Source of the DNA: Bhargavaea sp. CC-171006 | GTDB taxonomy: Bacteria > Bacillota > Bacilli > Bacillales_A > Planococcaceae | Direction: 5' to 3' | Length of the DNA stretch: 64,000 nt | Assembly (NCBI RefSeq): GCF_009761675.1 | Contig: NZ_QUZH01000023.1 | Location: 248,001 to 312,000 of the forward strand | Part shown: piece after piece, positions 1 to 64,000 of the stretch | Layout of the letters: every line of letters begins with the position of its first letter | How positions within the stretch are numbered: position 1 is the first letter of the stretch | The notes under the pieces: model-generated | Seen by the model: the letters and a program-made list of their open reading frames with translations, nothing else | Databases searched by the model: none | What the model was told of the DNA's origin: nothing | Program-made: the position numbers and the translations under genes

Positions 1-594
1 TGTGATGGCCTGGCGGATCCACCATGTTGCATAGGTACTGAACTTGAACCCTTTACGGTAGTCGAATTTCTCTACCGCTTTGATCAGGCCCATGTTCCCT
101 TCCTGAATGAGGTCGAGGAAGAGCATGCCCCGCCCTACGTAACGCTTGGCAATCGATACGACGAGGCGAAGGTTGGCTTCCGCCAGGCGTTTTTTCGCTT
201 CCTCATCCCCGTCCTCAATGCGTTTGGCCAGTGAGATTTCCTCTTCCGCAGAAAGGAGGTCGACACGGCCGATCTCTTTCAGATACATTCTGACAGGGTC
301 ATTGATCTTGACGCCGGGCGGGACGCTCAGGTCATTGAGGTCAAATTCCTCTTCTTCACCTTCTTCGCCTTTCTGGCCCTTTCCTTTGCGCTCGATTTCG
401 ATTCCCTGTTCCTCGAGTTGATCGAGGAATTCCTCGAAATGATCCGGTTCCATATCAAAAGCGGATAATTTCTCCGTTACATAGTCAAACGACAACTCGC
501 CTGCTTTCTTGCCCTGTTCAAGCAGTTGCGTCTTCATTTCCTCAATTGTCATTTCGTGTTCATGCTCATTAGACTGCCCTGAAAGGTCTGCCAT
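1..594 (-). CDS. sigA: RNA polymerase primary sigma factor SigA/RpoD (N-terminal part, cut by window edge)
   Basis: Reading the minus strand from ATG at 594 gives 198 codons of a primary sigma factor. The start is [21 protein letters not shown] short acidic region 1.1 ([12 protein letters not shown]) follows, then region 1.2 ([20 protein letters not shown]) and region 2 ([20 protein letters not shown], then ATWWIRQAI). The protein directs core RNA polymerase to housekeeping promoters. A strong GGAGGAGG ribosome binding site precedes the ATG. It lies 31 bp after dnaG, as in the classical dnaG-sigA operon. The C-terminal regions 3 and 4 fall outside the window. Confidence 0.96.
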
Positions 595-625
595 TTTACT
601 CCTCCTCCTGCAAAAGCCGGCACAC

Positions 626-2446
626 TCAGATTGCCGACAAGGACTTCCTCAATGCGATAATTTCCCTGGATAGTTCAAGGGCACGGCTCAGATTGCTCAT
701 CTTTTCCGCTTCCTTCGATTGTTGCAGTTTTTCGCTGATTTCCATCTCGATCCTGTATTTCGTAATATGGCGCATGCTGTCCCGAATCTCTTCTTCGGCG
801 TGTTCGCCCGAAAACTCGTTCATCGCTGTTTCCATGACGATTTTCCTCAGTTCAGGATCGTCCAGCGTTTCACAGAAGCGATGTACATCCGGTTCGCCAT
901 ATTCCTCATAAAATCCTGCAAGTCTGACGAAAATCGCTGTATATTCATCATGGAAGAACGGGCTGCCTTCCCCTGAATCCCTGAACCTGGCGAAAAGTGC
1001 TCCGTCACGGAGCATGTGGGATAAAATAATCCGCTCTGCCCTCGCAATAGGGGATTTCCGGGTTTTCCCGCGCGGAATGGCCGGCTCTGAAGGCGGGTTT
1101 TCCGGCGGCGGAGCGTTCCTTTCCTTCCGGGTATGGCGGGCTTCCGATTTCCTGAACTGCGCAGTGAGCGCCTCCACAGAGACGCCCGTTTCCTCTGCAA
1201 GCTGCTTCAGGTAAAGGTCACGCTCGACAGGGGTAGTCTTCCCGGCCAGTTCCTCCAGAACTTCGTGGATATACTGAAGGAGATCATTTTCATTCTTCAG
1301 GTTTTTATCACGTTTGGCATACATCATCGAGAACGACAAAAGTGTATGCGGCTGGCCGATGATTGTTTCCCTGAATGCCTCTCCTCCGTACTTTTTAAGG
1401 TAATCATCCGGATCCATGCCTTCGGGCACGATGGCCACCTTGGCGTCCAGGCGGTTTGAGGGGAACATCCGGCTGAACCTTCTTGCCGCTTCCCATCCCG
1501 CGTTATCGCCATCGGTACAGATGATGACCTCGTTGGTCACACGCCCCAGCATCGAAAGATGCTTGTCCGACATCGATGTGCCCATCAGGGCGACACCGGA
1601 CTGGATCCCTGCGGCATCCGCCGAAATGACATCCATGAATCCTTCAAACAATATTACATTACCCGATTTGCGGGCTGCGAGACGTGCATTGTGGTAATTA
1701 TAGAGAATTTCGCTCTTGTTGAAGATCGGTGACTCGGGGCTGTTCAGGTACTTTGGTTCGTTTCCGGTCTTTTCGATGACTCGTCCGGAGAACCCCACCG
1801 TTTTCCCGTTCATATCGAGGAGAGGAAACATGACACGGTTCCGGAATCGGTCAAACGCACCATTTCCGTTTTCGGGCAGGATGGCCAATCCGGCTTCCGC
1901 CATCTCTTCCTCGCTGAAGCCTTTTCGCCTCAGAAGGGTGACAAGCGATTCCCGGCTGCCCAGCGACCAGCCGATACCGAACTTATCGATGATTTCTTTC
2001 GTGAAGCCGCGTCCGCGCAGATATTCGAGCGCTACCTCCCCTTCCACCGTATTCAGAAGCAGATGACGGTAAAATTCTGCCGCGTACCTGTGCGCATCCA
2101 GAAGCCGTCGGTGGCCTGAGGGAATCTGCCGTTCACTGCCGGCACCCTCACCCGTCTCCACCTCGACTCCAGTACGTGCTCCCAGTTTGGCCACTGCCTC
2201 AACGAACGACAGGTTTTCGACATCCATGACGAACGTGATGGCATTCCCGCCTGCCCCGCAACCGAAGCAGTGGAACATCTGCTTGTCCTCGGACACCGAG
2301 AAAGATGGAGAATTTTCATCATGGAACGGGCACAGCCCGAACCAGTTCCTTCCCCTCTTCGTCAACTGGACATACTCACCGATCAGTCCGACAATATCTG
2401 TCTGGGAACGGATTGTTTCGATCTTCTCCTCAGGAATCCGTTTCAT
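626..2446 (-). CDS. dnaG: DNA primase DnaG
   Basis: 606 aa, the usual length for Bacillales primase, which makes RNA primers at the replication fork. The N-terminal CHC2 zinc ribbon has C39, H42, C60 and C63 (CPFH ... CFGC). The TOPRIM domain is visible around [17 protein letters not shown] and [16 protein letters not shown]-terminal helicase-binding region follows. An in-frame TGA two codons upstream fixes ATG 2446 as the earliest start. The only Shine-Dalgarno-like bases (GAAGG) abut the ATG, which is unusually close and suggests modest translation. It is followed 31 bp later by sigA, so the two are probably co-transcribed from the promoter near 2600. Confidence 0.97.
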
Positions 2447-2464
2447 CCTTCACACCACACTTTC

Positions 2465-2494
2465 GGTCGTACGGTCGTACTCTCGAATTCGAGA
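2465..2494. repeat. Short tandem repeat and palindrome in the dnaG leader
   Basis: Two exact copies of GGTCGTAC (2465-2472 and 2473-2480) abut a perfect 14-bp palindrome TCTCGAATTCGAGA (2481-2494). All lie in the untranslated leader between the dnaG promoter and start codon. They could be an operator or an RNA hairpin. No known regulator is recognised. Confidence 0.5.
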
Positions 2495-2583
2495 TTCAAG
2501 AAGAGAATCCTTCATTCTTCGACAAAAAAGTGCGCAGGAGGGAAGAAAACTGCCCACTACGCGCATTTTATTCACAATATACA

Positions 2584-2612
2584 ATTATAATACGCTTCAC
2601 CGTACATTTCCA
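2584..2612 (-). promoter_or_regulatory. Sigma-A-type promoter for dnaG-sigA
   Basis: On the minus strand TGGAAA (2607-2612) is followed after 17 bp by a perfect TATAAT (2584-2589). Transcription would start near 2577, giving a leader of about 130 nt to dnaG. The remainder of the 256-bp gap between dnaG and ppsR holds the short repeats and the ppsR terminator. Confidence 0.6.
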
Positions 2613-2663
2613 CCATTAAAGAACATTTTCTTGAACTTCAGCGATACTTTCTGAAACGGCTGC

Positions 2664-2697
2664 AAAAAAAGAACCGGCCTTCCGAAGAGGCGGTTCT
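2664..2697 (-). terminator. Rho-independent terminator after ppsR
   Basis: On the minus strand the arms AGAACCG and CGGTTCT enclose an inner CCT/AGG stem with a TTCG-type loop. A run of seven T follows. It begins 6 bp past the ppsR stop codon. Confidence 0.85.
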
Positions 2698-2702
2698 GCC
2701 GT

Positions 2703-3518
2703 TCATCGTTCACGCTTCTGCTTGATATTCAGAATAATGTTGGCGGTCTCTTCGACTGCCCGGTCGGTCACATCAATGACCCTGCAGCCGATCTTGTCCG
2801 CCACCGAGTAGAAATGATCGATTTCTGCTTTGATTCTCTCGATTTTCGCATAATTCGCATCATCTTTCAATCCGAGCGCCTTCAGCCGCTCTTTGCGTAT
2901 CGAGTTCAGTTTCTCCGGCGAAATCACGAGCCCGAAGCACTTATCCGGGTCAATTTTGAACAGCTCTTCGGGAGGGTTCACTTCCGGAACGAGCGGCACG
3001 TTTGCGACCTTATAGCGCTTATGTGCAAGGTATTGGGACAATGGGGTCTTGGATGTGCGTGACACCCCGATGAGGACAATGTCCGCCAGCAGCAGGCCCC
3101 GGGGATCCCTGCCGTCATCGTACTTGACGGCAAATTCGATTGCCTCGATTTTCTGGAAATAGTCTTCATCCAGCATGCGGACGCGTCCGGGCTCCTCAGA
3201 GGCCCGCTCGTTCAGCGTATTGCCGATTACATCGATGATCGGGCCAAGAAGGTCGATTGATGGGATATTTCTTCGCTCACACTCCCGCCGGATATAGGTC
3301 CTCATCTCTTCCTTTACCAAAGTGTAGAGGATGATGGCATGCTGCTCGGCGGCGATTTCCGTGATTTCATGGAGCTGGTCGGTCGATTCCACATGCGGAA
3401 TCCGCTTGACGGCGGTTGATTCAAAGTCCTTGCGGAACTGGCTGATTGCCGCTTTTGCCACCAGATCTCCGGTCTCGCCGATCGAATCGGATACGATATA
3501 CATTTTCAGTTGATTCAT
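2703..3518 (-). CDS. ppsR: PPDK regulatory protein family (YqfL-type kinase/pyrophosphorylase)
   Basis: 271 aa from ATG 3518 ([20 protein letters not shown]). Upstream in-frame codons encode no conserved residues, and GAGAGGTG lies just before this ATG. The family (DUF299/Kinase-PPPase) shows SDSIGETG at the N-terminus and the P-loop-like [15 protein letters not shown] in the middle. It reversibly phosphorylates pyruvate phosphate dikinase or acts in CcpN-linked gluconeogenic control. It lies 10 bp after ccpN in the same direction, reproducing the ccpN-yqfL pair of B. subtilis. B. subtilis yqxD, normally between this gene and dnaG, is absent. Confidence 0.93.
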
Positions 3519-3528
3519 TGGGCACCTC

Positions 3529-4167
3529 TCACAAATCGTGATTTTCCGCCAGCGACAGGAACGCCGAGGTGATGTTTGTCTTGGTGATGCGGCCGATGAC
3601 TGAAAGTCCTTTATCGGTTTCTTCGACAACAGGCAGCGCATCAATCTGCCGTTCAATCAGCACCTTGGCCACATGGACAAGCGCCTCGTTTTTCCTGCAA
3701 TAAGCGATGTTCGGCATCCTCGTCATGATCATATGCACGGGGATCTTCTCCAGGTCGGTGCTGCCGATTGCTGTTCTGAGGAGATCCTTCCTTGAAAGGA
3801 TGCCGGTCAGCTTGGACTGGTCATCCACGACAATCAGCGTTCCGACGTCTTCGAGGAACATCTGCGTGATCGCATCATAGACGGAAAGCGATTCCTGGAC
3901 AACAACCGGAATCGACTGAAAATCCCGCACCTTCATGTTCATCATGTTTTCTGTCAGATGCTGATCCTTTTTCTTGCCCGAATAAAAGTAGCCTACTCGC
4001 GGACGGGCGTCGAGAAAGCCTGCCATTGTCAGGATGGCAAGGTCGGGCCGGATCGTGGCACGGGTCAGGCTGAGCCGTTCGGCAATCTGTTCGCCTGTGA
4101 TCGGCCCGTCGGCCTTCACGATCTCCAGGATCTCATCCTGACGCTTATTGAGTTCCATACGACTCAC
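3529..4167 (-). CDS. ccpN: Transcriptional repressor CcpN (HTH plus two CBS domains)
   Basis: 212 aa, the same length as B. subtilis CcpN, which represses gluconeogenic genes during growth on glucose. The N-terminal winged helix ([20 protein letters not shown]) is followed by tandem CBS domains (about residues 78-140 and 145-205; [20 protein letters not shown], then IDALPVVEE). The start is GTG 4167 by length agreement with the family. ATG 4158, three codons in, has a better-spaced AGGAT ribosome binding site and may be the one used. ppsR follows 10 bp later. The promoter region is shared with divergent glyS. Confidence 0.94.
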
Positions 4168-4198
4168 ATCCTGTACTTGATGGGTAATAGCCTAGTTC

Positions 4199-4228
4199 AT
4201 TATATCCGAATCTCCCGCCGATTGCGAA
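4199..4228 (-). promoter_or_regulatory. Sigma-A-type promoter for ccpN-ppsR
   Basis: A perfect TATAAT (4199-4204, minus strand) lies 18 bp from TTCGCA (4223-4228). The -35 bases overlap the -35 of the divergent glyS promoter. Confidence 0.55.
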
Positions 4229-4250
4229 ACGATTCATCCCATGCTACAAT
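4222..4250 (+). promoter_or_regulatory. Sigma-A-type extended -10 promoter for glyS
   Basis: TTGCGA (4222-4227), 17 bp, then TACAAT (4245-4250) preceded by TGC, an extended -10. The start site would be near 4257, at the head of the T-box leader. Confidence 0.65.
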
Positions 4251-4256
4251 ATTGAC

Positions 4257-4457
4257 AAAGTTCATACGGCGATGATGGGACAATCAAGTAGTATCCGGCA
4301 AAAGCGAGCAGGGATGGTGAAAGCCTGCATGGATATGAAGCGGCACCCCTGAGCTGAACTCTCTGAAAGAGGGCCGGTAAACCCGGCCAATCGGGGTGGA
4401 ACCGCGGGTCATCAGGCACCCGTCCCCGGACGCAATGTCCGGGGACGGGTGCTTTTT
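4257..4457 (+). promoter_or_regulatory. Glycine T-box riboswitch of glyS
   Basis: The leader senses uncharged tRNA-Gly. The stem I specifier-loop AGTA is near 4288 and pairs via GTATCC with GGATAT. The probable specifier GGC is at 4342-4344 and is followed by A. The conserved T-box GGGTGGAACCGCGG is at 4394-4407. The terminator stem spans 4416-4452 (GCACCCGTCCCCGGAC and its complement) and is followed by TTTTT. Antitermination when glycyl-tRNA is uncharged would allow glyS transcription. Confidence 0.95.
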
Positions 4458-4534
4458 GTATGGGTTGCTGATTCAACCCGGTCCGGCAACGTCCCGGACA
4501 TCGCCTGTATGAAAATTACGAGGAGGAAACAGAC

Positions 4535-5914
4535 ATGACTTCAATGGAAACGATCGTCAATCTGGCCAAGCACCGTGGATTTGTCTTCCCGGGCTCCGAC
4601 ATCTACGGCGGCCTTGCCAACACATGGGATTACGGCCCGCTGGGAGTGGAACTGAAGAACAACATCAAAAAGGCCTGGTGGAAGAAATTCGTACAGGAGT
4701 CCCCTTACAATGTCGGCCTCGATGCCGCCATCCTCATGAATCCGAAGGTCTGGCAGGCATCGGGCCATGTCGGCAACTTCAACGACCCGATGATCGACTG
4801 CAAAAGCTGTAAAGCCCGCCACCGCGCGGATAAGCTGATTGAAAATAAACTCGAGGCCGAAGGAAATGAACTGGTCGTCGACGGCATGCCGTTTGAGAAA
4901 ATGCAGGAGCTCATCCGTGAGCATGACATCAGCTGCCCGGACTGTGGAGCTCAGGACTTCACGGAGATCCGCCAGTTCAACCTGATGTTCAAGACCTCCC
5001 AGGGTGTGACGGATTCTTCCTCTAACGACATCTACCTCCGTCCCGAGACGGCACAGGGTATCTTCGTCAACTTCAAAAACGTCCAGCGGTCCATGCGCAA
5101 AAAGTTGCCGTTCGGAATCGCGCAGGTCGGCAAGAGCTTCAGGAACGAAATCACGCCGGGCAACTTCACTTTCCGTACACGCGAGTTTGAACAGATGGAG
5201 CTGGAATTCTTCTGCAAGCCGGGTGAAGACCTCGAGTGGTATGCATACTGGCGCGATTTCTGCAAAAACTGGCTTGACCAGCTGAACATGACGGATGAAA
5301 ACGTCCGCCTGCGGGAGCACGATAAAGAAGAGCTTTCCCATTACTCAAATGCAACGGTCGACATCGAATACAAATTCCCGTTCGGCTGGGGCGAACTTTG
5401 GGGCATCGCAGACCGGACCGACTTTGACCTGAAGCGTCACATGGAGCATTCCGGCGAAGACTTCACCATGACGGATGCGGAAACAGGAGAAAAGTACGTC
5501 CCTTACTGCATTGAGCCTTCCCTCGGCGCAGACCGCGTCACGCTGGCTTTCATATGCGATGCATATGAAGAGGAGAAAATCGGCGAGGATGACCGGCGCA
5601 CGGTCCTCCGCTTCCACCCGGCGCTCGCGCCTTTCAAGGCTGCTGTCCTTCCGCTTTCCAAGAAACTTTCGGATGAAGCACAGGATGTCTGGGCTGAACT
5701 GCGCAAGTCATTCCCGGTGGATTACGATGAATCCCAGTCGATCGGGAAACGCTACCGTCGCCAGGATGAAATCGGCACACCATTCTGCATCACCTACGAC
5801 TTCGATTCCAAGGAAGACGGACAAGTCACGGTCCGCCATCGCGACACGATGGAGCAGGAACGCATGCCGATCAGCGAAGTCCGTGCATTCATCGAACAGC
5901 GCCTTGAATTCTGA
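4535..5914 (+). CDS. glyS: Glycyl-tRNA synthetase, single-chain (alpha2) type
   Basis: 459 aa class II synthetase that charges tRNA-Gly. It begins [18 protein letters not shown] after a GAGGAGGAAA ribosome binding site. It carries the eukaryote/archaea-like GlyRS signatures [18 protein letters not shown], a zinc-type insertion (CKSCKARH ... CPDCGAQDF), the motif 2 region FRNEITP with [13 protein letters not shown], and the motif 3 region [13 protein letters not shown]. The anticodon-binding domain follows from about residue 360. B. subtilis has the unrelated GlyQ/GlyS heterotetramer at this position, so the enzyme class has been exchanged while the locus and T-box control remain. Confidence 0.97.
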
Positions 5915-5925
5915 TAGTTATATGA

Positions 5926-5957
5926 AAAAGGCAGTCCGCAGTTGCGGACTGCCTTTT
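5926..5957. terminator. Bidirectional terminator between glyS and recO
   Basis: A perfect 15-bp inverted repeat (AAAAGGCAGTCCGCA, GT loop, complement) has A-run and T-run flanks on both sides. It can serve both convergent genes, glyS (+) and recO (-). Confidence 0.9.
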
Positions 5958-6028
5958 CCGTGCGCGAGGACAGTCGGTAAAGTGATAGACTCGGTATTTC
6001 CGCCCGGTAATTTCCCGGGAAACCGAGG

Positions 6029-6862
6029 TTATTCATCCTCGCCCGGTGCAGTCTCTTCTGAACTATTTTCACCCTGTCCGTCCCGGTCTCCTGCCGGTTT
6101 ACGGTCTTCCCTCCCGAATGCCGGCATCCGGTCAAGCTGATCAAGGAAGGAAGCTGATTTCAGTCGGAGGCCCACCTGTTCATCATAGATGGTTCTTATA
6201 ATCTTCCGCATGAACTTTTTTGTCGCGGGTTTCAGCGTCAGCTTGCCGACCTGCTCAATCGGTACCGTGTAAAACGTCCGGATCAGGCGGAGATGTGCCG
6301 GTGACAGCCGGATCAGGTAAGGATCGACATGAAAACAGCGGTGGCAGAGGAAGCCGATTTCCTGGAAGGAAAACGCGAACTCCCCCTCTGTCGCCCCGCA
6401 GCTTGCACACTGATGAAGGACGGGATGTATTCCGGCTACAGGAAGCATTTTCCATTCTACAAACAGGGTGATCGCTTCCGAATCGTACTCCTCATCGATG
6501 GCGTGGAACGCTTGTCTGAGCAGTTCAAACTGGGCAGGGGACGGCTGATTATCCTCGATCAGACGGTCCATCAGCTCGGCGATGTAACTTGCATAGGCCG
6601 TTGCGGTGATGTCCTGATGAAGATGGCGCATCGGGTCCAGCGGATCCCCGGACTGCAGCGTTCCCATGCCCCTCCCTTTGTAAACCATGAAGATACCGTG
6701 TGTGAACGGCTGTGTGACGGCAGCAAGACGGCTTGCCGGCTTTCTTGCCCCCCTTGCCATAGCAGTCACTTTGCCGGCCTCTCTGGTCAGGAGTGTCACT
6801 ATTTTATTCGTTTCGCCATATGGGCCGGTGCGAAGGACAATCCCTTCCCATTTGTTCAGCAT
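6029..6862 (-). CDS. recO: DNA repair protein RecO
   Basis: 277 aa from ATG 6862 (MLNKWEGIVLRTGPYGETNK), preceded by GGGAGGGGAG. An N-terminal OB fold is followed by a helical domain with a four-cysteine zinc site (CASC ... CHRC). RecO loads RecA on SSB-coated single-stranded DNA with RecR and RecF. It is about 20 residues longer than B. subtilis RecO because of an acidic, disordered tail (GENSSEETAPGEDE). It sits 57 bp after era. The small gene yqzL found there in B. subtilis is missing. Confidence 0.95.
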   Translation of the reverse strand: MLNKWEGIVLRTGPYGETNKIVTLLTREAGKVTAMARGARKPASRLAAVTQPFTHGIFMVYKGRGMGTLQSGDPLDPMRHLHQDITATAYASYIAELMDRLIEDNQPSPAQFELLRQAFHAIDEEYDSEAITLFVEWKMLPVAGIHPVLHQCASCGATEGEFAFSFQEIGFLCHRCFHVDPYLIRLSPAHLRLIRTFYTVPIEQVGKLTLKPATKKFMRKIIRTIYDEQVGLRLKSASFLDQLDRMPAFGREDRKPAGDRDGQGENSSEETAPGEDE

Positions 6863-6890
6863 TCGCTCCCCTCCCTCCCCGGATGTGAAG

Positions 6891-6915
6891 AAAAGCGCGG
6901 GCACCCGGCCCGCGC
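6891..6915 (-). terminator. Attenuator-like hairpin between era and recO
   Basis: On the minus strand GCGCGGGC and GCCCGCGC form a perfect 8-bp stem with a 5-nt loop, followed by TTTTC. The short T-run suggests partial termination that lowers recO relative to era. Confidence 0.6.
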
Positions 6916-6919
6916 CTTG

Positions 6920-8231
<1,312 letters not shown>

Positions 8232-8241
8232 TTAACCACCT

Positions 8242-8607
8242 TTAAAATAAGAGATTCATCCATTTGGGTATGAAGATGATGCATCCGATAACGGCGCTTG
8301 CCACGGCAAAGGCCAGGACTGCGCCTGCGGCAACATCCTTCGCCTGTCCGGCAAGCGGATGATGTTCGCGGGATACCAGGTCCACGACCCGTTCAATGGC
8401 AGTGTTCACCAGTTCCAGGGCAAAGACGCCGCCGAACAGCAGGATGACAATCAGCCATTCCGAAGTGGATAGTCCGGTCACCCATCCTGCGGCGGTCACG
8501 ATCAGTGCGGCAAGGACATGAAATCTGAAATTCTGCTCTCTCCCAAATGCATGTACGATTCCCCTCCAGGCATAACGGAATGACCGGAAAAGCTTACGGA
8601 CGTCCAT
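8242..8607 (-). CDS. dgkA: Undecaprenol kinase / diacylglycerol kinase family
   Basis: 121 aa integral membrane kinase with three predicted membrane helices and the family signature ELVNTAIERVVDL. In Gram-positives this family phosphorylates undecaprenol to recycle the cell-wall lipid carrier. ATG 8607 (MDVRKLFRSFRYAWRGI) is chosen because it matches family length. It overlaps the end of ybeY by 14 nt. Confidence 0.93.
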   Translation of the reverse strand: MDVRKLFRSFRYAWRGIVHAFGREQNFRFHVLAALIVTAAGWVTGLSTSEWLIVILLFGGVFALELVNTAIERVVDLVSREHHPLAGQAKDVAAGAVLAFAVASAVIGCIIFIPKWMNLLF

Positions 8608-9082
8608 CCGTGTCACGTCCGAGACCGAATGACTCCAGGATTTCATCCTGTCGGCCGAACATCGTGCGTTCGTCCTCTTCGTTCATGTGGTCATACCCAA
8701 GCAGATGGAGAAAACCGTGAAGTGCCAGGAAGCCGATTTCCCGCTCCCGGCTATGCCCGTATTCTCCGGCCTGACGGTCCGCCGTCTCCGTTGAGATAAG
8801 GATGTCTCCGAGAAGCCGCGGCATGCCTTCCGGACCGTTTATGGCCATCTCCCCTTCGACCGACTCTTCAAGGGCGAATGAGATGACATCGGTCGCCCGG
8901 TCCTTGTCACGGTAATCCCTGTTGATCGTCCTGATGGATTCATCGTCCATGAACGTGACTGAGACCTCAGCCTCGCCGACTTTCTCCATCTCTGCGGCAT
9001 GTTCAAGCAGGCGCAAGACCAGTTGCTGATCTTTTTCCCCAACTGTACCGGTTTCATCCAACATATCGATAGTAAGTGTCAT
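8594..9082 (-). CDS. ybeY: Endoribonuclease YbeY
   Basis: 162 aa single-strand-specific RNase involved in 16S rRNA 3'-end maturation and 70S quality control. The metal-binding signature HGFLHLLGYDH is intact near residue 130. It interacts functionally with Era and S21, both encoded nearby. It overlaps dgkA and lies 18 bp after pgpH. Confidence 0.96.
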   Translation of the reverse strand: MTLTIDMLDETGTVGEKDQQLVLRLLEHAAEMEKVGEAEVSVTFMDDESIRTINRDYRDKDRATDVISFALEESVEGEMAINGPEGMPRLLGDILISTETADRQAGEYGHSREREIGFLALHGFLHLLGYDHMNEEDERTMFGRQDEILESFGLGRDTDGRP

Positions 9083-9100
9083 AGCATGTCCTCCAGTCGG

Positions 9101-11215
9101 TCACTTCGGATACTCGATCCGATTATGGAACACTCCGTTGAGCGTCGTGCAGATCACTTCCCCCACTATTTTCAATTCCCTGAAGCTGAGGTCGCATTCC
9201 GAAAATTGTCCGTCATTCATTTTATCCCTAATGATGGAACGGACCAGTTCCTCGATTTTCTCCGGAGTCGGCTCTTTCATCGAGCGCACAGCCGCCTCGC
9301 AGCTGTCGGCGATCGAAATGACTGCTATCTCTTTGGTCTGCGGTTTCGGCCCGGGATAACGGTATGCCTCTTCGTCCACTTCTTCCCCCGACTCCCTCGC
9401 TTTCACGAGAAAGTATTTGAGCAGGGTCGTCCCGTGATGCTGCCGGGCGATATCCACCAGTTCCTTCGGCATGCCGTGTTTTTTCAACATTTCTGCTCCG
9501 TCAGTCGAGTGGGCGATGATGATATCACGGCTTTTACCAGGCGGCAGCGAGTCATGCGGATTCGTGCCGGCCATCTGGTTCTCGATGAAAAATGCCGGCC
9601 TCCGGGTTTTCCCGATATCATGGTAATAGCTTCCGACCCGGGCAAGAAGCCCGTTCGCGCCGATTGCCTCGCATGCCGCATCGGACAGGTTGGCGACCAT
9701 GACACTGTGGTGGTATGTACCAGGCGTCTCTGTCAGGATCCTCCTCAGAAGGGGATGGTTCGGGTTGGACAGTTCTACAAGCTTCAGGTCGGACAGGATG
9801 CCGAACACGGTTTCAAAAAACGGCATTAGCCCGATGGTGAGGGCGCCGGACAACAGACCTGAGCCGACGGCGGCCATGATAAAGATCAACCATTCCTGCA
9901 GGCCGAAGTGCGACTGGGTCATAAGCAGGTAAAACGTGATAAAAAGCGCATTTACAAGAGCAACGCCGAAACTGGCCGTAAGGATTGACGATCTTCTGCC
10001 GTCCCCCTGGATCAGGTAATGGCCGGCAAATCCGCCGAACAGGACATACAGTACGATCTCCATATTGGCGACTGGAGAATACCCTTCCTGAAGCAGGAGG
10101 CCGCCTGTTGCGGCAGTCAGCACCGTCAGGAGGATAGCCATCCTTCCGTCCGTCAGAAGCCGGAGGAGAAACGGTACTAGCGCCGTCGGGTAGACATAGA
10201 TAAGTGCCATATTGAAGTCAATCTCCGTTGCGGCAAGCAGCTTCATTGCAAGGATGGTCAGGAAATATACGACCAGCGTGATGGAGAGCCATTTCTTTTT
10301 CACGTATCCCGGCTGATCCAACTGCCTGAAATGACGGTGGATGAACCAGAAAATCAGCAGCGTAAACAGTCCGAGTGCCAATACCGGCCGGAGCGAGGCA
10401 CTTTCGTTCAGGAGTCCTGCAAGTTCAAGCTGCCGGTGAACTTCCCTGTCTATGATCTGTCCTTCCTGCACGATGACCTGCCCCTGGAGAATACGGGTCG
10501 GCTCAACCTCGGCCCTTGCATGTTCGATCCTTGCCTCCGTCTGCTGCACATCCACTTTCTCGTTCATGAAGATGCTGGAACGGCCGATCTCAACCGCTGC
10601 GGGCATGAGCCCCTGTGCTACGGCAGAGCTCCGGATCCGATCTTCCGTTTTGTTCCTTGCATCCGCAAGGCCCGTGTCCCGTATCGGCTCTTCCATCACT
10701 TCGGACACGATTGAACTGACGGTGTCACGGGCTTTCTCAAGCTCTGCATTGGCGGCGCGGACGAGCATCCCGAGCAGATCGTCGGAAAGACGGAACCCGC
10801 CTCCCGAATCCTCGAGATCCTCCAGTTTTTTTCGGAGGTCCGAAATCTGCAAGGCGGTGTCAGGTGGTTCTTCCCCGTCGTCTTCGGCTGCTTCTGCTTT
10901 GGCTTCCAGGGCATAGTCGAAGACGGAGCGGACAACGGCCGCGCTGTTTTGTGAGGCTTCCTCGTCATAATTATAGACCGGGGTGACCTCGGCCGCTGCG
11001 CGCTGCCGTTCCTGCTCTGTCTTGATAGGGTCTTCCACCGTCTTGGTCGCACGGATGGTTTCGTTGGCGAGGTGGAACATCCTGATATCATATGTTTCGT
11101 CTTTCACGCTCCCGAGCATGATGCCAAAGGCAAGGAAGGCAGAAAGCACAAGAAGCACGATGGAGAAAACAGAAAATGAAATCCTTTCAACAAATGATTG
11201 CAAACCCTTGAACAT
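9101..11215 (-). CDS. pgpH: 7TM-HD cyclic-di-AMP phosphodiesterase (PgpH/YqfF)
   Basis: 704 aa membrane enzyme. One N-terminal helix (about 15-35) is followed by a large extracellular domain with coiled-coil character and then a cluster of membrane helices (about 280-470). The cytoplasmic HD domain carries YHHSVMVANLSDAA and YYHDIGKTRRP (HDIG type). It hydrolyses c-di-AMP to pApA, linking it to osmotic and cell-wall homeostasis. The ribosome binding site is AGGGGGA. It lies in the phoH-pgpH-ybeY operon order typical of Firmicutes. Confidence 0.95.
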   Translation of the reverse strand: MFKGLQSFVERISFSVFSIVLLVLSAFLAFGIMLGSVKDETYDIRMFHLANETIRATKTVEDPIKTEQERQRAAAEVTPVYNYDEEASQNSAAVVRSVFDYALEAKAEAAEDDGEEPPDTALQISDLRKKLEDLEDSGGGFRLSDDLLGMLVRAANAELEKARDTVSSIVSEVMEEPIRDTGLADARNKTEDRIRSSAVAQGLMPAAVEIGRSSIFMNEKVDVQQTEARIEHARAEVEPTRILQGQVIVQEGQIIDREVHRQLELAGLLNESASLRPVLALGLFTLLIFWFIHRHFRQLDQPGYVKKKWLSITLVVYFLTILAMKLLAATEIDFNMALIYVYPTALVPFLLRLLTDGRMAILLTVLTAATGGLLLQEGYSPVANMEIVLYVLFGGFAGHYLIQGDGRRSSILTASFGVALVNALFITFYLLMTQSHFGLQEWLIFIMAAVGSGLLSGALTIGLMPFFETVFGILSDLKLVELSNPNHPLLRRILTETPGTYHHSVMVANLSDAACEAIGANGLLARVGSYYHDIGKTRRPAFFIENQMAGTNPHDSLPPGKSRDIIIAHSTDGAEMLKKHGMPKELVDIARQHHGTTLLKYFLVKARESGEEVDEEAYRYPGPKPQTKEIAVISIADSCEAAVRSMKEPTPEKIEELVRSIIRDKMNDGQFSECDLSFRELKIVGEVICTTLNGVFHNRIEYPK

Positions 11216-11291
11216 AACAGTTTCCCCCTAGTGGCGGGCCGATACGCCCGATCCCCGTCCATGACGGCCGACACGCGGCCAGAAGGATGAC

Positions 11292-11334
11292 AAAACCGGC
11301 CGGACTCCAGCTGAGGCAGGAGTACTCGGCCGGT
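11292..11334 (-). terminator. Hairpin between phoH and pgpH
   Basis: On the minus strand ACCGGCCG and CGGCCGGT arms are separated by about 27 nt and followed by TTTTG. This is probably a weak terminator or processing site just after the phoH stop codon. Confidence 0.6.
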
Positions 11335-11346
11335 GAACCGTTTCGG

Positions 11347-12309
11347 TCACTCCCGGTGACTGCTTGCTTCGTATGCTTCGATGATCCGCGCTACGAGCGG
11401 ATGACGTACGACATCCGCCTGCTCGAAGTGCAGGAAGCGGATCCCCTGGACCTCTTTCAGGATCCGCTGGGCGACTATCAATCCTGATTCCGTCCCACGG
11501 GGCAAGTCGATCTGGGTCTGGTCACCCGTGATCACCATCTTCGAACCGAAACCGAGCCGTGTCATGAACATCTTCATCTGTGCCTTTGTCGTGTTCTGCG
11601 CCTCATCGAGAATGACAAAAGCATCATCCAGCGTCCGTCCGCGCATATAGGCGAGCGGCGCGATTTCAATGGTGCCCCGCTCGATCAGCCGCTCTGTCTG
11701 TTCCGGCCCGAGCACATCATGGAGGGAGTCATACAGCGGCCTCAGATACGGATCAACCTTTTCTTTAAGGTCACCTGGCAGAAAGCCGAGGTTTTCCCCT
11801 GCTTCCACCGCCGGGCGGGTCAGGATGATCCGCTTGACCTGTCCATTTTTCAATGCCTGCACGGCCATGACGACCGCAAGATAAGTTTTCCCGGTACCGG
11901 CCGGGCCGATTCCGAACACCATATCTTCGGCACGGATGGCATGGACATATTCCCGCTGCCCGATCGTCTTTGCACGGATGGCCTTGCCTTTGGCATTCCT
12001 TGCGATCTCTTCGTCGTATAGCTCTGCGAAGTATTCGATCGTGCCGTTCTTGGCCATCTCCAGGGCGGTCGACACATCACGAAGGTTAATGTTGATCCCT
12101 TTGCGAATGACCCGCAGCAGCTGGCTGAGGAGCTCCTGGGCGGTTCCACGCGGCTCCTCATCACCCTGAATCACGATGACGCCCCCTCGCGTGAGCACCC
12201 GCACACCGAGTTCTTCCTCGATCAGTTTCATGTTCTGGTCGGAGATGCCGAGCAGCATCACCGCCTCATTTGGATCTTCCACATGCAGTTGTACCGTGTT
12301 TTCTTCCAA
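11347..12309 (-). CDS. phoH: PhoH family ATPase
   Basis: 320 aa P-loop ATPase with a KH-like N-terminus (VRVLTRGGVIVIQGD). Walker A is GPAGTGKT near residue 137 and Walker B is VILDEAQN. The family is linked to RNA metabolism and ribosome maturation, and it is regularly found beside ybeY as here. The start is TTG 12309 with AAGGAG nine bases upstream. That ribosome binding site overlaps the end of yqfD, which stops 4 bp away. Confidence 0.95.
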   Translation of the reverse strand: MEENTVQLHVEDPNEAVMLLGISDQNMKLIEEELGVRVLTRGGVIVIQGDEEPRGTAQELLSQLLRVIRKGININLRDVSTALEMAKNGTIEYFAELYDEEIARNAKGKAIRAKTIGQREYVHAIRAEDMVFGIGPAGTGKTYLAVVMAVQALKNGQVKRIILTRPAVEAGENLGFLPGDLKEKVDPYLRPLYDSLHDVLGPEQTERLIERGTIEIAPLAYMRGRTLDDAFVILDEAQNTTKAQMKMFMTRLGFGSKMVITGDQTQIDLPRGTESGLIVAQRILKEVQGIRFLHFEQADVVRHPLVARIIEAYEASSHRE

Positions 12310-12313
12310 TCGA

Positions 12314-13438
12314 TCAATCTCCTTGGGAAATCTGTTTTCTTACGGCAATATTTTCATTTATGAGAAATAATACGGTCCCCTTTACTTTATCATTATCATA
12401 ATGCACTCGCAAAACTTTTTCATCCTTTACAGTCGCATCGGGATCAAGTGTTCCCAGCAATTTTTCCTTCAGGACGCCAAGGATGACCCTTTCCCCGTTT
12501 TCCTCTGTGATCCTCACCTCTCTCGCCGTGCCGTCACGGCTTTCCGACAGCTTCAGGAAGGAATCGAAAACAGCGGGAAGCGGGACCTCGCGCCAGGCGT
12601 CCCCTTCAGGCACATTGTTGCCGACCGACAGCCGGTATGCCCGTTCCCCGGGTGCTGAATACCTGATGACTGCCGGCATCTCAAAGCGGGTTTCGACATA
12701 ATAGTCTCCGTACACTTTCCCTTCCGCGCCGGTCACATAGCTGTCTTCCCTCTGTGTGACAATTCCGGAGGCGACGATGTCCCCCTTTTCCACAGTCGTA
12801 TTCGGGAGGACATTCCGGACACCGCTGGAAAGTTCAAAGCGGGTGATGACCGCGCGCTTTGATGCTGCAAGATGTGCCGGAGGCAGTTTTTTCTCCGCGT
12901 CTACACCAGTCTCAGGAGCCTCGATCGGATGGACGGTCAGGCGGCCACCTTCACGACTGACGCGGACCCAGCTAAGACCCGGGTCGGCGACCATCAAATC
13001 ATTGCGGATTTGGGACTCGTCAGGAACAGCGCCGATTGGAATAAACGGCCTGATCCCGTTTTTTTCGAGATAGGCACTGATCCGTTCCTGTCGCTCAGGC
13101 TTGCCGCCTTCCACCCCAACCGACCAGATCAGTCCGGAGCAGGCCAGGGGCGCAAGCAGGAAAAGCAGGACGGCAATCACGCGGACGGGGGACAGATCCA
13201 GGATCACCCCGTCCCGTCCTGCCTGCAGTCCGAGGCGCACACGATATTTCCGTCTCATTTTCCGCAGCGCGGGCATGTCCTTCCGCATCACGGAGAACCT
13301 GAGCTGTTCCCCGTCACGCCCGGCATTTCTCAGGCGGATGCCGGATGCGGCGCAAGCCGAGAAAAAGGCATCAGCCCCGCTTCCGGTTACCGTGAGCCAG
13401 ACAGTTTCCCGCCCGCGCAGCCGCTTACCCGTCTGCAT
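12314..13438 (-). CDS. yqfD: Sporulation protein YqfD
   Basis: 374 aa. The N-terminal half is cytoplasmic, one membrane segment spans about residues 88-110 (VIAVLLFLLAPLACSGLIW), and an extracellular beta-rich domain follows. YqfD is a mother-cell protein of the sigma-E regulon, related to the outer-forespore-membrane proteins, and is needed for full sporulation in B. subtilis. Its ATG lies 14 nt inside yqfC, so the pair is translationally coupled. Confidence 0.92.
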   Translation of the reverse strand: MQTGKRLRGRETVWLTVTGSGADAFFSACAASGIRLRNAGRDGEQLRFSVMRKDMPALRKMRRKYRVRLGLQAGRDGVILDLSPVRVIAVLLFLLAPLACSGLIWSVGVEGGKPERQERISAYLEKNGIRPFIPIGAVPDESQIRNDLMVADPGLSWVRVSREGGRLTVHPIEAPETGVDAEKKLPPAHLAASKRAVITRFELSSGVRNVLPNTTVEKGDIVASGIVTQREDSYVTGAEGKVYGDYYVETRFEMPAVIRYSAPGERAYRLSVGNNVPEGDAWREVPLPAVFDSFLKLSESRDGTAREVRITEENGERVILGVLKEKLLGTLDPDATVKDEKVLRVHYDNDKVKGTVLFLINENIAVRKQISQGD

Positions 13439-13673
13439 GGTCCCTCGTACGGATCAATGTCAGCCGGTCCAACCGGTCAAATGTGATCAGTGCCGCCTCG
13501 TCGCCGATCTCCTCGACCTTTACCTCTTCTCCCTCAAGAGTCATCGCATAGGGCGCAAGGCGAAGACTGACTGCACGCTCGCCGATCTTTCCGATAGTGA
13601 ATTTTCCATTGAGCCGCAATGTCTGATGATCCTCGATTTCTAGAAAAGGGACCATCCTGAAAAATCTGCGCAT
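13425..13673 (-). CDS. yqfC: Sporulation protein YqfC (YabP family)
   Basis: 82 aa, similar in size to B. subtilis YqfC. The YabP/YqfC fold is seen in FLEIEDHQTLRLNGK and VSLRLAPYAMTLEG. It belongs to the sigma-E mother-cell regulon. Its ribosome binding site AAGGGGGG is part of the 3' arm of a terminator-like hairpin immediately upstream. This arrangement is discussed as a separate finding. Confidence 0.9.
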   Translation of the reverse strand: MRRFFRMVPFLEIEDHQTLRLNGKFTIGKIGERAVSLRLAPYAMTLEGEEVKVEEIGDEAALITFDRLDRLTLIRTRDHADG

Positions 13674-13674
13674 A

Positions 13675-13720
13675 CAAAAACCCCCCTTGGCCTTCAGTTT
13701 ATGACAGGCCGAGGGGGGTC
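13675..13720 (-). terminator. Terminator hairpin after the 13.7 kb anchored-protein gene, overlapping the yqfC ribosome binding site
   Basis: On the minus strand ACCCCCCTCGGCC (13720-13708) pairs with GGCCAAGGGGGGT, closing a 13-15 nt loop and followed by TTTTTG. The T-run ends one or two bases before the yqfC ATG. The 3' arm is the only Shine-Dalgarno sequence for yqfC. Confidence 0.85.
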
Positions 13721-13724
13721 ATTC
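13696..13724 (-). promoter_or_regulatory. Candidate sigma-E promoter for yqfCD
   Basis: CATAAACT (13696-13703, minus strand) matches the sigma-E -10 consensus CATACAMT at seven of eight positions. GAATGAC sits 14 bp upstream (13718-13724) and matches four of seven -35 positions. yqfCD is sigma-E-dependent in B. subtilis. The start site would be near 13688, inside the 3' arm of the hairpin. Confidence 0.5.
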
Positions 13725-13741
13725 ACACCGGCTGTAGCCGG

Positions 13742-14260
13742 TTATCTTCTCTTCGCTTTTGGCGGGCCGAGAATTTCCGCAAACACGATTGCACGTGCAA
13801 GTTCTTCTTCGGATTCCGGGAATAGAGAATCAGGATCTGCCGGTTCAGGTTTTCTTGAAACCGGAACTGGCGCTGCGGTCGGACGCATGCGTTCACGCGT
13901 GCGTTCCTGGCGCTCCTGACGCTCTCCTCGCTTGGCTGCGGGAGCCGATTCACGGGCCCTGCCGGCGTCGTTTTCCGCATTCCGCCGTGTGCTCCGCACG
14001 GGCTCGGGCTTCGCCGTGTTTGAATCCGCTTCGCGAGGGTCCGTGCGGAATTCCTTTGCCTCTTTCTGAATCTCTTTTTGAAGATCTTCATATAGCTGCT
14101 TTGTCAGGTCCTTCAGATTTCCTCCCTGCGCAGCGGGCCGCTTGGGAACTTCCTGACGGGGAGCCTGATTCGGCTTTTGTGCCGGAGGCTTCTGGTTTTC
14201 CTTGCCCTTGAACAGGGTGCCGATTATCAGTGAGATGATCAGCAGGATGATCGGTTCCAT
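13742..14260 (-). CDS. Uncharacterised N-terminally anchored, highly charged protein
   Basis: 172 aa, not recognised. It starts with one hydrophobic segment (EPIILLIISLIIGTLF, residues 2-17). A long polar, low-complexity linker rich in K, R, E, P and Q follows. The last segment is short and better-structured (ESEEELARAIVFAEILGPPK). AGGGGAT precedes the ATG. It follows floA by 29 bp and is therefore probably co-transcribed with the nfeD-floA membrane-microdomain pair. B. subtilis has the short gene yqfB here, but no clear similarity is seen. A membrane-tethered adaptor is one possibility; this is inference only. Confidence 0.75.
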   Translation of the reverse strand: MEPIILLIISLIIGTLFKGKENQKPPAQKPNQAPRQEVPKRPAAQGGNLKDLTKQLYEDLQKEIQKEAKEFRTDPREADSNTAKPEPVRSTRRNAENDAGRARESAPAAKRGERQERQERTRERMRPTAAPVPVSRKPEPADPDSLFPESEEELARAIVFAEILGPPKAKRR

Positions 14261-14289
14261 CAGCTCATCCCCTTTCCATCATCCGCGGG

Positions 14290-15291
14290 TCATTCCTGGC
14301 CGTCGGGGCGTTTGTCCTGCTCCTTGCCCATCTTGCCGAGAGTTTCACGCATGGAGGTATCTGCCTGGATGTTCTTGTAATTCACGTAATCCATGATGCC
14401 GATGTTGCCCGTCCGGAGCGCTTCTGCCATGGCAAGCGGTACTTCCGCCTCTGCCTCGACAACCTTGGCGCGCATTTCGCCGACTTTCGCGCGCATTTCC
14501 TGCTCGCTGGCGACTGCCATCGCGCGGCGCTCTTCGGCTTTCGCCTGAGCAATCTTCTTGTCTGCTTCCGCCTGCTCTGTCTGAAGCTCGGCACCGATGT
14601 TCTTGCCGATATCCACATCTGCGATATCGATCGACAGGATCTCAAATGCCGTGCCGGCATCCAGTCCTTTTGATAGGACGGTCTGGGAGATCATATCCGG
14701 ATTCTCAAGAACGACAGTATGGTGCTTGGAGGAACCGATGGTCGAAACGATCCCTTCGCCGACACGGGCAACGATCGTCTCTTCGCCGGCACCCCCTACT
14801 AGCCGGTCGATGTTGGCACGTACCGTGATGCGGGATTTTGCCTTGACTTCAATCCCGTTCATTGCCACACCGGCGATAAACGGCGTTTCAATGACTTTCG
14901 GGTTGACGGACATGCTGACAGCTTCAAGCACATCACGGCCTGCCAGATCGATCGCAGCCGCACGTTCGAAAGTTAGTGGGATATTCGCGCGGTGAGCCGC
15001 GATCAGGGCATTGACAACGCGGTCAACGTTACCGCCGGCGAGATAATGGCTCTCCAGCTGGTTGATACCCACTTCGAGCCCCGCCTTGTGGGCCTTGATG
15101 AGCGGGTTGACGATCCTGCTCGGAATTACCCGGCGGAGACGCATCCCGATCAGTGTGAAGATGCTGACTTTAACACCGGCTGCAAGCGCGGAAATCCACA
15201 GCGTGACCGGCACAAATGTAAAGAAGACAGACAGGGCGACGATCACCAGAAATGCGACGATAATCAGCCCGATTGTTCCCAATCCAAGCAT
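14290..15291 (-). CDS. floA: Flotillin-like protein FloA
   Basis: 333 aa SPFH-domain scaffold of functional membrane microdomains. An N-terminal membrane-inserted region (about 4-50) precedes the SPFH core. An Ala/Glu-rich coiled coil ([20 protein letters not shown]) and a short tail follow. It lies 12 bp after nfeD, with which FloA proteins are typically paired. GGAGGAA precedes the ATG. Confidence 0.96.
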
Positions 15292-15303
15292 TCTGTTTCC
15301 TCC

Positions 15304-16626
15304 TTATTCTTCGGAAGCTTCCCGGACAACGATCCTGGATCCTTCCACTTTCGTAATCTTAACATTTTGGTCTTTCCCGATGAATCTGCCTTCCGAGACG
15401 ACATCCAGGTATTCCCCGTCAATTTCTGCCGTTCCGGAAGGACGGAGCGGTGTCACTGTTCTGGCCGTCCGGCCAATCAGTTCAAGCCGGTTGGCATTTG
15501 ATACATAGCCGCTTTCGGTGTCAGTGGCGTCCCTCAGGACGATGCGGTTAAGCAGATGGAGCCGTTTGCCAAAGAATTTCATCATGATCACCATTCCTAA
15601 TATCGTGATGACCAGTGCCGTGATGACGGAAATGGCCATCCAGGCCGGGTCGGCCCCTGCCAAGATGATGCCCGCTACCATCGCCACAGCACCAAGGATG
15701 CCCAGGATGCCCCCCGGTACGAACAGCTCGGCAATAAGCAGCCCTATGCCTGCCAGGAACAGCAGCAGCGATTCATAGCCGGCAAGTCCCGCTACAAGAT
15801 GTCCGTAGAAGAACAGGAGCAGTGCCCCGGCACCCATCGACCCCGGTATTCCGAATCCCGGTGAATACAATTCCACGACAAGCCCAAGCCCCGCAATCGA
15901 CAGCAGAATCGGAACGACGACCGGATTCGTGATGAACCGCGCCAGTTTTTCACTGAACGTCTCATTCATCTTAACGACTTCCGCACCTTCAAGCCCTGTG
16001 GTTGCCAGCAGTTCGGCAAAGGATGACACGGTTCCTTCGCTATAATTGACTTTCATTGCTTCGTCGGCAGAAAGTGTCAGAAGTTTTCCTTCCCCCGCGC
16101 GGTACTCCGGCAAATCGATTGATGCATCAGCCATGGCAAGTGCATAAATCGGATCCCGATCCTGGTCAGACGATTCTGCTGCAGCCTTCATGGAAGCGAG
16201 CCATGCGCTGTTGGCTTTGTCATCGGCAGCGTTTCCGGACTGGTCAATCACCTGTGCCGCGCCGATCCGGCCGTTCGGATGCATATAGATTTCGTCCGCA
16301 TGCAGCGCAAGGAATGCACCCGCAGACAGGGCATCGCGGTTGATATACGCAATCGTACGGAGTTCGGTCTCATCCATCAGCTTGGCGATCCGGCCTGCGG
16401 CATCCACGAATCCTCCCGGTGTATTGATCTCCAGGATAATCGTATCGGCACCGGCCTTTTCGGCTTCGCCGAATGAGCGGTCAAGGAACTCATACAATCC
16501 CCGTTCGACTTCATTTTCCAATGGCACGTGGTAAACTTTGCCGCTATCCGCTCCGGCATGTGGAATCGCCATGAGGAACAGGGCGGCAAACAGAAGGAGG
16601 CCGCGGATCAAGCGGATTCCTTTCAA
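15304..16626 (-). CDS. nfeD: NfeD family protein (ClpP-like serine protease domain plus NfeD domain)
   Basis: 440 aa from TTG 16626, preceded by GGGGGTGA. The longer reading frame upstream of this TTG runs through the promoter and is not used. A signal peptide spans about residues 1-28. The SppA/ClpP-type domain has INTPGGFVDAAG and the probable catalytic serine in RDALSAGAFLALHADEIYMH. Four to five membrane helices (about 215-350) and a C-terminal OB-type NfeD domain follow. It is equivalent to B. subtilis YqeZ, partner of FloA, in the sigma-W cell-envelope stress regulon. Confidence 0.93.
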   Translation of the reverse strand: MKGIRLIRGLLLFAALFLMAIPHAGADSGKVYHVPLENEVERGLYEFLDRSFGEAEKAGADTIILEINTPGGFVDAAGRIAKLMDETELRTIAYINRDALSAGAFLALHADEIYMHPNGRIGAAQVIDQSGNAADDKANSAWLASMKAAAESSDQDRDPIYALAMADASIDLPEYRAGEGKLLTLSADEAMKVNYSEGTVSSFAELLATTGLEGAEVVKMNETFSEKLARFITNPVVVPILLSIAGLGLVVELYSPGFGIPGSMGAGALLLFFYGHLVAGLAGYESLLLFLAGIGLLIAELFVPGGILGILGAVAMVAGIILAGADPAWMAISVITALVITILGMVIMMKFFGKRLHLLNRIVLRDATDTESGYVSNANRLELIGRTARTVTPLRPSGTAEIDGEYLDVVSEGRFIGKDQNVKITKVEGSRIVVREASEE

Positions 16627-16667
16627 GTCTTCACCCCCATTCGTCTCTCGTCCATTATAGGTGATTA

Positions 16668-16694
16668 TACGGATGAACGAAGCAAAAAGTTTCA
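16668..16694 (-). promoter_or_regulatory. Sigma-W-type (ECF) promoter for nfeD-floA
   Basis: On the minus strand TGAAAC (16689-16694) is followed after 17 bp by CGTA (16668-16671), continuing TAAT. TGAAAC and CGTA are the sigma-W consensus elements, and the B. subtilis yqeZ-floA operon is under sigma-W. The usual spacer is 16 bp, one shorter than here. Confidence 0.75.
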
Positions 16695-16707
16695 TTTAAA
16701 ATGAAAT

Positions 16708-16740
16708 AAACCGGAAAACCCCTACGGGATTTTCCGGTTT
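16708..16740 (-). terminator. Terminator after rpsU
   Basis: The perfect arms AAACCGGAAAA and TTTTCCGGTTT have an inner CCC/GGG pairing. It lies 58 bp past the rpsU stop and just upstream of the nfeD promoter. Confidence 0.8.
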
Positions 16741-16797
16741 TGCATACATATTCTGATTCAGGCCATTCCTGTTATGGACGAGGGATGGTGAGGGGGA

Positions 16798-16971
16798 TTA
16801 GTATTTGCGCTTGCGGGCAGCTTCGGACTTTTTCTTCCGCTTAATGCTTGGCTTCTCATAGAACTCGCGTTTACGGGCCTCTTGGATTGTGCCCGATTTG
16901 GAAACACCACGTTTGAAGCGGCGAAGAGCATCTTCAAGCGATTCGTTTTTACGAACGACAGTTTTTGTCAT
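16798..16971 (-). CDS. rpsU: 30S ribosomal protein S21
   Basis: 57 aa, highly basic, identical in length to B. subtilis S21 ([20 protein letters not shown] ... [14 protein letters not shown]). The ATG at 16971 is preceded by GGAGGGAGGGG. It has its own strong promoter and a terminator, so it is a monocistronic unit. Confidence 0.97.
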
Positions 16972-17031
16972 GACTTTTCCCCTCCCTCCGTACGCACTTC
17001 CATACATGAAAAACACATCATGTACTCAGAA

Positions 17032-17060
17032 ATTATAGCCTAATTCCTGGTGCGGGTCAA
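17032..17060 (-). promoter_or_regulatory. Strong sigma-A promoter for rpsU
   Basis: TTGACC (17055-17060), 17 bp, TATAAT (17032-17037) on the minus strand. This is an 11 of 12 match with ideal spacing, giving a leader of about 55 nt. Confidence 0.85.
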
Positions 17061-17102
17061 TATATATCTTTTAATTTCGCATATGTGGTTTTCAGAAAAT
17101 GA

Positions 17103-17774
17103 TCAGTAATCTTCAGATGAAGTGAGTCCTTGCATGATTTTGACGCCGGAGCTGGCCCCGATCCTTGTAGCCCCGGCTTTAACCATTGCCTGCACGTCCT
17201 CCAGGCTGCGGACGCCGCCGGAAGCCTTCACGCCCATCTCTTCGCCGACTGTCAGGCGCATCAGCGCGACATCTTCGACTGTGGCCCCTCCCGTCGAGAA
17301 TCCTGTAGATGTCTTCACGAAGTCTGCGCCAGCCTGCTTGGCCAGGCGGCAAGCGATGATTTTCTCATCATCTGTCAGCAGGCAGGTCTCGATGATGACT
17401 TTGACGATTGCCTTTCCCGCGGCCGCCTCCACGACTGCGCGGATGTCCGCTTCGACGGTTTCTTCATCGCCGCTTTTCAGTGCGCCGATATTGACCACCA
17501 TATCGATTTCCTGCGCGCCTTTTTCGATGGCATCTTTTGTTTCGAAAGCTTTTGTCTCTTTCGTGCCGGCGCCGAGCGGGAAGCCGATGACGGTGCAGAC
17601 TTTCACTTCAGATCCCGACAGTTCGGATGCCGCAGTCTCAACCCAGTATGGATTCACGCAGACCGAGGCGAACCGGTACTCTCTCGCCTCGCTGCAAAGT
17701 TTCACGATCTGTTCTTTCGTAACTTCCGGCTTCAGAAGTGTATGGTCGATCATTGATGCGACATTGATGCTCAT
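17103..17774 (-). CDS. deoC: Deoxyribose-phosphate aldolase
   Basis: 223 aa. It cleaves 2-deoxyribose-5-phosphate to glyceraldehyde-3-phosphate and acetaldehyde in deoxynucleoside salvage. The Schiff-base lysine is in DFVKTSTGF and the second active-site lysine in [19 protein letters not shown] precedes the ATG. Here it sits between mtaB and rpsU and not in a dra-nupC-pdp cluster as in B. subtilis. Confidence 0.96.
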
Positions 17775-17846
17775 GGCTGATCCTCCTAAAATGACCTTGA
17801 GGTCTGTTGACTGATTTCTCCGAGAACTTCCCGCCCAGACACAATA

Positions 17847-17875
17847 CGCCCGGAAGCCGTAAACCGGCTCCGGGC
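17847..17875 (-). terminator. GC-rich hairpin between mtaB and deoC
   Basis: On the minus strand CGCCCGGAGCCG and CGGCTTCCGGGCG pair around a 4-5 nt loop. The following bases (TATTGTGT) are only partly T-rich, so termination is likely incomplete. Confidence 0.55.
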
Positions 17876-17884
17876 GATGCCGGT

Positions 17885-19237
17885 TCAGGCGACCGGTTCC
17901 GGATTGTCCTCGACCACACGGACAAATACACCTTCGTTGTAAGGGTACCCGGCCTTTGTGATCTTGACACGGACAATTTTGCCGACCATAGATTCGTCGG
18001 CAGGTATGACGACTTTCATGTAGTTATCTGTATAGCCTTCGTAAAGCCCGCTTTCCGGATCCTCTTTGAATGGCTCTTCCGGGATCATTTCAAGCACTTG
18101 GCCCTCATAGGCCGATGCGTATTCCTTCGCGAGCTGTTTGTTGAGCTCCAGCAGTCGGTGGACGCGTTCGTTTTTCACTTCTTCATCGATCTGGTTATCC
18201 ATCCGGGCAGCAGGTGTTCCGATCCTCATCGAATAAGGGAATACGTGCAGCTCTGCAAAGCGGTGGTCACGGATGAATGTGAAAGTCTCCATGAACTCTT
18301 CTTCCGTTTCGCCCGGGAATCCGACGATGACGTCAGAGGTCAGTGCAAAATCGGGCAGCGCTTCACGCAGCCGCACCAGACGGTCCGCAAAGAATTCCAT
18401 CGTGTACTTCCTGCGCATTCTCTTCAGCACAGTGTCCGAACCGGACTGGATCGGGATATGAAGATGGCGAACGACAATGTTGGATTCTTTCAGCACGCCG
18501 ATCACTTCATCGGTCAGCTGGCTGGCCTCGATCGAGGAAATCCGGAGGCGCTTGAGCCCCGGCACCTTCGCCTCGATATCGCGGAGCAGCTGTGCGAGGT
18601 TATAGTCCTTCAGGTCTTCTCCGTAGCCGCCGGTATGGATGCCTGTAAGCACAATCTCTTTGTATCCTGCTTCGACAAGCTGACTGGCCTGATGGATGAC
18701 CTCTTCCGGATTGCGGGAACGCATCAGGCCGCGGGCCCATGGAATGATGCAGAATGTGCAGAAGTTATTGCAGCCCTCCTGGATTTTAAGGGACGCACGG
18801 GTCCTGTCGGTGAATGACGGGACATCCAGTTCTTCATAGACACGGTTTTTCATGATGTTTCCGACTGCGTTGATCGGCTGGCGCTCCTGCCTGTACTGTT
18901 CGATGTAGCCGAGCAGCTTTGTCCGGTCCTGGGTACCGACGACGATATCCACGCCCGGAATCTCCATGATTTCGGCCGATGATGTCTGGGCATAGCAGCC
19001 CGTTACACAGACGACGGCATCCGGATTCGTCCGGATGGCACGCCGGATCACCTGCCGGCTTTTCTTGTCACTTGTATTGGTGACGGTACATGTATTGACG
19101 ACATAGACATCTGCCCGGCCTTCAAATTCCGCCCGCTCGTAGCCGGCGTCCTTGAAAAGCTGCCAGATGGCCTCTGTCTCATAATGGTTCACTTTGCAGC
19201 CCAATGTGTGAAAGGCAACTGTCGACAAGGGGCTCAC
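17885..19237 (-). CDS. mtaB: tRNA t6A37 methylthiotransferase MtaB
   Basis: 450 aa radical SAM enzyme that converts t6A to ms2t6A at position 37 of ANN-decoding tRNAs. The N-terminal UPF0004 domain has cysteines in [19 protein letters not shown] and GCYAQ. The radical SAM motif is [10 protein letters not shown]-terminal TRAM domain is present. The GTG at 19237 overlaps the rsmE stop by 4 nt (GTGA). A TTG three codons later is an alternative start. Confidence 0.96.
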
Positions 19238-19983
19238 CTCTTTCCTTCTATTTCGCTTGAAATGGCGGACAGCGCATAAAGCGGTGCCGTCTCTGCCCTG
19301 AGGATGCGCGGCCCCAGCGCAATGGGCCTGAAGCCCTCTTCACGGAACCGCTCCGCTTCCGCACGGCTGATGCCGCCTTCGGGTCCGAAGACAGCCAGTA
19401 CCTTCTGTCCATGATACACGTTTTCAAGCAGGGCGGCAATCGAGCCCCCGCTCCGGTCCTTGGCGGCTTCTTCATCGGCGATGAGAAGCAGGTCGAATGA
19501 TTCGGCAAGACGGATCAGCCCATCCAGTCCGGTCACATCCGAGATTTCGGGAATGACGCTCCGGTGTGACTGCTCTGCCGCTTCTTTCGCAATCTTCCTG
19601 AGCCGTTCGATCTTTTTGCCGCTTTTTTTGCTGTCCCACTTCACGATGGAGCGCTCCGCCTCGAAAGGAATCAGGCCGGACATTCCCAGCTCGGTTCCCT
19701 TCTGGACGATCAGGTCCAGTTTGTCGCCCTTGGGAAGGCCCGCCGCGACCGTCACACGGACCGGCATCTCATTGGACGGGAGTTCTTCTCCGTCCCTGAG
19801 GATCGTGACCGCGCCGTCAGCAAGCGACACGATTTCACACTCGAAAGCCTCTCCGCCGGACACCGCGATCAGCCTTCCGCCTTCGGACATCCGCATCACC
19901 TTCGTGATATGCCTCGCATCGTCCCCGGAAATCACCGCCCGGCCGCCCGCGTCATATGGCCCATCAAGAAAGTATCTCTGCAT
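19234..19983 (-). CDS. rsmE: 16S rRNA m3U1498 methyltransferase RsmE
   Basis: 249 aa SPOUT-class methyltransferase with an N-terminal PUA-like domain. The knotted C-terminal signature is FGPEGGIS and LGPRILRAETA. ATG 19983 (MQRYFLDG) lies 20 nt inside the end of prmA, and mtaB overlaps the other end, so prmA-rsmE-mtaB are translationally coupled. Confidence 0.95.
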   Translation of the reverse strand: MQRYFLDGPYDAGGRAVISGDDARHITKVMRMSEGGRLIAVSGGEAFECEIVSLADGAVTILRDGEELPSNEMPVRVTVAAGLPKGDKLDLIVQKGTELGMSGLIPFEAERSIVKWDSKKSGKKIERLRKIAKEAAEQSHRSVIPEISDVTGLDGLIRLAESFDLLLIADEEAAKDRSGGSIAALLENVYHGQKVLAVFGPEGGISRAEAERFREEGFRPIALGPRILRAETAPLYALSAISSEIEGKR

Positions 19984-20935
19984 CCGTCCCACCTGCTTCC
20001 GGTTTGCGCGCAATAATGGCAGTCCAGTCTTCCATCACCATCACTTCCTCGATCACGAAACCGGAGGCTGCAATCGCATCCTTCACTTCATCCTTTTTCT
20101 GGGCGATGATGCCGGATGTGATAAAGAGGCCTCCCGGCTTCAGGACCCGGTAGGCGTCATCTGTAAAGGTGACAATCACTTCCGCCAGGATATTGGCGAC
20201 GGCAACATCCGGACGGCCATCATACGCATCCAGAAGGTTGCCCTGCCGGACATCAATCTGTCCGGTGAGCCCGTTGAGCTCCGCGTTTTGGCGGGCGGAC
20301 TCCACAGCCACCTCATCCAGGTCGAGTGCCGTGATCCGGCCGGCGCCGAGAAGTGCGGCACCGATCGACAGGACGCCCGAGCCGGTACCGATGTCGACCA
20401 CTTCGTCGCCCTCCTGCACAGTCTTTTCGAGCGCCTGCAGGCACATGACCGTGGTCGGGTGTGTTCCGGTGCCGAATGCCATGCCCGGATCCAGCTCGAT
20501 GATCAGCTCATCCGTGCTGAGCCGCTCATAGTCTTCCCAAGTCGGCACGATCGTGAACCGCTTTGAAATCTTGACCGGATGGTAATAATCCTTCCAGGCG
20601 GTCGACCAGTCCTCTTCGTCCACTTCCGACTGGGTAACTGAGTTCGGTCCGATATCAAGTCCGTAGGATACCAGATTGGAAATTTCGTTTTTCAGCTCGT
20701 TCACCGTTTCGGAAAGGAAACTGTTCACCGGAAGGTATGCCTTGACGATGGCCCCCTCTGCCGGGTAATCCGCCCTGTCCAGTTCGTACAGTTCCCCGAA
20801 TCGTGTATCGTGCTCGAGGTCGGGTTCCCGGGAGTCTTCGATCACCACTCCGCTCGCTCCCGCTTCATAAAGAAGGTTCGAGACGGCCTCCACAGCCTCT
20901 GTGGAAGTGTGTACTGCGATTTCCGCCCATTTCAT
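19964..20935 (-). CDS. prmA: Ribosomal protein L11 methyltransferase PrmA
   Basis: 323 aa. An N-terminal substrate-recognition domain is joined to a Rossmann methyltransferase with VDIGTGSGVLSIGAALLG and the DxD-like VANILAEVI. It trimethylates L11. It follows dnaJ by 16 bp, so transcription may continue from the chaperone operon. Confidence 0.95.
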   Translation of the reverse strand: MKWAEIAVHTSTEAVEAVSNLLYEAGASGVVIEDSREPDLEHDTRFGELYELDRADYPAEGAIVKAYLPVNSFLSETVNELKNEISNLVSYGLDIGPNSVTQSEVDEEDWSTAWKDYYHPVKISKRFTIVPTWEDYERLSTDELIIELDPGMAFGTGTHPTTVMCLQALEKTVQEGDEVVDIGTGSGVLSIGAALLGAGRITALDLDEVAVESARQNAELNGLTGQIDVRQGNLLDAYDGRPDVAVANILAEVIVTFTDDAYRVLKPGGLFITSGIIAQKKDEVKDAIAASGFVIEEVMVMEDWTAIIARKPEAGGTDAEILS

Positions 20936-20951
20936 GTAACAATCAGCCCTT

Positions 20952-22103
20952 TCAGTCGCCCTTGAATGTACGCTTCAGACGATCAAACAGCGAACTTTGA
21001 TATTCGTCCGGAACATCTCCGCTGACAGCGGCGAAGTCCCGCATCAGCTGTTTCTGCTTTTCGGTCATCTTCGTCGGGGTGACGAGCTTGATGATGACGT
21101 GCTGGTCGCCCGTGCCATATCCATGAACGTTTGGAACCCCTTTGTCCTTCAGACGGAATGTGGTGCCTGTCTGGGTTCCGGCGGGAATCTTCAGCTTGAC
21201 CTTGCCGTGTACAGTCGGGACCTCGACTTCATCCCCAAGAGCTGCCTGTGCAAAGTTCACGCGCAGTTCCAGCAGGATATCGTCCCCTTCACGTACAAAA
21301 CGCTCATGTGGCCTTACACGGAATTCCACATACAGGTCTCCGGCAGGACCGCCGTTTACGCCTGGTTCACCCTGGCCGGAAACGCGCAGCTGCTGTCCGT
21401 CCTCGACACCGGCAGGAATGGTCACCTTGATGCGCTTGCGCTTGGTGACGCGTCCCGCACCATGACATTCAGGGCACTTTTCCGGGATGATCTTGCCGGT
21501 TCCCTGGCAATTCGGGCAAGGACGGCGGTTGACCATCTGTCCGAACGGAGTCGTCTGTGTGACGCTGACCTGTCCGGAGCCGCCGCACTCTGAGCAGGTG
21601 CTGACGCTCGTGCCAGGCTTGGCTCCGTCACCATCACAAGTTTCACAGGTTTCTTCCTTGTTGACATCGATTTCCGTTTCTTTGCCGAAAACGGCATCCA
21701 TAAAGTCGATCGTCATCGTATAGGATAGGTCTGCTCCCTGACGGGGTGCATTCGGATCGCGGCGTCTGCCGCCGCCTCCTCCGAAGAAAGTGTTCAGAAT
21801 GTCGTCAAAGTCGAATCCTGCGGCACCGCCGCTGAATCCTCCACCGCCGAATCCGCCAAATCCTCCGCCCCCGAAGCCGCCCGCCGCATCGGCATGGCCG
21901 AACTGATCGTAGCGGGCACGCTTGTCATCATCGCTGAGAACCTCATAGGCTTCGGCGATTTCCTTGAACTTCTCATCGGAACCTTCTTCCTTGTTCAGGT
22001 CCGGGTGATATTTCTTGGATAGTTTCCTGTAAGCTTTCTTGATTTCATCTTTACTTGCAGATTTCGTGACACCAAGCACTTCATAGTAATCACGCTTGCT
22101 CAT
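20952..22103 (-). CDS. dnaJ: Chaperone protein DnaJ
   Basis: 383 aa Hsp40 co-chaperone. The J-domain has KKYHPDLN. A Gly/Phe-rich linker (about 75-110) follows, then four zinc-finger repeats [24 protein letters not shown] and CPECHGAG, then the client-binding domain. It is the last member of the hrcA-grpE-dnaK-dnaJ operon, after an intergenic hairpin. AGGAGTGAGATT precedes the ATG. Confidence 0.98.
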
Positions 22104-22234
22104 AATCTCACTCCTGACTCGCTTGCATGAGAATCATTGTACCATGCGGAAAATGGTCTTTCAAAAACGATATGGCCCCTGCAGTTCCGATACTCCGGAA
22201 ACCGCAGATCCCACCGTCCGGTTTTGGACAGTAG

Positions 22235-22268
22235 AAAAGCCAAAGCCGAAATACCGACTTTGGCTTTT
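22235..22268 (-). terminator. Hairpin between dnaK and dnaJ
   Basis: Perfect 11-bp arms AAAAGCCAAAG and CTTTGGCTTTT with a 12-nt loop lie just past the dnaK stop. The position suggests partial termination or mRNA processing that lowers dnaJ relative to dnaK. The rest of the 176-bp gap shows nothing else. Confidence 0.75.
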
Positions 22269-22279
22269 CCGAGGGCGGA

Positions 22280-24121
<1,842 letters not shown>

Positions 24122-24158
24122 CTAAAATCAATGCATCCTGAAGCATTATGCAAATTGT

Positions 24159-24779
24159 TTATTCGTTGACTTTCACCATTGAAGGACGCAGAATCCGATC
24201 CTTCAGCATATACCCTTTCTGGAGTTCCTCCAAAACGGTATTGGACGGCTGCGAGTCGTCCTGACCCTGCATGACGGCGTGATGGAAGTTCGGATCGAAC
24301 TCCTTGCCCTCCGCCTCGATTTCCTCAAGACCTTCCTTCTCCATTGCGGATCGGAAAGACTGATAAATCATCTCCATGCCTTTTTTGAGGGCAAGCGCAT
24401 CTTCGGACTTAACTTCAGCATCAAATGCACGTCCGAAGTTGTCCAGAACCGGCAGCAGTTCTAGCATAAGCCGCTGCGAACGGTACTTTTCGGAAGCCTG
24501 CATGTCGGCAGCCGACCGGCGCTTGAAGTTTTCGAAGTCCGAAAGCAGACGAAGGTACTTGTCTTCCTTCCCCTCCAGTTCTTCCTCCAGTTCAGCGATC
24601 CGAGCATCAAGGGCATCTGTCTCCCCTTCGTTTTTATCCGGTGTTTCAGCGGTCGCGTCAACCCCCTCAGCTGCTGCCTCCGTAACGGAGGTGTCTGCTT
24701 CTTGGGTCAGATTGTCTCCCTCAACCGCGGCCGTCTTGACGGCCTCATCATTCAACTCTTTGTTTTCATTGTTGGACAC
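24159..24779 (-). CDS. grpE: Nucleotide exchange factor GrpE
   Basis: 206 aa from a GTG start with GGAGGAG upstream. An extended acidic, low-complexity N-terminus (residues 1-65, rich in E, T, D and A) makes it longer than B. subtilis GrpE. The conserved dimerisation helix (LSDFENFKRR) and beta domain follow, ending ILRPSMVKVNE. Confidence 0.96.
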   Translation of the reverse strand: MSNNENKELNDEAVKTAAVEGDNLTQEADTSVTEAAAEGVDATAETPDKNEGETDALDARIAELEEELEGKEDKYLRLLSDFENFKRRSAADMQASEKYRSQRLMLELLPVLDNFGRAFDAEVKSEDALALKKGMEMIYQSFRSAMEKEGLEEIEAEGKEFDPNFHHAVMQGQDDSQPSNTVLEELQKGYMLKDRILRPSMVKVNE

Positions 24780-24868
24780 GAAAAACTCTCCTCCAAACTC
24801 TCATACTAACCGTTTTGATTTGAGCACTCCCGGAAACAGGAGGCTCAAGTTTATGAAACGGGAAGGCG

Positions 24869-25894
24869 TCACTTGAGATGCCTTCCCAATTCACGGGAAA
24901 GGCCACGGCTCATGTAGTCGAGCACGGATACGACCCGCGCATAGTCCATCCTCGTCGGACCGACGATGGCGATCGCACCCTTTCTGCCCTCTCCCGCTGT
25001 ATAAGAAGCAGTGATAACACTGCAATCTTCCATGGCAAGGTGGCCGTTCTCAGAGCCGATGCGGATATGGATTCCGTCATCACCCAGGCCAAAGAGCAGC
25101 GCGGCAAGCGGTGCATCTTCCATATAATGCATGACCTGTCGGGCTTTTTCGGGATCATTGAATTCCGGCTGGGTCAGCATATTCATGCGTCCGCCGAAGA
25201 ACAGGCGCTCTTCGTTCGTTGCGCTCAGCGACTCGCGGAACGATTTGAACAGATCCCCGTAACGGCCCACATGGCGACGGAAAATTCCGGAGATCTCCGT
25301 CTGCATCCGCAGATCGATCTCATGAAGAGGAATTCCGACAAGATGCTCGTTGAGGATGTTCACCATCCGCTCGATATCGGACGGATGGATGTCCTCCGGA
25401 ATGTGGAAGTTCCGGTGTTCGACGTGGCCGCCGTCCGTAACGATGATCGCTACCGCATAATCATCGGAAAGCGGAATGATCTGGAATCGCTTCACCTTGT
25501 GCTGGCCAACGTCCGGCCCGAGCAGAATCGACGTATAGTTGGTCAGCTCGGACAATATGCCGGCCGTCTTCCGGATAATCAGTTCAGTCTCAAGCAGCCG
25601 CTCGTCGAAGATGGAACGGATCCGCTCCAGGTCAGCCCTTTCCAGGCTCCTCGTTCTGAGCAGATGGTCGACGTAAAAGCGGTAGCCCTTCTCGGAAGGA
25701 ACCCTTCCCGAGGACGTATGCGTCTTCTCGAGAAAGCCCAGTTCCTCAAGGTCCGCCATGTCGTTCCGGATGGTCGCAGCACTGAACGGCACCGTTTCAA
25801 GTTTGGATAGTTGGCGCGATCCGACAGGCTGGGCCGACCGGATGAACCCGTCGACGATCGCTTGCAGAATATGCAATTGACGCTCTGTCAGCAT
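24869..25894 (-). CDS. hrcA: Heat-inducible transcription repressor HrcA
   Basis: 341 aa from ATG 25894 (MLTERQLHILQAIVDGFI) with AGAGGTG six bases upstream. The reading frame extends further 5' but through the CIRCE operator, so this start is preferred. A winged-helix domain (PVGSRQLSKL ... ATIRNDMADLEELGFL) precedes a GAF-like dimerisation domain. HrcA with GroEL binds CIRCE to repress class I heat-shock genes, including its own operon. Confidence 0.97.
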   Translation of the reverse strand: MLTERQLHILQAIVDGFIRSAQPVGSRQLSKLETVPFSAATIRNDMADLEELGFLEKTHTSSGRVPSEKGYRFYVDHLLRTRSLERADLERIRSIFDERLLETELIIRKTAGILSELTNYTSILLGPDVGQHKVKRFQIIPLSDDYAVAIIVTDGGHVEHRNFHIPEDIHPSDIERMVNILNEHLVGIPLHEIDLRMQTEISGIFRRHVGRYGDLFKSFRESLSATNEERLFFGGRMNMLTQPEFNDPEKARQVMHYMEDAPLAALLFGLGDDGIHIRIGSENGHLAMEDCSVITASYTAGEGRKGAIAIVGPTRMDYARVVSVLDYMSRGLSRELGRHLK

Positions 25895-25908
25895 GATCAT
25901 CACCTCTG

Positions 25909-25935
25909 TTAGCACTCCGATATGTTGAGTGCTAA
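25909..25935. promoter_or_regulatory. CIRCE operator
   Basis: Exact consensus TTAGCACTC, nine bases, GAGTGCTAA. It lies between the transcription start region and the hrcA start codon, the classical autoregulatory position. Confidence 0.98.
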
Positions 25936-25946
25936 TTTCTATATCC

Positions 25947-25975
25947 AATTTATCAAATGCCATTCCGTCCGTCAA
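25947..25975 (-). promoter_or_regulatory. Sigma-A promoter of the hrcA-grpE-dnaK-dnaJ operon
   Basis: TTGACG (25970-25975), 17 bp, TAAATT (25947-25952) on the minus strand. The start near 25940 is directly upstream of CIRCE. The -35 begins only 12 bp past the hemW stop. Confidence 0.7.
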
Positions 25976-25987
25976 ACAAACAATACG

Positions 25988-27127
25988 TTATCCGAGAAAC
26001 TGCTGAAACACTTCATTGCCGAGGAAAATGCCCTTTTTGGTCAGGCGTACCGATTCCCCGTCCGATGTCAGCAAATCCTGATTTGTAAGTTCACGGATCT
26101 GGCTGCCGTAGACATCTTCCAGCTCCCTGCCGAACCGCTCCCTGAACATGTCGAACCGCACCCCTTCGGTCATCCGGAGTCCGAGGAACATTTCCTCTTC
26201 CATCTCTTCGCCTGCGGTTACCCGGTGTTCCTCGAAAACCGGCCGGCGGCCCTCCAAGACCGCATTCATATATTTCTTCAGCGGCCCATGATTGGAGTAG
26301 CGGACGCCGCCTGCATACCCATGCGCCCCCGCTCCGGCTCCGGCGTAGGAACGGTTTTGCCAATAGAGCTTGTTATGGACCGATTCATATCCCTCTTTGG
26401 CGAAATTGCTGATTTCATACTGCCGGAGACCCGAATGCGCCATCCGTTCCATCAGCAAGTTGAACATGTCCGCTTCCAGGTCTTCGCCGGGCAGCGGCAA
26501 CAGATTCTTGTTCATCAGATTATAGAAAACCGTCTTGGGTTCCACGATCAGAGAATAAGCGGAGTAATGCGGAAGTCCGAGCGAAAGAGCACGGTCGAGT
26601 GTGTCTTCCCACTGCGCCATTGTCTGTTCGGGCAGACCGTACATCAGGTCGATGCTGATGTTTTCAAAACCGGTGTCCCGGGCCTGCCGTACGACACGTT
26701 CAGCGTCATTCGGGCTGTGCGTGCGGCCAAGCCGCTCCAGAAGGCCTGCGTCGAATGACTGTACACCGATGCTCAGCCTTCTGACCCCGTTATCCCAGAG
26801 AATGGCGAGCTTGTCCGGGGTGAGTTCATCCGGATTGGCTTCTGTGGAGAACTCGATCAGGCGGCCTTTCGGAACGGCACTGTCAATATAAGCAAACAGC
26901 TTTTCGAGCTGCCGGTCTTCGAGTGCAGTCGGTGTCCCGCCACCCAAAAAGATGGTGAGCGGCCCGTCGCTTCCGAACATCCCTTCCCCGCGCATCCTCC
27001 TTAATTCTTCGCCAAGGCAGTCGATGTATTCATCAACGGGCTGGTTTTTGAAAAACACTTTGTTGAAATCACAGTAAAAGCAGATCTGGTGGCAGAATGG
27101 AATATGGATATAAAGACCGTCTGTCAT
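25988..27127 (-). CDS. hemW: Heme chaperone HemW (HemN-like radical SAM)
   Basis: 379 aa. The radical SAM motif CHQICFYC lies at residues 12-19. LGGGTPT and the HemN C-terminal domain follow. HemW proteins bind heme and lack coproporphyrinogen dehydrogenase activity. Annotation as coproporphyrinogen oxidase is common but less likely. AGAAGGAAAC precedes the ATG. Confidence 0.93.
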   Translation of the reverse strand: MTDGLYIHIPFCHQICFYCDFNKVFFKNQPVDEYIDCLGEELRRMRGEGMFGSDGPLTIFLGGGTPTALEDRQLEKLFAYIDSAVPKGRLIEFSTEANPDELTPDKLAILWDNGVRRLSIGVQSFDAGLLERLGRTHSPNDAERVVRQARDTGFENISIDLMYGLPEQTMAQWEDTLDRALSLGLPHYSAYSLIVEPKTVFYNLMNKNLLPLPGEDLEADMFNLLMERMAHSGLRQYEISNFAKEGYESVHNKLYWQNRSYAGAGAGAHGYAGGVRYSNHGPLKKYMNAVLEGRRPVFEEHRVTAGEEMEEEMFLGLRMTEGVRFDMFRERFGRELEDVYGSQIRELTNQDLLTSDGESVRLTKKGIFLGNEVFQQFLG

Positions 27128-27150
27128 GTTGTGTTTCCTTCTTTCATGCG

Positions 27151-27176
27151 AAAAAAGGAGGCGGCCGCCTCCTTTT
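27151..27176 (-). terminator. Terminator after lepA
   Basis: The perfect palindrome GGAGGCGGCCGCCTCC is flanked by AAAA and TTTTTT on the minus strand. It starts within 10 bp of the lepA stop codon. Confidence 0.88.
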
Positions 27177-27182
27177 CCGGTG

Positions 27183-29012
27183 TTAGGATTTGTCCTCGTC
27201 CATGCTGAGGACGGCCATGAAGGCTTCCTGCGGTACTTCCACTGAGCCGACTTGCTTCATCCGCTTTTTCCCGGCTTTCTGCTTCTCCAGAAGCTTACGT
27301 TTCCGGGAGATGTCTCCGCCGTAACATTTTGCGAGGACGTTCTTGCCCATGGACTTGATGGTCGAGCGGGCAACGATCTTGTTTCCGATGGCTGCCTGGA
27401 CGGGCACTTCAAACTGTTGCCTCGGGATGAGTTCCTTGAGCTTTTCCACGATTGCCTTGCCCCGTTCATAGGCAAAGTCCCGGTGGACGATAAAGCTGAG
27501 CGCATCCACTTTCTCGGCGTTCAGGAGGATATCCATCTTCACGAGCTTGCTCGTGCGGTAGCCGATCAGTTCGTAGTCGAACGATGCGTACCCTTTTGTA
27601 TGGGATTTTAGCTGGTCAAAGAAGTCATAGACGATCTCGGAAAGCGGAATCTCATAGATGATGTTGACACGCGTGGAATCCAAATAATCCATCGTCATAA
27701 AGTGGCCGCGCTTCCGCTGGCAAAGTTCCATGACAGCCCCGACATAATCGTTCGGCACCATGATGGAAGCCTTGACATACGGCTCCCGGACCTCTTCGAT
27801 TTTCTGAGGGTCCGGCATCAGCGACGGGTTGTCCACCTTAAGGACAGATTCATCGGTCATAATCACATCATAGATTACGCTCGGCGCAGTCGTGATGAGA
27901 TCAATGTTGAATTCACGTTCGATCCGCTCCTGGATAATCTCCATATGAAGGAGTCCGAGGAATCCGCAGCGGAAGCCGAAGCCGAGTGCCTGGGAAGTTT
28001 CCGCCTCATAAGTCAGCGCGGAATCATTCAGCTCCAGCTTTTCCAGAGCTTCGCGGAGGTCATTGTACTTGGCCGTATCGATTGGGTAAAGACCGCAGAA
28101 CACCATCGGATTCAGCTTCCGGTAACCAGGAAGGGGCTCATCCGCCGGGTTGGCGGCAAGTGTAATGGTATCCCCCACGCGGGTATCTCCGACGTTCTTG
28201 ATAGCCGCAGTAAGATATCCGACATCACCAACAGTCAGTTCATCGCGTTTCGTGGCTTTTGGCGTGAAAACGCCTGCCTCCACGACGTCGAATTCCTTTC
28301 CGGTCGCCATCATGCGGATCTTGTCTCCGGGTTTTACTGTACCTTCGACAATCCGGATATAAGCGACGACGCCCCGGTACTGATCATAAAGAGAGTCGAA
28401 AATAAGCGCCTTCAATGGTGCTTCGGGGTCTCCGGTCGGTGCCGGCACTTTTTCTACCACTTGTTCAATGATCTCTTCGATGCCGATCCCGGCCTTCGCA
28501 GATGCATGAACGGCTTCGGAAGCATCCAGGCCGATCACATCCTCGATTTCCTGCTTGACCCGCTCGGGGTCTGCAGCAGGAAGGTCGATCTTGTTAATGA
28601 CCGGAAGGATCTCCAGGTCGTTGTCGAGCGCCAGATACACGTTCGCCAGCGTCTGGGCCTCGATCCCCTGCGCCGCATCCACGACGAGGATGGCGCCTTC
28701 ACATGCAGCCAGGCTCCGGGAAACTTCGTAGGTGAAGTCGACGTGCCCGGGTGTATCAATCAGGTGAAGAATATACTCTTCACCGTTTTTAGCCTTGTAG
28801 TTCAGCTGGATGGCATTCAGTTTGATTGTAATTCCCCGCTCACGCTCCAGGTCCATCGAATCGAGGAGCTGATCTTTCATCTCCCGTGAGGTCAGGGTTT
28901 CAGTTTTTTCCAATATCCTGTCGGCCAATGTGGATTTCCCGTGATCGATATGGGCGATGATCGAGAAATTCCGGATGTGGTCCCGACGTGCAAGTCGTTC
29001 TTCGCGATTCAT
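27183..29012 (-). CDS. lepA: Elongation factor 4 (LepA)
   Basis: 609 aa translational GTPase. G1 is [10 protein letters not shown]3 DTPGH, G4 NKIDLP. EF-G-like domains and the unique C-terminal domain follow, ending in a basic lysine-rich segment ([13 protein letters not shown]). It acts in initiation and 30S biogenesis. ATG 29012 ([10 protein letters not shown]) is preceded by GAGGAGTG. Confidence 0.97.
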
Positions 29013-29040
29013 GTTGTCCACTCCTCTGTAAACTAGTTGA

Positions 29041-29069
29041 ATTATAACAGTGGACAAAACATGATTCAA
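29041..29069 (-). promoter_or_regulatory. Sigma-A promoter for lepA
   Basis: TTGAAT (29064-29069), 17 bp, TATAAT (29041-29046) on the minus strand, with a start near 29034, about 22 nt before lepA. Confidence 0.8.
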
Positions 29070-29109
29070 TCGGGGCCTAAAGGAAAGCCATTGTTTTTTC
29101 CCGTTCGGG

Positions 29110-29928
29110 TCAACCTCCGGCGATCACTTCGGCTGCAGCTTTTGCGACAATGGCCGCTGTCCGGTTCAGTTCTTCCTCTGTATTTTCCGTTCCGCCCATC
29201 TCAATCAGGAGCACGTTCGGGCCGAGGTCCTGGTTATAGATGCCGTCGACACCATGTCCGCTTTTCCTGAAAATCCCCTTTGAAATGCCGGGTACCAGTT
29301 CGTTCATCTTTCCCGAGATCTTCTCTGCCAATTGCCTGTTTGCCTCGTGGCCCCCATGATCTTCCCCGATGACGAAGTACACTTTGGCATACGGCCCGTC
29401 CGTATGCTCCAGTGTCGTCTTGTTCCTCCCGAGGGAATCCCTATGCACATCCAGTACAAGGTCATAGGCACCTGCCTGCATCTGTTTTTGGACCTGGGGA
29501 CGGATTGCCTTATAGGCACGGCTATGCGGCACGCCATTCTGGCTCATCTTGCCGGCATTGTCGTAGTTCAGAACATCAAGCTGGATGCCATTCATTCCGA
29601 AATGGGAACTGAATGCTTCACCGAGGTTCATAATATTCTCCTTGCTATGCGAGACGGCGGCCTTCCCTTCTTTTGCACGCAGAATCGGTGCAAACGCCTC
29701 ATGGGAATGGGTGAAGTACATCAGTGCCCGTCCTGCCCCCCCCGTTTCCGCCGGTTTCCCGTCCTCCTCCACCTCAAAGTCGAACAGATTGGCGGCATAG
29801 ACCAGTCTGCCCGATTCCGTGGCGGCCTCTCGGACATCCGTTTGCAGGCCGGGGATCTTGACCGTGATGAACGGCATGAGGAACAGGAATAGGATCAGCC
29901 ACGTATAGAACTGCCATTTTTTCTTCAT
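29110..29928 (-). CDS. spoIIP: Stage II sporulation protein P (SpoIIP)
   Basis: 272 aa. One N-terminal membrane anchor (about 7-25) is followed by the SpoIIP amidase/endopeptidase domain. Conserved metal and catalytic positions are visible in [28 protein letters not shown] and IEMGGTENT. With SpoIID and SpoIIM it degrades septal peptidoglycan to drive engulfment. It is much shorter than B. subtilis SpoIIP (about 400 aa) because the linker between anchor and catalytic domain is cut down. ATG 29928 is used; a TTG codon directly precedes it. yqxA, which separates lepA and spoIIP in B. subtilis, is absent. Confidence 0.93.
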
Positions 29929-29942
29929 CAAAAGAATCCCCC

Positions 29943-29964
29943 CTCCCGCACTATATGGCGGGAG
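29943..29964 (-). promoter_or_regulatory. Hairpin with a sigma-E-like -10 in its loop, upstream of spoIIP
   Basis: The 7-bp arms CTCCCGC and GCGGGAG enclose exactly CATATAGT (minus strand), which fits the sigma-E -10 pattern CATANNNT. The gpr stop codon TAG lies in the loop. The 3' arm runs into the G-rich ribosome binding region of spoIIP. No convincing -35 was found. Confidence 0.4.
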
Positions 29965-31006
29965 CAGGGGATTCAGAACCCGGCGTTGCGGGCGACAGCC
30001 ATTTTACAACGCCGGACGATACGAGAGTTGCATACTGCAGGATCCACGTATCCGTCTCCTTAGGCGTGACAAACATGCTCTGCTCATCCGACGAAAGCAC
30101 TTCCTCAAACAGCTTCTGCTTGTCTTCCTTCGACCATTGGGACCACTCACCGAAAATCGGCTTCAGAACCTTTTTGTCGGTTTCTTTTGTTTTGTCATGA
30201 AGCCATGGCGTGACTGCCAGTGCCGAGGAGGGAGAGTTTTTTTCTTCTATTTTTGCGGCGATATAGTTGAACACCGATTCGATTGCGTCGGACACCATGA
30301 CCGGACCGTCCACAACCGTCGGGACACCGATTGCAGTCACCGGGATTCCAAGCACTTCCTTTGAAATCTCTTTCCGTTCATTGCCGACACCGGATCCCGG
30401 ATGGATTCCCGTGTCCGTCAGCTGGATGGTCCGGCAAAGACGCGTGCTGTCTCTTGCTGCCAGTGCATCAATGACAATGATCAGGTCGGGACTGATTTTA
30501 GATGCCAGTGCATTCACAAAATCACTGGTCTCGAATCCTGTCTGGCCGGTTACTCCCGCCGCGTAGGCGATCAGCCCGGGGTCTTCCGAATAAAATGCCG
30601 GGACGGCCTCCTGGAGGCGGTCGATCGCATACGGGCCGACTGCGTCAGGCGTGACTGAGCGGTTGCCGAGACCGACGACAAGAACTTTTGGATTTTCCGG
30701 CAGGCCGAGAGGTGCATGCATCTCCCGCAATTTGTCGGCCAGCAGCTGTTCCAATTCCACGAAGCCTTCTGAATCATCTGCAGTCAGACCCGGTGCGGTA
30801 AGGGTAATGTAGGTGCCCGACTTTCTGCCGATTTTCTCGGCACCCTGATCATCCACCCGAATTTCTGTAACGATAAATCGTCCTTTTCGCTTTTCCCGAA
30901 AGTCAATGCCACTGGATTCTTTTAGTTTTTCCTTGTCCTTTTCGGTACGGTGCCTGACCATTTCATCTGTTTCGTCAAGCAGGTCCGTCCTGCCGAATTG
31001 CATCAT
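29951..31006 (-). CDS. gpr: Germination protease GPR
   Basis: 351 aa spore protease (peptidase family A25) that degrades small acid-soluble proteins at germination. Features include VVGLGNRSVTPDAVGP, IVIDALAARDSTRLCRTIQL, DTGIHPGSGVGNERKEI and TVVDGPVMVSDAI. ATG 31006 is selected because GGAGGTGA lies six bases upstream. GPR is made as a zymogen cleaved near the N-terminus. It is divergent from rpsT and followed by spoIIP across the hairpin. Confidence 0.96.
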   Translation of the reverse strand: MMQFGRTDLLDETDEMVRHRTEKDKEKLKESSGIDFREKRKGRFIVTEIRVDDQGAEKIGRKSGTYITLTAPGLTADDSEGFVELEQLLADKLREMHAPLGLPENPKVLVVGLGNRSVTPDAVGPYAIDRLQEAVPAFYSEDPGLIAYAAGVTGQTGFETSDFVNALASKISPDLIIVIDALAARDSTRLCRTIQLTDTGIHPGSGVGNERKEISKEVLGIPVTAIGVPTVVDGPVMVSDAIESVFNYIAAKIEEKNSPSSALAVTPWLHDKTKETDKKVLKPIFGEWSQWSKEDKQKLFEEVLSSDEQSMFVTPKETDTWILQYATLVSSGVVKWLSPATPGSESPAPAI

Positions 31007-31066
31007 GTCACTCACCTCCAAATCAGTATGTCCATGTGTCAAGGGAATATTCTTTGCGTTTCATGA

Positions 31067-31095
31067 TTGCAATCAACCTTCAGTTTTGATAGAAT
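31067..31095 (+). promoter_or_regulatory. Sigma-A promoter for rpsT
   Basis: TTGCAA (31067-31072), 17 bp, TAGAAT (31090-31095), giving a leader of about 68 nt that contains a short GC-rich inverted repeat AGCGGGCCGCT. Confidence 0.7.
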
Positions 31096-31169
31096 ATTGT
31101 CTGTTGCATAAAGGCAGGCTCCGATAAGCGGGCCGCTTCATGATCCGACCTTGAATGGAGGTGAATCCA

Positions 31170-31421
31170 TTGGCAAACAGCAAACAAGCGATTAAACGAA
31201 TCCGCCAGAACGAAGCAGTCAACGCACAAAACGTAACGCAGAAATCTGCGATGCGTACGGCGATGAAAAAAGCGGAAACGGCGATTGCCAACAACGACGA
31301 GAATGCAAACGCGCTTCTGAAAGACGCGATCCAAAAACTCGACAAAGCGGCGAACAAAGGGCTGATCCACAGGAACACGGCTGCCCGCCAGAAATCCCGC
31401 CTTACGAAAAAAGCCCAGTAA
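31170..31421 (+). CDS. rpsT: 30S ribosomal protein S20
   Basis: 83 aa basic helical protein (MANSKQAIKRIRQNEAVNAQ). The start is TTG 31170 with GGAGGTG six bases upstream. A TTG start is common for rpsT and allows autoregulation. It has its own promoter and terminator, so it is a single-gene unit. Confidence 0.97.
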   Translation: MANSKQAIKRIRQNEAVNAQNVTQKSAMRTAMKKAETAIANNDENANALLKDAIQKLDKAANKGLIHRNTAARQKSRLTKKAQ

Positions 31422-31441
31422 TTGTTACTCGGCTTTCAGAC

Positions 31442-31477
31442 CGTCCTGATCCGGCCAACGGAACAGGGCGTTTTTTT
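31442..31477 (+). terminator. Terminator after rpsT
   Basis: The arms CGTCCTG and CAGGGCG have an inner CCG/CGG pairing and are followed by seven T. It lies 20 bp past the stop. Confidence 0.85.
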
Positions 31478-31666
31478 GTCTTAAAATAAGATACACTCCT
31501 TCCTATCTTCGTCTTCAACCTGCCGACCATGAGTGTGAAAATGGCATAAACTTTTGATGACTTTATATAAGTAACTGATTGGCGTAACCATCTAAAATGC
31601 ATAAGAAGGGTTTCAACAAATCTTAATGATTCCGGATTTAGATGTATGATTTCTTCCTTTGAACAG
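31478..31666. other. AT-rich intergenic stretch with no recognisable gene
   Basis: About 190 bp between two terminators. It is richer in A+T than its surroundings, and no open frame with a ribosome binding site or RNA family was recognised. Confidence 0.6.
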
Positions 31667-31708
31667 AAAAACTCCCCAAGCCTGCGTAAGCAAGTTTGGG
31701 GAGTTTTT
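31667..31708. terminator. Strong bidirectional terminator
   Basis: AAAACTCCCCAA pairs with TTGGGGAGTTTT around a short loop, with A/T runs on both sides. It can terminate the minus-strand unknown gene that stops at 31754 and any transcription escaping rpsT. Confidence 0.88.
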
Positions 31709-31753
31709 GTTGGCTTAGTTATTGGAAATTATTTTACGACGTGAATCATTGAA

Positions 31754-32089
31754 TTAAAGAACCTGAGAAAACTGCAGTTGCATCTTTTCTGCAGGTGTCA
31801 GATAGCGCCAGTAGACGACCTTTTCAGTTTCATCAAAACAGACGGCAATGGTTGCATGGATGAACTTCTTGGAAAAGAGGGTCTTGAAGCCGACCGGCCG
31901 GTATTGCCACTGATCCAGCTCTTCTTCCCATTTCTCATATTCGTATTTCGGCAGCATGCCGGCCACACGTTTTTTCAGCCCGGTTTTTCTTTTACGATTA
32001 ATAAGAATTGCGATTGTTTCCGATCCGACCTTGATGACTGCACATTTGTTTTCTTTCCTGAGCAAGCCGTGGATTTCATCATCCATCAT
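31754..32089 (-). CDS. Hypothetical protein, 111 aa
   Basis: Not recognised. It is a soluble mixed-charge protein (MMDDEIHGLLRKENKCAVIK ... VVYWRYLTPAEKMQLQFSQV). A beta-hairpin-like N-terminus (CAVIKVGSETIAILIN) and a basic segment (NRKRKTGLKKRV) are visible, with no signal peptide or membrane helix. ATG 32089 has GAGGTG six bases upstream. It also has its own promoter and terminator, so it is probably a real single-gene unit. Local base composition is more AT-rich than neighbouring core genes, suggesting later arrival between rpsT and holA. Confidence 0.7.
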   Translation of the reverse strand: MMDDEIHGLLRKENKCAVIKVGSETIAILINRKRKTGLKKRVAGMLPKYEYEKWEEELDQWQYRPVGFKTLFSKKFIHATIAVCFDETEKVVYWRYLTPAEKMQLQFSQVL

Positions 32090-32196
32090 TTCAATCACCT
32101 CATGGGTTGTTGTGGGTGAAGCTCGGGCAGTGGCTTGGGCAATAACACGACTTTTTTTCTTGAGGCTCAGGGTGTTGCAGACCCTAATTCACCCGT

Positions 32197-32225
32197 ACTA
32201 TACCCCGATTCAAACATGGGTGCAA
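32197..32225 (-). promoter_or_regulatory. Candidate promoter for the 111-aa gene
   Basis: TTGCAC (32220-32225), 17 bp, TATAGT (32197-32202) on the minus strand. The roughly 100-nt leader contains a small GGGT/ACCC hairpin. Confidence 0.55.
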
Positions 32226-32311
32226 CCTTTTAGAAGTAATCTTTTAATTGAGAGTTGATGAACTTTGTAACCCCCCTGCAAAAGCCGCATTTCCCTGTTT
32301 GCCCAGGCATA

Positions 32312-32356
32312 AAAAAAGACTGCAGGCCGGGCCTTTGGGCACAGTCCTGCAGTCTT
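32312..32356 (-). terminator. Terminator after holA
   Basis: AGACTGCAGG pairs with CCTGCAGTCT around a 19-nt loop and is followed by seven T on the minus strand, directly after the holA stop codon. Confidence 0.88.
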
Positions 32357-32357
32357 C

Positions 32358-33380
32358 TCATTTCGTTCCGCTCACCTTCTGCATCAGCACCAGTTCGAGA
32401 ACCCGTTCCCTGTTGCCCGAGACTGTTTTAAGACGGAGATCAGCATCCGCCAGACGGGACAGGGTCACGAGCAGGCGGGCTTCATCGGCCAGTTTCCTGT
32501 TCTCCAGGATGAGCTTGACCCGGTATGGGTGCACTTTAAGCTGCTTGGCGATCTGGTGTTGCTGGTACCCTTTTTTCTTCAGGGCATTCACCTGAATCAT
32601 GAGCCGCACCTGATTGGCCAGAAGTGCGTTCAGCCGGATCGGCTCCTCCTTGTTTTGCAGAAGGTCCCTGTAGATCTGCAGTGCCCTTGCCGAATCTCCC
32701 TGCATATAGGCGTCGAGCAGTTTAAACGCATCGTCTTCCGGCGTCTTTGCCACGAGAAGGCTGACGGCGTTTTCACCGATCTCTAATCCCTCGCCGGTAT
32801 AAAGCGCGAGCTTCTCCAGCTCCGAGCGCAGACGGACAAGATCCTCCCCGGCCGTTTCGATCAGCAGACGGACGGCATTGTCGGAGACGCTGCTTCCGAG
32901 ACGCGCCGCCTCCTGCTTCACCCATGTTTCGACATCATGGGTTTTCAGCGGTTCCGCATCCAGGCAGACCGCATGCTTGCGGAACGCCTTGACCACTTTT
33001 TTCCGGGCATCCAGCTTTTCGTAGGGCGCAAGAAAAAGGACGACTGCACTATCCGGAGGATGGGCAAGCCATTCCATGAGCCTGTCCAGGTCATGTTCCA
33101 CTTTTTCCTTCCCCTTGTCGGCAGCTTTCAGGAATGATGCGTTTCTCGCAATGATCAGTTTCCTGTCGCAGAAAAACGGGAAAGTGTCCGCTTCCTCGAT
33201 CAGTGCTTCAACCGGTGTTTCATCCAGATCGAATGTGGTCAGTTCAGATCTGGCTGCATCGGGCATGGCATCCTTCAGCCGTTTCTCGGTTTCATCAAAG
33301 AAATACATTTCCGGTCCGCTGATCAGGTAGACCGGTGCAATGTCCCCTTTGGCAATGTTTCTCCAACTATCCGTAAACAT
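32358..33380 (-). CDS. holA: DNA polymerase III subunit delta
   Basis: 340 aa clamp-loader subunit (YqeN). The N-terminal AAA-like domain (APVYLISGPEMYFFDETEK) and collar domain (about 220-335, YRDLLQNKEEPIRLNALLAN) match the family. ATG 33380 (MFTDSWRNIAKGDIAPVYL) with GGAG upstream is preferred over the longer frame. It is divergent from yqzM. Confidence 0.94.
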   Translation of the reverse strand: MFTDSWRNIAKGDIAPVYLISGPEMYFFDETEKRLKDAMPDAARSELTTFDLDETPVEALIEEADTFPFFCDRKLIIARNASFLKAADKGKEKVEHDLDRLMEWLAHPPDSAVVLFLAPYEKLDARKKVVKAFRKHAVCLDAEPLKTHDVETWVKQEAARLGSSVSDNAVRLLIETAGEDLVRLRSELEKLALYTGEGLEIGENAVSLLVAKTPEDDAFKLLDAYMQGDSARALQIYRDLLQNKEEPIRLNALLANQVRLMIQVNALKKKGYQQHQIAKQLKVHPYRVKLILENRKLADEARLLVTLSRLADADLRLKTVSGNRERVLELVLMQKVSGTK

Positions 33381-33554
33381 CGTGAACACTCCGTTTCCCT
33401 TGAGCCTGTTCATCTATTATACATGAAGCCGGACCGCTCCATAGATTGTGAAAGTTTCATGAACCTCTCCTGAACGCGCAAGGATTGCCTTGTACGTTAT
33501 AGCTTTTTTCTACATCATCCCTTATAATATGGGGGAACCATAGGAGGGGTAGCA

Positions 33555-33689
33555 ATGAACGAATTCGAACAGAACCCGCAGACGAAGCGCAACGACGTCA
33601 TCGACTCGGGCGTGGGCTTCATCGTATCCTTTGTATTCTTTTCGCTGATCTTCGTCATTGCGACAGTTATCGAACTCGTTGCAGGCTGA
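33555..33689 (+). CDS. yqzM: YqzM family small membrane protein
   Basis: 44 aa (MNEFEQNPQTKRNDVIDSGV ...). A polar N-terminus is followed by one membrane helix (GFIVSFVFFSLIFVIATVIE). The ribosome binding site AGGAGGGG is strong and a TATAAT lies at 33523-33528. It occupies the same holA-comEC gap as B. subtilis yqzM. Function unknown. Confidence 0.88.
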   Translation: MNEFEQNPQTKRNDVIDSGVGFIVSFVFFSLIFVIATVIELVAG

Positions 33690-33695
33690 TCAGGG

Positions 33696-33730
33696 CGGAG
33701 GCTTCCGGTAAACCGGAGCCTCCGTTTTTT
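33696..33730 (+). terminator. Terminator after yqzM
   Basis: CGGAGGCTTCCGGT pairs with ACCGGAGCCTCCG and is followed by TTTTTT. The last two bases of the T-run are also the end of the comEC stop codon (TAA, minus strand). Confidence 0.9.
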
Positions 33731-35999
33731 ATTGTCCGTTTGTGCGTCTGTGGGTTACTGCAAGGCCTTTTCCGGGACGGAAAGAGAACGTCATCGTCCC
33801 GTAATCCGCAGTGGAAAGGGCGGGAAGACCGGCCTCGCTGAACCGCTCCGTAACTTCGGGGTGCGGATGTCCGTATCGGTTATCCCGGCCTGCGGAAAAA
33901 ATGGTGACCGACGGGCTGGTGGAACCGATAAACGACGCACTGCTGGAGGTCCTGCTTCCATGGTGGCCTGCCTTGAGGATCGTCACCGGCAATAGGTCCT
34001 CATATTCCCCGATAATCTGCTGTTCCCCTTCTTCCTCCAGGTCCCCGGTGAACAGAACCCGAAACCCGTCATGTTCCAGATGCAGTACAAGTGAGTCATT
34101 GTTTCCGCGGTATTCGCTCTCCATGGGATTAAGATAGCGGAAAAGCGTCCCTTCTTCCTTCCAGCCCGCACCCGCAATCATTTCCCTGACCGGGATACCC
34201 TCCTCTTTTGCAACCGCGATCACGTCCGCAAATCCTTCCTCCCCATATGTTCCGGGTCCGATATGAATTTCACCTGCCCTGATCTCCCTCAATACTTCGT
34301 CTGCGGCTTCCGCATGATCCGCGTCCGGGTGCGATAAAACCAGCTTGTCCACTTTTGTAATTCCCCGGCCCTTCAAATAAGGGACGACCACCCGCCCGCC
34401 GATACCTGAACCGCTTTTCTCCTCCATTTCCTCTCCGTCAAAAAGGAGTCTTCCTCCCGTATCGATCAGAATGACGCTTCTCCTATAGGGTAACTCCACT
34501 AAAGCGGAATCCCCCTGGCCCACATCTATGAACGTGACCTGAAGGGACGGATTGGCATATGGAACGGCATGTATGATACTGCACACAGCGACAAGGACCG
34601 CTCCAGCCGACCTGGCTTTGCGTCTTTCCAGAAGCCAAAAGAATAGGAACACAGCGGCGATCAGCAGAAGCAGCGACGGGAGGTCCGGCCTTCCCGGAGT
34701 CCAGACACTCAGCGGCAGTTCTGCACAAAGCAGGATGAACCCTGCCAACGCTTCCCGTAACGGGACATACAGGGTAAACAAAAGGCCGGCCACTTGGGGC
34801 AGTATGAAAGTAAGCAAGAGCAAAATCAGGTTGGCAGGAAGGATGATGGCCGAAAACAGCGGGACGAACAGCAGATTGGCGGCAAATGAGGAAAGGGATG
34901 TCTCGAAGAAATGATAGAGGAGCACCGGTGTGACCGCCACCTGGCAGATGACCGTGACCAGCCATGCCTGGTGAATGGAACCGCGTGCCGATGAAAGAAT
35001 GGCGGAAGAATGGATCAGCGCAAACGCTGCAAGGTAGCTCATCTGGAAGCCGGGTTTGGATACGGCGTGGGGGTCGACGAGCAAAAATAAAATCATCCCG
35101 GCGGAAAGAAGAAGATCCAGACGGGGCTTTCCGGACTTGGATTCCGGAACGAGCAGCATCATAGAGATGAGAACAGCCCGCCACACGGGCGGTGCCCCGC
35201 CGGCCAGCATCGCATAGACGGGAAGGAACAGCATCAGGCCGGTCCTCACAATATGGGTCCTGATTCCAAGCCTGAGCAGTCCCTCCCTGAGCAGATAAAT
35301 CAGGATTCCTACATGAAGACCGGAAATCGCGAACAGATGGGTGATGCCAAGTCTCCTGTAGGCCCGTTCATCATCCGGTTCTGTCGCCGAGCGCTCGCCG
35401 ATAAGGAGTGCTTCCGCCTCGGCAGCAACAGTTTCGGGGAAGTGTGTCCGGATGTGGCTGCCGAGCGCCGCACGCCACCTTCTGAACGCAGAGGAAATTC
35501 CCGGAGCCGCCCCTGCGGGCTCGGCATCCTGCAGAGTCAGGATGCCGGCTGCCCCTTCGGAACGCAGCCATGCTGCCATATCAAAGGCATACGGATGCGC
35601 GGGAGGATCGGGTACTTCCCTTTCAGACCGGGCCAGGTAACGGTGCCCGGCAATGCCTTCGTGCAAAAACCGGTCCCGTTCTTTTTCAGAGCGGAACCGG
35701 TAGTTGACATACCACTTGTTTCCTGCCGGATCTTCTGCAAATCCCCTCAGCAGGCCGCCAGATTCGGACACTTTGTCCGTCCAGACAATTTCTTCGGGTA
35801 CGGACGGAAAATGATCCTGTCCGTCATTTGAGCTGAACCAGGCAAATGACGCCGCCGCGATTCCCATGAACGCCAGCCAGACAGCCGGGGGTTCTTTCTT
35901 CACGGCTGCGGCAACGGCTGCCGGAATCAGCAGTGCCATAAACAGCGGAGAAACCTTGCTGGCGGCAGCCGCTGCCAGGACAGGCAGAGCCAGATACAT
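33729..35999 (-). CDS. comEC: DNA internalisation channel protein ComEC/Rec2
   Basis: 756 aa. N-terminal membrane helices are followed by an extracellular OB/DUF4131 domain (about 50-170), then the Competence domain with about eight helices (210-480; LFAISGLHVGILIYLL). The C-terminal metallo-beta-lactamase domain has FIDVGQGDSALVEL, LSHPDADHAEA and KAGHHGSR. It passes single-stranded DNA across the membrane during transformation. The ribosome binding site before ATG 35999 is poor (GAGG about 18 bases upstream). The frame is open upstream, so a few more N-terminal residues are possible. Confidence 0.95.
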   Translation of the reverse strand: MYLALPVLAAAAASKVSPLFMALLIPAAVAAAVKKEPPAVWLAFMGIAAASFAWFSSNDGQDHFPSVPEEIVWTDKVSESGGLLRGFAEDPAGNKWYVNYRFRSEKERDRFLHEGIAGHRYLARSEREVPDPPAHPYAFDMAAWLRSEGAAGILTLQDAEPAGAAPGISSAFRRWRAALGSHIRTHFPETVAAEAEALLIGERSATEPDDERAYRRLGITHLFAISGLHVGILIYLLREGLLRLGIRTHIVRTGLMLFLPVYAMLAGGAPPVWRAVLISMMLLVPESKSGKPRLDLLLSAGMILFLLVDPHAVSKPGFQMSYLAAFALIHSSAILSSARGSIHQAWLVTVICQVAVTPVLLYHFFETSLSSFAANLLFVPLFSAIILPANLILLLLTFILPQVAGLLFTLYVPLREALAGFILLCAELPLSVWTPGRPDLPSLLLLIAAVFLFFWLLERRKARSAGAVLVAVCSIIHAVPYANPSLQVTFIDVGQGDSALVELPYRRSVILIDTGGRLLFDGEEMEEKSGSGIGGRVVVPYLKGRGITKVDKLVLSHPDADHAEAADEVLREIRAGEIHIGPGTYGEEGFADVIAVAKEEGIPVREMIAGAGWKEEGTLFRYLNPMESEYRGNNDSLVLHLEHDGFRVLFTGDLEEEGEQQIIGEYEDLLPVTILKAGHHGSRTSSSASFIGSTSPSVTIFSAGRDNRYGHPHPEVTERFSEAGLPALSTADYGTMTFSFRPGKGLAVTHRRTNGQ

Positions 36000-36019
36000 A
36001 ATAGGGTTTTCGATCAGCC

Positions 36020-36580
36020 TCAGCCGAATAACGATTTCACCTTCCTGCCATATGCTTCAAGCTCTTCTTCAGGCGTTCCGGCATCCTTCAGCCTGCCCAG
36101 CAGTTCTTCATAGAGCCCGATTTTCTCCTCGGCGAGAAAATCGACTTCGCGCTCCTCGAAAGGAACTTTGAGCACCCGTACTCCGGCCTGCTGCAGAAGC
36201 TGCTGTGCATACTCGTTATTTTTATAATCCTCCGCGTAGACCAGCTTGGAAATTCCGGCCTGGATGATCGCTTTCGTGCATTGGAGACACGGGAAATGGG
36301 TGACATAGATTTCCGCACCCGAAACCGGCGCACCATATTTTGCGCACTGCAGCAGCGCGTTCATCTCGGCATGGATCGTCCTGACACAATGACCGTCCAC
36401 GACATAGCATCCTTTATCGATGCAGTGGTCGCCTCCGGATATCGACCCGTTGTAGCCGCCGGCAACGATCCGGTTGTCACGGACTATCGTCGCACCGACC
36501 GACAGTCTCGTGCATGTGCTCCTCAGTGCCAGCAAATGACTTTGCGCCATGAAAAATTGATCCCAACTAATCCGCTCCAT
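36020..36580 (-). CDS. comEB: ComE operon protein 2, dCMP deaminase family
   Basis: 186 aa. Zinc ligands and the catalytic Glu are in TIHAEMNALLQ and HFPCLQCTK, and the family segment GYNGSISGGDHC is present. It likely deaminates dCMP and is dispensable for transformation in B. subtilis. ATG 36580 (MERISWDQFFMAQ) is preceded by GGAGG. comEC follows 20 bp later. Confidence 0.95.
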   Translation of the reverse strand: MERISWDQFFMAQSHLLALRSTCTRLSVGATIVRDNRIVAGGYNGSISGGDHCIDKGCYVVDGHCVRTIHAEMNALLQCAKYGAPVSGAEIYVTHFPCLQCTKAIIQAGISKLVYAEDYKNNEYAQQLLQQAGVRVLKVPFEEREVDFLAEEKIGLYEELLGRLKDAGTPEEELEAYGRKVKSLFG

Positions 36581-36650
36581 GATGTCCGCCTCCTGTAACT
36601 GTAACAAATCATTATCCTCAGTTTATCGGTGAATCCAACCGGATTCAATG

Positions 36651-37268
36651 TCATTTTGCGGTGATAAGCTCCTCAAGGGCAGCGAATGTCTTTTCACCGA
36701 TTCCGCTGACATCCATTAGGCCTGCCGGATCGGCAAACGGGCCATGCTCGGTGCGATGGGCAATGATCGCTTCCGCTTTCGCAGGACCGATCCCTGGAAG
36801 GGTCATGAGTTCTTCAGCTTCCGCCGTATTGAGGTTTACTTTCCCGTCGTCCGCACCGTAGACGGGCGGAGGGGCCGAGCCGGTCTGCCCGCCATCTTCC
36901 GGCATGATGAATGGCACATATATAACCATCTCATCCCGCAGCCGTTCCGCATGGTTGATCGCGTCCGGCACGGCATCCGGAAGAAAACCGCCCGCCCTGG
37001 CAACAGCGTCGATGACACGGTCGCCTTCTTCCGCCTTATAGACACCAGGCTTTTCGACCGCCCCCTTCACATCAACAAAAATGACCGCTGCGGAAAGGTC
37101 CGCACGGTCATCGGCACTGATCGGGTCCGGCCCGTCAGAAACTGGTATGAATGAATCCGCAGGCACGCCCGCGGTATGGCTTTTCGTGTACAGGATAAAC
37201 GTAAGGATCAGGGCGGAAGCTGCAATCGGGGGGATCAGCTTCCTCCAGTTCATCTTCAGCCATTCCAA
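36651..37268 (-). CDS. comEA: Competence DNA receptor ComEA
   Basis: 205 aa, the same length as in B. subtilis. A membrane anchor spans about residues 10-28. An SLBB-type domain (VDVKGAVEKPGVYKAEEGDR) and a C-terminal double helix-hairpin-helix DNA-binding domain (LNTAEAEELMTLPGIGPAKA) follow. The start is TTG 37268 behind GGGAGGG. ATG 37253 is an alternative. The divergent comER of B. subtilis is absent, with yqeM directly upstream. Confidence 0.95.
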   Translation of the reverse strand: MEWLKMNWRKLIPPIAASALILTFILYTKSHTAGVPADSFIPVSDGPDPISADDRADLSAAVIFVDVKGAVEKPGVYKAEEGDRVIDAVARAGGFLPDAVPDAINHAERLRDEMVIYVPFIMPEDGGQTGSAPPPVYGADDGKVNLNTAEAEELMTLPGIGPAKAEAIIAHRTEHGPFADPAGLMDVSGIGEKTFAALEELITAK

Positions 37269-37344
37269 GAAAAAATTCCCTCCCGGCGATGGCGGATCAT
37301 GGAGTCTCCTCCACTATACCCGAAGCCCGAATATTTTGGAAGCT

Positions 37345-38088
37345 TCATTTTACCGCATGGAAAAAGATGCGCTCACTGTTTTCGGCAGGCGGCTCCCCCG
37401 TCCAGTCGGCTGTGACCGACCGGACGGCAAAGCCGGACTCTTCCAAAAGCCGGATATAAGTATCCGGCGTGAACGTCCGCTGCAGATGAAACTCTTCCTT
37501 CCGCACATATAGTCCATCCTGCCTGCGAAGGAAAAAGCTGATTTCCGATTCTACTGAAAGCGGCTCTTCGCCGGGATAGGTATGCCAGATATACGAAACA
37601 TCTTCCAGATCGGCGGTGAACGGCCCGTCAAGGAACAGTTCGGTCATCTTATAGGGGGAGTGGACATCAAACAGCAGGCGCCCTCCCGGATGCAGTGCGC
37701 CAAAAACATGTCTGAACACAGCGGCCACCTCTCTGGCATCGGTCACATAGTTCAACGAGTCGATGGCAATCACCGCCAGGTCATAACCGGTATGCCCTTC
37801 CATCTCCTGCATCGGCTGTTCAAAAAACATCCCCTCTAGACCTGCTTCTTCAAAGCGTTCCTTTGCCACCGAGAGCATGTCACCGGACAGGTCGATTCCC
37901 GTCACCCGGAAGCCTTCCCGGGCAAACTGTTCCGTCAGCGTCCCCGTACCGCATCCGATATCCAGGAGGGTTTTGCCTTCTGCGGGTCCGGATACTTTCC
38001 GGACCCATTCGGCATATTCCCGGTAGGGAATATCTTCCATGAGCAGGTCATAAACGTGAGCAAATGCATGGTAGGATTCTCCGCTCAT
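37345..38088 (-). CDS. yqeM: Class I SAM-dependent methyltransferase YqeM
   Basis: 247 aa, identical in length to B. subtilis YqeM. Motif I is LLDIGCGTGTLTEQ near residue 40 and the post-I motif ends in GIDLSGDM. The substrate is unknown. ATG 38088 overlaps the rsfS stop by 4 nt (ATGA), consistent with coupling in the ribosome-silencing/NAD operon. Confidence 0.92.
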   Translation of the reverse strand: MSGESYHAFAHVYDLLMEDIPYREYAEWVRKVSGPAEGKTLLDIGCGTGTLTEQFAREGFRVTGIDLSGDMLSVAKERFEEAGLEGMFFEQPMQEMEGHTGYDLAVIAIDSLNYVTDAREVAAVFRHVFGALHPGGRLLFDVHSPYKMTELFLDGPFTADLEDVSYIWHTYPGEEPLSVESEISFFLRRQDGLYVRKEEFHLQRTFTPDTYIRLLEESGFAVRSVTADWTGEPPAENSERIFFHAVK

Positions 38089-38432
38089 TGCCCTTCCATT
38101 TCCAGTTCCGGCGCATCTCCCCACAAACGCTCGAGGTTATAGTAGGACCGCTCGTCTTTGTGGAAGACATGGGCAACCACGTCACCGAGATCGACCAGGA
38201 TCCAGCGTGCGGAGTCGAAGCCTTCGAGCCGCTTTACGGCAAAGCCGGCTTCTATCGCCTTGTCTTTGATTTCACGTGCGATCGACTGCACCTGCCGGTC
38301 GGAATTTCCGTGGCAGATCAGGAAATAATCAGCAAGGAGCGAGACGCCCTGCATGTTCAGGACGACCATGTCGGCCGCCTTTTTATCATCTGCGGCATTG
38401 TATACCGTTTCAAGCAATGTCTGGTTTGTCAT
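38085..38432 (-). CDS. rsfS: Ribosome silencing factor RsfS
   Basis: 115 aa. It binds L14 and blocks 30S-50S joining under starvation. DUF143 signatures include ADYFLICHGNSDRQVQSIA and WILVDLGDVVAHVFHKDER. ATG 38432 (MTNQTLLETVYNAADDKKA) fits family length, and the upstream extension is not conserved. Confidence 0.95.
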   Translation of the reverse strand: MTNQTLLETVYNAADDKKAADMVVLNMQGVSLLADYFLICHGNSDRQVQSIAREIKDKAIEAGFAVKRLEGFDSARWILVDLGDVVAHVFHKDERSYYNLERLWGDAPELEMEGQ

Positions 38433-38437
38433 CGGTT

Positions 38438-39007
38438 CTAAGCACCCTTTCCTTGCGAGAGACTGTCGTTGTAGCACCGGAGCGTGTCCGGATGGATGGC
38501 GGCGCGGACGGAAGCCAGGTACTGCAGGTTGTGCGCACTGCACGCTGTCAGCGCCGAGTCAAGCGACCTCTTGGCCTCAGCCCGGAGCAGGTCCGCTCCG
38601 GGAAAATCCCTGCCCGGCTCGATCATGTCCGCAACAAAAACGATTTTTTCAAGGCGGGACATGCCGGCGCGGCCCGTTGTGTGGAAGCGGACGGCAGCCA
38701 GGATATCTGCATCCAGGATTCCGAATTCATTCCGGGCGATGACCGCTCCCGCCGGGCCATGCCACAATTCATGATGGAATCCGAGTACAGCGGAAGGATC
38801 ACCCTCTGACACTACGATCCGCTTCAGCTCCTCCTTCGGCATGGCCTTGGCCACGTCATGCAGGAGCGATGCTGTCTCCGCTTTTTCTTTATCTTCCCCA
38901 AAACGGCCCGCAAGAATCACCGCCGTTTCCGTAACTCTCAGAACATGTTCGTATCTTCCCGCCGGCAGGCGCCGTGCCACCTCGGATTTAAGATGTTCGG
39001 CCTTCAT
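38438..39007 (-). CDS. yqeK: HD-domain bis(5'-nucleosyl)-tetraphosphatase YqeK
   Basis: 189 aa. HD signature residues are HVLRVTETA, LLHDVAKAM, HHELWHGPAG and RFHTTGR. The family symmetrically hydrolyses Ap4A to ADP. The ATG lies 20 nt inside the end of nadD. rsfS begins 5 bp after its stop. Confidence 0.94.
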   Translation of the reverse strand: MKAEHLKSEVARRLPAGRYEHVLRVTETAVILAGRFGEDKEKAETASLLHDVAKAMPKEELKRIVVSEGDPSAVLGFHHELWHGPAGAVIARNEFGILDADILAAVRFHTTGRAGMSRLEKIVFVADMIEPGRDFPGADLLRAEAKRSLDSALTACSAHNLQYLASVRAAIHPDTLRCYNDSLSQGKGA

Positions 39008-39575
39008 ACAATCCCTCCTCGCGGATAAAGCGGATCACCGGGTCCGGAACCAGATATCTGACCGAACGCCCCGCTTCAAGCTTTTGTCTCAGGATGGTCG
39101 AGGACAGATCGATCTGCGGGATACTGACCATTCTGACCGGGTACCTGCCGGAAGCGCTGCTGCCGGGACGGGGAACACCGATAAACGCCACTTTCTCCAC
39201 GAGCGCATCGATGTCATGCCAGGTATGCAGCTGTTCGATGCTGTCACCGCCGATGATGAATGAAAAATCTGATCCTGGTTCCCGTTCAAGGAGCAGATCC
39301 ATTGTCCTGGACGTATAGGAAACGCCTCCCGACTCCACTTCGATGGGCTCGACCGTGAAAGAAGGATTGCCGCCGACTGCCAGCTTTGTCATCTCCAGCC
39401 GCTGCCAAGGTTCCGCATCGCCTTCCTTCACCTTGTGAGGAGGGATGGCGTTTGGCATAAAGCGGATTTCATCGAGGCCTGCAGCGTCACGGACGCCTTC
39501 GGCAATCATCAGATGGCCGATATGGGGCGGATTGAACGTCCCGCCCAGTATGCCGACCTTCTTTCGCTCACTCAC
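38988..39575 (-). CDS. nadD: Nicotinate-nucleotide adenylyltransferase
   Basis: 195 aa. It transfers AMP from ATP to nicotinate mononucleotide in NAD synthesis. The HxGH-type motif GGTFNPPHIGHL lies at residues 11-22 and the ISSTxxR-like region DLSSTILRQKL near the end. The GTG start at 39575 overlaps yhbY by 8 nt. Confidence 0.96.
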   Translation of the reverse strand: MSERKKVGILGGTFNPPHIGHLMIAEGVRDAAGLDEIRFMPNAIPPHKVKEGDAEPWQRLEMTKLAVGGNPSFTVEPIEVESGGVSYTSRTMDLLLEREPGSDFSFIIGGDSIEQLHTWHDIDALVEKVAFIGVPRPGSSASGRYPVRMVSIPQIDLSSTILRQKLEAGRSVRYLVPDPVIRFIREEGLYEGRTS

Positions 39576-39864
39576 CAGGAAGCACGAGACGCTTATTGTC
39601 CCTCGACTCCCGGTAGAGCACGATCGTCTTGCCGATCACTTGAACGAGCTCAGCACGGGTCCTTTTGGAAAGCATCTGTGCGACTTCCTCTTTTTCCTCC
39701 GGCGCATTCTGAAGAATGGCCACCTTGATCAGCTCGCGTTTTTCCAGTGCTTCGGAAATGCCGCTGATCAGTTCATCATTGACACCCTGTTTTCCCACCT
39801 GGAAGACGGGCTGCAGATGATGCGCCTCGCTTCTCAGGAATCTTTTTTGTTTTCCGGTCAGCAT
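39568..39864 (-). CDS. yhbY: Ribosome assembly RNA-binding protein YhbY (YqeI)
   Basis: 98 aa CRM-domain protein (MLTGKQKRFLRSEAHHLQPV) with the GxxG loop in QVGKQGVND. It is associated with pre-50S subunits. ATG 39864 has GGAGGAATC upstream and overlaps the aroE stop by 7 nt. Confidence 0.95.
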   Translation of the reverse strand: MLTGKQKRFLRSEAHHLQPVFQVGKQGVNDELISGISEALEKRELIKVAILQNAPEEKEEVAQMLSKRTRAELVQVIGKTIVLYRESRDNKRLVLPGE

Positions 39865-40691
39865 GTTGATTCCTCCATTTCTGCTATCAGCCGTTGTCTT
39901 GTTCCAAGCGTGTCCGGCATCAGGCCTGTCCATTCATTGAAGGCAAGCGCACCCTGCCAGATGAACATGCCGAGTCCGTCCACGATTTCATTTCCGTTCT
40001 TCATCGCCGCTTTCAGGAATTCCGTATGGAGGGGGCTGTAGACAATATCCGCCACTACTGCCCCCGGATCCAGGTTGCCGATGGCGATAGGCAGGCCGTC
40101 TGTTGCGGTCGACATACCGACAGGCGTCGTCTGGATGATGATTCCGAAATCGCCCAGCCTCTCTGCCGCTTCATCAAGGCCGAGAGCCTCACCGCCAATA
40201 CGGCTGCAGAGTTTCTCGGCCTTTTCCACGGTGCGGTTGCATACCGAAATTTGTCCATACCCGCCCTGGCTCATGGAAAGGGCAATTCCGTTTGCCGCAC
40301 CGCCTGCCCCGATGATCAGCACGCGGTCATTTCTCCGGGCGGTGCCGATCCGCTCCTCGAGCGAACGGACAAAACCGGGCCCGTCAGTATTCATTCCGAG
40401 CAGACGGCCATCCGGCAATACCTTGACCGTATTCACCGCCTGCATCTCAGAGGCGAGCGGGTCCACTTCGTCCAGGTACGGAATGATCGTCTGCTTATGC
40501 GGCACCGTCACATTCCATCCTGAGGCACCCAGGCGGCGCAATGCGGCAACAGCGTCGCCCACCGTCCCCGCCGGAACATGGACCGGGATATAGGAGGCAT
40601 CGATGCGATTTTCCCTAAACCACGTCTCATGCATGGCCGGCGACTTTGAATGGGATACCGGGTCACCGATGACTGCATACCATTTTTTCAT
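39858..40691 (-). CDS. aroE: Shikimate dehydrogenase (NADP+)
   Basis: 277 aa. The substrate site is SHSKSPAMHETWF, the catalytic Lys/Asp are in NVTVPHKQTII and NTDGPG, and the NADP-binding loop is GAGGAANGIA. It performs the fourth step of aromatic biosynthesis. It sits between yqeH and yhbY as in B. subtilis. Confidence 0.96.
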   Translation of the reverse strand: MKKWYAVIGDPVSHSKSPAMHETWFRENRIDASYIPVHVPAGTVGDAVAALRRLGASGWNVTVPHKQTIIPYLDEVDPLASEMQAVNTVKVLPDGRLLGMNTDGPGFVRSLEERIGTARRNDRVLIIGAGGAANGIALSMSQGGYGQISVCNRTVEKAEKLCSRIGGEALGLDEAAERLGDFGIIIQTTPVGMSTATDGLPIAIGNLDPGAVVADIVYSPLHTEFLKAAMKNGNEIVDGLGMFIWQGALAFNEWTGLMPDTLGTRQRLIAEMEESTC

Positions 40692-40703
40692 TTGTTATCC
40701 CCC

Positions 40704-41804
40704 TCAGATCAGGGAAGGCCGGAGTATGACCGCAACCCCAACGGGCGCATGGACCGCCACGACTTTCCCTGCCTGCTGGACCGTGATCCAGCCGAGACCA
40801 GAGATGACGATGTCCGTCCTCTCTTCCCTGATTGAAAATTCATGCCGCACAAGTTCCGGAAATGCATCCGCATCCGCCGACGGAGGCGTCAGAAGCTCGC
40901 CTTTTTGACGGGCATACAAGTCGTCTGCCTTCTCCAGCTTTGTCCGGTGGATATCAAGCGCATTGGAAACATGGACGGTGAACGCCGTGCGCCCGCCCTT
41001 CAGATAATCGAACCGTGCCAGCCCACCGAGGAATAGAGTCTGCTCCTCATTCAGCTGGAACACCTTTGGCTTGATCTCCTTTTTCGGCGTGATCACTTTC
41101 AGGTCCTTTGCATCCAGAAGATGCGCCATCTGATGATGGTTGATGATGCCCGGAGTGTCATACATGGATTTTCCGTCATCAAGCGGAATATCAATCATAT
41201 CCAGCGTGGTCCCCGGGAAGTGGGATGTCGTGATGACGTCTTCGCCGCCCGCGACCTGCTTGATGATCCGGTTGATGAAAGTCGACTTTCCGACATTCGT
41301 ACAGCCGACCACATAAACATCACGGCCGGACCGAAGCTCTTCGATGCGCCGCATTGCACTGTCGATGCCGGTCCCTTTGTCGGCGCTCACTAGCAGGACA
41401 TCCTCCGGCTGCAGTCCGAGTTTCCTGGATTCGGAAGTCATCCAGTGGATGAGTTTGTTTTCTTTCACCGATTTTGGCAGCAGGTCCACTTTGTTGCCGA
41501 CGAGGAGCACAGGGTTGGAACCGGCGAAACGGTGCATGCCCGGAATCCAGCTTCCGTTAAAGTCGAAGATGTCGACGACGTAGACAACAAGTGCATCCTT
41601 GGAGCCGATCGTATTCAGGATCTTCAGGAAATCATCGTCCGTCAGCGGCACCGGCTCCAATTCGTTGTAGTTCCGCAGCCGGAAACAACGCCGGCAGAGA
41701 GGCATTTCTTTTTCAAGGGTGGCCGCCGGCGCATATCCCGGAGCTTTTTCATCTTCGGTCTGCAGGATGGCCCCGCATCCGATACAGGTTTTCTCCTCGG
41801 TCAC
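40704..41804 (-). CDS. yqeH: Ribosome biogenesis GTPase YqeH
   Basis: 366 aa, exactly the B. subtilis length. A treble-clef zinc finger (CIGCG ... CRRCF) precedes a circularly permuted GTPase in which G4 (GNKVDL) comes before G1 (GCTNVGKSTF) and G3 (DTPGI). It is needed for 30S assembly. The start is GTG 41804 with GGAGGAG upstream, overlapping the yqeG stop by 4 nt (GTGA). Confidence 0.96.
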   Translation of the reverse strand: MTEEKTCIGCGAILQTEDEKAPGYAPAATLEKEMPLCRRCFRLRNYNELEPVPLTDDDFLKILNTIGSKDALVVYVVDIFDFNGSWIPGMHRFAGSNPVLLVGNKVDLLPKSVKENKLIHWMTSESRKLGLQPEDVLLVSADKGTGIDSAMRRIEELRSGRDVYVVGCTNVGKSTFINRIIKQVAGGEDVITTSHFPGTTLDMIDIPLDDGKSMYDTPGIINHHQMAHLLDAKDLKVITPKKEIKPKVFQLNEEQTLFLGGLARFDYLKGGRTAFTVHVSNALDIHRTKLEKADDLYARQKGELLTPPSADADAFPELVRHEFSIREERTDIVISGLGWITVQQAGKVVAVHAPVGVAVILRPSLI

Positions 41805-42322
41805 TTGATCTCCTCCCAATCGATGAGCCCACGTTTTTTGAGCTTTTTCATGATGAAACGTTCGACCTTCCGGTTGAACCGTGTGGCCAATCCGTCCGAG
41901 CTGGCGACCGGAACGACGAGCACTGTCTGCAGCCCGCTGCGGTTCCCGCCGAAGATATCCGTCAGCAGCTGGTCGCCGATCACGACAACCTGTTCTTTAG
42001 GAATACCCATCTGGCGGACCGCCTGGCGGAACGCTCTGCCCATCGGCTTGCGCGCCTGGTGGATGAACGGGATGCCAAGCGGGTCAGCGAATGCCTTGAC
42101 GCGGGCTTCGTTATTGTTCGACACGATGGTCACATGGATGCCCGCCTCGCGCATATCCTTCATCCAGTCGATGATTTCCGCGGTCGCGTCGGGCCTGTCC
42201 CATTCGACGAGCGTATTGTCCAGGTCGGTGATGATTCCCCGGATCCCGTTGTTTTTAAGTTTTTCCGGAGTTACCCGGAAAACATTCTTCACATATTCAT
42301 TCGGCAAGAAAAGACGATACAC
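41801..42322 (-). CDS. yqeG: YqeG family HAD phosphatase
   Basis: 173 aa HAD IIIA phosphatase. Motif I is DLDNTL, motif II VSNNNE, the Lys is in ARKPMG, and motif III is GDQLLTDI. It is related to phosphatidylglycerophosphatase. GTG 42322 is chosen because GGAG lies eight bases upstream and the family start aligns here. A GTG three codons earlier lacks a usable ribosome binding site. It is first gene of the long yqeG-yqeH-aroE-yhbY-nadD-yqeK-rsfS-yqeM run. Confidence 0.93.
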   Translation of the reverse strand: MYRLFLPNEYVKNVFRVTPEKLKNNGIRGIITDLDNTLVEWDRPDATAEIIDWMKDMREAGIHVTIVSNNNEARVKAFADPLGIPFIHQARKPMGRAFRQAVRQMGIPKEQVVVIGDQLLTDIFGGNRSGLQTVLVVPVASSDGLATRFNRKVERFIMKKLKKRGLIDWEEIK

Positions 42323-42356
42323 CCAATTCACTCCATTGACTCTGAATTCTTTCCCG

Positions 42357-42365
42357 ATTATACCA
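42357..42365 (-). promoter_or_regulatory. Extended -10 promoter for the yqeG operon
   Basis: TGGTATAAT on the minus strand is a perfect -10 with a TGn extension. No good -35 is seen. It is divergent from sigK. Confidence 0.6.
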
Positions 42366-42403
42366 CAGCGCCGCTCTGTCCCACATCCCGGGACCGGTCA
42401 TTC

Positions 42404-42432
42404 TCATGATTCCTCACATTGTGACATATGGT
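42404..42432 (+). promoter_or_regulatory. Candidate sigma-E promoter for sigK
   Basis: TCATGAT (42404-42410) matches five of seven sigma-E -35 positions. It is followed after 14 bp by CATATGGT (42425-42432), which fits the -10 pattern CATANNNT. The start would be near 42440, with the ribosome binding site at 42448. sigK is transcribed by sigma-E with SpoIIID in B. subtilis. Confidence 0.6.
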
Positions 42433-42459
42433 GGCAGAAACAATAATGGAGGTGTTGGC

Positions 42460-43191
42460 GTGAGCGGGATCTTCACTGCACTGCTTCAGCTGTGGGCGGA
42501 TATCCCCGCACTGGTCGGCTACCTGAAAGGCCAGGCGTTCCAGAAGCCGATGAATGCGGAGGAAGAGGCAGACTGCCTCAGGCGGGTGGCCGAGGGTGAC
42601 GACAGCGCAAGGGATGAACTGATCGAGCGCAATATGCGTCTCGTCGCCCATATCGTGAAGAAGTTCCATCCGAGGCACGAACAGCTGGACGACTACATCT
42701 CAATCGGCACAATCGGCCTCATGAAAGCTGTAGGCAGCTTTACCCCGGACAAGAAAACCAAGTTCTCCACATTCGCCGCACGCTGCATCGAGAATGAAAT
42801 CCTCATGCATCTCCGTGCCCAGAAAAAGGTCCAGAAAGATGTATCCCTATATGAGCCGATCGGCATCGACAAGGACGGTTACTCCCTGCAGATCACCGAT
42901 GTCCTAAAAGTCGATGAATCAACAGCCGATGACCGGCTGGAGCGGAAGGAACGCTTTGACCGGTTGTACCGGCACCTGACCAAGCTTGATGAACGCGAGC
43001 TGGAAATCATCCAGAGACGCTACGGCCTGCTGGATGATCATCCGATGACCCAGAAAGAGATCGCCGCGCAGCTGAACATATCGCGCAGTTACGTCTCACG
43101 GATCGAGAAAAGGGCCCTCGTCAAGCTTTATCAGCAGTTCAAGCATGAAAAAAGCCCCTCTCCCGCTGAGCGCGGGGGAAGGACCGACTAA
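42460..43191 (+). CDS. sigK: RNA polymerase sporulation sigma factor pro-SigK, uninterrupted
   Basis: 243 aa from GTG 42460 with GGAGGT six bases upstream. The hydrophobic pro-sequence (SGIFTALLQLWADIPALVGY) ends near residue 20, just before LKGQAF, the expected SpoIVFB processing area. Region 2 (LISIGTIGLMKA, ARCIENEILMHLRA) and region 4 (MTQKEIAAQLNISRSYVSRI) are intact. It controls late mother-cell genes. In B. subtilis the gene is split by the skin prophage-like element; here it is continuous, and yqeG and mtnN flank it directly. It is one of few plus-strand genes. Confidence 0.96.
   Translation: MSGIFTALLQLWADIPALVGYLKGQAFQKPMNAEEEADCLRRVAEGDDSARDELIERNMRLVAHIVKKFHPRHEQLDDYISIGTIGLMKAVGSFTPDKKTKFSTFAARCIENEILMHLRAQKKVQKDVSLYEPIGIDKDGYSLQITDVLKVDESTADDRLERKERFDRLYRHLTKLDERELEIIQRRYGLLDDHPMTQKEIAAQLNISRSYVSRIEKRALVKLYQQFKHEKSPSPAERGGRTD
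43148..43182 (-). terminator. Minus-strand terminator inside the 3' end of sigK
   Basis: A GC-rich inverted repeat (CCCCTCTCCCGC against GCGGGGGAAGG with one mismatch) is followed on the minus strand by TTTTTT. It terminates the mtnN/small-peptide transcript while also encoding the last codons of SigK. Confidence 0.7.
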
Positions 43192-43192
43192 A

Positions 43193-43276
43193 TCACTTTT
43201 CGGAACCGAGCTGGAACATCATGACTCCAGCGAGGATACCGGTCACAATCAAAGAACCTGCCATTAGATAAAGCAC
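43193..43276 (-). CDS. Predicted 27-aa single-helix membrane peptide
   Basis: GTG 43276, read as MLYLMAGSLIVTGILAGVMM and then FQLGSEK, is one membrane-spanning helix with a short charged tail. AGGGAG lies eight bases upstream. The stop lies 2 bp from the convergent sigK stop, and a terminator follows. Not recognised. It could be a toxin-like or regulatory small membrane protein, or a non-functional frame. Confidence 0.5.
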   Translation of the reverse strand: MLYLMAGSLIVTGILAGVMMFQLGSEK

Positions 43277-43329
43277 ATTGTTCACTCCCTGTCCAAGTAG
43301 TGATTCACTTATTCGATTATACCATGCGA

Positions 43330-44025
43330 TCACTGAAGATTCGAGACCGTACGAATGACCGCTTCCGCCGAATGTTTCGCCGCCTTCGGCAGAAACTCGT
43401 CAAACGACACGGCTGACTCCTTGCCCGCAATATCCGAAAGGGCCCGGACGACAACAAAAGGCACATTGAACTGGTGACACACCTGCGCAACGGCAGCCGC
43501 CTCCATCTCAGAAGCAAGCGCATCGGGGAACAGTTCACGCACGCCGGCGACGCGTTCAGCATCGGACATGAAGGAATCCCCGGTGACGATCAGCCCTTCC
43601 GCTGAAGCGTGTTCACCGATGTCTGCCACTGCTTTGTGTGCTGCTTCCATGAGCCTGCCGTCTGCAACGAATGCAGGGGGAAGCTGCGGAACCTGACCGT
43701 ATTCGTAGCCGAACGCCGTCACATCCACATCGTGATGCCGCACTTCCGACGAAATGACGACCGTACCGATTTCATGATTGCTGTTGAAGCCGCCGGCAGA
43801 TCCTGTATTGATCACGGCATCAGGCTTGAACCGGTCGAGCAATACAGCCGTAGACATCGCTGCATTTACTTTTCCGATCCCGCTCTTTAGCAGGATGACG
43901 TCCGCACCATTCAGCTTTCCGGACGTGTACTCGCTGTTTCCGGCAATCGTCGTCTCTTTTTCTTCGATCCGGCTGCGCAGAAGCTCAACCTCTTCTTCCA
44001 TCGCGCCGATAATGGCTATTTTCAT
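43330..44025 (-). CDS. mtnN: 5'-methylthioadenosine/S-adenosylhomocysteine nucleosidase
   Basis: 231 aa. It hydrolyses MTA and SAH to adenine plus the thioribose product for methionine recycling. Active-site segments are TGSAGG and [12 protein letters not shown], with the catalytic Asp in ALSDIAG. GGAGGATTC precedes the ATG. The yrrT-mccAB genes that accompany it in B. subtilis are not here. Confidence 0.96.
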
Positions 44026-44050
44026 ACCAGAATCCTCCGTTCAGCTCCGG

Positions 44051-44740
44051 TCAATAGGCCCCTTCAAGCGTTTTCAGCTTATCGAGCCGTACCGGCATCC
44101 AGCCTTCGCCGTCCACCCATTCCAGGTGGACATTATATTTTTCACCTTTATCTCCGGTCGATACGGTCCCGATTGATTTCTGCGGGCCGCCGCCGTTTTT
44201 CACATACCATACGATCATGTCGCTTTCAGGGATTCCCGTGGCATATGACATGGCCCGGACTTTTTCCTTCCAATCGACATGGCCTTTCTCGTAAACCGAG
44301 ACGTGTTCGCCGGACTGCTCGGTACCGATCGGTTTCCAGGAAGTGTCGACGATTGTTTCTTCGACAATGCCTTCGTCCGAAGGGGTCCGGATCACTTTGC
44401 CTGGCTGGTCGGATTCCTGGGCTTCCTCCCCGCTGTTCTCAGCGTCGGGATCCTCTTCTTCGGAGGCTTTTTCCCGATTATCGGAATCCTTCTCCCCGGT
44501 TTCATCCGTTTCACCGTCAGCATCATCGGCCGGCGCGTTTCCGCCATCCGGTCCGCCGTTGCCTTCGGACTGTTCTGCTCCTGCCCCACGGCCGCTGTCG
44601 GCCGCCTGATCATCGCCGCCGGTGAATATGCCCACTGCAGTGATGGCGATCAGGACAAAGACGACACCGATCAGGATATTCAGGAGCCGGTTTGACTTCT
44701 GGCGGTTTCGGGCCACCCTGGAAAAATTCTTTTCTTCCAT
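44051..44740 (-). CDS. yrrS: YrrS family membrane-anchored protein (DUF1510)
   Basis: 229 aa. A basic cytoplasmic N-terminus is followed by one membrane helix (LLNILIGVVFVLIAITAVGIF, about 19-39). A very acidic, Gly/Glu/Asp-rich linker spans about 42-115. The C-terminal extracellular DUF1510 domain has HVDWKEKVRAMSYATGIPES and IVWYVKNGGGP. In B. subtilis yrrS is in a forespore operon with the penicillin-binding protein gene pbpI, which is absent here. GGGGGAGGAG precedes the ATG. Confidence 0.9.
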   Translation of the reverse strand: MEEKNFSRVARNRQKSNRLLNILIGVVFVLIAITAVGIFTGGDDQAADSGRGAGAEQSEGNGGPDGGNAPADDADGETDETGEKDSDNREKASEEEDPDAENSGEEAQESDQPGKVIRTPSDEGIVEETIVDTSWKPIGTEQSGEHVSVYEKGHVDWKEKVRAMSYATGIPESDMIVWYVKNGGGPQKSIGTVSTGDKGEKYNVHLEWVDGEGWMPVRLDKLKTLEGAY

Positions 44741-44764
44741 GCCATCTCCTCCCCCGGTTACTCT

Positions 44765-44793
44765 ATCATAAACGATTTCCGCTTATTTGACGA
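44765..44793 (-). promoter_or_regulatory. Candidate promoter for yrrS-mtnN
   Basis: TCGTCA (44788-44793), 17 bp, TATGAT (44765-44770) on the minus strand. It lies between the greA terminator and yrrS. The remaining about 130 bp of the gap shows nothing else recognisable. Confidence 0.45.
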
Positions 44794-44922
44794 AATCATT
44801 ACCGGATTGTTTCAGTTTGATTAAGAGGAATTTTCATTTCCAAAAAATGCTTGGTCATCCCGGATGTTATGCAACATGTCCCGCTGGTTCATCAGACCGT
44901 CAGTGATTTTTATCAATGCAAT

Positions 44923-44996
44923 AAAAAAGCTGATTTCCGCGGAAGGTCCCCCGCTTGCCTGCGGTTGCGGAACCTTCTGCTTGAATCAGCCGTTTT
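44923..44996 (-). terminator. Long nested terminator after greA
   Basis: The outer arms GCTGATT/AATCAGC, the middle arms GAAGGT/ACCTTC and an inner CCGC/GCGG form a nested stem. Six T follow on the minus strand. It ends about 40 bp past the greA stop. Confidence 0.75.
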
Positions 44997-45037
44997 GATT
45001 TATGCAACTGCCTGAGGCAAAAAGCCGGCAGGGGCAA

Positions 45038-45508
45038 TCAGCTGATGGACGTGATTTCTACATCCATCTCGCCGCCCGGCGTCATGATCTTGACACGGTC
45101 GCCGACGGTGCGGCCGAGGAGTCCCCTGGCGATCGGCGAGTCGTTCGAGATGCGGCCTTCGAACGGATCCGCCTCTGCCGAACCGACGATGGTATACGAT
45201 TCCTCATCGCCGTCCGCTTCCTTGAACGTCACGGTTTTGCCAAGCTGCACGCGGTCATCATCACCGTTGTCTTCGATGATTTCGGCATTGCGGATCATCG
45301 ATTCGAGTGTGGAGATGCGGCCTTCGATGAACGCCTGGTCCTCTTTGGCCGAATCGTACTCGGAGTTCTCGGACAGGTCGCCGAAACTGCGCGCGACTTT
45401 GATGCGCTCAACAACTTCTTTTCGTTTAACCGTTTTCAAATAGTCGAGTTCTTCAATGAGCTTCTCTTTTCCCGCCTGTGTCATTGGAAATTTTTTCTCT
45501 GTGGACAT
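45038..45508 (-). CDS. greA: Transcription elongation factor GreA
   Basis: 156 aa. The N-terminal coiled-coil domain ends at the acidic tip ([15 protein letters not shown]), which reaches the RNA polymerase active site to rescue backtracked complexes. A C-terminal FKBP-like domain follows ([16 protein letters not shown]). AAGGAGAG precedes the ATG. Confidence 0.97.
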
Positions 45509-45616
45509 AAATAATCTCTCCTTCGCGTCTTTCCTTCATAAAAAGAATACTATGCCGCCCCGTGGCCGGGAATGCGACATAGCGGAAATGTGATGGTTTT
45601 AACTGACAAGAGTATA

Positions 45617-46255
45617 TTACAGATTTTGTGGAGATTCAAGAATTGTTTTTATTTTCGTCACCATCAGATCGATTGCGACTTTGTTTTCCCCGCCTTCGGG
45701 GATGATCAGATCCGCATATCGTTTTGTCGGCTCGATGAACTGGTTGTGCATCGGCCTGACGACCGACAGATACTGGCCGATCACCGAACTGATCGAACGG
45801 CCGCGCTCTTCGATATCCCGCTGGATGCGGCGGATGATGCGGAGGTCCGCATCGGTATCGACAAAGAGCTTGATGTCCATCAGTTCACGCAGCCTGGCAT
45901 CATCCAGCACCAGGATCCCCTCGATGATGATGACGTCCTTTGGCTCGATCTCCACGGTCTTGTCAGAGCGCGTATGTAGCGCATAATCATACACCGGGCG
46001 ATTGACCGGACGCCCGACAAGCAGTTCCTTGATGTGCTCGATGAGGAGGTCCGTATCAAATGCGAGCGGATGGTCATAGTTCGTCTTGAGACGTTCTTCG
46101 AATGCCAGATCGGACTGGTCTTTGTAGTAATAGTCATGTTCAATCACGACGACGGAATGTTCCTTCACGACGTCATAGATTGCACGGGTGACGCTCGTCT
46201 TGCCGGACCCGGAGCCTCCGGCAATTCCGATGATGAGCGGCCGTTTTTTCGTCAT
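45617..46255 (-). CDS. udk: Uridine kinase
   Basis: 212 aa. Walker A is [12 protein letters not shown] at the N-terminus, with the nucleoside-binding region [13 protein letters not shown] and DYALHTR. It phosphorylates uridine and cytidine in salvage. The ATG overlaps the trmR stop by 4 nt. Confidence 0.97.
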
Positions 46256-46917
46256 AATGCTGCACCTTCTTCGGTTGTTTCTTTTTTCGTGCTGATCATG
46301 AGGCCGTCGCCGACCGGCAAAAGAGCCGAATCATAGCCGGGATGCGACATCAGCCATTCCGTGAACTCCTTGAGCTTGCGGATCATCGTCCGATTTTTCC
46401 TGGGGATGTCCTTCGGATCTTCGGCGGCCAGGCCATGCATGAACATGTTGTCACAATAAATCACGCCGCGGCTGGACAGCAGCGGCTCATAAATGTCAAA
46501 AAACCTTCTGTACTGCCCTTTGGCGGCATCGATGAACAGGGCATCGAACGGCCCCTCCGGAAGGTTGTCCCCTAGCTCCAGTGCATCTCCCCGGACTAGC
46601 CGGATCCGACCCGAAGCCGCGGAAAGGGCGATATTTTCCTCAGCCTTTTCCTGCATGGCCTGATCACGCTCGATTGTCACCACTTCGGTACCCGGAAGCG
46701 CCTCGGCCATCCTGATTGCGGAATATCCGATTGCCGTCCCGATCTCCAGGATCCTTTCGGGCCGCTGCACACGGAGGATCTGGAGCAGCGCCTCCATCCC
46801 CTCCAGCTGCATGATCGGCACCCGTTGATCACGGGCATATTGTTCAATCTCCAAGATCCGCTCCGGTCGGGGAGAGATCAGTTTTTCCGAATATCGGCTA
46901 TATTCGTGTTCCATCAT
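46252..46917 (-). CDS. trmR: tRNA 5-hydroxyuridine methyltransferase TrmR (YrrM)
   Basis: 221 aa class I O-methyltransferase with motif [18 protein letters not shown] and the metal-site region [13 protein letters not shown]. In B. subtilis TrmR makes 5-methoxyuridine at tRNA position 34 from ho5U. The U32-peptidase-like hydroxylation genes trhP1/trhP2 (yrrN/yrrO) that follow it in B. subtilis are missing, with udk placed directly after. A caffeoyl-CoA-type O-methyltransferase with another substrate is the alternative. Confidence 0.88.
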
Positions 46918-46950
46918 TCACACCTGCTTATCCCAAAAAAATACCCGTTC

Positions 46951-46959
46951 ATCATAGCA
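46951..46959 (-). promoter_or_regulatory. Extended -10 promoter for trmR-udk
   Basis: TGCTATGAT on the minus strand lies 34 bp before the trmR start, directly after the mltG terminator. No clear -35. Confidence 0.5.
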
Positions 46960-46970
46960 TTATTCACATG

Positions 46971-47002
46971 AAAAGAGAAGGAAAGCGGAAGCTCTCCTTC
47001 TC
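46971..47002 (-). terminator. Terminator after mltG
   Basis: GAGAAGGA pairs with TCCTTCTC around a 12-nt loop and is followed by TTTT on the minus strand, 4 bp past the mltG stop. Confidence 0.8.
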
Positions 47003-47006
47003 CTGA

Positions 47007-48134
47007 TCATTCCCCGCTCTTCAGAAACTTGTCCCGGTTCTTAAGATGTTCTTCATACGTTTTCGCAAAATGGTTGACGCCGGACGGATCCGCGAGGAAA
47101 TAAAGATAATCGGTATCAGACGGGTTAAGTGCGGCATCGATGGATGAGCTGCCCGCATTCGAGATCGGCCCCGGAGGGAGTCCCTCGTTCTGATAGGTGT
47201 TGTAGGCGTCATCTATCTCAAGATCGCTGTACATCGTCCGTTCCAGGTGCTTGCCGTGAGCATAGGCTACCGTCGGGTCCGTCTGGAGCGGCATGCCCTC
47301 CTCGAGGCGGTTTTCAAAGACACTGGCGATCGACTTGCGGTCTTCCGGTGTGCGTGCCTCTTCTTCGACGAGCGATGCCATCGTCAGGACCTGATGGATG
47401 GTTCGTTCCTCTTCGGCAATCGCGTCCCGGTAAGGCGAAATGTTTTCATCTGTGGCCCCGACCATCTGCTCGACCAGCATTTTCAGAGTCGGCTTCTCTT
47501 CGAACACCGGGTAGGTTGCAGGGAAAAGATAGCCTTCCAGCGGAAACTTGATCTGTTCGTCCAGGATCTCTTCGGTGAGAAGATTCGGGAATTTCGAAAT
47601 CAGCTCATTGATATAAGCTTCATCCGTCACAAGCTCCATGAATTCATCGGCTGTGAATTCCGTGTTTTTCTCGATCACTTCGGAAATCTGGGCAAGATTG
47701 AGGCCTTCAGGGATCGTGTACTGGAATTCCGGTTCTCTATACACCTTGCCCGTCTTCAGGCTCTTAAGCAGTTCGTCCGGAGTCATGGCCCGGCTCATTT
47801 CGTAGGTTCCTGCCTGGAAGTCGCTTTCATTGTTGAATTTGGCGTAATACTTAAAGATACGGTCATTTTTGATGACGCCGGCTTCCTCGAGCTTCAGGGC
47901 GATCGTATCCAGGTTGGAACCGATCGGAATCTCTACCGTAACGGTACCCTCTGCATCCGGATCAACCGGTTTAAGCGCTCCGTTCACGTAGGAATATAGG
48001 ATTGCGCCCCCGACGATCAGAAGGAGCAGTGCCGCGAGGAAGACGATCATGACGATTCGTCGGACGGTCTTCACTTCCTTCTTTTTTTCATTCATGCGTT
48101 CAAGCATGACCTGTTTTTTGGATCGGTCACTCAT
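47007..48134 (-). CDS. mltG: Endolytic murein transglycosylase MltG
   Basis: 375 aa. A cytoplasmic charged N-terminus precedes one membrane helix (about 25-50, RIVMIVFLAALLLLIVGGAI). A LysM-like subdomain and the YceG catalytic domain follow, with the conserved Glu in MASLVEEEA and the signature LPPGPISNAGSSSIDAAL. It releases or terminates nascent glycan strands at the membrane. Confidence 0.95.
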   Translation of the reverse strand: MSDRSKKQVMLERMNEKKKEVKTVRRIVMIVFLAALLLLIVGGAILYSYVNGALKPVDPDAEGTVTVEIPIGSNLDTIALKLEEAGVIKNDRIFKYYAKFNNESDFQAGTYEMSRAMTPDELLKSLKTGKVYREPEFQYTIPEGLNLAQISEVIEKNTEFTADEFMELVTDEAYINELISKFPNLLTEEILDEQIKFPLEGYLFPATYPVFEEKPTLKMLVEQMVGATDENISPYRDAIAEEERTIHQVLTMASLVEEEARTPEDRKSIASVFENRLEEGMPLQTDPTVAYAHGKHLERTMYSDLEIDDAYNTYQNEGLPPGPISNAGSSSIDAALNPSDTDYLYFLADPSGVNHFAKTYEEHLKNRDKFLKSGE

Positions 48135-48249
48135 AAACCGCGTTCCCCCTCTGCATTCCGAGGCTATTATACATGAAACGACAACAACAGGAAAGGAGTT
48201 GCAGAATGGATGCTATCCATAGTGCCTTGCATGCGGGAGAAGGCATGCG

Positions 48250-48298
48250 AAAAAGCCCCCGTTTCCGCACCGCACGGAATGTGTGGTGCTCGGGGAGC
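48250..48298 (-). terminator. Terminator after yrzB
   Basis: On the minus strand AGCTCCCCGAGCACC pairs imperfectly with GGTGCGGAAACGGGGGCT and is followed by TTTTT. A separate GCCGGCC/GGCCGGC hairpin precedes it. Confidence 0.75.
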
Positions 48299-48335
48299 TT
48301 GTCCGGCCGGCACAGGCCGGCTTATTGCATGCCTC

Positions 48336-48635
48336 TTACTCTTCTTCCTCTTCGTCTTCGTCTTCAGCGAGGAACGTATTGAGCATTTCTTCGATCATGT
48401 CCCACTCTTCGTCGGTCTCGATCGGCTTCAGTTCTCCCTGTTCGCCTTCTTCACCAGGTATGAAAGAGGAAGCCATGATCTCGATTTCCTCGTTCTCGTC
48501 TTCTTCCGCTCCTACCGGGTAGTAAAGAACATACGATTTGCCGAACTGCTCTGCCTCAAATGTGAACAGCACCTCGCAAAGCTGCTCGTTGCCTTCTTCA
48601 TCTACAACCGTGATGTGCGCATCTCCGTGTTCCAT
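48336..48635 (-). CDS. yrzB: DUF1292 domain protein YrzB
   Basis: 99 aa highly acidic protein ([20 protein letters not shown], with a C-terminal Asp/Glu run DEDEEEEE). It is conserved in Firmicutes immediately after ruvX and ireB. Function unknown. Confidence 0.92.
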
Positions 48636-48645
48636 TCAAATCACC

Positions 48646-49065
48646 TCATCCGTTTTTTCTGTCCAGCCAACCCTGCAGAATCATGACGGCAGCCATCTTG
48701 TCGATGACGCTCTTGCGCTTTTTCCGGCTGACATCAGCACTGATGAGCATCTTTTCTGCCGCCATCGTCGTAAGGCGCTCGTCATATAGTTCCACAGGAA
48801 GGGAAAATTCATCCCTCAGCAGGTCTGCAAAACGCTCGGATGCTTCCGCGCGCGGACCCACTGTGTTGTTCATATTCTTTGGGTACCCGACAACGAATGA
48901 AGTTACACCATACTCCGCGGCCAATTCGCGGATCCGGCCGATGCCGAACTCGCCTGCCTCTTCGTCGATCTTGATCGTCTCGACGCCCTGGGCCGTCCAG
49001 CCGAGACCGTCACTCACGGCGACACCAATCGTCTTCGTGCCGACGTCGAATCCCATCGCCCTCAT
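48646..49065 (-). CDS. ruvX: Holliday junction resolvase-like RuvX / YqgF family
   Basis: 139 aa RNase H-fold nuclease with [14 protein letters not shown] at the N-terminus, [11 protein letters not shown] and [17 protein letters not shown]. The family includes a pre-16S rRNA nuclease and putative resolvases. The start overlaps the ireB stop by 4 nt (ATGA). Confidence 0.95.
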
Positions 49066-49334
49066 GAACGTCCTCCGTCATTTCCGGCAATATAAAACTT
49101 CACAAGTTCCTCGATGATCTCATCCCGCTCAAGCTTCCGGATCATATTGCGTGCATCGGCATGCCGCGGGATGTATGCCGGGTCTCCTGATAGAAGGTAT
49201 CCAACGATCTGATTGATGGGGCTGTACCCCTTTTCTTTCAGCGCGGTATGAACCTTCAGCAGAACCGTCCGTACCTCATCTTCCATCGGCTCTTCCGGAA
49301 AGTTGAACTTCATCGTCTTGTCGAATGAATCCAT
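49062..49334 (-). CDS. ireB: IreB family regulatory phosphoprotein
   Basis: 90 aa ([20 protein letters not shown]) with the conserved [20 protein letters not shown]. It is the substrate of the IreK/PrkC Ser/Thr kinase in Enterococcus, where it controls cephalosporin resistance. ATG 49334 is preceded by GGGGTG. The order ireB-ruvX-yrzB is standard downstream of alaS. Confidence 0.95.
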
Positions 49335-49403
49335 GGTCAGCACCCCGCTTTCCCTCAGGATGCCAGGAACCTCGCATCCCATTTTAAACGTACAGATCCG
49401 CAA

Positions 49404-52037
49404 TTAAACGGATTTGACTAAATCATACACGGATTGGAGAGCTTCATCAAGTTTGGCTGGGTATTTCCCGCCGGCCATCGCCATATCCGGCCGGCCGCCT
49501 CCCTTGCCTCCGCAGATTTCCGCGACATGGCGGACAATGTTCCCGGCATGGTATTCCTTGCCGGCAATGTTTTTTGTCACGCCGGCAGCAAGTGTCACTT
49601 TGCCGCCCTCAGCGGATCCGAGTACAATCACTCCGCTTTCCAGCTTTTGCTTGAGCTCGTCCATCATTGTGCGGAGCTGGTTGCCGTCCGCGCCTTCGAC
49701 TCGTGCGGCCACAACCGATACGCCGCCGATTTCCTGGGCGGACTCCAGGATCGCTCCGAGCTGTCCCTGTGCTTTTTGTGCAGAAAGCGACTCAAGCTCA
49801 CGCTTCAGTTCTTTCTGGTCGGCCTGCAGGGCTGCAAGCTTTTTCAGGAGGTCCTTCGGATTTGCCTTGAGCATCGAAGCGGCCTCGTCAAGGAGTTCTT
49901 CCTCCTCCTTCATGTGAAGGAAGGCTTCCTTGCCTGTCAGCGCCTCAATCCTCCTTGTGCCGGCCCCGATGCCGCCTTCGGATACAATTTTGAAGAGGCC
50001 GATCTCCGACGTGTCACGGACGTGGCAGCCGCCGCAGAGCTCAAGCGAGTAATCGCCGATTGAAACGACCCGCACGACATTGCCGTATTTTTCTCCGAAC
50101 AGGGCCATGGCCCCCATTTTCTTTGCTTCATCGATCGGGTGGTATGCGGTCCCTACGCCGATGCCGTCCCAGATGCGTTCATTGACGATCCGTTCGACTT
50201 TGGCGACCTCTTCCTCCGTCATCGCGCCAAAATGGCTGAAGTCGAAACGGAGGCGGTCAGGACCGACATAGGAGCCCGCCTGGTTGACATGCCCGCCGAG
50301 GACATCCTTGAGGGCCTGATGGAGCAGGTGTGTCGCCGTGTGGTTTTTCACGGTCAGGCGCCGCTGTGCTGCATCCACTTCTGCTTTGAGCGTATCGCCT
50401 TTTGTGATCGTGCCGGCCTCCACTTTAACCGAGTGGAGATTTTGTCCGTTCGGCGCTTTGCGGACGTCCTGAACGGAGGCCCGGAAAGCATCACCCGTCA
50501 TCGATCCCCGGTCCGCAATCTGGCCGCCGCTCTCCGCGTAGAACGGAGTGCGGTCAAGGATGACTTGCACTTCCTCGCCCTCTTCCGCGGATTCCACCAT
50601 CTCTCCGCCGCTGACGATTGCGATGACCTTCGCTCCGGCAACCAGATGGTCATAGCCGATGAATTCACTTTCCTCGTGGAAGCCGCCGAGCGCGCCGGAC
50701 TGGACCTGCATCGAGCCGATATCCTGACGGGCTGCACGGGCACGCTGACGCTGCGCTTCCATCTCCCGGCGGAACCCTTCCTCGTCAATTCCGAGACCCT
50801 GTTCTTCCGCGTATTCTGCAGTCAGCTCTTCAGGGAAACCGAATGTATCATACAGTCTGAATGCATCCTCGCCCGAAATGACGCTTCCGCCTTCCTCTTT
50901 CACCCGCCCGATGATGCCGGACAGGATCGACAGGCCTTCATTCAGCGTTTCGTGGAACCGGTCTTCCTCGTTTTTGATGACCCGCTGTATGAAATCGGCT
51001 TTTTCGGTGACTTCCGGATAGTAGCTTTCCATGATGCTGCCGACAACCGGAACGAGGCGGTACATGAACGGCTCGTCAATTCCGAGCTGTTTGGCATAAC
51101 GGACCGCGCGCCGCAGCAGGCGCCGGAGTACATAGCCGCGGCCCTCATTGGACGGGAATGCCCCGTCGCCGACAGCAAAGGCCACGGTGCGGGTATGGTC
51201 CGCAATTACTTTGAACGCTGTGTCCTTTTCCTGGTCCTTGCCGTACGATGCTCCGGAAATCTGTTCGATTTCGCGGATGATCGGGATGAACAGGTCGGTA
51301 TCAAAGTTTGTCGGGACATCCTGGACGACGGATGCAATCCGCTCCAGCCCCATGCCGGTATCAATGTTCTTGTTCGGCAGCGGGGTATAAGTGTGATCCG
51401 GGTTATGGTTGAACTGGGAAAAGACCAGGTTCCAGATTTCCAGATAACGCTCGTTTTCCCCGCCCGGGTAGAGTTCAGGATCGGAAAAATCGTCGCCGTA
51501 CGAAGGTCCGCGATCATAGAAGATCTCGGAGTTCGGTCCGGATGGCCCTTCCCCGATGTCCCAATAGTTCCCTTCGAGACGGATGATTCGTTCTTCCGGA
51601 ACGCCGACCTCATCACGCCAGATCAGGAGCGCTTCCTCGTCTTCCGGATGGACCGTAACGGACAGTTTCTCGGGATCGAATCCGATCCAGTCCGGATGGG
51701 TCAGGAATTCCCATGCCCAGTGGATCGAGTCGCGCTTAAAGTAATCACCGATCGAGAAGTTTCCGAGCATCTCGAAAAACGTATGGTGCCTTGCCGTCTT
51801 GCCGACGTTTTCGATGTCATTTGTACGGATCGCCTTTTGGGCGTTGACGATGCGGGGGTTTTCCGGCACCACGCGGCCGTCAAAGTATTTCTTGAGTGTC
51901 GCGACACCGCTGTTGATCCAGAGCAGGGACGCGTCGTCGACCGGGACGAGCGAGGCGCTCGGTTCGACTGAGTGGCCCTTTTCCTCGAAGAACTTCAGGT
52001 ACATCGCTCTCAGTTCTGCAGAAGTAAATGATTTCAT
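49404..52037 (-). CDS. alaS: Alanyl-tRNA synthetase
   Basis: 877 aa. The class II catalytic core has [18 protein letters not shown] and the motif-2/3 region. A tRNA-recognition domain follows, then the editing domain ([11 protein letters not shown] ... CGGCHVRDT, zinc ligands H, H, C, H) and the C-Ala domain. ATG 52037 ([17 protein letters not shown]) has GAGGAGGAG upstream. It is controlled by a T-box leader. Confidence 0.97.
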
Positions 52038-52075
52038 GCTTGTTCTCCTCCTCGTTGTGTCGGCGGTACGGCAAT

Positions 52076-52308
52076 AAAAAAATCCTCCATCCCCTATGCA
52101 AAGGGACGAAGGATCTGTTCGCGGTACCACCCTGATTACAGCAGCATCCGCCGCTGTCTCTCAAAATGCCTTAACGCGGCGGACGGCAGGGATGAGCTGC
52201 ACTCTGGAGTAGCTTTCCGCATCCTTGCCTGCGGGATCCCTTTCAGTCGTGGGAATCCTTCCTGTACCGGCGCAGTGCGTACTTTCTCCGTCATCGAATT
52301 GTCTTATA
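52076..52308 (-). promoter_or_regulatory. Alanine T-box riboswitch of alaS
   Basis: The minus-strand leader contains the T-box AGGGTGGTACCGCGAAC (52117-52133). A terminator stem (ATCCTTCGTCCCT against AGGGGATGGAGGAT) spans 52083-52114 and is followed by seven T. The stem I specifier loop begins with AGTA. A candidate alanine specifier GCT lies at 52195-52197 but is uncertain. Confidence 0.92.
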
Positions 52309-52314
52309 TCCCGC

Positions 52315-52344
52315 ATTATAGTGAAAGTGGGCGCATTTTGTCAA
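52315..52344 (-). promoter_or_regulatory. Consensus sigma-A promoter for alaS
   Basis: Perfect TTGACA (52339-52344) and perfect TATAAT (52315-52320) are separated by 18 bp on the minus strand. The -35 hexamer contains the recD2 stop codon TGA. Confidence 0.88.
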
Positions 52345-54857
52345 CGCCCATCCATGAAGTCGTATGGCGTCATCCCGTCCATGCCGACCATCGGATCGAT
52401 GGCCTGGTGGTTGGACAAGGTCAGGGACGGCGGAGCGGAAGATTCCGCGGCCGGTGACTCCTCCTGCCCCGAGGCGGTTACGGTTTCCGGGGATCCGGCC
52501 GCGGAAGCCGCTTCAGCTTCCTGTTCAGTGGAGGTCGCTTCCTTTTCCGCCGATTCCGCTGATTGTTCTGCCGTTTCAGCGGCAGCCGCTTCGCCACCAG
52601 TCACACGATCCATGAGCGTCGTCCTCCTGCTCAGATCATCTGCCCGGGCGATGCCTTCCCTGAAGACATCCGGTTCGCCGATGAGGATCAGGAAGTTTTT
52701 CGCGCGTGTCAGCCCGGTGTACAGAAGATTCCTGCGCAGCATCCGGCGATAGGTCCGGACGACGGGCATGATGACCGTCCCGAATTCACTGCCCTGAGAT
52801 TTATGGATCGAAATGCAATAGGCCAATGTCAGCTGGCTGAGATCTTTCCGCTCGTAGTTCACTTCAAGGCCGTCGAAGGAGACCACGATCATCTCTTTTT
52901 TGTCGACGGTCTCGTTCGGCTTCATGATAGCGACCACTTCGCCGATGTCACCGTTGAACACATTGCTTTCGGGCTGATTGACAAGTTGCAGGACTTTGTC
53001 ACCGATCCGGTAGGTGATGTCGCCGAACACGGTTTCTTTCCGGCCTTCTTTTGCCGGATTGACGATTTCCTGAATCAGTTTGTTGAGGTTGTCGATGCCG
53101 GCAGGGCCCTTGTACATCGGAGCCAGCACCTGGACATCCTGGATCGACTGTCCTTTCGTCATGGCGCTTTTCAGCACTTTCTCGACCGCTTCCGGAATCT
53201 GCGGCGTGCCGGCTTTGATAAAGGACCGGTCGGATGTCTTTTTCCCGATATCGTCTGTGACACCGCCCTTTTTCACCTTATGGGCGAGCTCGATGATCGA
53301 TGAACCGCTGCTCTGGCGGTAAATATCGGTCAGCTCGACCGCGGGCACCTGTTTCGAGGCAAGCAGGTCTTTCAGAACCTGCCCCGGGCCAACAGGCGGG
53401 AGCTGATCCTGGTCTCCGACGAAGATGACCTGGGCCCCGTCCGGTATCGCCTTCATCAGCTGATGCGCGAGCCACGTATCGACCATCGACACTTCATCGA
53501 TGATGAAAAGCCTGCCGTCCAGTTCCCGCTCAGTTTCCTCTTCCCGCTCCATTCCATTAAAGCCCAGAAGCCGGTGGATGGTCATCGCAGGCAGCTCGGT
53601 CGACTCGCTCATCCGCTTTGCCGCGCGTCCTGTCGGTGCGGCGAGCACGATCGGGAAAGCTTCTTCCTTTTTCGCATAATCCTTCGGTTCGAGCGATAGC
53701 CCGTGCAGCTCGGCGTACAGTTCGACAAGCCCCCTGATGACGGTCGTCTTGCCAGTCCCCGGCCCGCCCGTCAGAATCATGAACGACGAATGGAGCGCAA
53801 GCTCGATCGCTTCCACCTGGGTTTTGGCGTAGGTGACCCCGAGCCGTTCCTCAATGCCGCCGAGTGCCTTCCGGATTTCAGACTGGGGAAAAGCATCCTT
53901 GTGCGACTCGTCCTCAAGCAACGAAACCACTTTCGAGGCGATGCCGATCTCGGAAAAATAAAGCGATGGCAGATAGCAGCGCTGCTGCTCGACGACAATC
54001 TTGCTTTCTTCACCGAGCTCGATGATCGCCTGCGTGATGGCTTCGAAACTGATCTTGTGGGGCTGGCTCGCTTCAAGCATCCTCTTGGCTTCCGGCAGGA
54101 GCGCCTCCGCTTGCGTAAACACATGGCCTTCCGACAGTGCCGCCATGTTCAGGAGGTGAAGCACTGCCGCCTTCACCCGGTCCCTGTGATCTCCTGTGAT
54201 TCCGAGCCGTGCCCCGAGTTCATCCGCCCGCTGGAAGCCGACTCCCTCGATCTCCCCGATCAGCCGGTACGGATTCGTCTGCAGTACGCTGACAGTCTCC
54301 TCCCGGTATGTCTGGTAAATCCGCATTGCGAGCTGAGGGCCGAACCCCCATTCATTCAGCGCGATCATGATCCTTTCCAATCCCATATTCTCCTGCAGGA
54401 CGGAAACGATCGTCTCTTTCCGCTCGTCTGACAGCCTCGGCACCCTGTCGAGGGCGGACGGGTCATTCAGGATGAGACTGATCGTATCTTTTCCAAGTTC
54501 CTTGACGACCGCCTGGGCAGTTTTCTGGCCGATTCCGGGAAACAGGTCGGACGACAGGTAATGGACAAGCCCCGTCTCGGTGTCCGGAAGGTCTTTCGTG
54601 AACACGGAAGCCTTGAACTGGGTTCCATATTTCGGATGCTCCACAAGGCTTCCCTGGAACTTATATGTATCCTCCCCCTCAAGGGGAGGGAAATATCCGG
54701 TCACGACAATCTCCTTGCCGTCATATCCGGAGTCGGTCGCAGTGACTTTGACACGGAGGATTGAAAACAGGTTCTGCGGATTGTGGAAGACCGTGGAAAC
54801 CGGCCGGCCGGATAGATATTTTTCATCTTCTTTAAACAGGTCCATCTGCCCGGCCAT
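52341..54857 (-). CDS. recD2: ATP-dependent DNA helicase RecD2
   Basis: 838 aa superfamily 1B helicase. It has an N-terminal OB/helix-hairpin-helix region (FPGIGQKTAQAVVKELG; IEGVGFQRADELGA), motif I TGGPGTGKTT near residue 370, Walker B IIDEVSMVD, and the C-terminal motifs LAYCISIHKSQGSEF and LYTGLTRAK. A tail of about 80 residues rich in Ala, Glu, Ser and Thr follows, with no recognisable domain. It functions in DNA repair and fork progression. It lacks RecB/RecC partners, as is usual for RecD2. Confidence 0.96.
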   Translation of the reverse strand: MAGQMDLFKEDEKYLSGRPVSTVFHNPQNLFSILRVKVTATDSGYDGKEIVVTGYFPPLEGEDTYKFQGSLVEHPKYGTQFKASVFTKDLPDTETGLVHYLSSDLFPGIGQKTAQAVVKELGKDTISLILNDPSALDRVPRLSDERKETIVSVLQENMGLERIMIALNEWGFGPQLAMRIYQTYREETVSVLQTNPYRLIGEIEGVGFQRADELGARLGITGDHRDRVKAAVLHLLNMAALSEGHVFTQAEALLPEAKRMLEASQPHKISFEAITQAIIELGEESKIVVEQQRCYLPSLYFSEIGIASKVVSLLEDESHKDAFPQSEIRKALGGIEERLGVTYAKTQVEAIELALHSSFMILTGGPGTGKTTVIRGLVELYAELHGLSLEPKDYAKKEEAFPIVLAAPTGRAAKRMSESTELPAMTIHRLLGFNGMEREEETERELDGRLFIIDEVSMVDTWLAHQLMKAIPDGAQVIFVGDQDQLPPVGPGQVLKDLLASKQVPAVELTDIYRQSSGSSIIELAHKVKKGGVTDDIGKKTSDRSFIKAGTPQIPEAVEKVLKSAMTKGQSIQDVQVLAPMYKGPAGIDNLNKLIQEIVNPAKEGRKETVFGDITYRIGDKVLQLVNQPESNVFNGDIGEVVAIMKPNETVDKKEMIVVSFDGLEVNYERKDLSQLTLAYCISIHKSQGSEFGTVIMPVVRTYRRMLRRNLLYTGLTRAKNFLILIGEPDVFREGIARADDLSRRTTLMDRVTGGEAAAAETAEQSAESAEKEATSTEQEAEAASAAGSPETVTASGQEESPAAESSAPPSLTLSNHQAIDPMVGMDGMTPYDFMDGR

Positions 54858-54876
54858 TCCGTTTACCTCCTTTGCC

Positions 54877-55545
54877 TTACTGTTCCGACTGACTGATCAT
54901 GTTATAGACTTCACGCGCCTGGATATGGTCCGGACTGACCGTGAATGCCTTCTTAAGATGGCTGAGCGCATGCTCGCGCTGCTGTGTGGAGACTGCATAC
55001 AGCACACCGAGATTGTAGTGGGCGTCCGCATTTTCCGGGTCGTGTTCCGCCACATGCTGCAACTCTTCCATCGCCTCGCCGAACATTTCCATCGACGCAA
55101 GGAGAATACCGTAGGACAGCCGGATCTGCAGATCATCGGGCGCCAGTTCCCGCGCGCGCTGCATGTACGGAAGAGCCAGTTTCAGCTTGCCGGTGCGTTC
55201 GAGTGACTTTGCCAGCATGTAAGGGGCATCGGCACCTTCAATCCCGCCCCTGATCGCCTTTTCGTATAGCCTGGACGCTTCCTCATAACGCTCGAGGTTA
55301 TAGTAAAGGCCGGCAAGACCATAGATGGCCGTCATGGATCCGGGATCTAGAGTCAGCGCCTTCTGGAAGAATTTCTCCGCTTTCAGCGCTTCCTCCTCCC
55401 GCCCGATCGATGCAAGCAGGTTCCCGAAATTGATATAGCCGATCGGATCGTCGGGATTGGCATCGATCGCTTCCGTGAATGCTTTCACAGCCTCTTCATA
55501 GTCTTCGTTTCGGATCGCTTTGATCCCTTCAGTATTATAATCCAT
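54877..55545 (-). CDS. yrrB: TPR repeat protein YrrB
   Basis: 222 aa made almost entirely of about six tetratricopeptide repeats (for example AVKAFTEAIDANPDDPIGYI). B. subtilis YrrB is a similar all-TPR protein and is thought to mediate protein contacts. ATG 55545 has GAGGAG eight bases upstream. It sits between recD2 and mnmA as in B. subtilis. Confidence 0.92.
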   Translation of the reverse strand: MDYNTEGIKAIRNEDYEEAVKAFTEAIDANPDDPIGYINFGNLLASIGREEEALKAEKFFQKALTLDPGSMTAIYGLAGLYYNLERYEEASRLYEKAIRGGIEGADAPYMLAKSLERTGKLKLALPYMQRARELAPDDLQIRLSYGILLASMEMFGEAMEELQHVAEHDPENADAHYNLGVLYAVSTQQREHALSHLKKAFTVSPDHIQAREVYNMISQSEQ

Positions 55546-55557
55546 ACTTATCACTCC

Positions 55558-56685
<1,128 letters not shown>

Positions 56686-56693
56686 TCACCTTT

Positions 56694-57839
56694 CTATTGT
56701 CCGGCGAGTCTCCGGACGACTGATGCCGTCTTTTCCGCGGCGGTCCGGATGTCTTCTTCCGATATGCCATAACCGAAGCTGAAGCGGACGGAATTGCGCA
56801 ACTGCTCCGCCCCATCCCCGTACATCGAGACGAGCACGTGTGACGGATCGATCGATCCCGCCGTGCAGGCCGAGCCGCTCGAAACATAAACGCCCGCCAG
56901 ATCCAGATTTACGAGCAGGGATTCGATATCCGTGCCCGGAAAGCTGAGATTCAGGATGTTCGGTAGTGTCTTTGCCCGACCCGCATTCACGCTGAATGCG
57001 ATGCCGGAATCTTCAAGGGCACCGGTCATCATCTGCTTGAATACCTCATGCCGTTCGTCTCGTTCAGACAGAGATTCATGAGCGATTTCTGCCGCTTTTG
57101 CAAATGCCGCGATGCCCGGCACGTTTTCGGTCCCGGCGCGGCGTTTCCGCTCCTGTTCGCCGCCTGCTGTCGGCGGCACGAGCTTCGTGCCGTTTTTCTG
57201 GTAAAGGAAACCAATTCCCTTGGGGCCGTTGATTTTATGCGCGGAAGCACTGAGCAGATCAATTCCGATTTCCCCGACATTGACCGGTATCTCTCCGAAC
57301 GCCTGAACCGCATCGGTGTGGAAGGTCGCGCTGTGCCCCTTCAGGATTTCTCCGATCTCCCTGATCGGCTGGATCGTGCCGACTTCATTGTTTGCCGCCA
57401 TGATCGTTACAAGAATCGTATCATCGCGAAGTGCCTTTCTGACATCATCAGGCGACACTCGGCCTTCTTGGTCGACCGGGAGCCATGTCACTTCAAAGCC
57501 ACGCTTTTCAAGCCTTTTGCATGCGTTGAGAACCGCATGGTGCTCGATGCCGGTCGTGATGATATGGCGGCCTTCATCCGCTCTTGCTTCGGCTGTGCCA
57601 AAGATGGCGAAATTGTCGCTTTCCGTACCGCCGCCCGTGAAGATGATCTCTTCCGGCCGTGCGCCGATCAGGCCGGCGACAGATGCCCGGCTGTCATCCA
57701 GGAGTTTTCTTGCGGCACGTCCGGCGCCATGGATACTCGAAGCATTGCCGTACATGCTCGTAAGAAGTTCTGCGTATACTCTCGCCACTTCCGGGTGGAC
57801 CGGAGTGGTGGCGGCGTGGTCCAGATAAATTCCGTTCAT
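56694..57839 (-). CDS. iscS: Cysteine desulfurase (YrvO type, tRNA thiolation)
   Basis: 381 aa PLP enzyme. The Schiff-base lysine is in SASAHKINGPKGIG and the persulfide cysteine in SSGSACTAGS. In B. subtilis YrvO is the dedicated sulfur donor to MnmA, and gene adjacency here supports the same role. ATG 57839 has AAAGGA eight bases upstream. A TTG two codons earlier is less likely. A GC-rich hairpin separates it from cymR. Confidence 0.94.
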   Translation of the reverse strand: MNGIYLDHAATTPVHPEVARVYAELLTSMYGNASSIHGAGRAARKLLDDSRASVAGLIGARPEEIIFTGGGTESDNFAIFGTAEARADEGRHIITTGIEHHAVLNACKRLEKRGFEVTWLPVDQEGRVSPDDVRKALRDDTILVTIMAANNEVGTIQPIREIGEILKGHSATFHTDAVQAFGEIPVNVGEIGIDLLSASAHKINGPKGIGFLYQKNGTKLVPPTAGGEQERKRRAGTENVPGIAAFAKAAEIAHESLSERDERHEVFKQMMTGALEDSGIAFSVNAGRAKTLPNILNLSFPGTDIESLLVNLDLAGVYVSSGSACTAGSIDPSHVLVSMYGDGAEQLRNSVRFSFGYGISEEDIRTAAEKTASVVRRLAGQ

Positions 57840-57908
57840 CTTCAAAATCCTTTCCCAGAGCGCTGCCGGCTCATCGGCCGATTGTCCGGTCCGGCAGCTG
57901 GCAGTCTG

Positions 57909-58328
57909 TCAGATATAAAACATATAGCCTTCGTCATCGCTGTCAGATTTCATATTGATGAGGTCCTCGATTGTGACTGTGTCAAGCACGTCCTTGACCG
58001 CATCGCGGATGCGTCCCCACAGCTGACGCTGAGGCTGCGGTTCTTCTTCGATCCCCTCGACCGGCTGGATCGGCCCTTCCAGGACACGGATCACATCGCC
58101 GGCAGAGATCTGATGAGGCGGCTTGGCCAATTTATAACCGCCATGGGCCCCCCGGACACTTTTCACAAGCCCCGAGTTGCGGAGCGGCGGAACGAGCTGT
58201 TCGAGGTAAGCCTCGGACAGATTATTGATTTCTGCGATTTTCCGGAGCGGAACAGGCCCGCTCCCGTATTGCCGGCCGAGCTCAATCATGATTGCGAGCC
58301 CGTAGCGGCCTCTGGTCGAAATTTTCAT
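57909..58328 (-). CDS. cymR: Rrf2 family repressor CymR
   Basis: 139 aa winged-helix regulator (MKISTRGRYGLAIMIELGRQ; recognition region LSEAYLEQLVPPLRNSGLVK). It has no cysteines, so it is not an Fe-S member of the family. CymR with CysK represses cysteine uptake and sulfur metabolism genes. It heads the cymR-iscS-mnmA run. ATG 58328 has AGAGGTG upstream. Confidence 0.94.
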   Translation of the reverse strand: MKISTRGRYGLAIMIELGRQYGSGPVPLRKIAEINNLSEAYLEQLVPPLRNSGLVKSVRGAHGGYKLAKPPHQISAGDVIRVLEGPIQPVEGIEEEPQPQRQLWGRIRDAVKDVLDTVTIEDLINMKSDSDDEGYMFYI

Positions 58329-58362
58329 CGATACACCTCTACCCTGCGCTTTTCTATCCGCC

Positions 58363-58371
58363 ATTATAGCA
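58363..58371 (-). promoter_or_regulatory. Extended -10 promoter for cymR
   Basis: TGCTATAAT on the minus strand, 35 bp before the cymR ATG. A second TATAAT on the plus strand at 58416-58421 could serve the divergent rarA, though neither has a good -35. Confidence 0.6.
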
Positions 58372-58452
58372 CATCAATTCCCGGCCCTGCGCATGAAGAG
58401 TCCCGGGATAAGCTGTATAATGGAAGGATGGACGAAAGAAAGGGCTGATTTC

Positions 58453-59739
58453 ATGCAGAACGAACCGCTCGCCTACAGGATGAGGCCGAAAACGATCGAC
58501 GAGATCGCCGGCCAGCAGCATATCATCGGTGAAGGGACCGCTCTGTACCGGATGATCAAGAACGGTCACGTGCCATCGATGCTCCTGTATGGCCGCCCCG
58601 GCGTCGGCAAGACGTCCCTCGCGCATGCGATTGCGGGGACCAGCGGCCTGCCGTTCATCGCTCTGAACGCCACCGTGTCCGGCAAAAAAGATGTGGAACG
58701 GGTCGTTGACGAAGCCCGGGTTACCGGAAAGGTCATTCTCTTCCTCGACGAGATCCACCGTTTCAACAAGCTCCAGCAGGACGCCCTTCTCCCGCATGTG
58801 GAGAATGGATCGATCGTCCTGATCGGTGCCACTACCGAAAACCCGTTCCATGATGTGAACCCCGCAATCCGTTCAAGATGCGGCGAAATACTCCAGCTGA
58901 AAGGTCTGGAAACCGGGGATATCGAGGCGCTGATCCGCCGGGCGCTCTCGGACGGAGACCGAGGGCTCGGACGGATGGAGATCCGGATCACCGATGATCA
59001 GATCGTCCGTCTGGCTGAAGGCGCGGGCGGCGATGCCCGAAAGGCACTGACACTGCTTGAATCGGCAGTGCTGGCCTCTGATGAGGAAGACGGCACGACA
59101 ACTGTTGAAGATGCAGTGATCAAGAGCCTGATCGGGCGAACCGGTGTATTCGGGGACAAGAACGGTTCCCATTTCTATAATCTCCTGTCCGCCCTCCAAA
59201 AATCCGTGCGCGGCAGTGACACGGATGCGGCCGTCTTCTACTTGGCTCATCTGCTGGAATCGGGTGACCTGACGGCCGTGTGCAGAAGGCTCCTCGTCAT
59301 GGCCTATGAGGATATCGGTCTCGCCAATCCCCAGGTCGGCGCACATGTGCTGGCAGCGACACAGTCTGCTGAGCGCCTCGGCATGCCGGAGGCCCGGATT
59401 CCCCTAAGCGTTGCAGTCATCGAGATGTGCCTCTCCGAAAAATCCAACTCAGCATACCGGGCATTTGACGCGGCGGCCTCCAGGATCCATGCCGGAGACA
59501 CAGGGGAGATTCCCCAGCACCTCAAGGATGCGCACTACGCCGGCGCCGCGGCTCTCGGACATACCGGATACAAGTATCCCCACGACACCCCGCTCGGGGA
59601 ATTCGGCGGCTGGACCAGCCAGCAGTACCTCCCCGACAAAGTGGCTGATGAGCGGTTCTATGAACCTGTCATCGCCGGCAAGGAGAAAAAGATGGCCGGC
59701 ATCTATAAAAAGCTGAAACAATTTGTGAAGCAAACATAA
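58453..59739 (+). CDS. rarA: Replication-associated recombination protein RarA (MgsA)
   Basis: 428 aa AAA+ ATPase. Walker A is GRPGVGKTS, Walker [11 protein letters not shown], sensor 1 IGATTENPF, and the MgsA C-terminal tetramerisation domain has [10 protein letters not shown] and YKYPHDTP. It acts at stalled forks. ATG 58453 ([20 protein letters not shown]) matches the family start. Confidence 0.95.
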
Positions 59740-59770
59740 AGAAGCCGTCCGGCCGGAACGGCTTCTTTTA
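59739..59770 (+). terminator. Terminator after rarA
   Basis: AAGAAGCCGT pairs with ACGGCTTCTT around a 9-nt loop and is followed by TTTT. It begins at the last base of the stop codon. Confidence 0.88.
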
Positions 59771-60027
59771 ATTGGATGGCGGAGAGGGATTGGTACTATA
59801 TATGTAACAAAAGACAAATCGGACTCAGAAGTAATACCTTTGTATCCGATTTATCTATGTTTGGTATGTACACTGGCATAAATATTTTGCAAACGGAACT
59901 AAAGAAAATCAGGAGAAGCAAAAATTGTTTTTCTATCATAAGTAGAAATTATGAATACGGCCAAAAATCATACTACATATAACTTCTCGTTAATGTGAAG
60001 AACAAGTAACAACCTCACCAAGCTTTT

Positions 60028-60468
60028 TTAGTACGAATAAACACTTTCGCATGTATTAGCCTGTGGCTCATAATAACAATGTTGTTTAAATTGTCCTGAA
60101 AATGGTTGACCATACCATGTAGGTGGACACGGAGCATACGGATTAAAATACCAAAGAGAATACTTAGAAGGATGTTGTCCCCAATAATTTACTACTTGTC
60201 GTGCCAATCTTCTTTCTACCTCTCTTGCTGGACTATAAAATAAATTACCTTTTTGTACTGCTTCAAAGGAATAATTTCCACCTTGAACCTGAAAAATTAC
60301 ATCCTCTATGGTTCTTACATCCCTAAAATCCAAACAATCAGCTACTGCTCGATTTACAATGACATTCCCAACCATAAGCATCCCAAGTTGCCCTTCACCC
60401 TCAGCCTCTGCCCGCATCATTCGTGCAATTAAATCAATGTCCTTATCCCTATATTTCACTCTCGCCAC
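60028..60468 (-). CDS. cwlJ: Spore cortex-lytic / cell wall hydrolase CwlJ
   Basis: 146 aa Hydrolase_2 (SleB/CwlJ) family member of typical CwlJ length, with no signal peptide. It has RMMRAEAEGEGQLGMLMVGN, a second half with KYSLWYFNPYAPCPPTWYGQ, and the C-terminal HCYYEPQANTCESVY. CwlJ is a coat-located germination enzyme triggered by calcium-dipicolinate. The start is GTG 60468 with AGAGGTGAT upstream. The gene and flanks are clearly AT-richer than the surrounding core genome. gerQ, its usual partner gene, is not adjacent. Confidence 0.92.
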   Translation of the reverse strand: MARVKYRDKDIDLIARMMRAEAEGEGQLGMLMVGNVIVNRAVADCLDFRDVRTIEDVIFQVQGGNYSFEAVQKGNLFYSPAREVERRLARQVVNYWGQHPSKYSLWYFNPYAPCPPTWYGQPFSGQFKQHCYYEPQANTCESVYSY

Positions 60469-60489
60469 TTTACATCACCTCTATCAAGA

Positions 60490-60518
60490 ATTGTATTCAA
60501 AACAGCCTACAAAGATGT
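60490..60518 (-). promoter_or_regulatory. Candidate sigma-E promoter for cwlJ
   Basis: AATACAAT (60490-60497, minus strand) matches seven of eight sigma-E -10 positions. ACATCTT lies 14 bp upstream (60512-60518) and matches five of seven -35 positions. cwlJ is in the sigma-E regulon of B. subtilis. Confidence 0.6.
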
Positions 60519-60660
60519 CAAGCGGTTACATCAACTTCGCAATCCTCGTTTCAACTTCGGGGGCCATGTTGCAGTTTCACATTCCGTATTTCAACTCACC
60601 AGTCCTTGTTTCCGGTTAACATAAAAAAACTATTTATTGCTCTTCCCGAATAACAAATTG

Positions 60661-60690
60661 AAAAATCCGTTCCCGGATGGGAACGGATTT
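60661..60690 (-). terminator. Terminator for tcdA transcript (distal)
   Basis: The perfect 12-bp arms AAATCCGTTCCC and GGGAACGGATTT have a 4-nt loop and TTTTT on the minus strand. It lies about 290 bp past the tcdA stop. Confidence 0.75.
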
Positions 60691-60693
60691 CAG

Positions 60694-60739
60694 ACTGTAG
60701 ACAAAGTGAGTGTATGGCTCCTTTGTCTGCAGTTTTTTC
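60694..60739 (+). terminator. Plus-strand hairpin with T-run at the edge of a repeat-like block
   Basis: ACTGTAGACAAAG pairs with CTTTGTCTGCAGT (one mismatch) around a 14-nt loop and is followed by TTTTTT. No plus-strand gene reads into it. Confidence 0.65.
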
Positions 60740-60955
60740 TTTTCCTTGAAACCCTTCGGATTTCCGCTGCGGGCCCTCGCTTACCGCGGGCGTTGCCGGC
60801 GCCAATGCGCAGTTTGGCGTCTGCGCTCAAAAGCGAAAGCGTTGAGCAGCATTAGCTGCACTCCTGAAGCTGCGCTCTGCGGGGTCTTCGGCTAACGCTT
60901 TTCCCGCAGGTGTCTCGGGCCCTCCGCTTCAATCCGCCATAAAGCTTATTGAGGC
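60740..60955. repeat. Probable dispersed intergenic repeat in the tcdA 3' region
   Basis: About 215 bp of GC-rich non-coding DNA with many small self-complementary blocks (for example GGCGCC, AAGCGAAAGCGTT and CGCTTTTCCCGCAGG). It lies between the hairpin at 60694 and the tcdA stop, in otherwise AT-rich intergenic sequence. It resembles repeat-type elements seen in Bacillales intergenic regions. Only one copy is in this window, so repetition itself is inferred. Confidence 0.45.
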
Positions 60956-60980
60956 AATCGGAATGGGAAAGGATTTAATT

Positions 60981-61745
60981 TTATTCGCCTTTCACTCGCT
61001 TGATCTCAATGTCTTTTACGATGTCATTCAGTACCCAGGAAGCGCAGAATAATCCTGCGGTTGATGGGACGAATGCATTGGATGCAGGAGGCATTTTGGC
61101 CTTGCGGATCTTGGCATCCGGCTTCCCCACCACCTCGTTCACTTCTTCTTTCGAGATGATCGGGCTTTCGTCGGAGAAAACGACCGGGACGCCTTTGCGG
61201 ATACCTTCCTTGCGCAGGGTCGTCCGGATGACTTTGGCCAGGGGATCGGTGTGGGTCTTCGAGATGTCCGTGATCGTCAGCCGCGTCGGATCGGTTTTGC
61301 GTGCTACCCCCATGCAGGAGATGACTTTCACGCCGCGCTTCACACACTCTTTGATCAGGTGGATCTTATAGGCGATTGTGTCGGACGCATCGATCACATA
61401 GTCAGGATTCAGATCGAACAGCTGGTCCGCTGTTTCTTCTGTATAGAACATATTGAGTGTGATCACATCGCAGTCCGGATTGATGTCCGCAATCCGATCT
61501 TTCATAATATCGGCTTTTTTCTTCCCGATCGTAGACATGTAGGCGACAAGCTGCCGGTTGACATTCGTGATGTCGACTTCGTCCTTGTCTATCAGGATGA
61601 TGCGGCCGATTCCCGTCCGCGCGCAGGCTTCTGCCGCGAATGAGCCGACTCCTCCAACGCCGAGAATGGCGACAGTCGTCTGCCTGTAACGGTCCAGACC
61701 CTCTTTGCCGACTGAGAGTTCATTTCTGGAAAACTGGTGCAGCAT
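60981..61745 (-). CDS. tcdA: tRNA threonylcarbamoyladenosine dehydratase TcdA
   Basis: 254 aa E1-like enzyme that converts t6A to cyclic t6A. The ATP-binding loop is GVGGVGSFAAEACARTG, with DKDEVDITNVNRQ and the conserved cysteine in ISCMGVARKTDP. AAGGAAGG precedes the ATG. It is equivalent to yrvM beside aspS in B. subtilis, with the 6S RNA gene between them. Confidence 0.95.
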   Translation of the reverse strand: MLHQFSRNELSVGKEGLDRYRQTTVAILGVGGVGSFAAEACARTGIGRIILIDKDEVDITNVNRQLVAYMSTIGKKKADIMKDRIADINPDCDVITLNMFYTEETADQLFDLNPDYVIDASDTIAYKIHLIKECVKRGVKVISCMGVARKTDPTRLTITDISKTHTDPLAKVIRTTLRKEGIRKGVPVVFSDESPIISKEEVNEVVGKPDAKIRKAKMPPASNAFVPSTAGLFCASWVLNDIVKDIEIKRVKGE

Positions 61746-61770
61746 GGGAGTTCCTTCCTTTCACAATCGA

Positions 61771-61800
61771 AAATAAAAGCCTCCCGCTCATGCGGGAGGC
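61771..61800 (-). terminator. Terminator of the 6S RNA transcript
   Basis: GCCTCCCGC pairs with GCGGGAGGC around a 4-nt loop and is followed by TTTTATTTT on the minus strand, 18 bp past the predicted 3' end of the RNA. Confidence 0.88.
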
Positions 61801-61814
61801 GGTCAGTCAAAATG

Positions 61815-62003
61815 GGACAGATCCCGATCGTGCCGTCTTTGGGTAATCGTTTTGAACCCGCACAAGGCAGGTGGGTGTCCTCACCGCCACGTTTGACTTC
61901 CCCCTAGGGGGCATGCCAGCAATGCCGGTATTCGGACTCCCTTACGATTTAAATGTTCGGTCAAAACTGATAGACAAATAACGAACACATCAGGATCTGT
62001 ATT
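61815..62003 (-). ncRNA. ssrS: 6S RNA (SsrS / BsrA, 6S-1 type)
   Basis: A non-coding stretch of about 190 nt lies between aspS and tcdA, the position of bsrA in B. subtilis. The predicted 5' end CAGATCCTGATG resembles that of BsrA. It pairs with the 3' end ATCGGGATCTG (61818-61828) over 11 positions with one G-U pair, closing the long rod. Internal segments CCACCTGCCTTGTGCGGG and GTTCAAAACGATTACCC fit Firmicute 6S RNAs. It has its own promoter and terminator. 6S RNA sequesters sigma-A holoenzyme in stationary phase. Confidence 0.85.
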
Positions 62004-62010
62004 GGAATTA

Positions 62011-62039
62011 ATAGTAACATATCTTCATCTTCGAATCAA
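62011..62039 (-). promoter_or_regulatory. Sigma-A promoter of the 6S RNA gene
   Basis: TTGATT (62034-62039), 17 bp, TACTAT (62011-62016) on the minus strand, with a start near 62004, matching the predicted RNA 5' end. Confidence 0.7.
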
Positions 62040-62069
62040 CGCTGAACGAATGCGGCTTCTGCCTTATTT

Positions 62070-63830
62070 TTACTTCCGGAGCTTTATACCCAGTTCCTCG
62101 AGTTGCGCGTCGGATACTCCTGACGGCGCCTCCACCATGAGGTCGCTGGCGCTTGCTGTTTTAGGGAAAGCGATGACATCGCGCAGGCTGGATGCGCCAG
62201 AAAGGAGCATGGCTAGCCGGTCGAGCCCGAATGCGATTCCGCCGTGCGGCGGCGTGCCATAGTCAAAGGCATCCAGCAAAAATCCGAACTGGGCCTTTGC
62301 TTCTTCCTCGGAGAACCCGAGCGCGGTGAACATTTTTTCCTGGATATCACGCTCATAGATCCGGAGAGAGCCTCCGCCGAGTTCAAAGCCGTTCAGCACC
62401 ATATCGTAGGCCATTGCGCGGACTTTCTGAGGTTCCGTTCCGAGCTTTTCGATGTCTTCCCGGACAGGCATCGTGAACGGGTGGTGTGCGGCATAGAAGC
62501 GCCCGTCTCCTTCGTCGTACTCAAACAGCGGCCAGTCGGTCACCCACAAAAAGGCGTAGCGGGATTCGTCGATCAGGCCACGCTCCTTGCCGAGTTTCAG
62601 CCGGAGAGCGCCGAGTGCGTCTGCGACGACCTGCTTTTTGTCGGCAACGAAGAGCAGAAGGTCTCCCGACTCCGCTTCAAGTGCAGATTTCAGCTGTTCT
62701 GCCGTCTCGCCTTCAAAGAATTTGGCAATCGGGCCCTTTAATCCGTCATCCTCGACTTTCATCCAGGCAAGTCCCTTGGCACCGTATCGTCCCGCGAACT
62801 CGCCGAGAGCGTCAATGTCTTTACGGGAATAATCTCCGGCAGCACCTTTGACATTGATCGCCTTGACCTGTCCGCCGGAGGACACCGCACCTGCGAACAC
62901 CTTGAAAGCGGAGTCGGAAACCACTTCGGAAACATCCTGCAGTTCAAGTCCGAAACGCACGTCCGGCTTGTCGGAACCATAACGGGACATAGCTTCGTCA
63001 TAAGTCATGCGCTGGAACGGCACAGGTACATCTGCGCCTTTGACGTCCTTCAAGACTTTTTGGATCAGCGCTTCGTTCAGTTCGATGACGTCCTCCATTT
63101 CGACAAAGCTCATCTCCATGTCGATCTGGGTGAATTCCGGCTGCCGGTCAGCCCGCAGGTCTTCGTCACGGAAGCATCGGACAATCTGGTAATACTTGTC
63201 GAACCCTGACACCATGAGCAGCTGCTTGAAAAGTTGCGGAGACTGCGGAAGCGCATAAAACTCCCCATCGTGGACCCGGCTCGGAACGAGGTAGTCGCGG
63301 GCGCCTTCCGGAGTCGACTTTGTGAGGTAAGGGGTCTCGACTTCCATGAAGCCGTTGTCGTCCAGGAAATTCCGCACGGTCTTCATGATGTCGGAGCGCA
63401 TCTTGAACGTCCGGTACATTTCAGGGCGGCGCAGGTCCAGATAACGGTATTTGAGCCGCGTTTCCTCGCCTACATTAGCTGCATCATCAATGACGAACGG
63501 CGGATTCTTCGCTTCGTTGATGATGTCGATTTCTTCAGCCTGGACCTCGATCATACCGGTCTTGAGGTTCGGGTTCACCTGATTCTCCTGCCGGCCGATC
63601 ACAGTTCCCCGCACTTCAACGACGAATTCGTTGCGCAGGCGGTCGCCCGCCTGCATGGCCTCTCCCGAAAAGTCCGGATTAAATACGACCTGGACGATTC
63701 CCGTACGGTCGCGGAGATCGACGAAAATCAGACCACCAAGGTCCCGCCGCCGCTGCACCCATCCTTTCAGAACGACTTTTTGACCGATCTGTGTCTCGGT
63801 GACTTCACCGCAATAGTTGGTTCTCTTCAT
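62070..63830 (-). CDS. aspS: Aspartyl-tRNA synthetase
   Basis: 586 aa. An N-terminal OB anticodon-binding domain ([20 protein letters not shown]) precedes the class II core with [15 protein letters not shown] and [20 protein letters not shown] bacterial GAD insertion and motif 3 ([12 protein letters not shown]) are present. ATG 63830 ([16 protein letters not shown]) has GGAGGAAGAG upstream. It follows hisS by 21 bp in the hisS-aspS operon. Confidence 0.97.
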
Positions 63831-63851
63831 GTCTGCTCTTCCTTCCTCCAC

Positions 63852-64000
63852 TCAAGATCTGCTTTTCAGGGCTTCTGCCAGACGGGCAAATTCCACCGTC
63901 TCCTGTGTGCCGTCCGCCATATTTTTGACACCGGCAGCTCCATTTTTCAGTTCATCTTCACCGATGACGATGACATGTCCGGCTTTCTGCCGGTCTGCCG
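63852..64000 (-). CDS. hisS: Histidyl-tRNA synthetase (C-terminal fragment, cut by window edge)
   Basis: The last 49 codons read ADRQKAGHVIVIGEDELKNG ... VKNMADGTQETVEFARLAEA. This matches the anticodon-binding domain of HisRS (VIVIGEDEL, then VKNM). The remainder lies beyond the window. Its usual T-box leader would also lie outside. Confidence 0.9.
   Translation of the reverse strand, partial: ADRQKAGHVIVIGEDELKNGAAGVKNMADGTQETVEFARLAEALKSRS

Follow-up and report, generated by a model that had tools for sequence, protein, structure and literature searches.

The window analysed here, a stretch of 64,000 nucleotides from Bhargavaea sp. CC-171006, carries on its minus strand the gene order nfeD1b, floA, yqfB-like, yqfC, yqfD, phoH and an HD-domain gene (yqfF by position). 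The nfeD1b-type gene (15304–16695, start uncertain) was assigned by the Pfam families NfeD1b_N, NfeD_membrane and NfeD, and floA (14290–15291) by NF010186 and PF12127. By comparison with the sigma-W promoter consensus, the motif TGAAAC ... CGTA at 16668–16694 was assigned as a sigma-W-like promoter of an nfeD-floA-yqfB operon; the listed nfeD start is probably wrong, since its ATG overlaps this promoter. The yqfB-like gene (13742–14260) follows floA in 101 of 101 genomes examined, and its product matched no Pfam or NCBIfam family. The same holds for the YqfC protein, and yqfC (13425–13673) was therefore identified by its position between yqfB and yqfD and by a profile built from relatives, while yqfD (12314–13438) was found by TIGR02876 (below cut-off) and PF06898 (above cut-off). 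All of nfeD, floA and yqfB share the strand of yqfC, and their operon is, judging by the promoter motif, the likely source of the read-through RNA from the floA side that a first-pass annotation of this DNA had proposed. For B. subtilis, the part of the published report on which we draw describes a terminator after yqfB as well as measured sigma-W read-through into yqfC-yqfD (PMC3498285), which fits this proposal.

Between yqfB and yqfC lies a gap of 68 bases, which in RNA sense ends in GAATGACCCCCCTCGGCCTGTCATAAACTGAAGGCCAAGGGGGGTTTTTGT followed by the ATG (13673). The element found here reads GAATGACCCCCCTCGGCCTGTCATAAACTGAAGGCCAAGGGGGGTTTTTGTATG on the minus strand, to which all of its features belong. 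Folding yields a terminator hairpin at 13679–13720 with a 5' arm at 13702–13720 and a 3' arm at 13679–13696, and its G+C-rich stem runs immediately into a U-tract (13676–13680), as in intrinsic terminators; this tract doubles as part of the spacer between the Shine-Dalgarno (SD) sequence and the start codon. The fold reaches −32.3 kcal/mol over 85 nt, with 2 of 200 shuffled sequences equally stable, and a shorter stretch, folded as plus strand, was equalled by 0 of 200. At the end of the 3' arm, AAGGGGGG is the sole SD-like sequence visible before the yqfC ATG, its core AGGGGG occupying 13682–13687, so that the ribosome binding site is placed as a lock on read-through RNA would have it. A hairpin with the only yqfC SD in its 3' arm had already been recognized in the first-pass annotation, whose longer span (13675–13720) adds the U-tract. 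The same annotation had placed a sigma-E-like −10 in the loop. The −10-like CATAAACT (13696–13703, its CATA conserved in 82 of 82 relatives) is indeed present, with five bases in the loop and three in apical pairs; because of the latter it sits at the hairpin tip and not wholly in the loop. Absent from the earlier description is a −35-like GAATGAC (13718–13724), read directly and found again in relatives. It lies exactly 14 nt 5' of the CATA of the −10, and the 5' arm of the hairpin therefore occupies the promoter spacer. This placement of −35 and −10 implies a predicted RNA start 3' of the 5' arm, probably at 13688, 8 nt past the −10. An Rfam search of the window from 12000 to 17500 returned 0 matches at E up to 1.

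A single site of this kind is weak evidence, and we accept the element because its conservation carries it. Matches to floA were obtained in 199 of 200 genomes; among the matches listed, 101 from 18 genera were taken and searched with profiles made from the YqfC and YqfD proteins of the window. Both genes were detected in the same 82 genomes (yqfD as 83 frames) and were missing from 19 genomes of five genera (g6, g7, g8, g9 and g12). A hairpin enclosing CATA precedes yqfC in all 82 yqfC-bearing genomes; 78 pass a strict test for hairpin plus U-tract, and the four failures still have at least 13 enclosing pairs. The first-pass annotation had made its reading depend on conservation of the −10 in the loop among relatives, and on this point it held. 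The motif CATANNNT is found at the −10 in 80 of the 82 genomes and N[AC]AT exactly 14 nt 5' of CATA in 77, i.e., with the fixed spacing expected of a sigma-E promoter; the five exceptions are four genomes of genus g2 and L123. The combined pattern N[AC]AT-N17-CATANNNT occurs 82 times on the sense strand in 221,154 bases from the 101 genomes, and 76 of these occurrences fall at the yqfC site. In an alignment of 58 distinct sequences (g2 omitted), the invariant columns are the AT of the −35 and CATA, while the arms vary. The hairpin also stays with yqfC in g13, g15 and L116, where yqfC is 135–1183 bases away from yqfB; three of these loci have strong separate terminators (−20 to −26 kcal/mol) and the weakest hairpins, about −11.6 kcal/mol.

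A terminator with CATA in its loop could in principle arise by chance, and one site alone would be unremarkable: locus L355 of the same genome is a strong terminator with a CATA loop and no visible gene after it. Such a coincidence is nevertheless extremely improbable as an account of CATA within the hairpin in 82 of 82 genomes, with the exact 14-nt spacing in 77. Moreover, the 19 genomes lacking yqfC have different yqfB terminators, and the promoter pattern occurs in one of them, namely as TAATGAG-N14-CATACGGA within the yqfB terminator of L045. This pattern without yqfC counts against the reading of a promoter built into a terminator that we favour below. A second yqfC-less genome, L085, has CATA in a hairpin without a −35. 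The g2 genomes (L039, L054, L057 and L058) keep the yqfC hairpin with another −35 (GTCTAAA, GTCTAGA). Their yqfD is fragmented in three of four genomes, spoIIP is interrupted in two and was not found in two, and spoIVA, examined in three, is broken in two and whole in one, so that g2 looks like a lineage losing sporulation. It provides no clean negative control, since its −35 resembles that of the spoIIP type.

Regarding the sigma factor, the consensus for the sigma-E −35 is KMATATT, with which GAATGAC agrees at four positions only; CATAAACT conforms to the sigma-E −10 motif CATANNNT. The ATA core described for the sigma-E −35 (PMC3789822, as far as the part of that paper used here goes) is not present in the window sequence, which lacks the final A, and this position is G in 66 of 77 relatives and A in only 3. 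The missing A weighs less because spoIVA, a known sigma-E gene, likewise shows CATGAA in several genera of the window's family. Read from the DNA alone, the yqfC promoter is thus sigma-E-like with a variant −35, a label chosen because the AT is kept in place but the next A is rare. The genome has a sigma-E gene, detected at 340.9 bits and hence slightly below the cut-off of 348.6. For spacing, a partially consulted source gives an optimum of 12 ± 1 between the 8-bp and 10-bp elements of sigma-E promoters (PMC517825), which is compatible with 14 between the 7-mer and CATA.

Reading by sigma-K, which would share the CATA −10, was considered as well. The sigma-K −10 motif is CATANNNTA, but A follows CATANNNT in only 18 of the 82 genomes. 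According to the portion of PMC3789822 we rely on, sigma-E and sigma-K have closely similar −10 motifs, which speaks for the idea; the same source gives an upstream AC for sigma-K, however, and the invariant upstream bases here are the AT of N[AC]AT. In the sections of the literature drawn on here, yqfC-yqfD of B. subtilis are under sigma-E and required for the cortex (PMC517825, PMC4703394), with SpoIIID acting as their repressor (PMC517825), and in C. difficile they are likewise controlled by sigma-E (PMC3789822). A listed sporulation efficiency of 0 for the B. subtilis yqfD mutant and of 72.9 for the yqfC mutant has been published (PMC4703394). On account of the upstream AT and the rarity of A after CATANNNT, sigma-K was rejected as main reader of the promoter, and such a role appears highly unlikely.

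Alternatively, the hairpin could be controlled by translation of a leader ORF of 7 codons, running from an ATG in the −35 to a stop in the −10, as in a leader-peptide attenuator. An ATG is present in 67 of the 82 genomes, and 33 of these 67 have an in-frame TAA or TAG, but the other 34, spread over eight genera, are without a stop, 15 of the 82 are without the ATG, and no peptide is conserved, since its codons are those of the variable arm. With stops and ATGs missing and codons variable, the attenuator was rejected and can be regarded as exceedingly improbable.

The first-pass annotation had asked whether −10 and arms co-vary in an alignment of the gap across relatives. The promoter positions proved invariant and the arms covary. 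Since the pairing register shifts between genera, covariation was assessed by arm swaps. The 61 distinct native hairpins have a mean of −22.6 kcal/mol; 3300 between-genus swaps of the 5' arm lower stability to a mean of −12.1 kcal/mol, and 118 of them are as stable as native. When the 5' arm was shuffled, the median z was −4.56; in 57 of 61 hairpins, no more than 2 of 200 shuffled versions were equally stable. Because stability is lost upon swapping and shuffling, the pairing looks selected on top of the fixed promoter. In the corresponding test with shuffled spacers, the median z was −4.24 for yqfC in the window's family (n = 78) and −0.84 for the spoIVA control (n = 24, from 24 of 26 loci with a scorable promoter).

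For the SD, computation agrees with the first-pass proposal that the ribosome binding site is hidden in read-through RNA and exposed in an RNA starting near 13688: in this genome, the predicted cost of opening it is 16.3 kcal/mol in read-through RNA vs. 2.5 kcal/mol in the short RNA, modelled as starting 15 nt after the C of CATA. The mean for read-through RNA across 78 genomes is 15.6 kcal/mol. For the short RNA it is 3.0 kcal/mol, a mean that covers only the 48 genomes whose SD starts at or after the assumed start, and the cost is below that of read-through RNA in 48 of 48. The SD precedes the assumed start in 30 of the 78 genomes (18 of them g3), where either the true start lies at least 1 base earlier or the SD is partly cut. 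The short RNA is still structured, the SD being predicted to form G-U pairs with early codons, at shuffle level.

We therefore favour, with a probability of roughly 0.78, the view that a promoter for sigma-E, the mother-cell sigma factor, is embedded in an intrinsic terminator and that the 3' arm of this terminator serves as the SD of yqfC. Polymerase that arrives from the sigma-W-type nfeD-floA-yqfB operon would transcribe both arms; hairpin and U-tract would stop most of these RNAs, and any read-through RNA would keep its SD paired and hence remain untranslated. During sporulation, sigma-E polymerase would bind −35 and −10 as DNA and start within the 3' arm near 13688, giving an mRNA without the 5' arm that begins almost at the SD (leader of about 15 nt) and would be translated. 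For Bhargavaea sp. CC-171006 we infer the use of sigma-E, the start site, termination and the translational block from these features, and yqfC would presumably be silent in growing cells. If true, one 45-base stretch combines terminator, promoter and translational gate.

The distribution of the layout also shows a dependence on the upstream neighbour. A set of 107 yqfC loci from the same class but other families was compared (L169, too short, was omitted from the promoter reading): 23 have promoter and terminator merged (3 with a further terminator), 68 a separate terminator only, 14 neither, and 2 lack CATA. The merged loci belong to f10 (1/1), f12 (1/1), f14 (6/7), f29 (3/3), f33 (3/3), f37 (5/5), f44 (1/1) and f51 (1/1); one f3 and one f35 locus also scored as merged, doubtfully and probably by chance, and these two families are not counted. 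In f14, f33, f37 and f44 the −35 is of a different kind (GTGCTAGA, GTGTTAGA). Outside these eight families there are 85 loci; in 49 of them N[AC]AT stands precisely 14 nt 5' of CATA, frequently as TCATAAA or TCATATT, and the spacers of these 49 show no pairing tendency (median z −0.02). Separate terminators were found at 67 of the 85; in the scan, 67 of 83 sequences passed vs. 3 of 24 stretches taken 300–600 bases further upstream and 4 of 83 shuffled sequences. As these families keep the spacing without spacer pairing and have separate terminators, the promoter seems to be the older and more widespread part, and its fusion with a terminator a trait of certain lineages.

A contig scan with YqfC protein alignment of named genomes, limited to the best 80 of 486 loci, covered the Bacillaceae-type genera Metabacillus, Cytobacillus, Neobacillus, Heyndrickxia, Niallia and others. 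Among these best 80 of 486, 73 passed the strict test for the merged layout (75 by a looser count), nine of the 73 having another terminator-like hairpin within 300 bases. With floA at most 1.5 kb upstream, 65 of 66 of these loci are merged, the one exception being L289 (Bacillus timonensis), which has a separate terminator 3' of yqfB. Without floA, 8 of 14 are still merged, which, like the nine loci with a second hairpin, counts against our reading. At L245 and L279, the opposite strand carries a large serine recombinase gene (Pfam Recombinase and Resolvase) immediately upstream; L247 has a partial recombinase and L261 a possible fragment (both by eye), and the junction sequence of L286 equals that of L279. 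The loci at such recombinase junctions have lost the 5' arm and retain loop and 3' arm, and L245, L279, L286 and L288 have a better −35 (ACATATA) at 14 nt. Based on the floA-bearing merged loci and the recombinase junctions, the 5' arm appears to persist where read-through from upstream is to be expected and to have been lost in many cases elsewhere, as apparently in most loci without the upstream operon.

As a separate observation, L245, L247, L261, L279 and L286 (positions 1–1500) apparently carry integrative elements inserted into the yqfC promoter hairpin, which recall the elements known to interrupt sporulation genes.

A second element of the same layout, not contained in the first-pass annotation, which also did not include the presence of the layout in many other genera, lies 5' of spoIIP (29110–29928, minus strand; TIGR02867 and PF07454). 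The element covers 29935–29973 on the minus strand (up to 29978 in a wider delimitation) and comprises a hairpin with the −10 CATATAGT at the tip (29950–29957), the SD in the 3' arm and, in this genus, a U-tract. Upstream lies gpr (29951–31042, minus strand; TIGR01441 and PF03418), a forespore gene in B. subtilis, whose stop codon TAG falls within the spoIIP −10. SpoIIP was matched in 42 of 61 genomes, and 30 loci from 11 genera were examined. At 28 of these, a hairpin (−8.8 to −28.7 kcal/mol) encloses CATA and carries the SD in its 3' arm; the remaining two, judged by eye, have CGTA instead. At 14 nt there is mostly a −35 of the GTTCTA kind. At least four T near the stem end were found at the 5 loci of genus g1 and, scattered, at 1 of the 23 others scored, and since the SD hairpin is thus conserved mostly without a U-tract, occlusion of the SD is separable from termination. 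In the window's family (30 loci) the spacer-shuffle median z is −2.32; other families reach only −1.09 (28 of 30 loci with a promoter), and their hairpin is consequently weak on average. In these other families, a first scoring detected no CATA close to the start at 2 of 30 loci and only doubtful ones at 5; a wider search found C[AG]TA preceded at 14 nt by TTCTA, GTCTA or TTCTG in 28 of 30. Control of SpoIIP by sigma-E is stated in the part of PMC12700454 used here.

These spoIIP data bear on the simplest alternative, a plain terminator next to a promoter, in which the SD overlap would arise merely because promoter, terminator and SD are packed into some 50 bases. Stem and U-tract in 78 of 82 genomes, the terminator reported after yqfB in B. 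subtilis (PMC3498285, consulted in part) and the fact that merged layout and separate terminator rarely coexist would all agree with it. Packing a terminator hardly explains, however, why the −10 is enclosed by a hairpin whose 3' arm contains the SD at 30 of 30 spoIIP loci (28 scored, 2 by eye), where runs of at least four T are confined to the five g1 loci and one other and the spacers still pair better than shuffled ones. We thus consider a plain terminator unlikely, though clearly less so than the other alternatives, and retain the promoter within an SD-hiding terminator as preferred reading.

The pattern CATANNNT, short gap, GGNGG and T-run occurs at four distinct places in the whole genome (reversed pattern: 0): at yqfC, at spoIIP, at a gene beside ispG and at one place without a hairpin. 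The third (L308, approximately 1470–1530), on the same contig some 13 kb ahead of the first window position, reads GCATAAA-N14-CATAGAAT with CCCCC/GGGGG arms and a T-run, and precedes a small gene adjoining ispG, which we take by position to be yqfZ-like and which matched no Pfam or NCBIfam family. A wider pattern gave six further distinct sites in this genome. L350 has N[AC]AT at 14 nt, inside an open frame and with a weak fold (−8.7 kcal/mol); L352 has CATAAGAT and a weak SD hairpin (−14.4 kcal/mol) without a −35 at 14 nt, before a ylmC-like frame directly after sigG; L355, mentioned above, has no listed co-directional frame starting close 3'; and L351, L353 and L356 showed no SD hairpin around CATA. 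Across 121 genomes, CATANNNT-gap-GGNGG-TTTT, with overlapping matches counted repeatedly, gave among the first 67 rows listed 547 matches vs. 307 reversed in genera with yqfC (45 genomes), 102 vs. 99 in genera without yqfC (15 genomes), 24 vs. 5 in g2 (4 genomes) and 14 vs. 29 in g16 (3 genomes). This excess, from which few sites were inspected individually, favours more such sites in sporulators.

The elements may hence represent a general compartment-fidelity device for mother-cell genes located behind genes of other sigma factors: a −10 at the tip of an SD-hiding hairpin would allow translation only of sigma-E-born RNA, with a U-tract the hairpin would act as terminator too, and the device would be gained and lost with the neighbour. 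Here, yqfC follows a sigma-W-type operon, spoIIP the forespore gene gpr, and the yqfZ-like gene lies beside ispG. We regard this generalization as evenly balanced. If true, it would account for the silence of sporulation genes in the wrong cell when they lie behind growth-phase or forespore genes, even though read-through has been measured, and would offer a sequence-based rule for telling which of them require protection, with merged, separate and element-interrupted loci as natural variants.

The principle of a later promoter yielding an RNA without the occluding strand is established for T4 gene e, has been described for I-TevI and has been proposed for B. subtilis sigG, as described in the sections of the reports drawn on here. 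The B. subtilis yqeZ-yqfA-yqfB/yqfC-yqfD junction shares the yqfB terminator, sigma-E control and sigma-W read-through with our locus, a comparison made by published description and not by sequence, as no locus in our set is named B. subtilis. At B. subtilis sigG (spoIIIG), a hairpin of 20+ base pairs is proposed to block translation of spoIIGA-sigE read-through RNA and cannot form in RNA started at PsigG (PMC5942855), i.e., the same logic within the same developmental process. In contrast to the sigma-E genes yqfC and spoIIP, sigG is a forespore gene with a sigma-F/sigma-G promoter, and the part of the report consulted describes its hairpin neither as a terminator nor as bearing a tip −10. 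In phage T4, long early transcripts of gene e and of I-TevI/segB/mobE conceal the ribosome binding site, and late promoters give transcripts without the 5' strand, with an approximately 100-fold effect for e (PMC3014915, PMC2988022). These are phage late promoters for which the excerpts mention no terminator function, whereas yqfC is a chromosomal developmental gene. A partial literature search yielded no description of the yqfC/spoIIP element, nor of a tip −10, the double use as terminator or neighbour-linked gain and loss.

A minor observation concerns the yqfC start codon in g4 (13 genomes), which is apparently ATA in 5 and ATC in 2 (L042, L046, L049, L050, L064, L087 and L115), with normal SD spacing.
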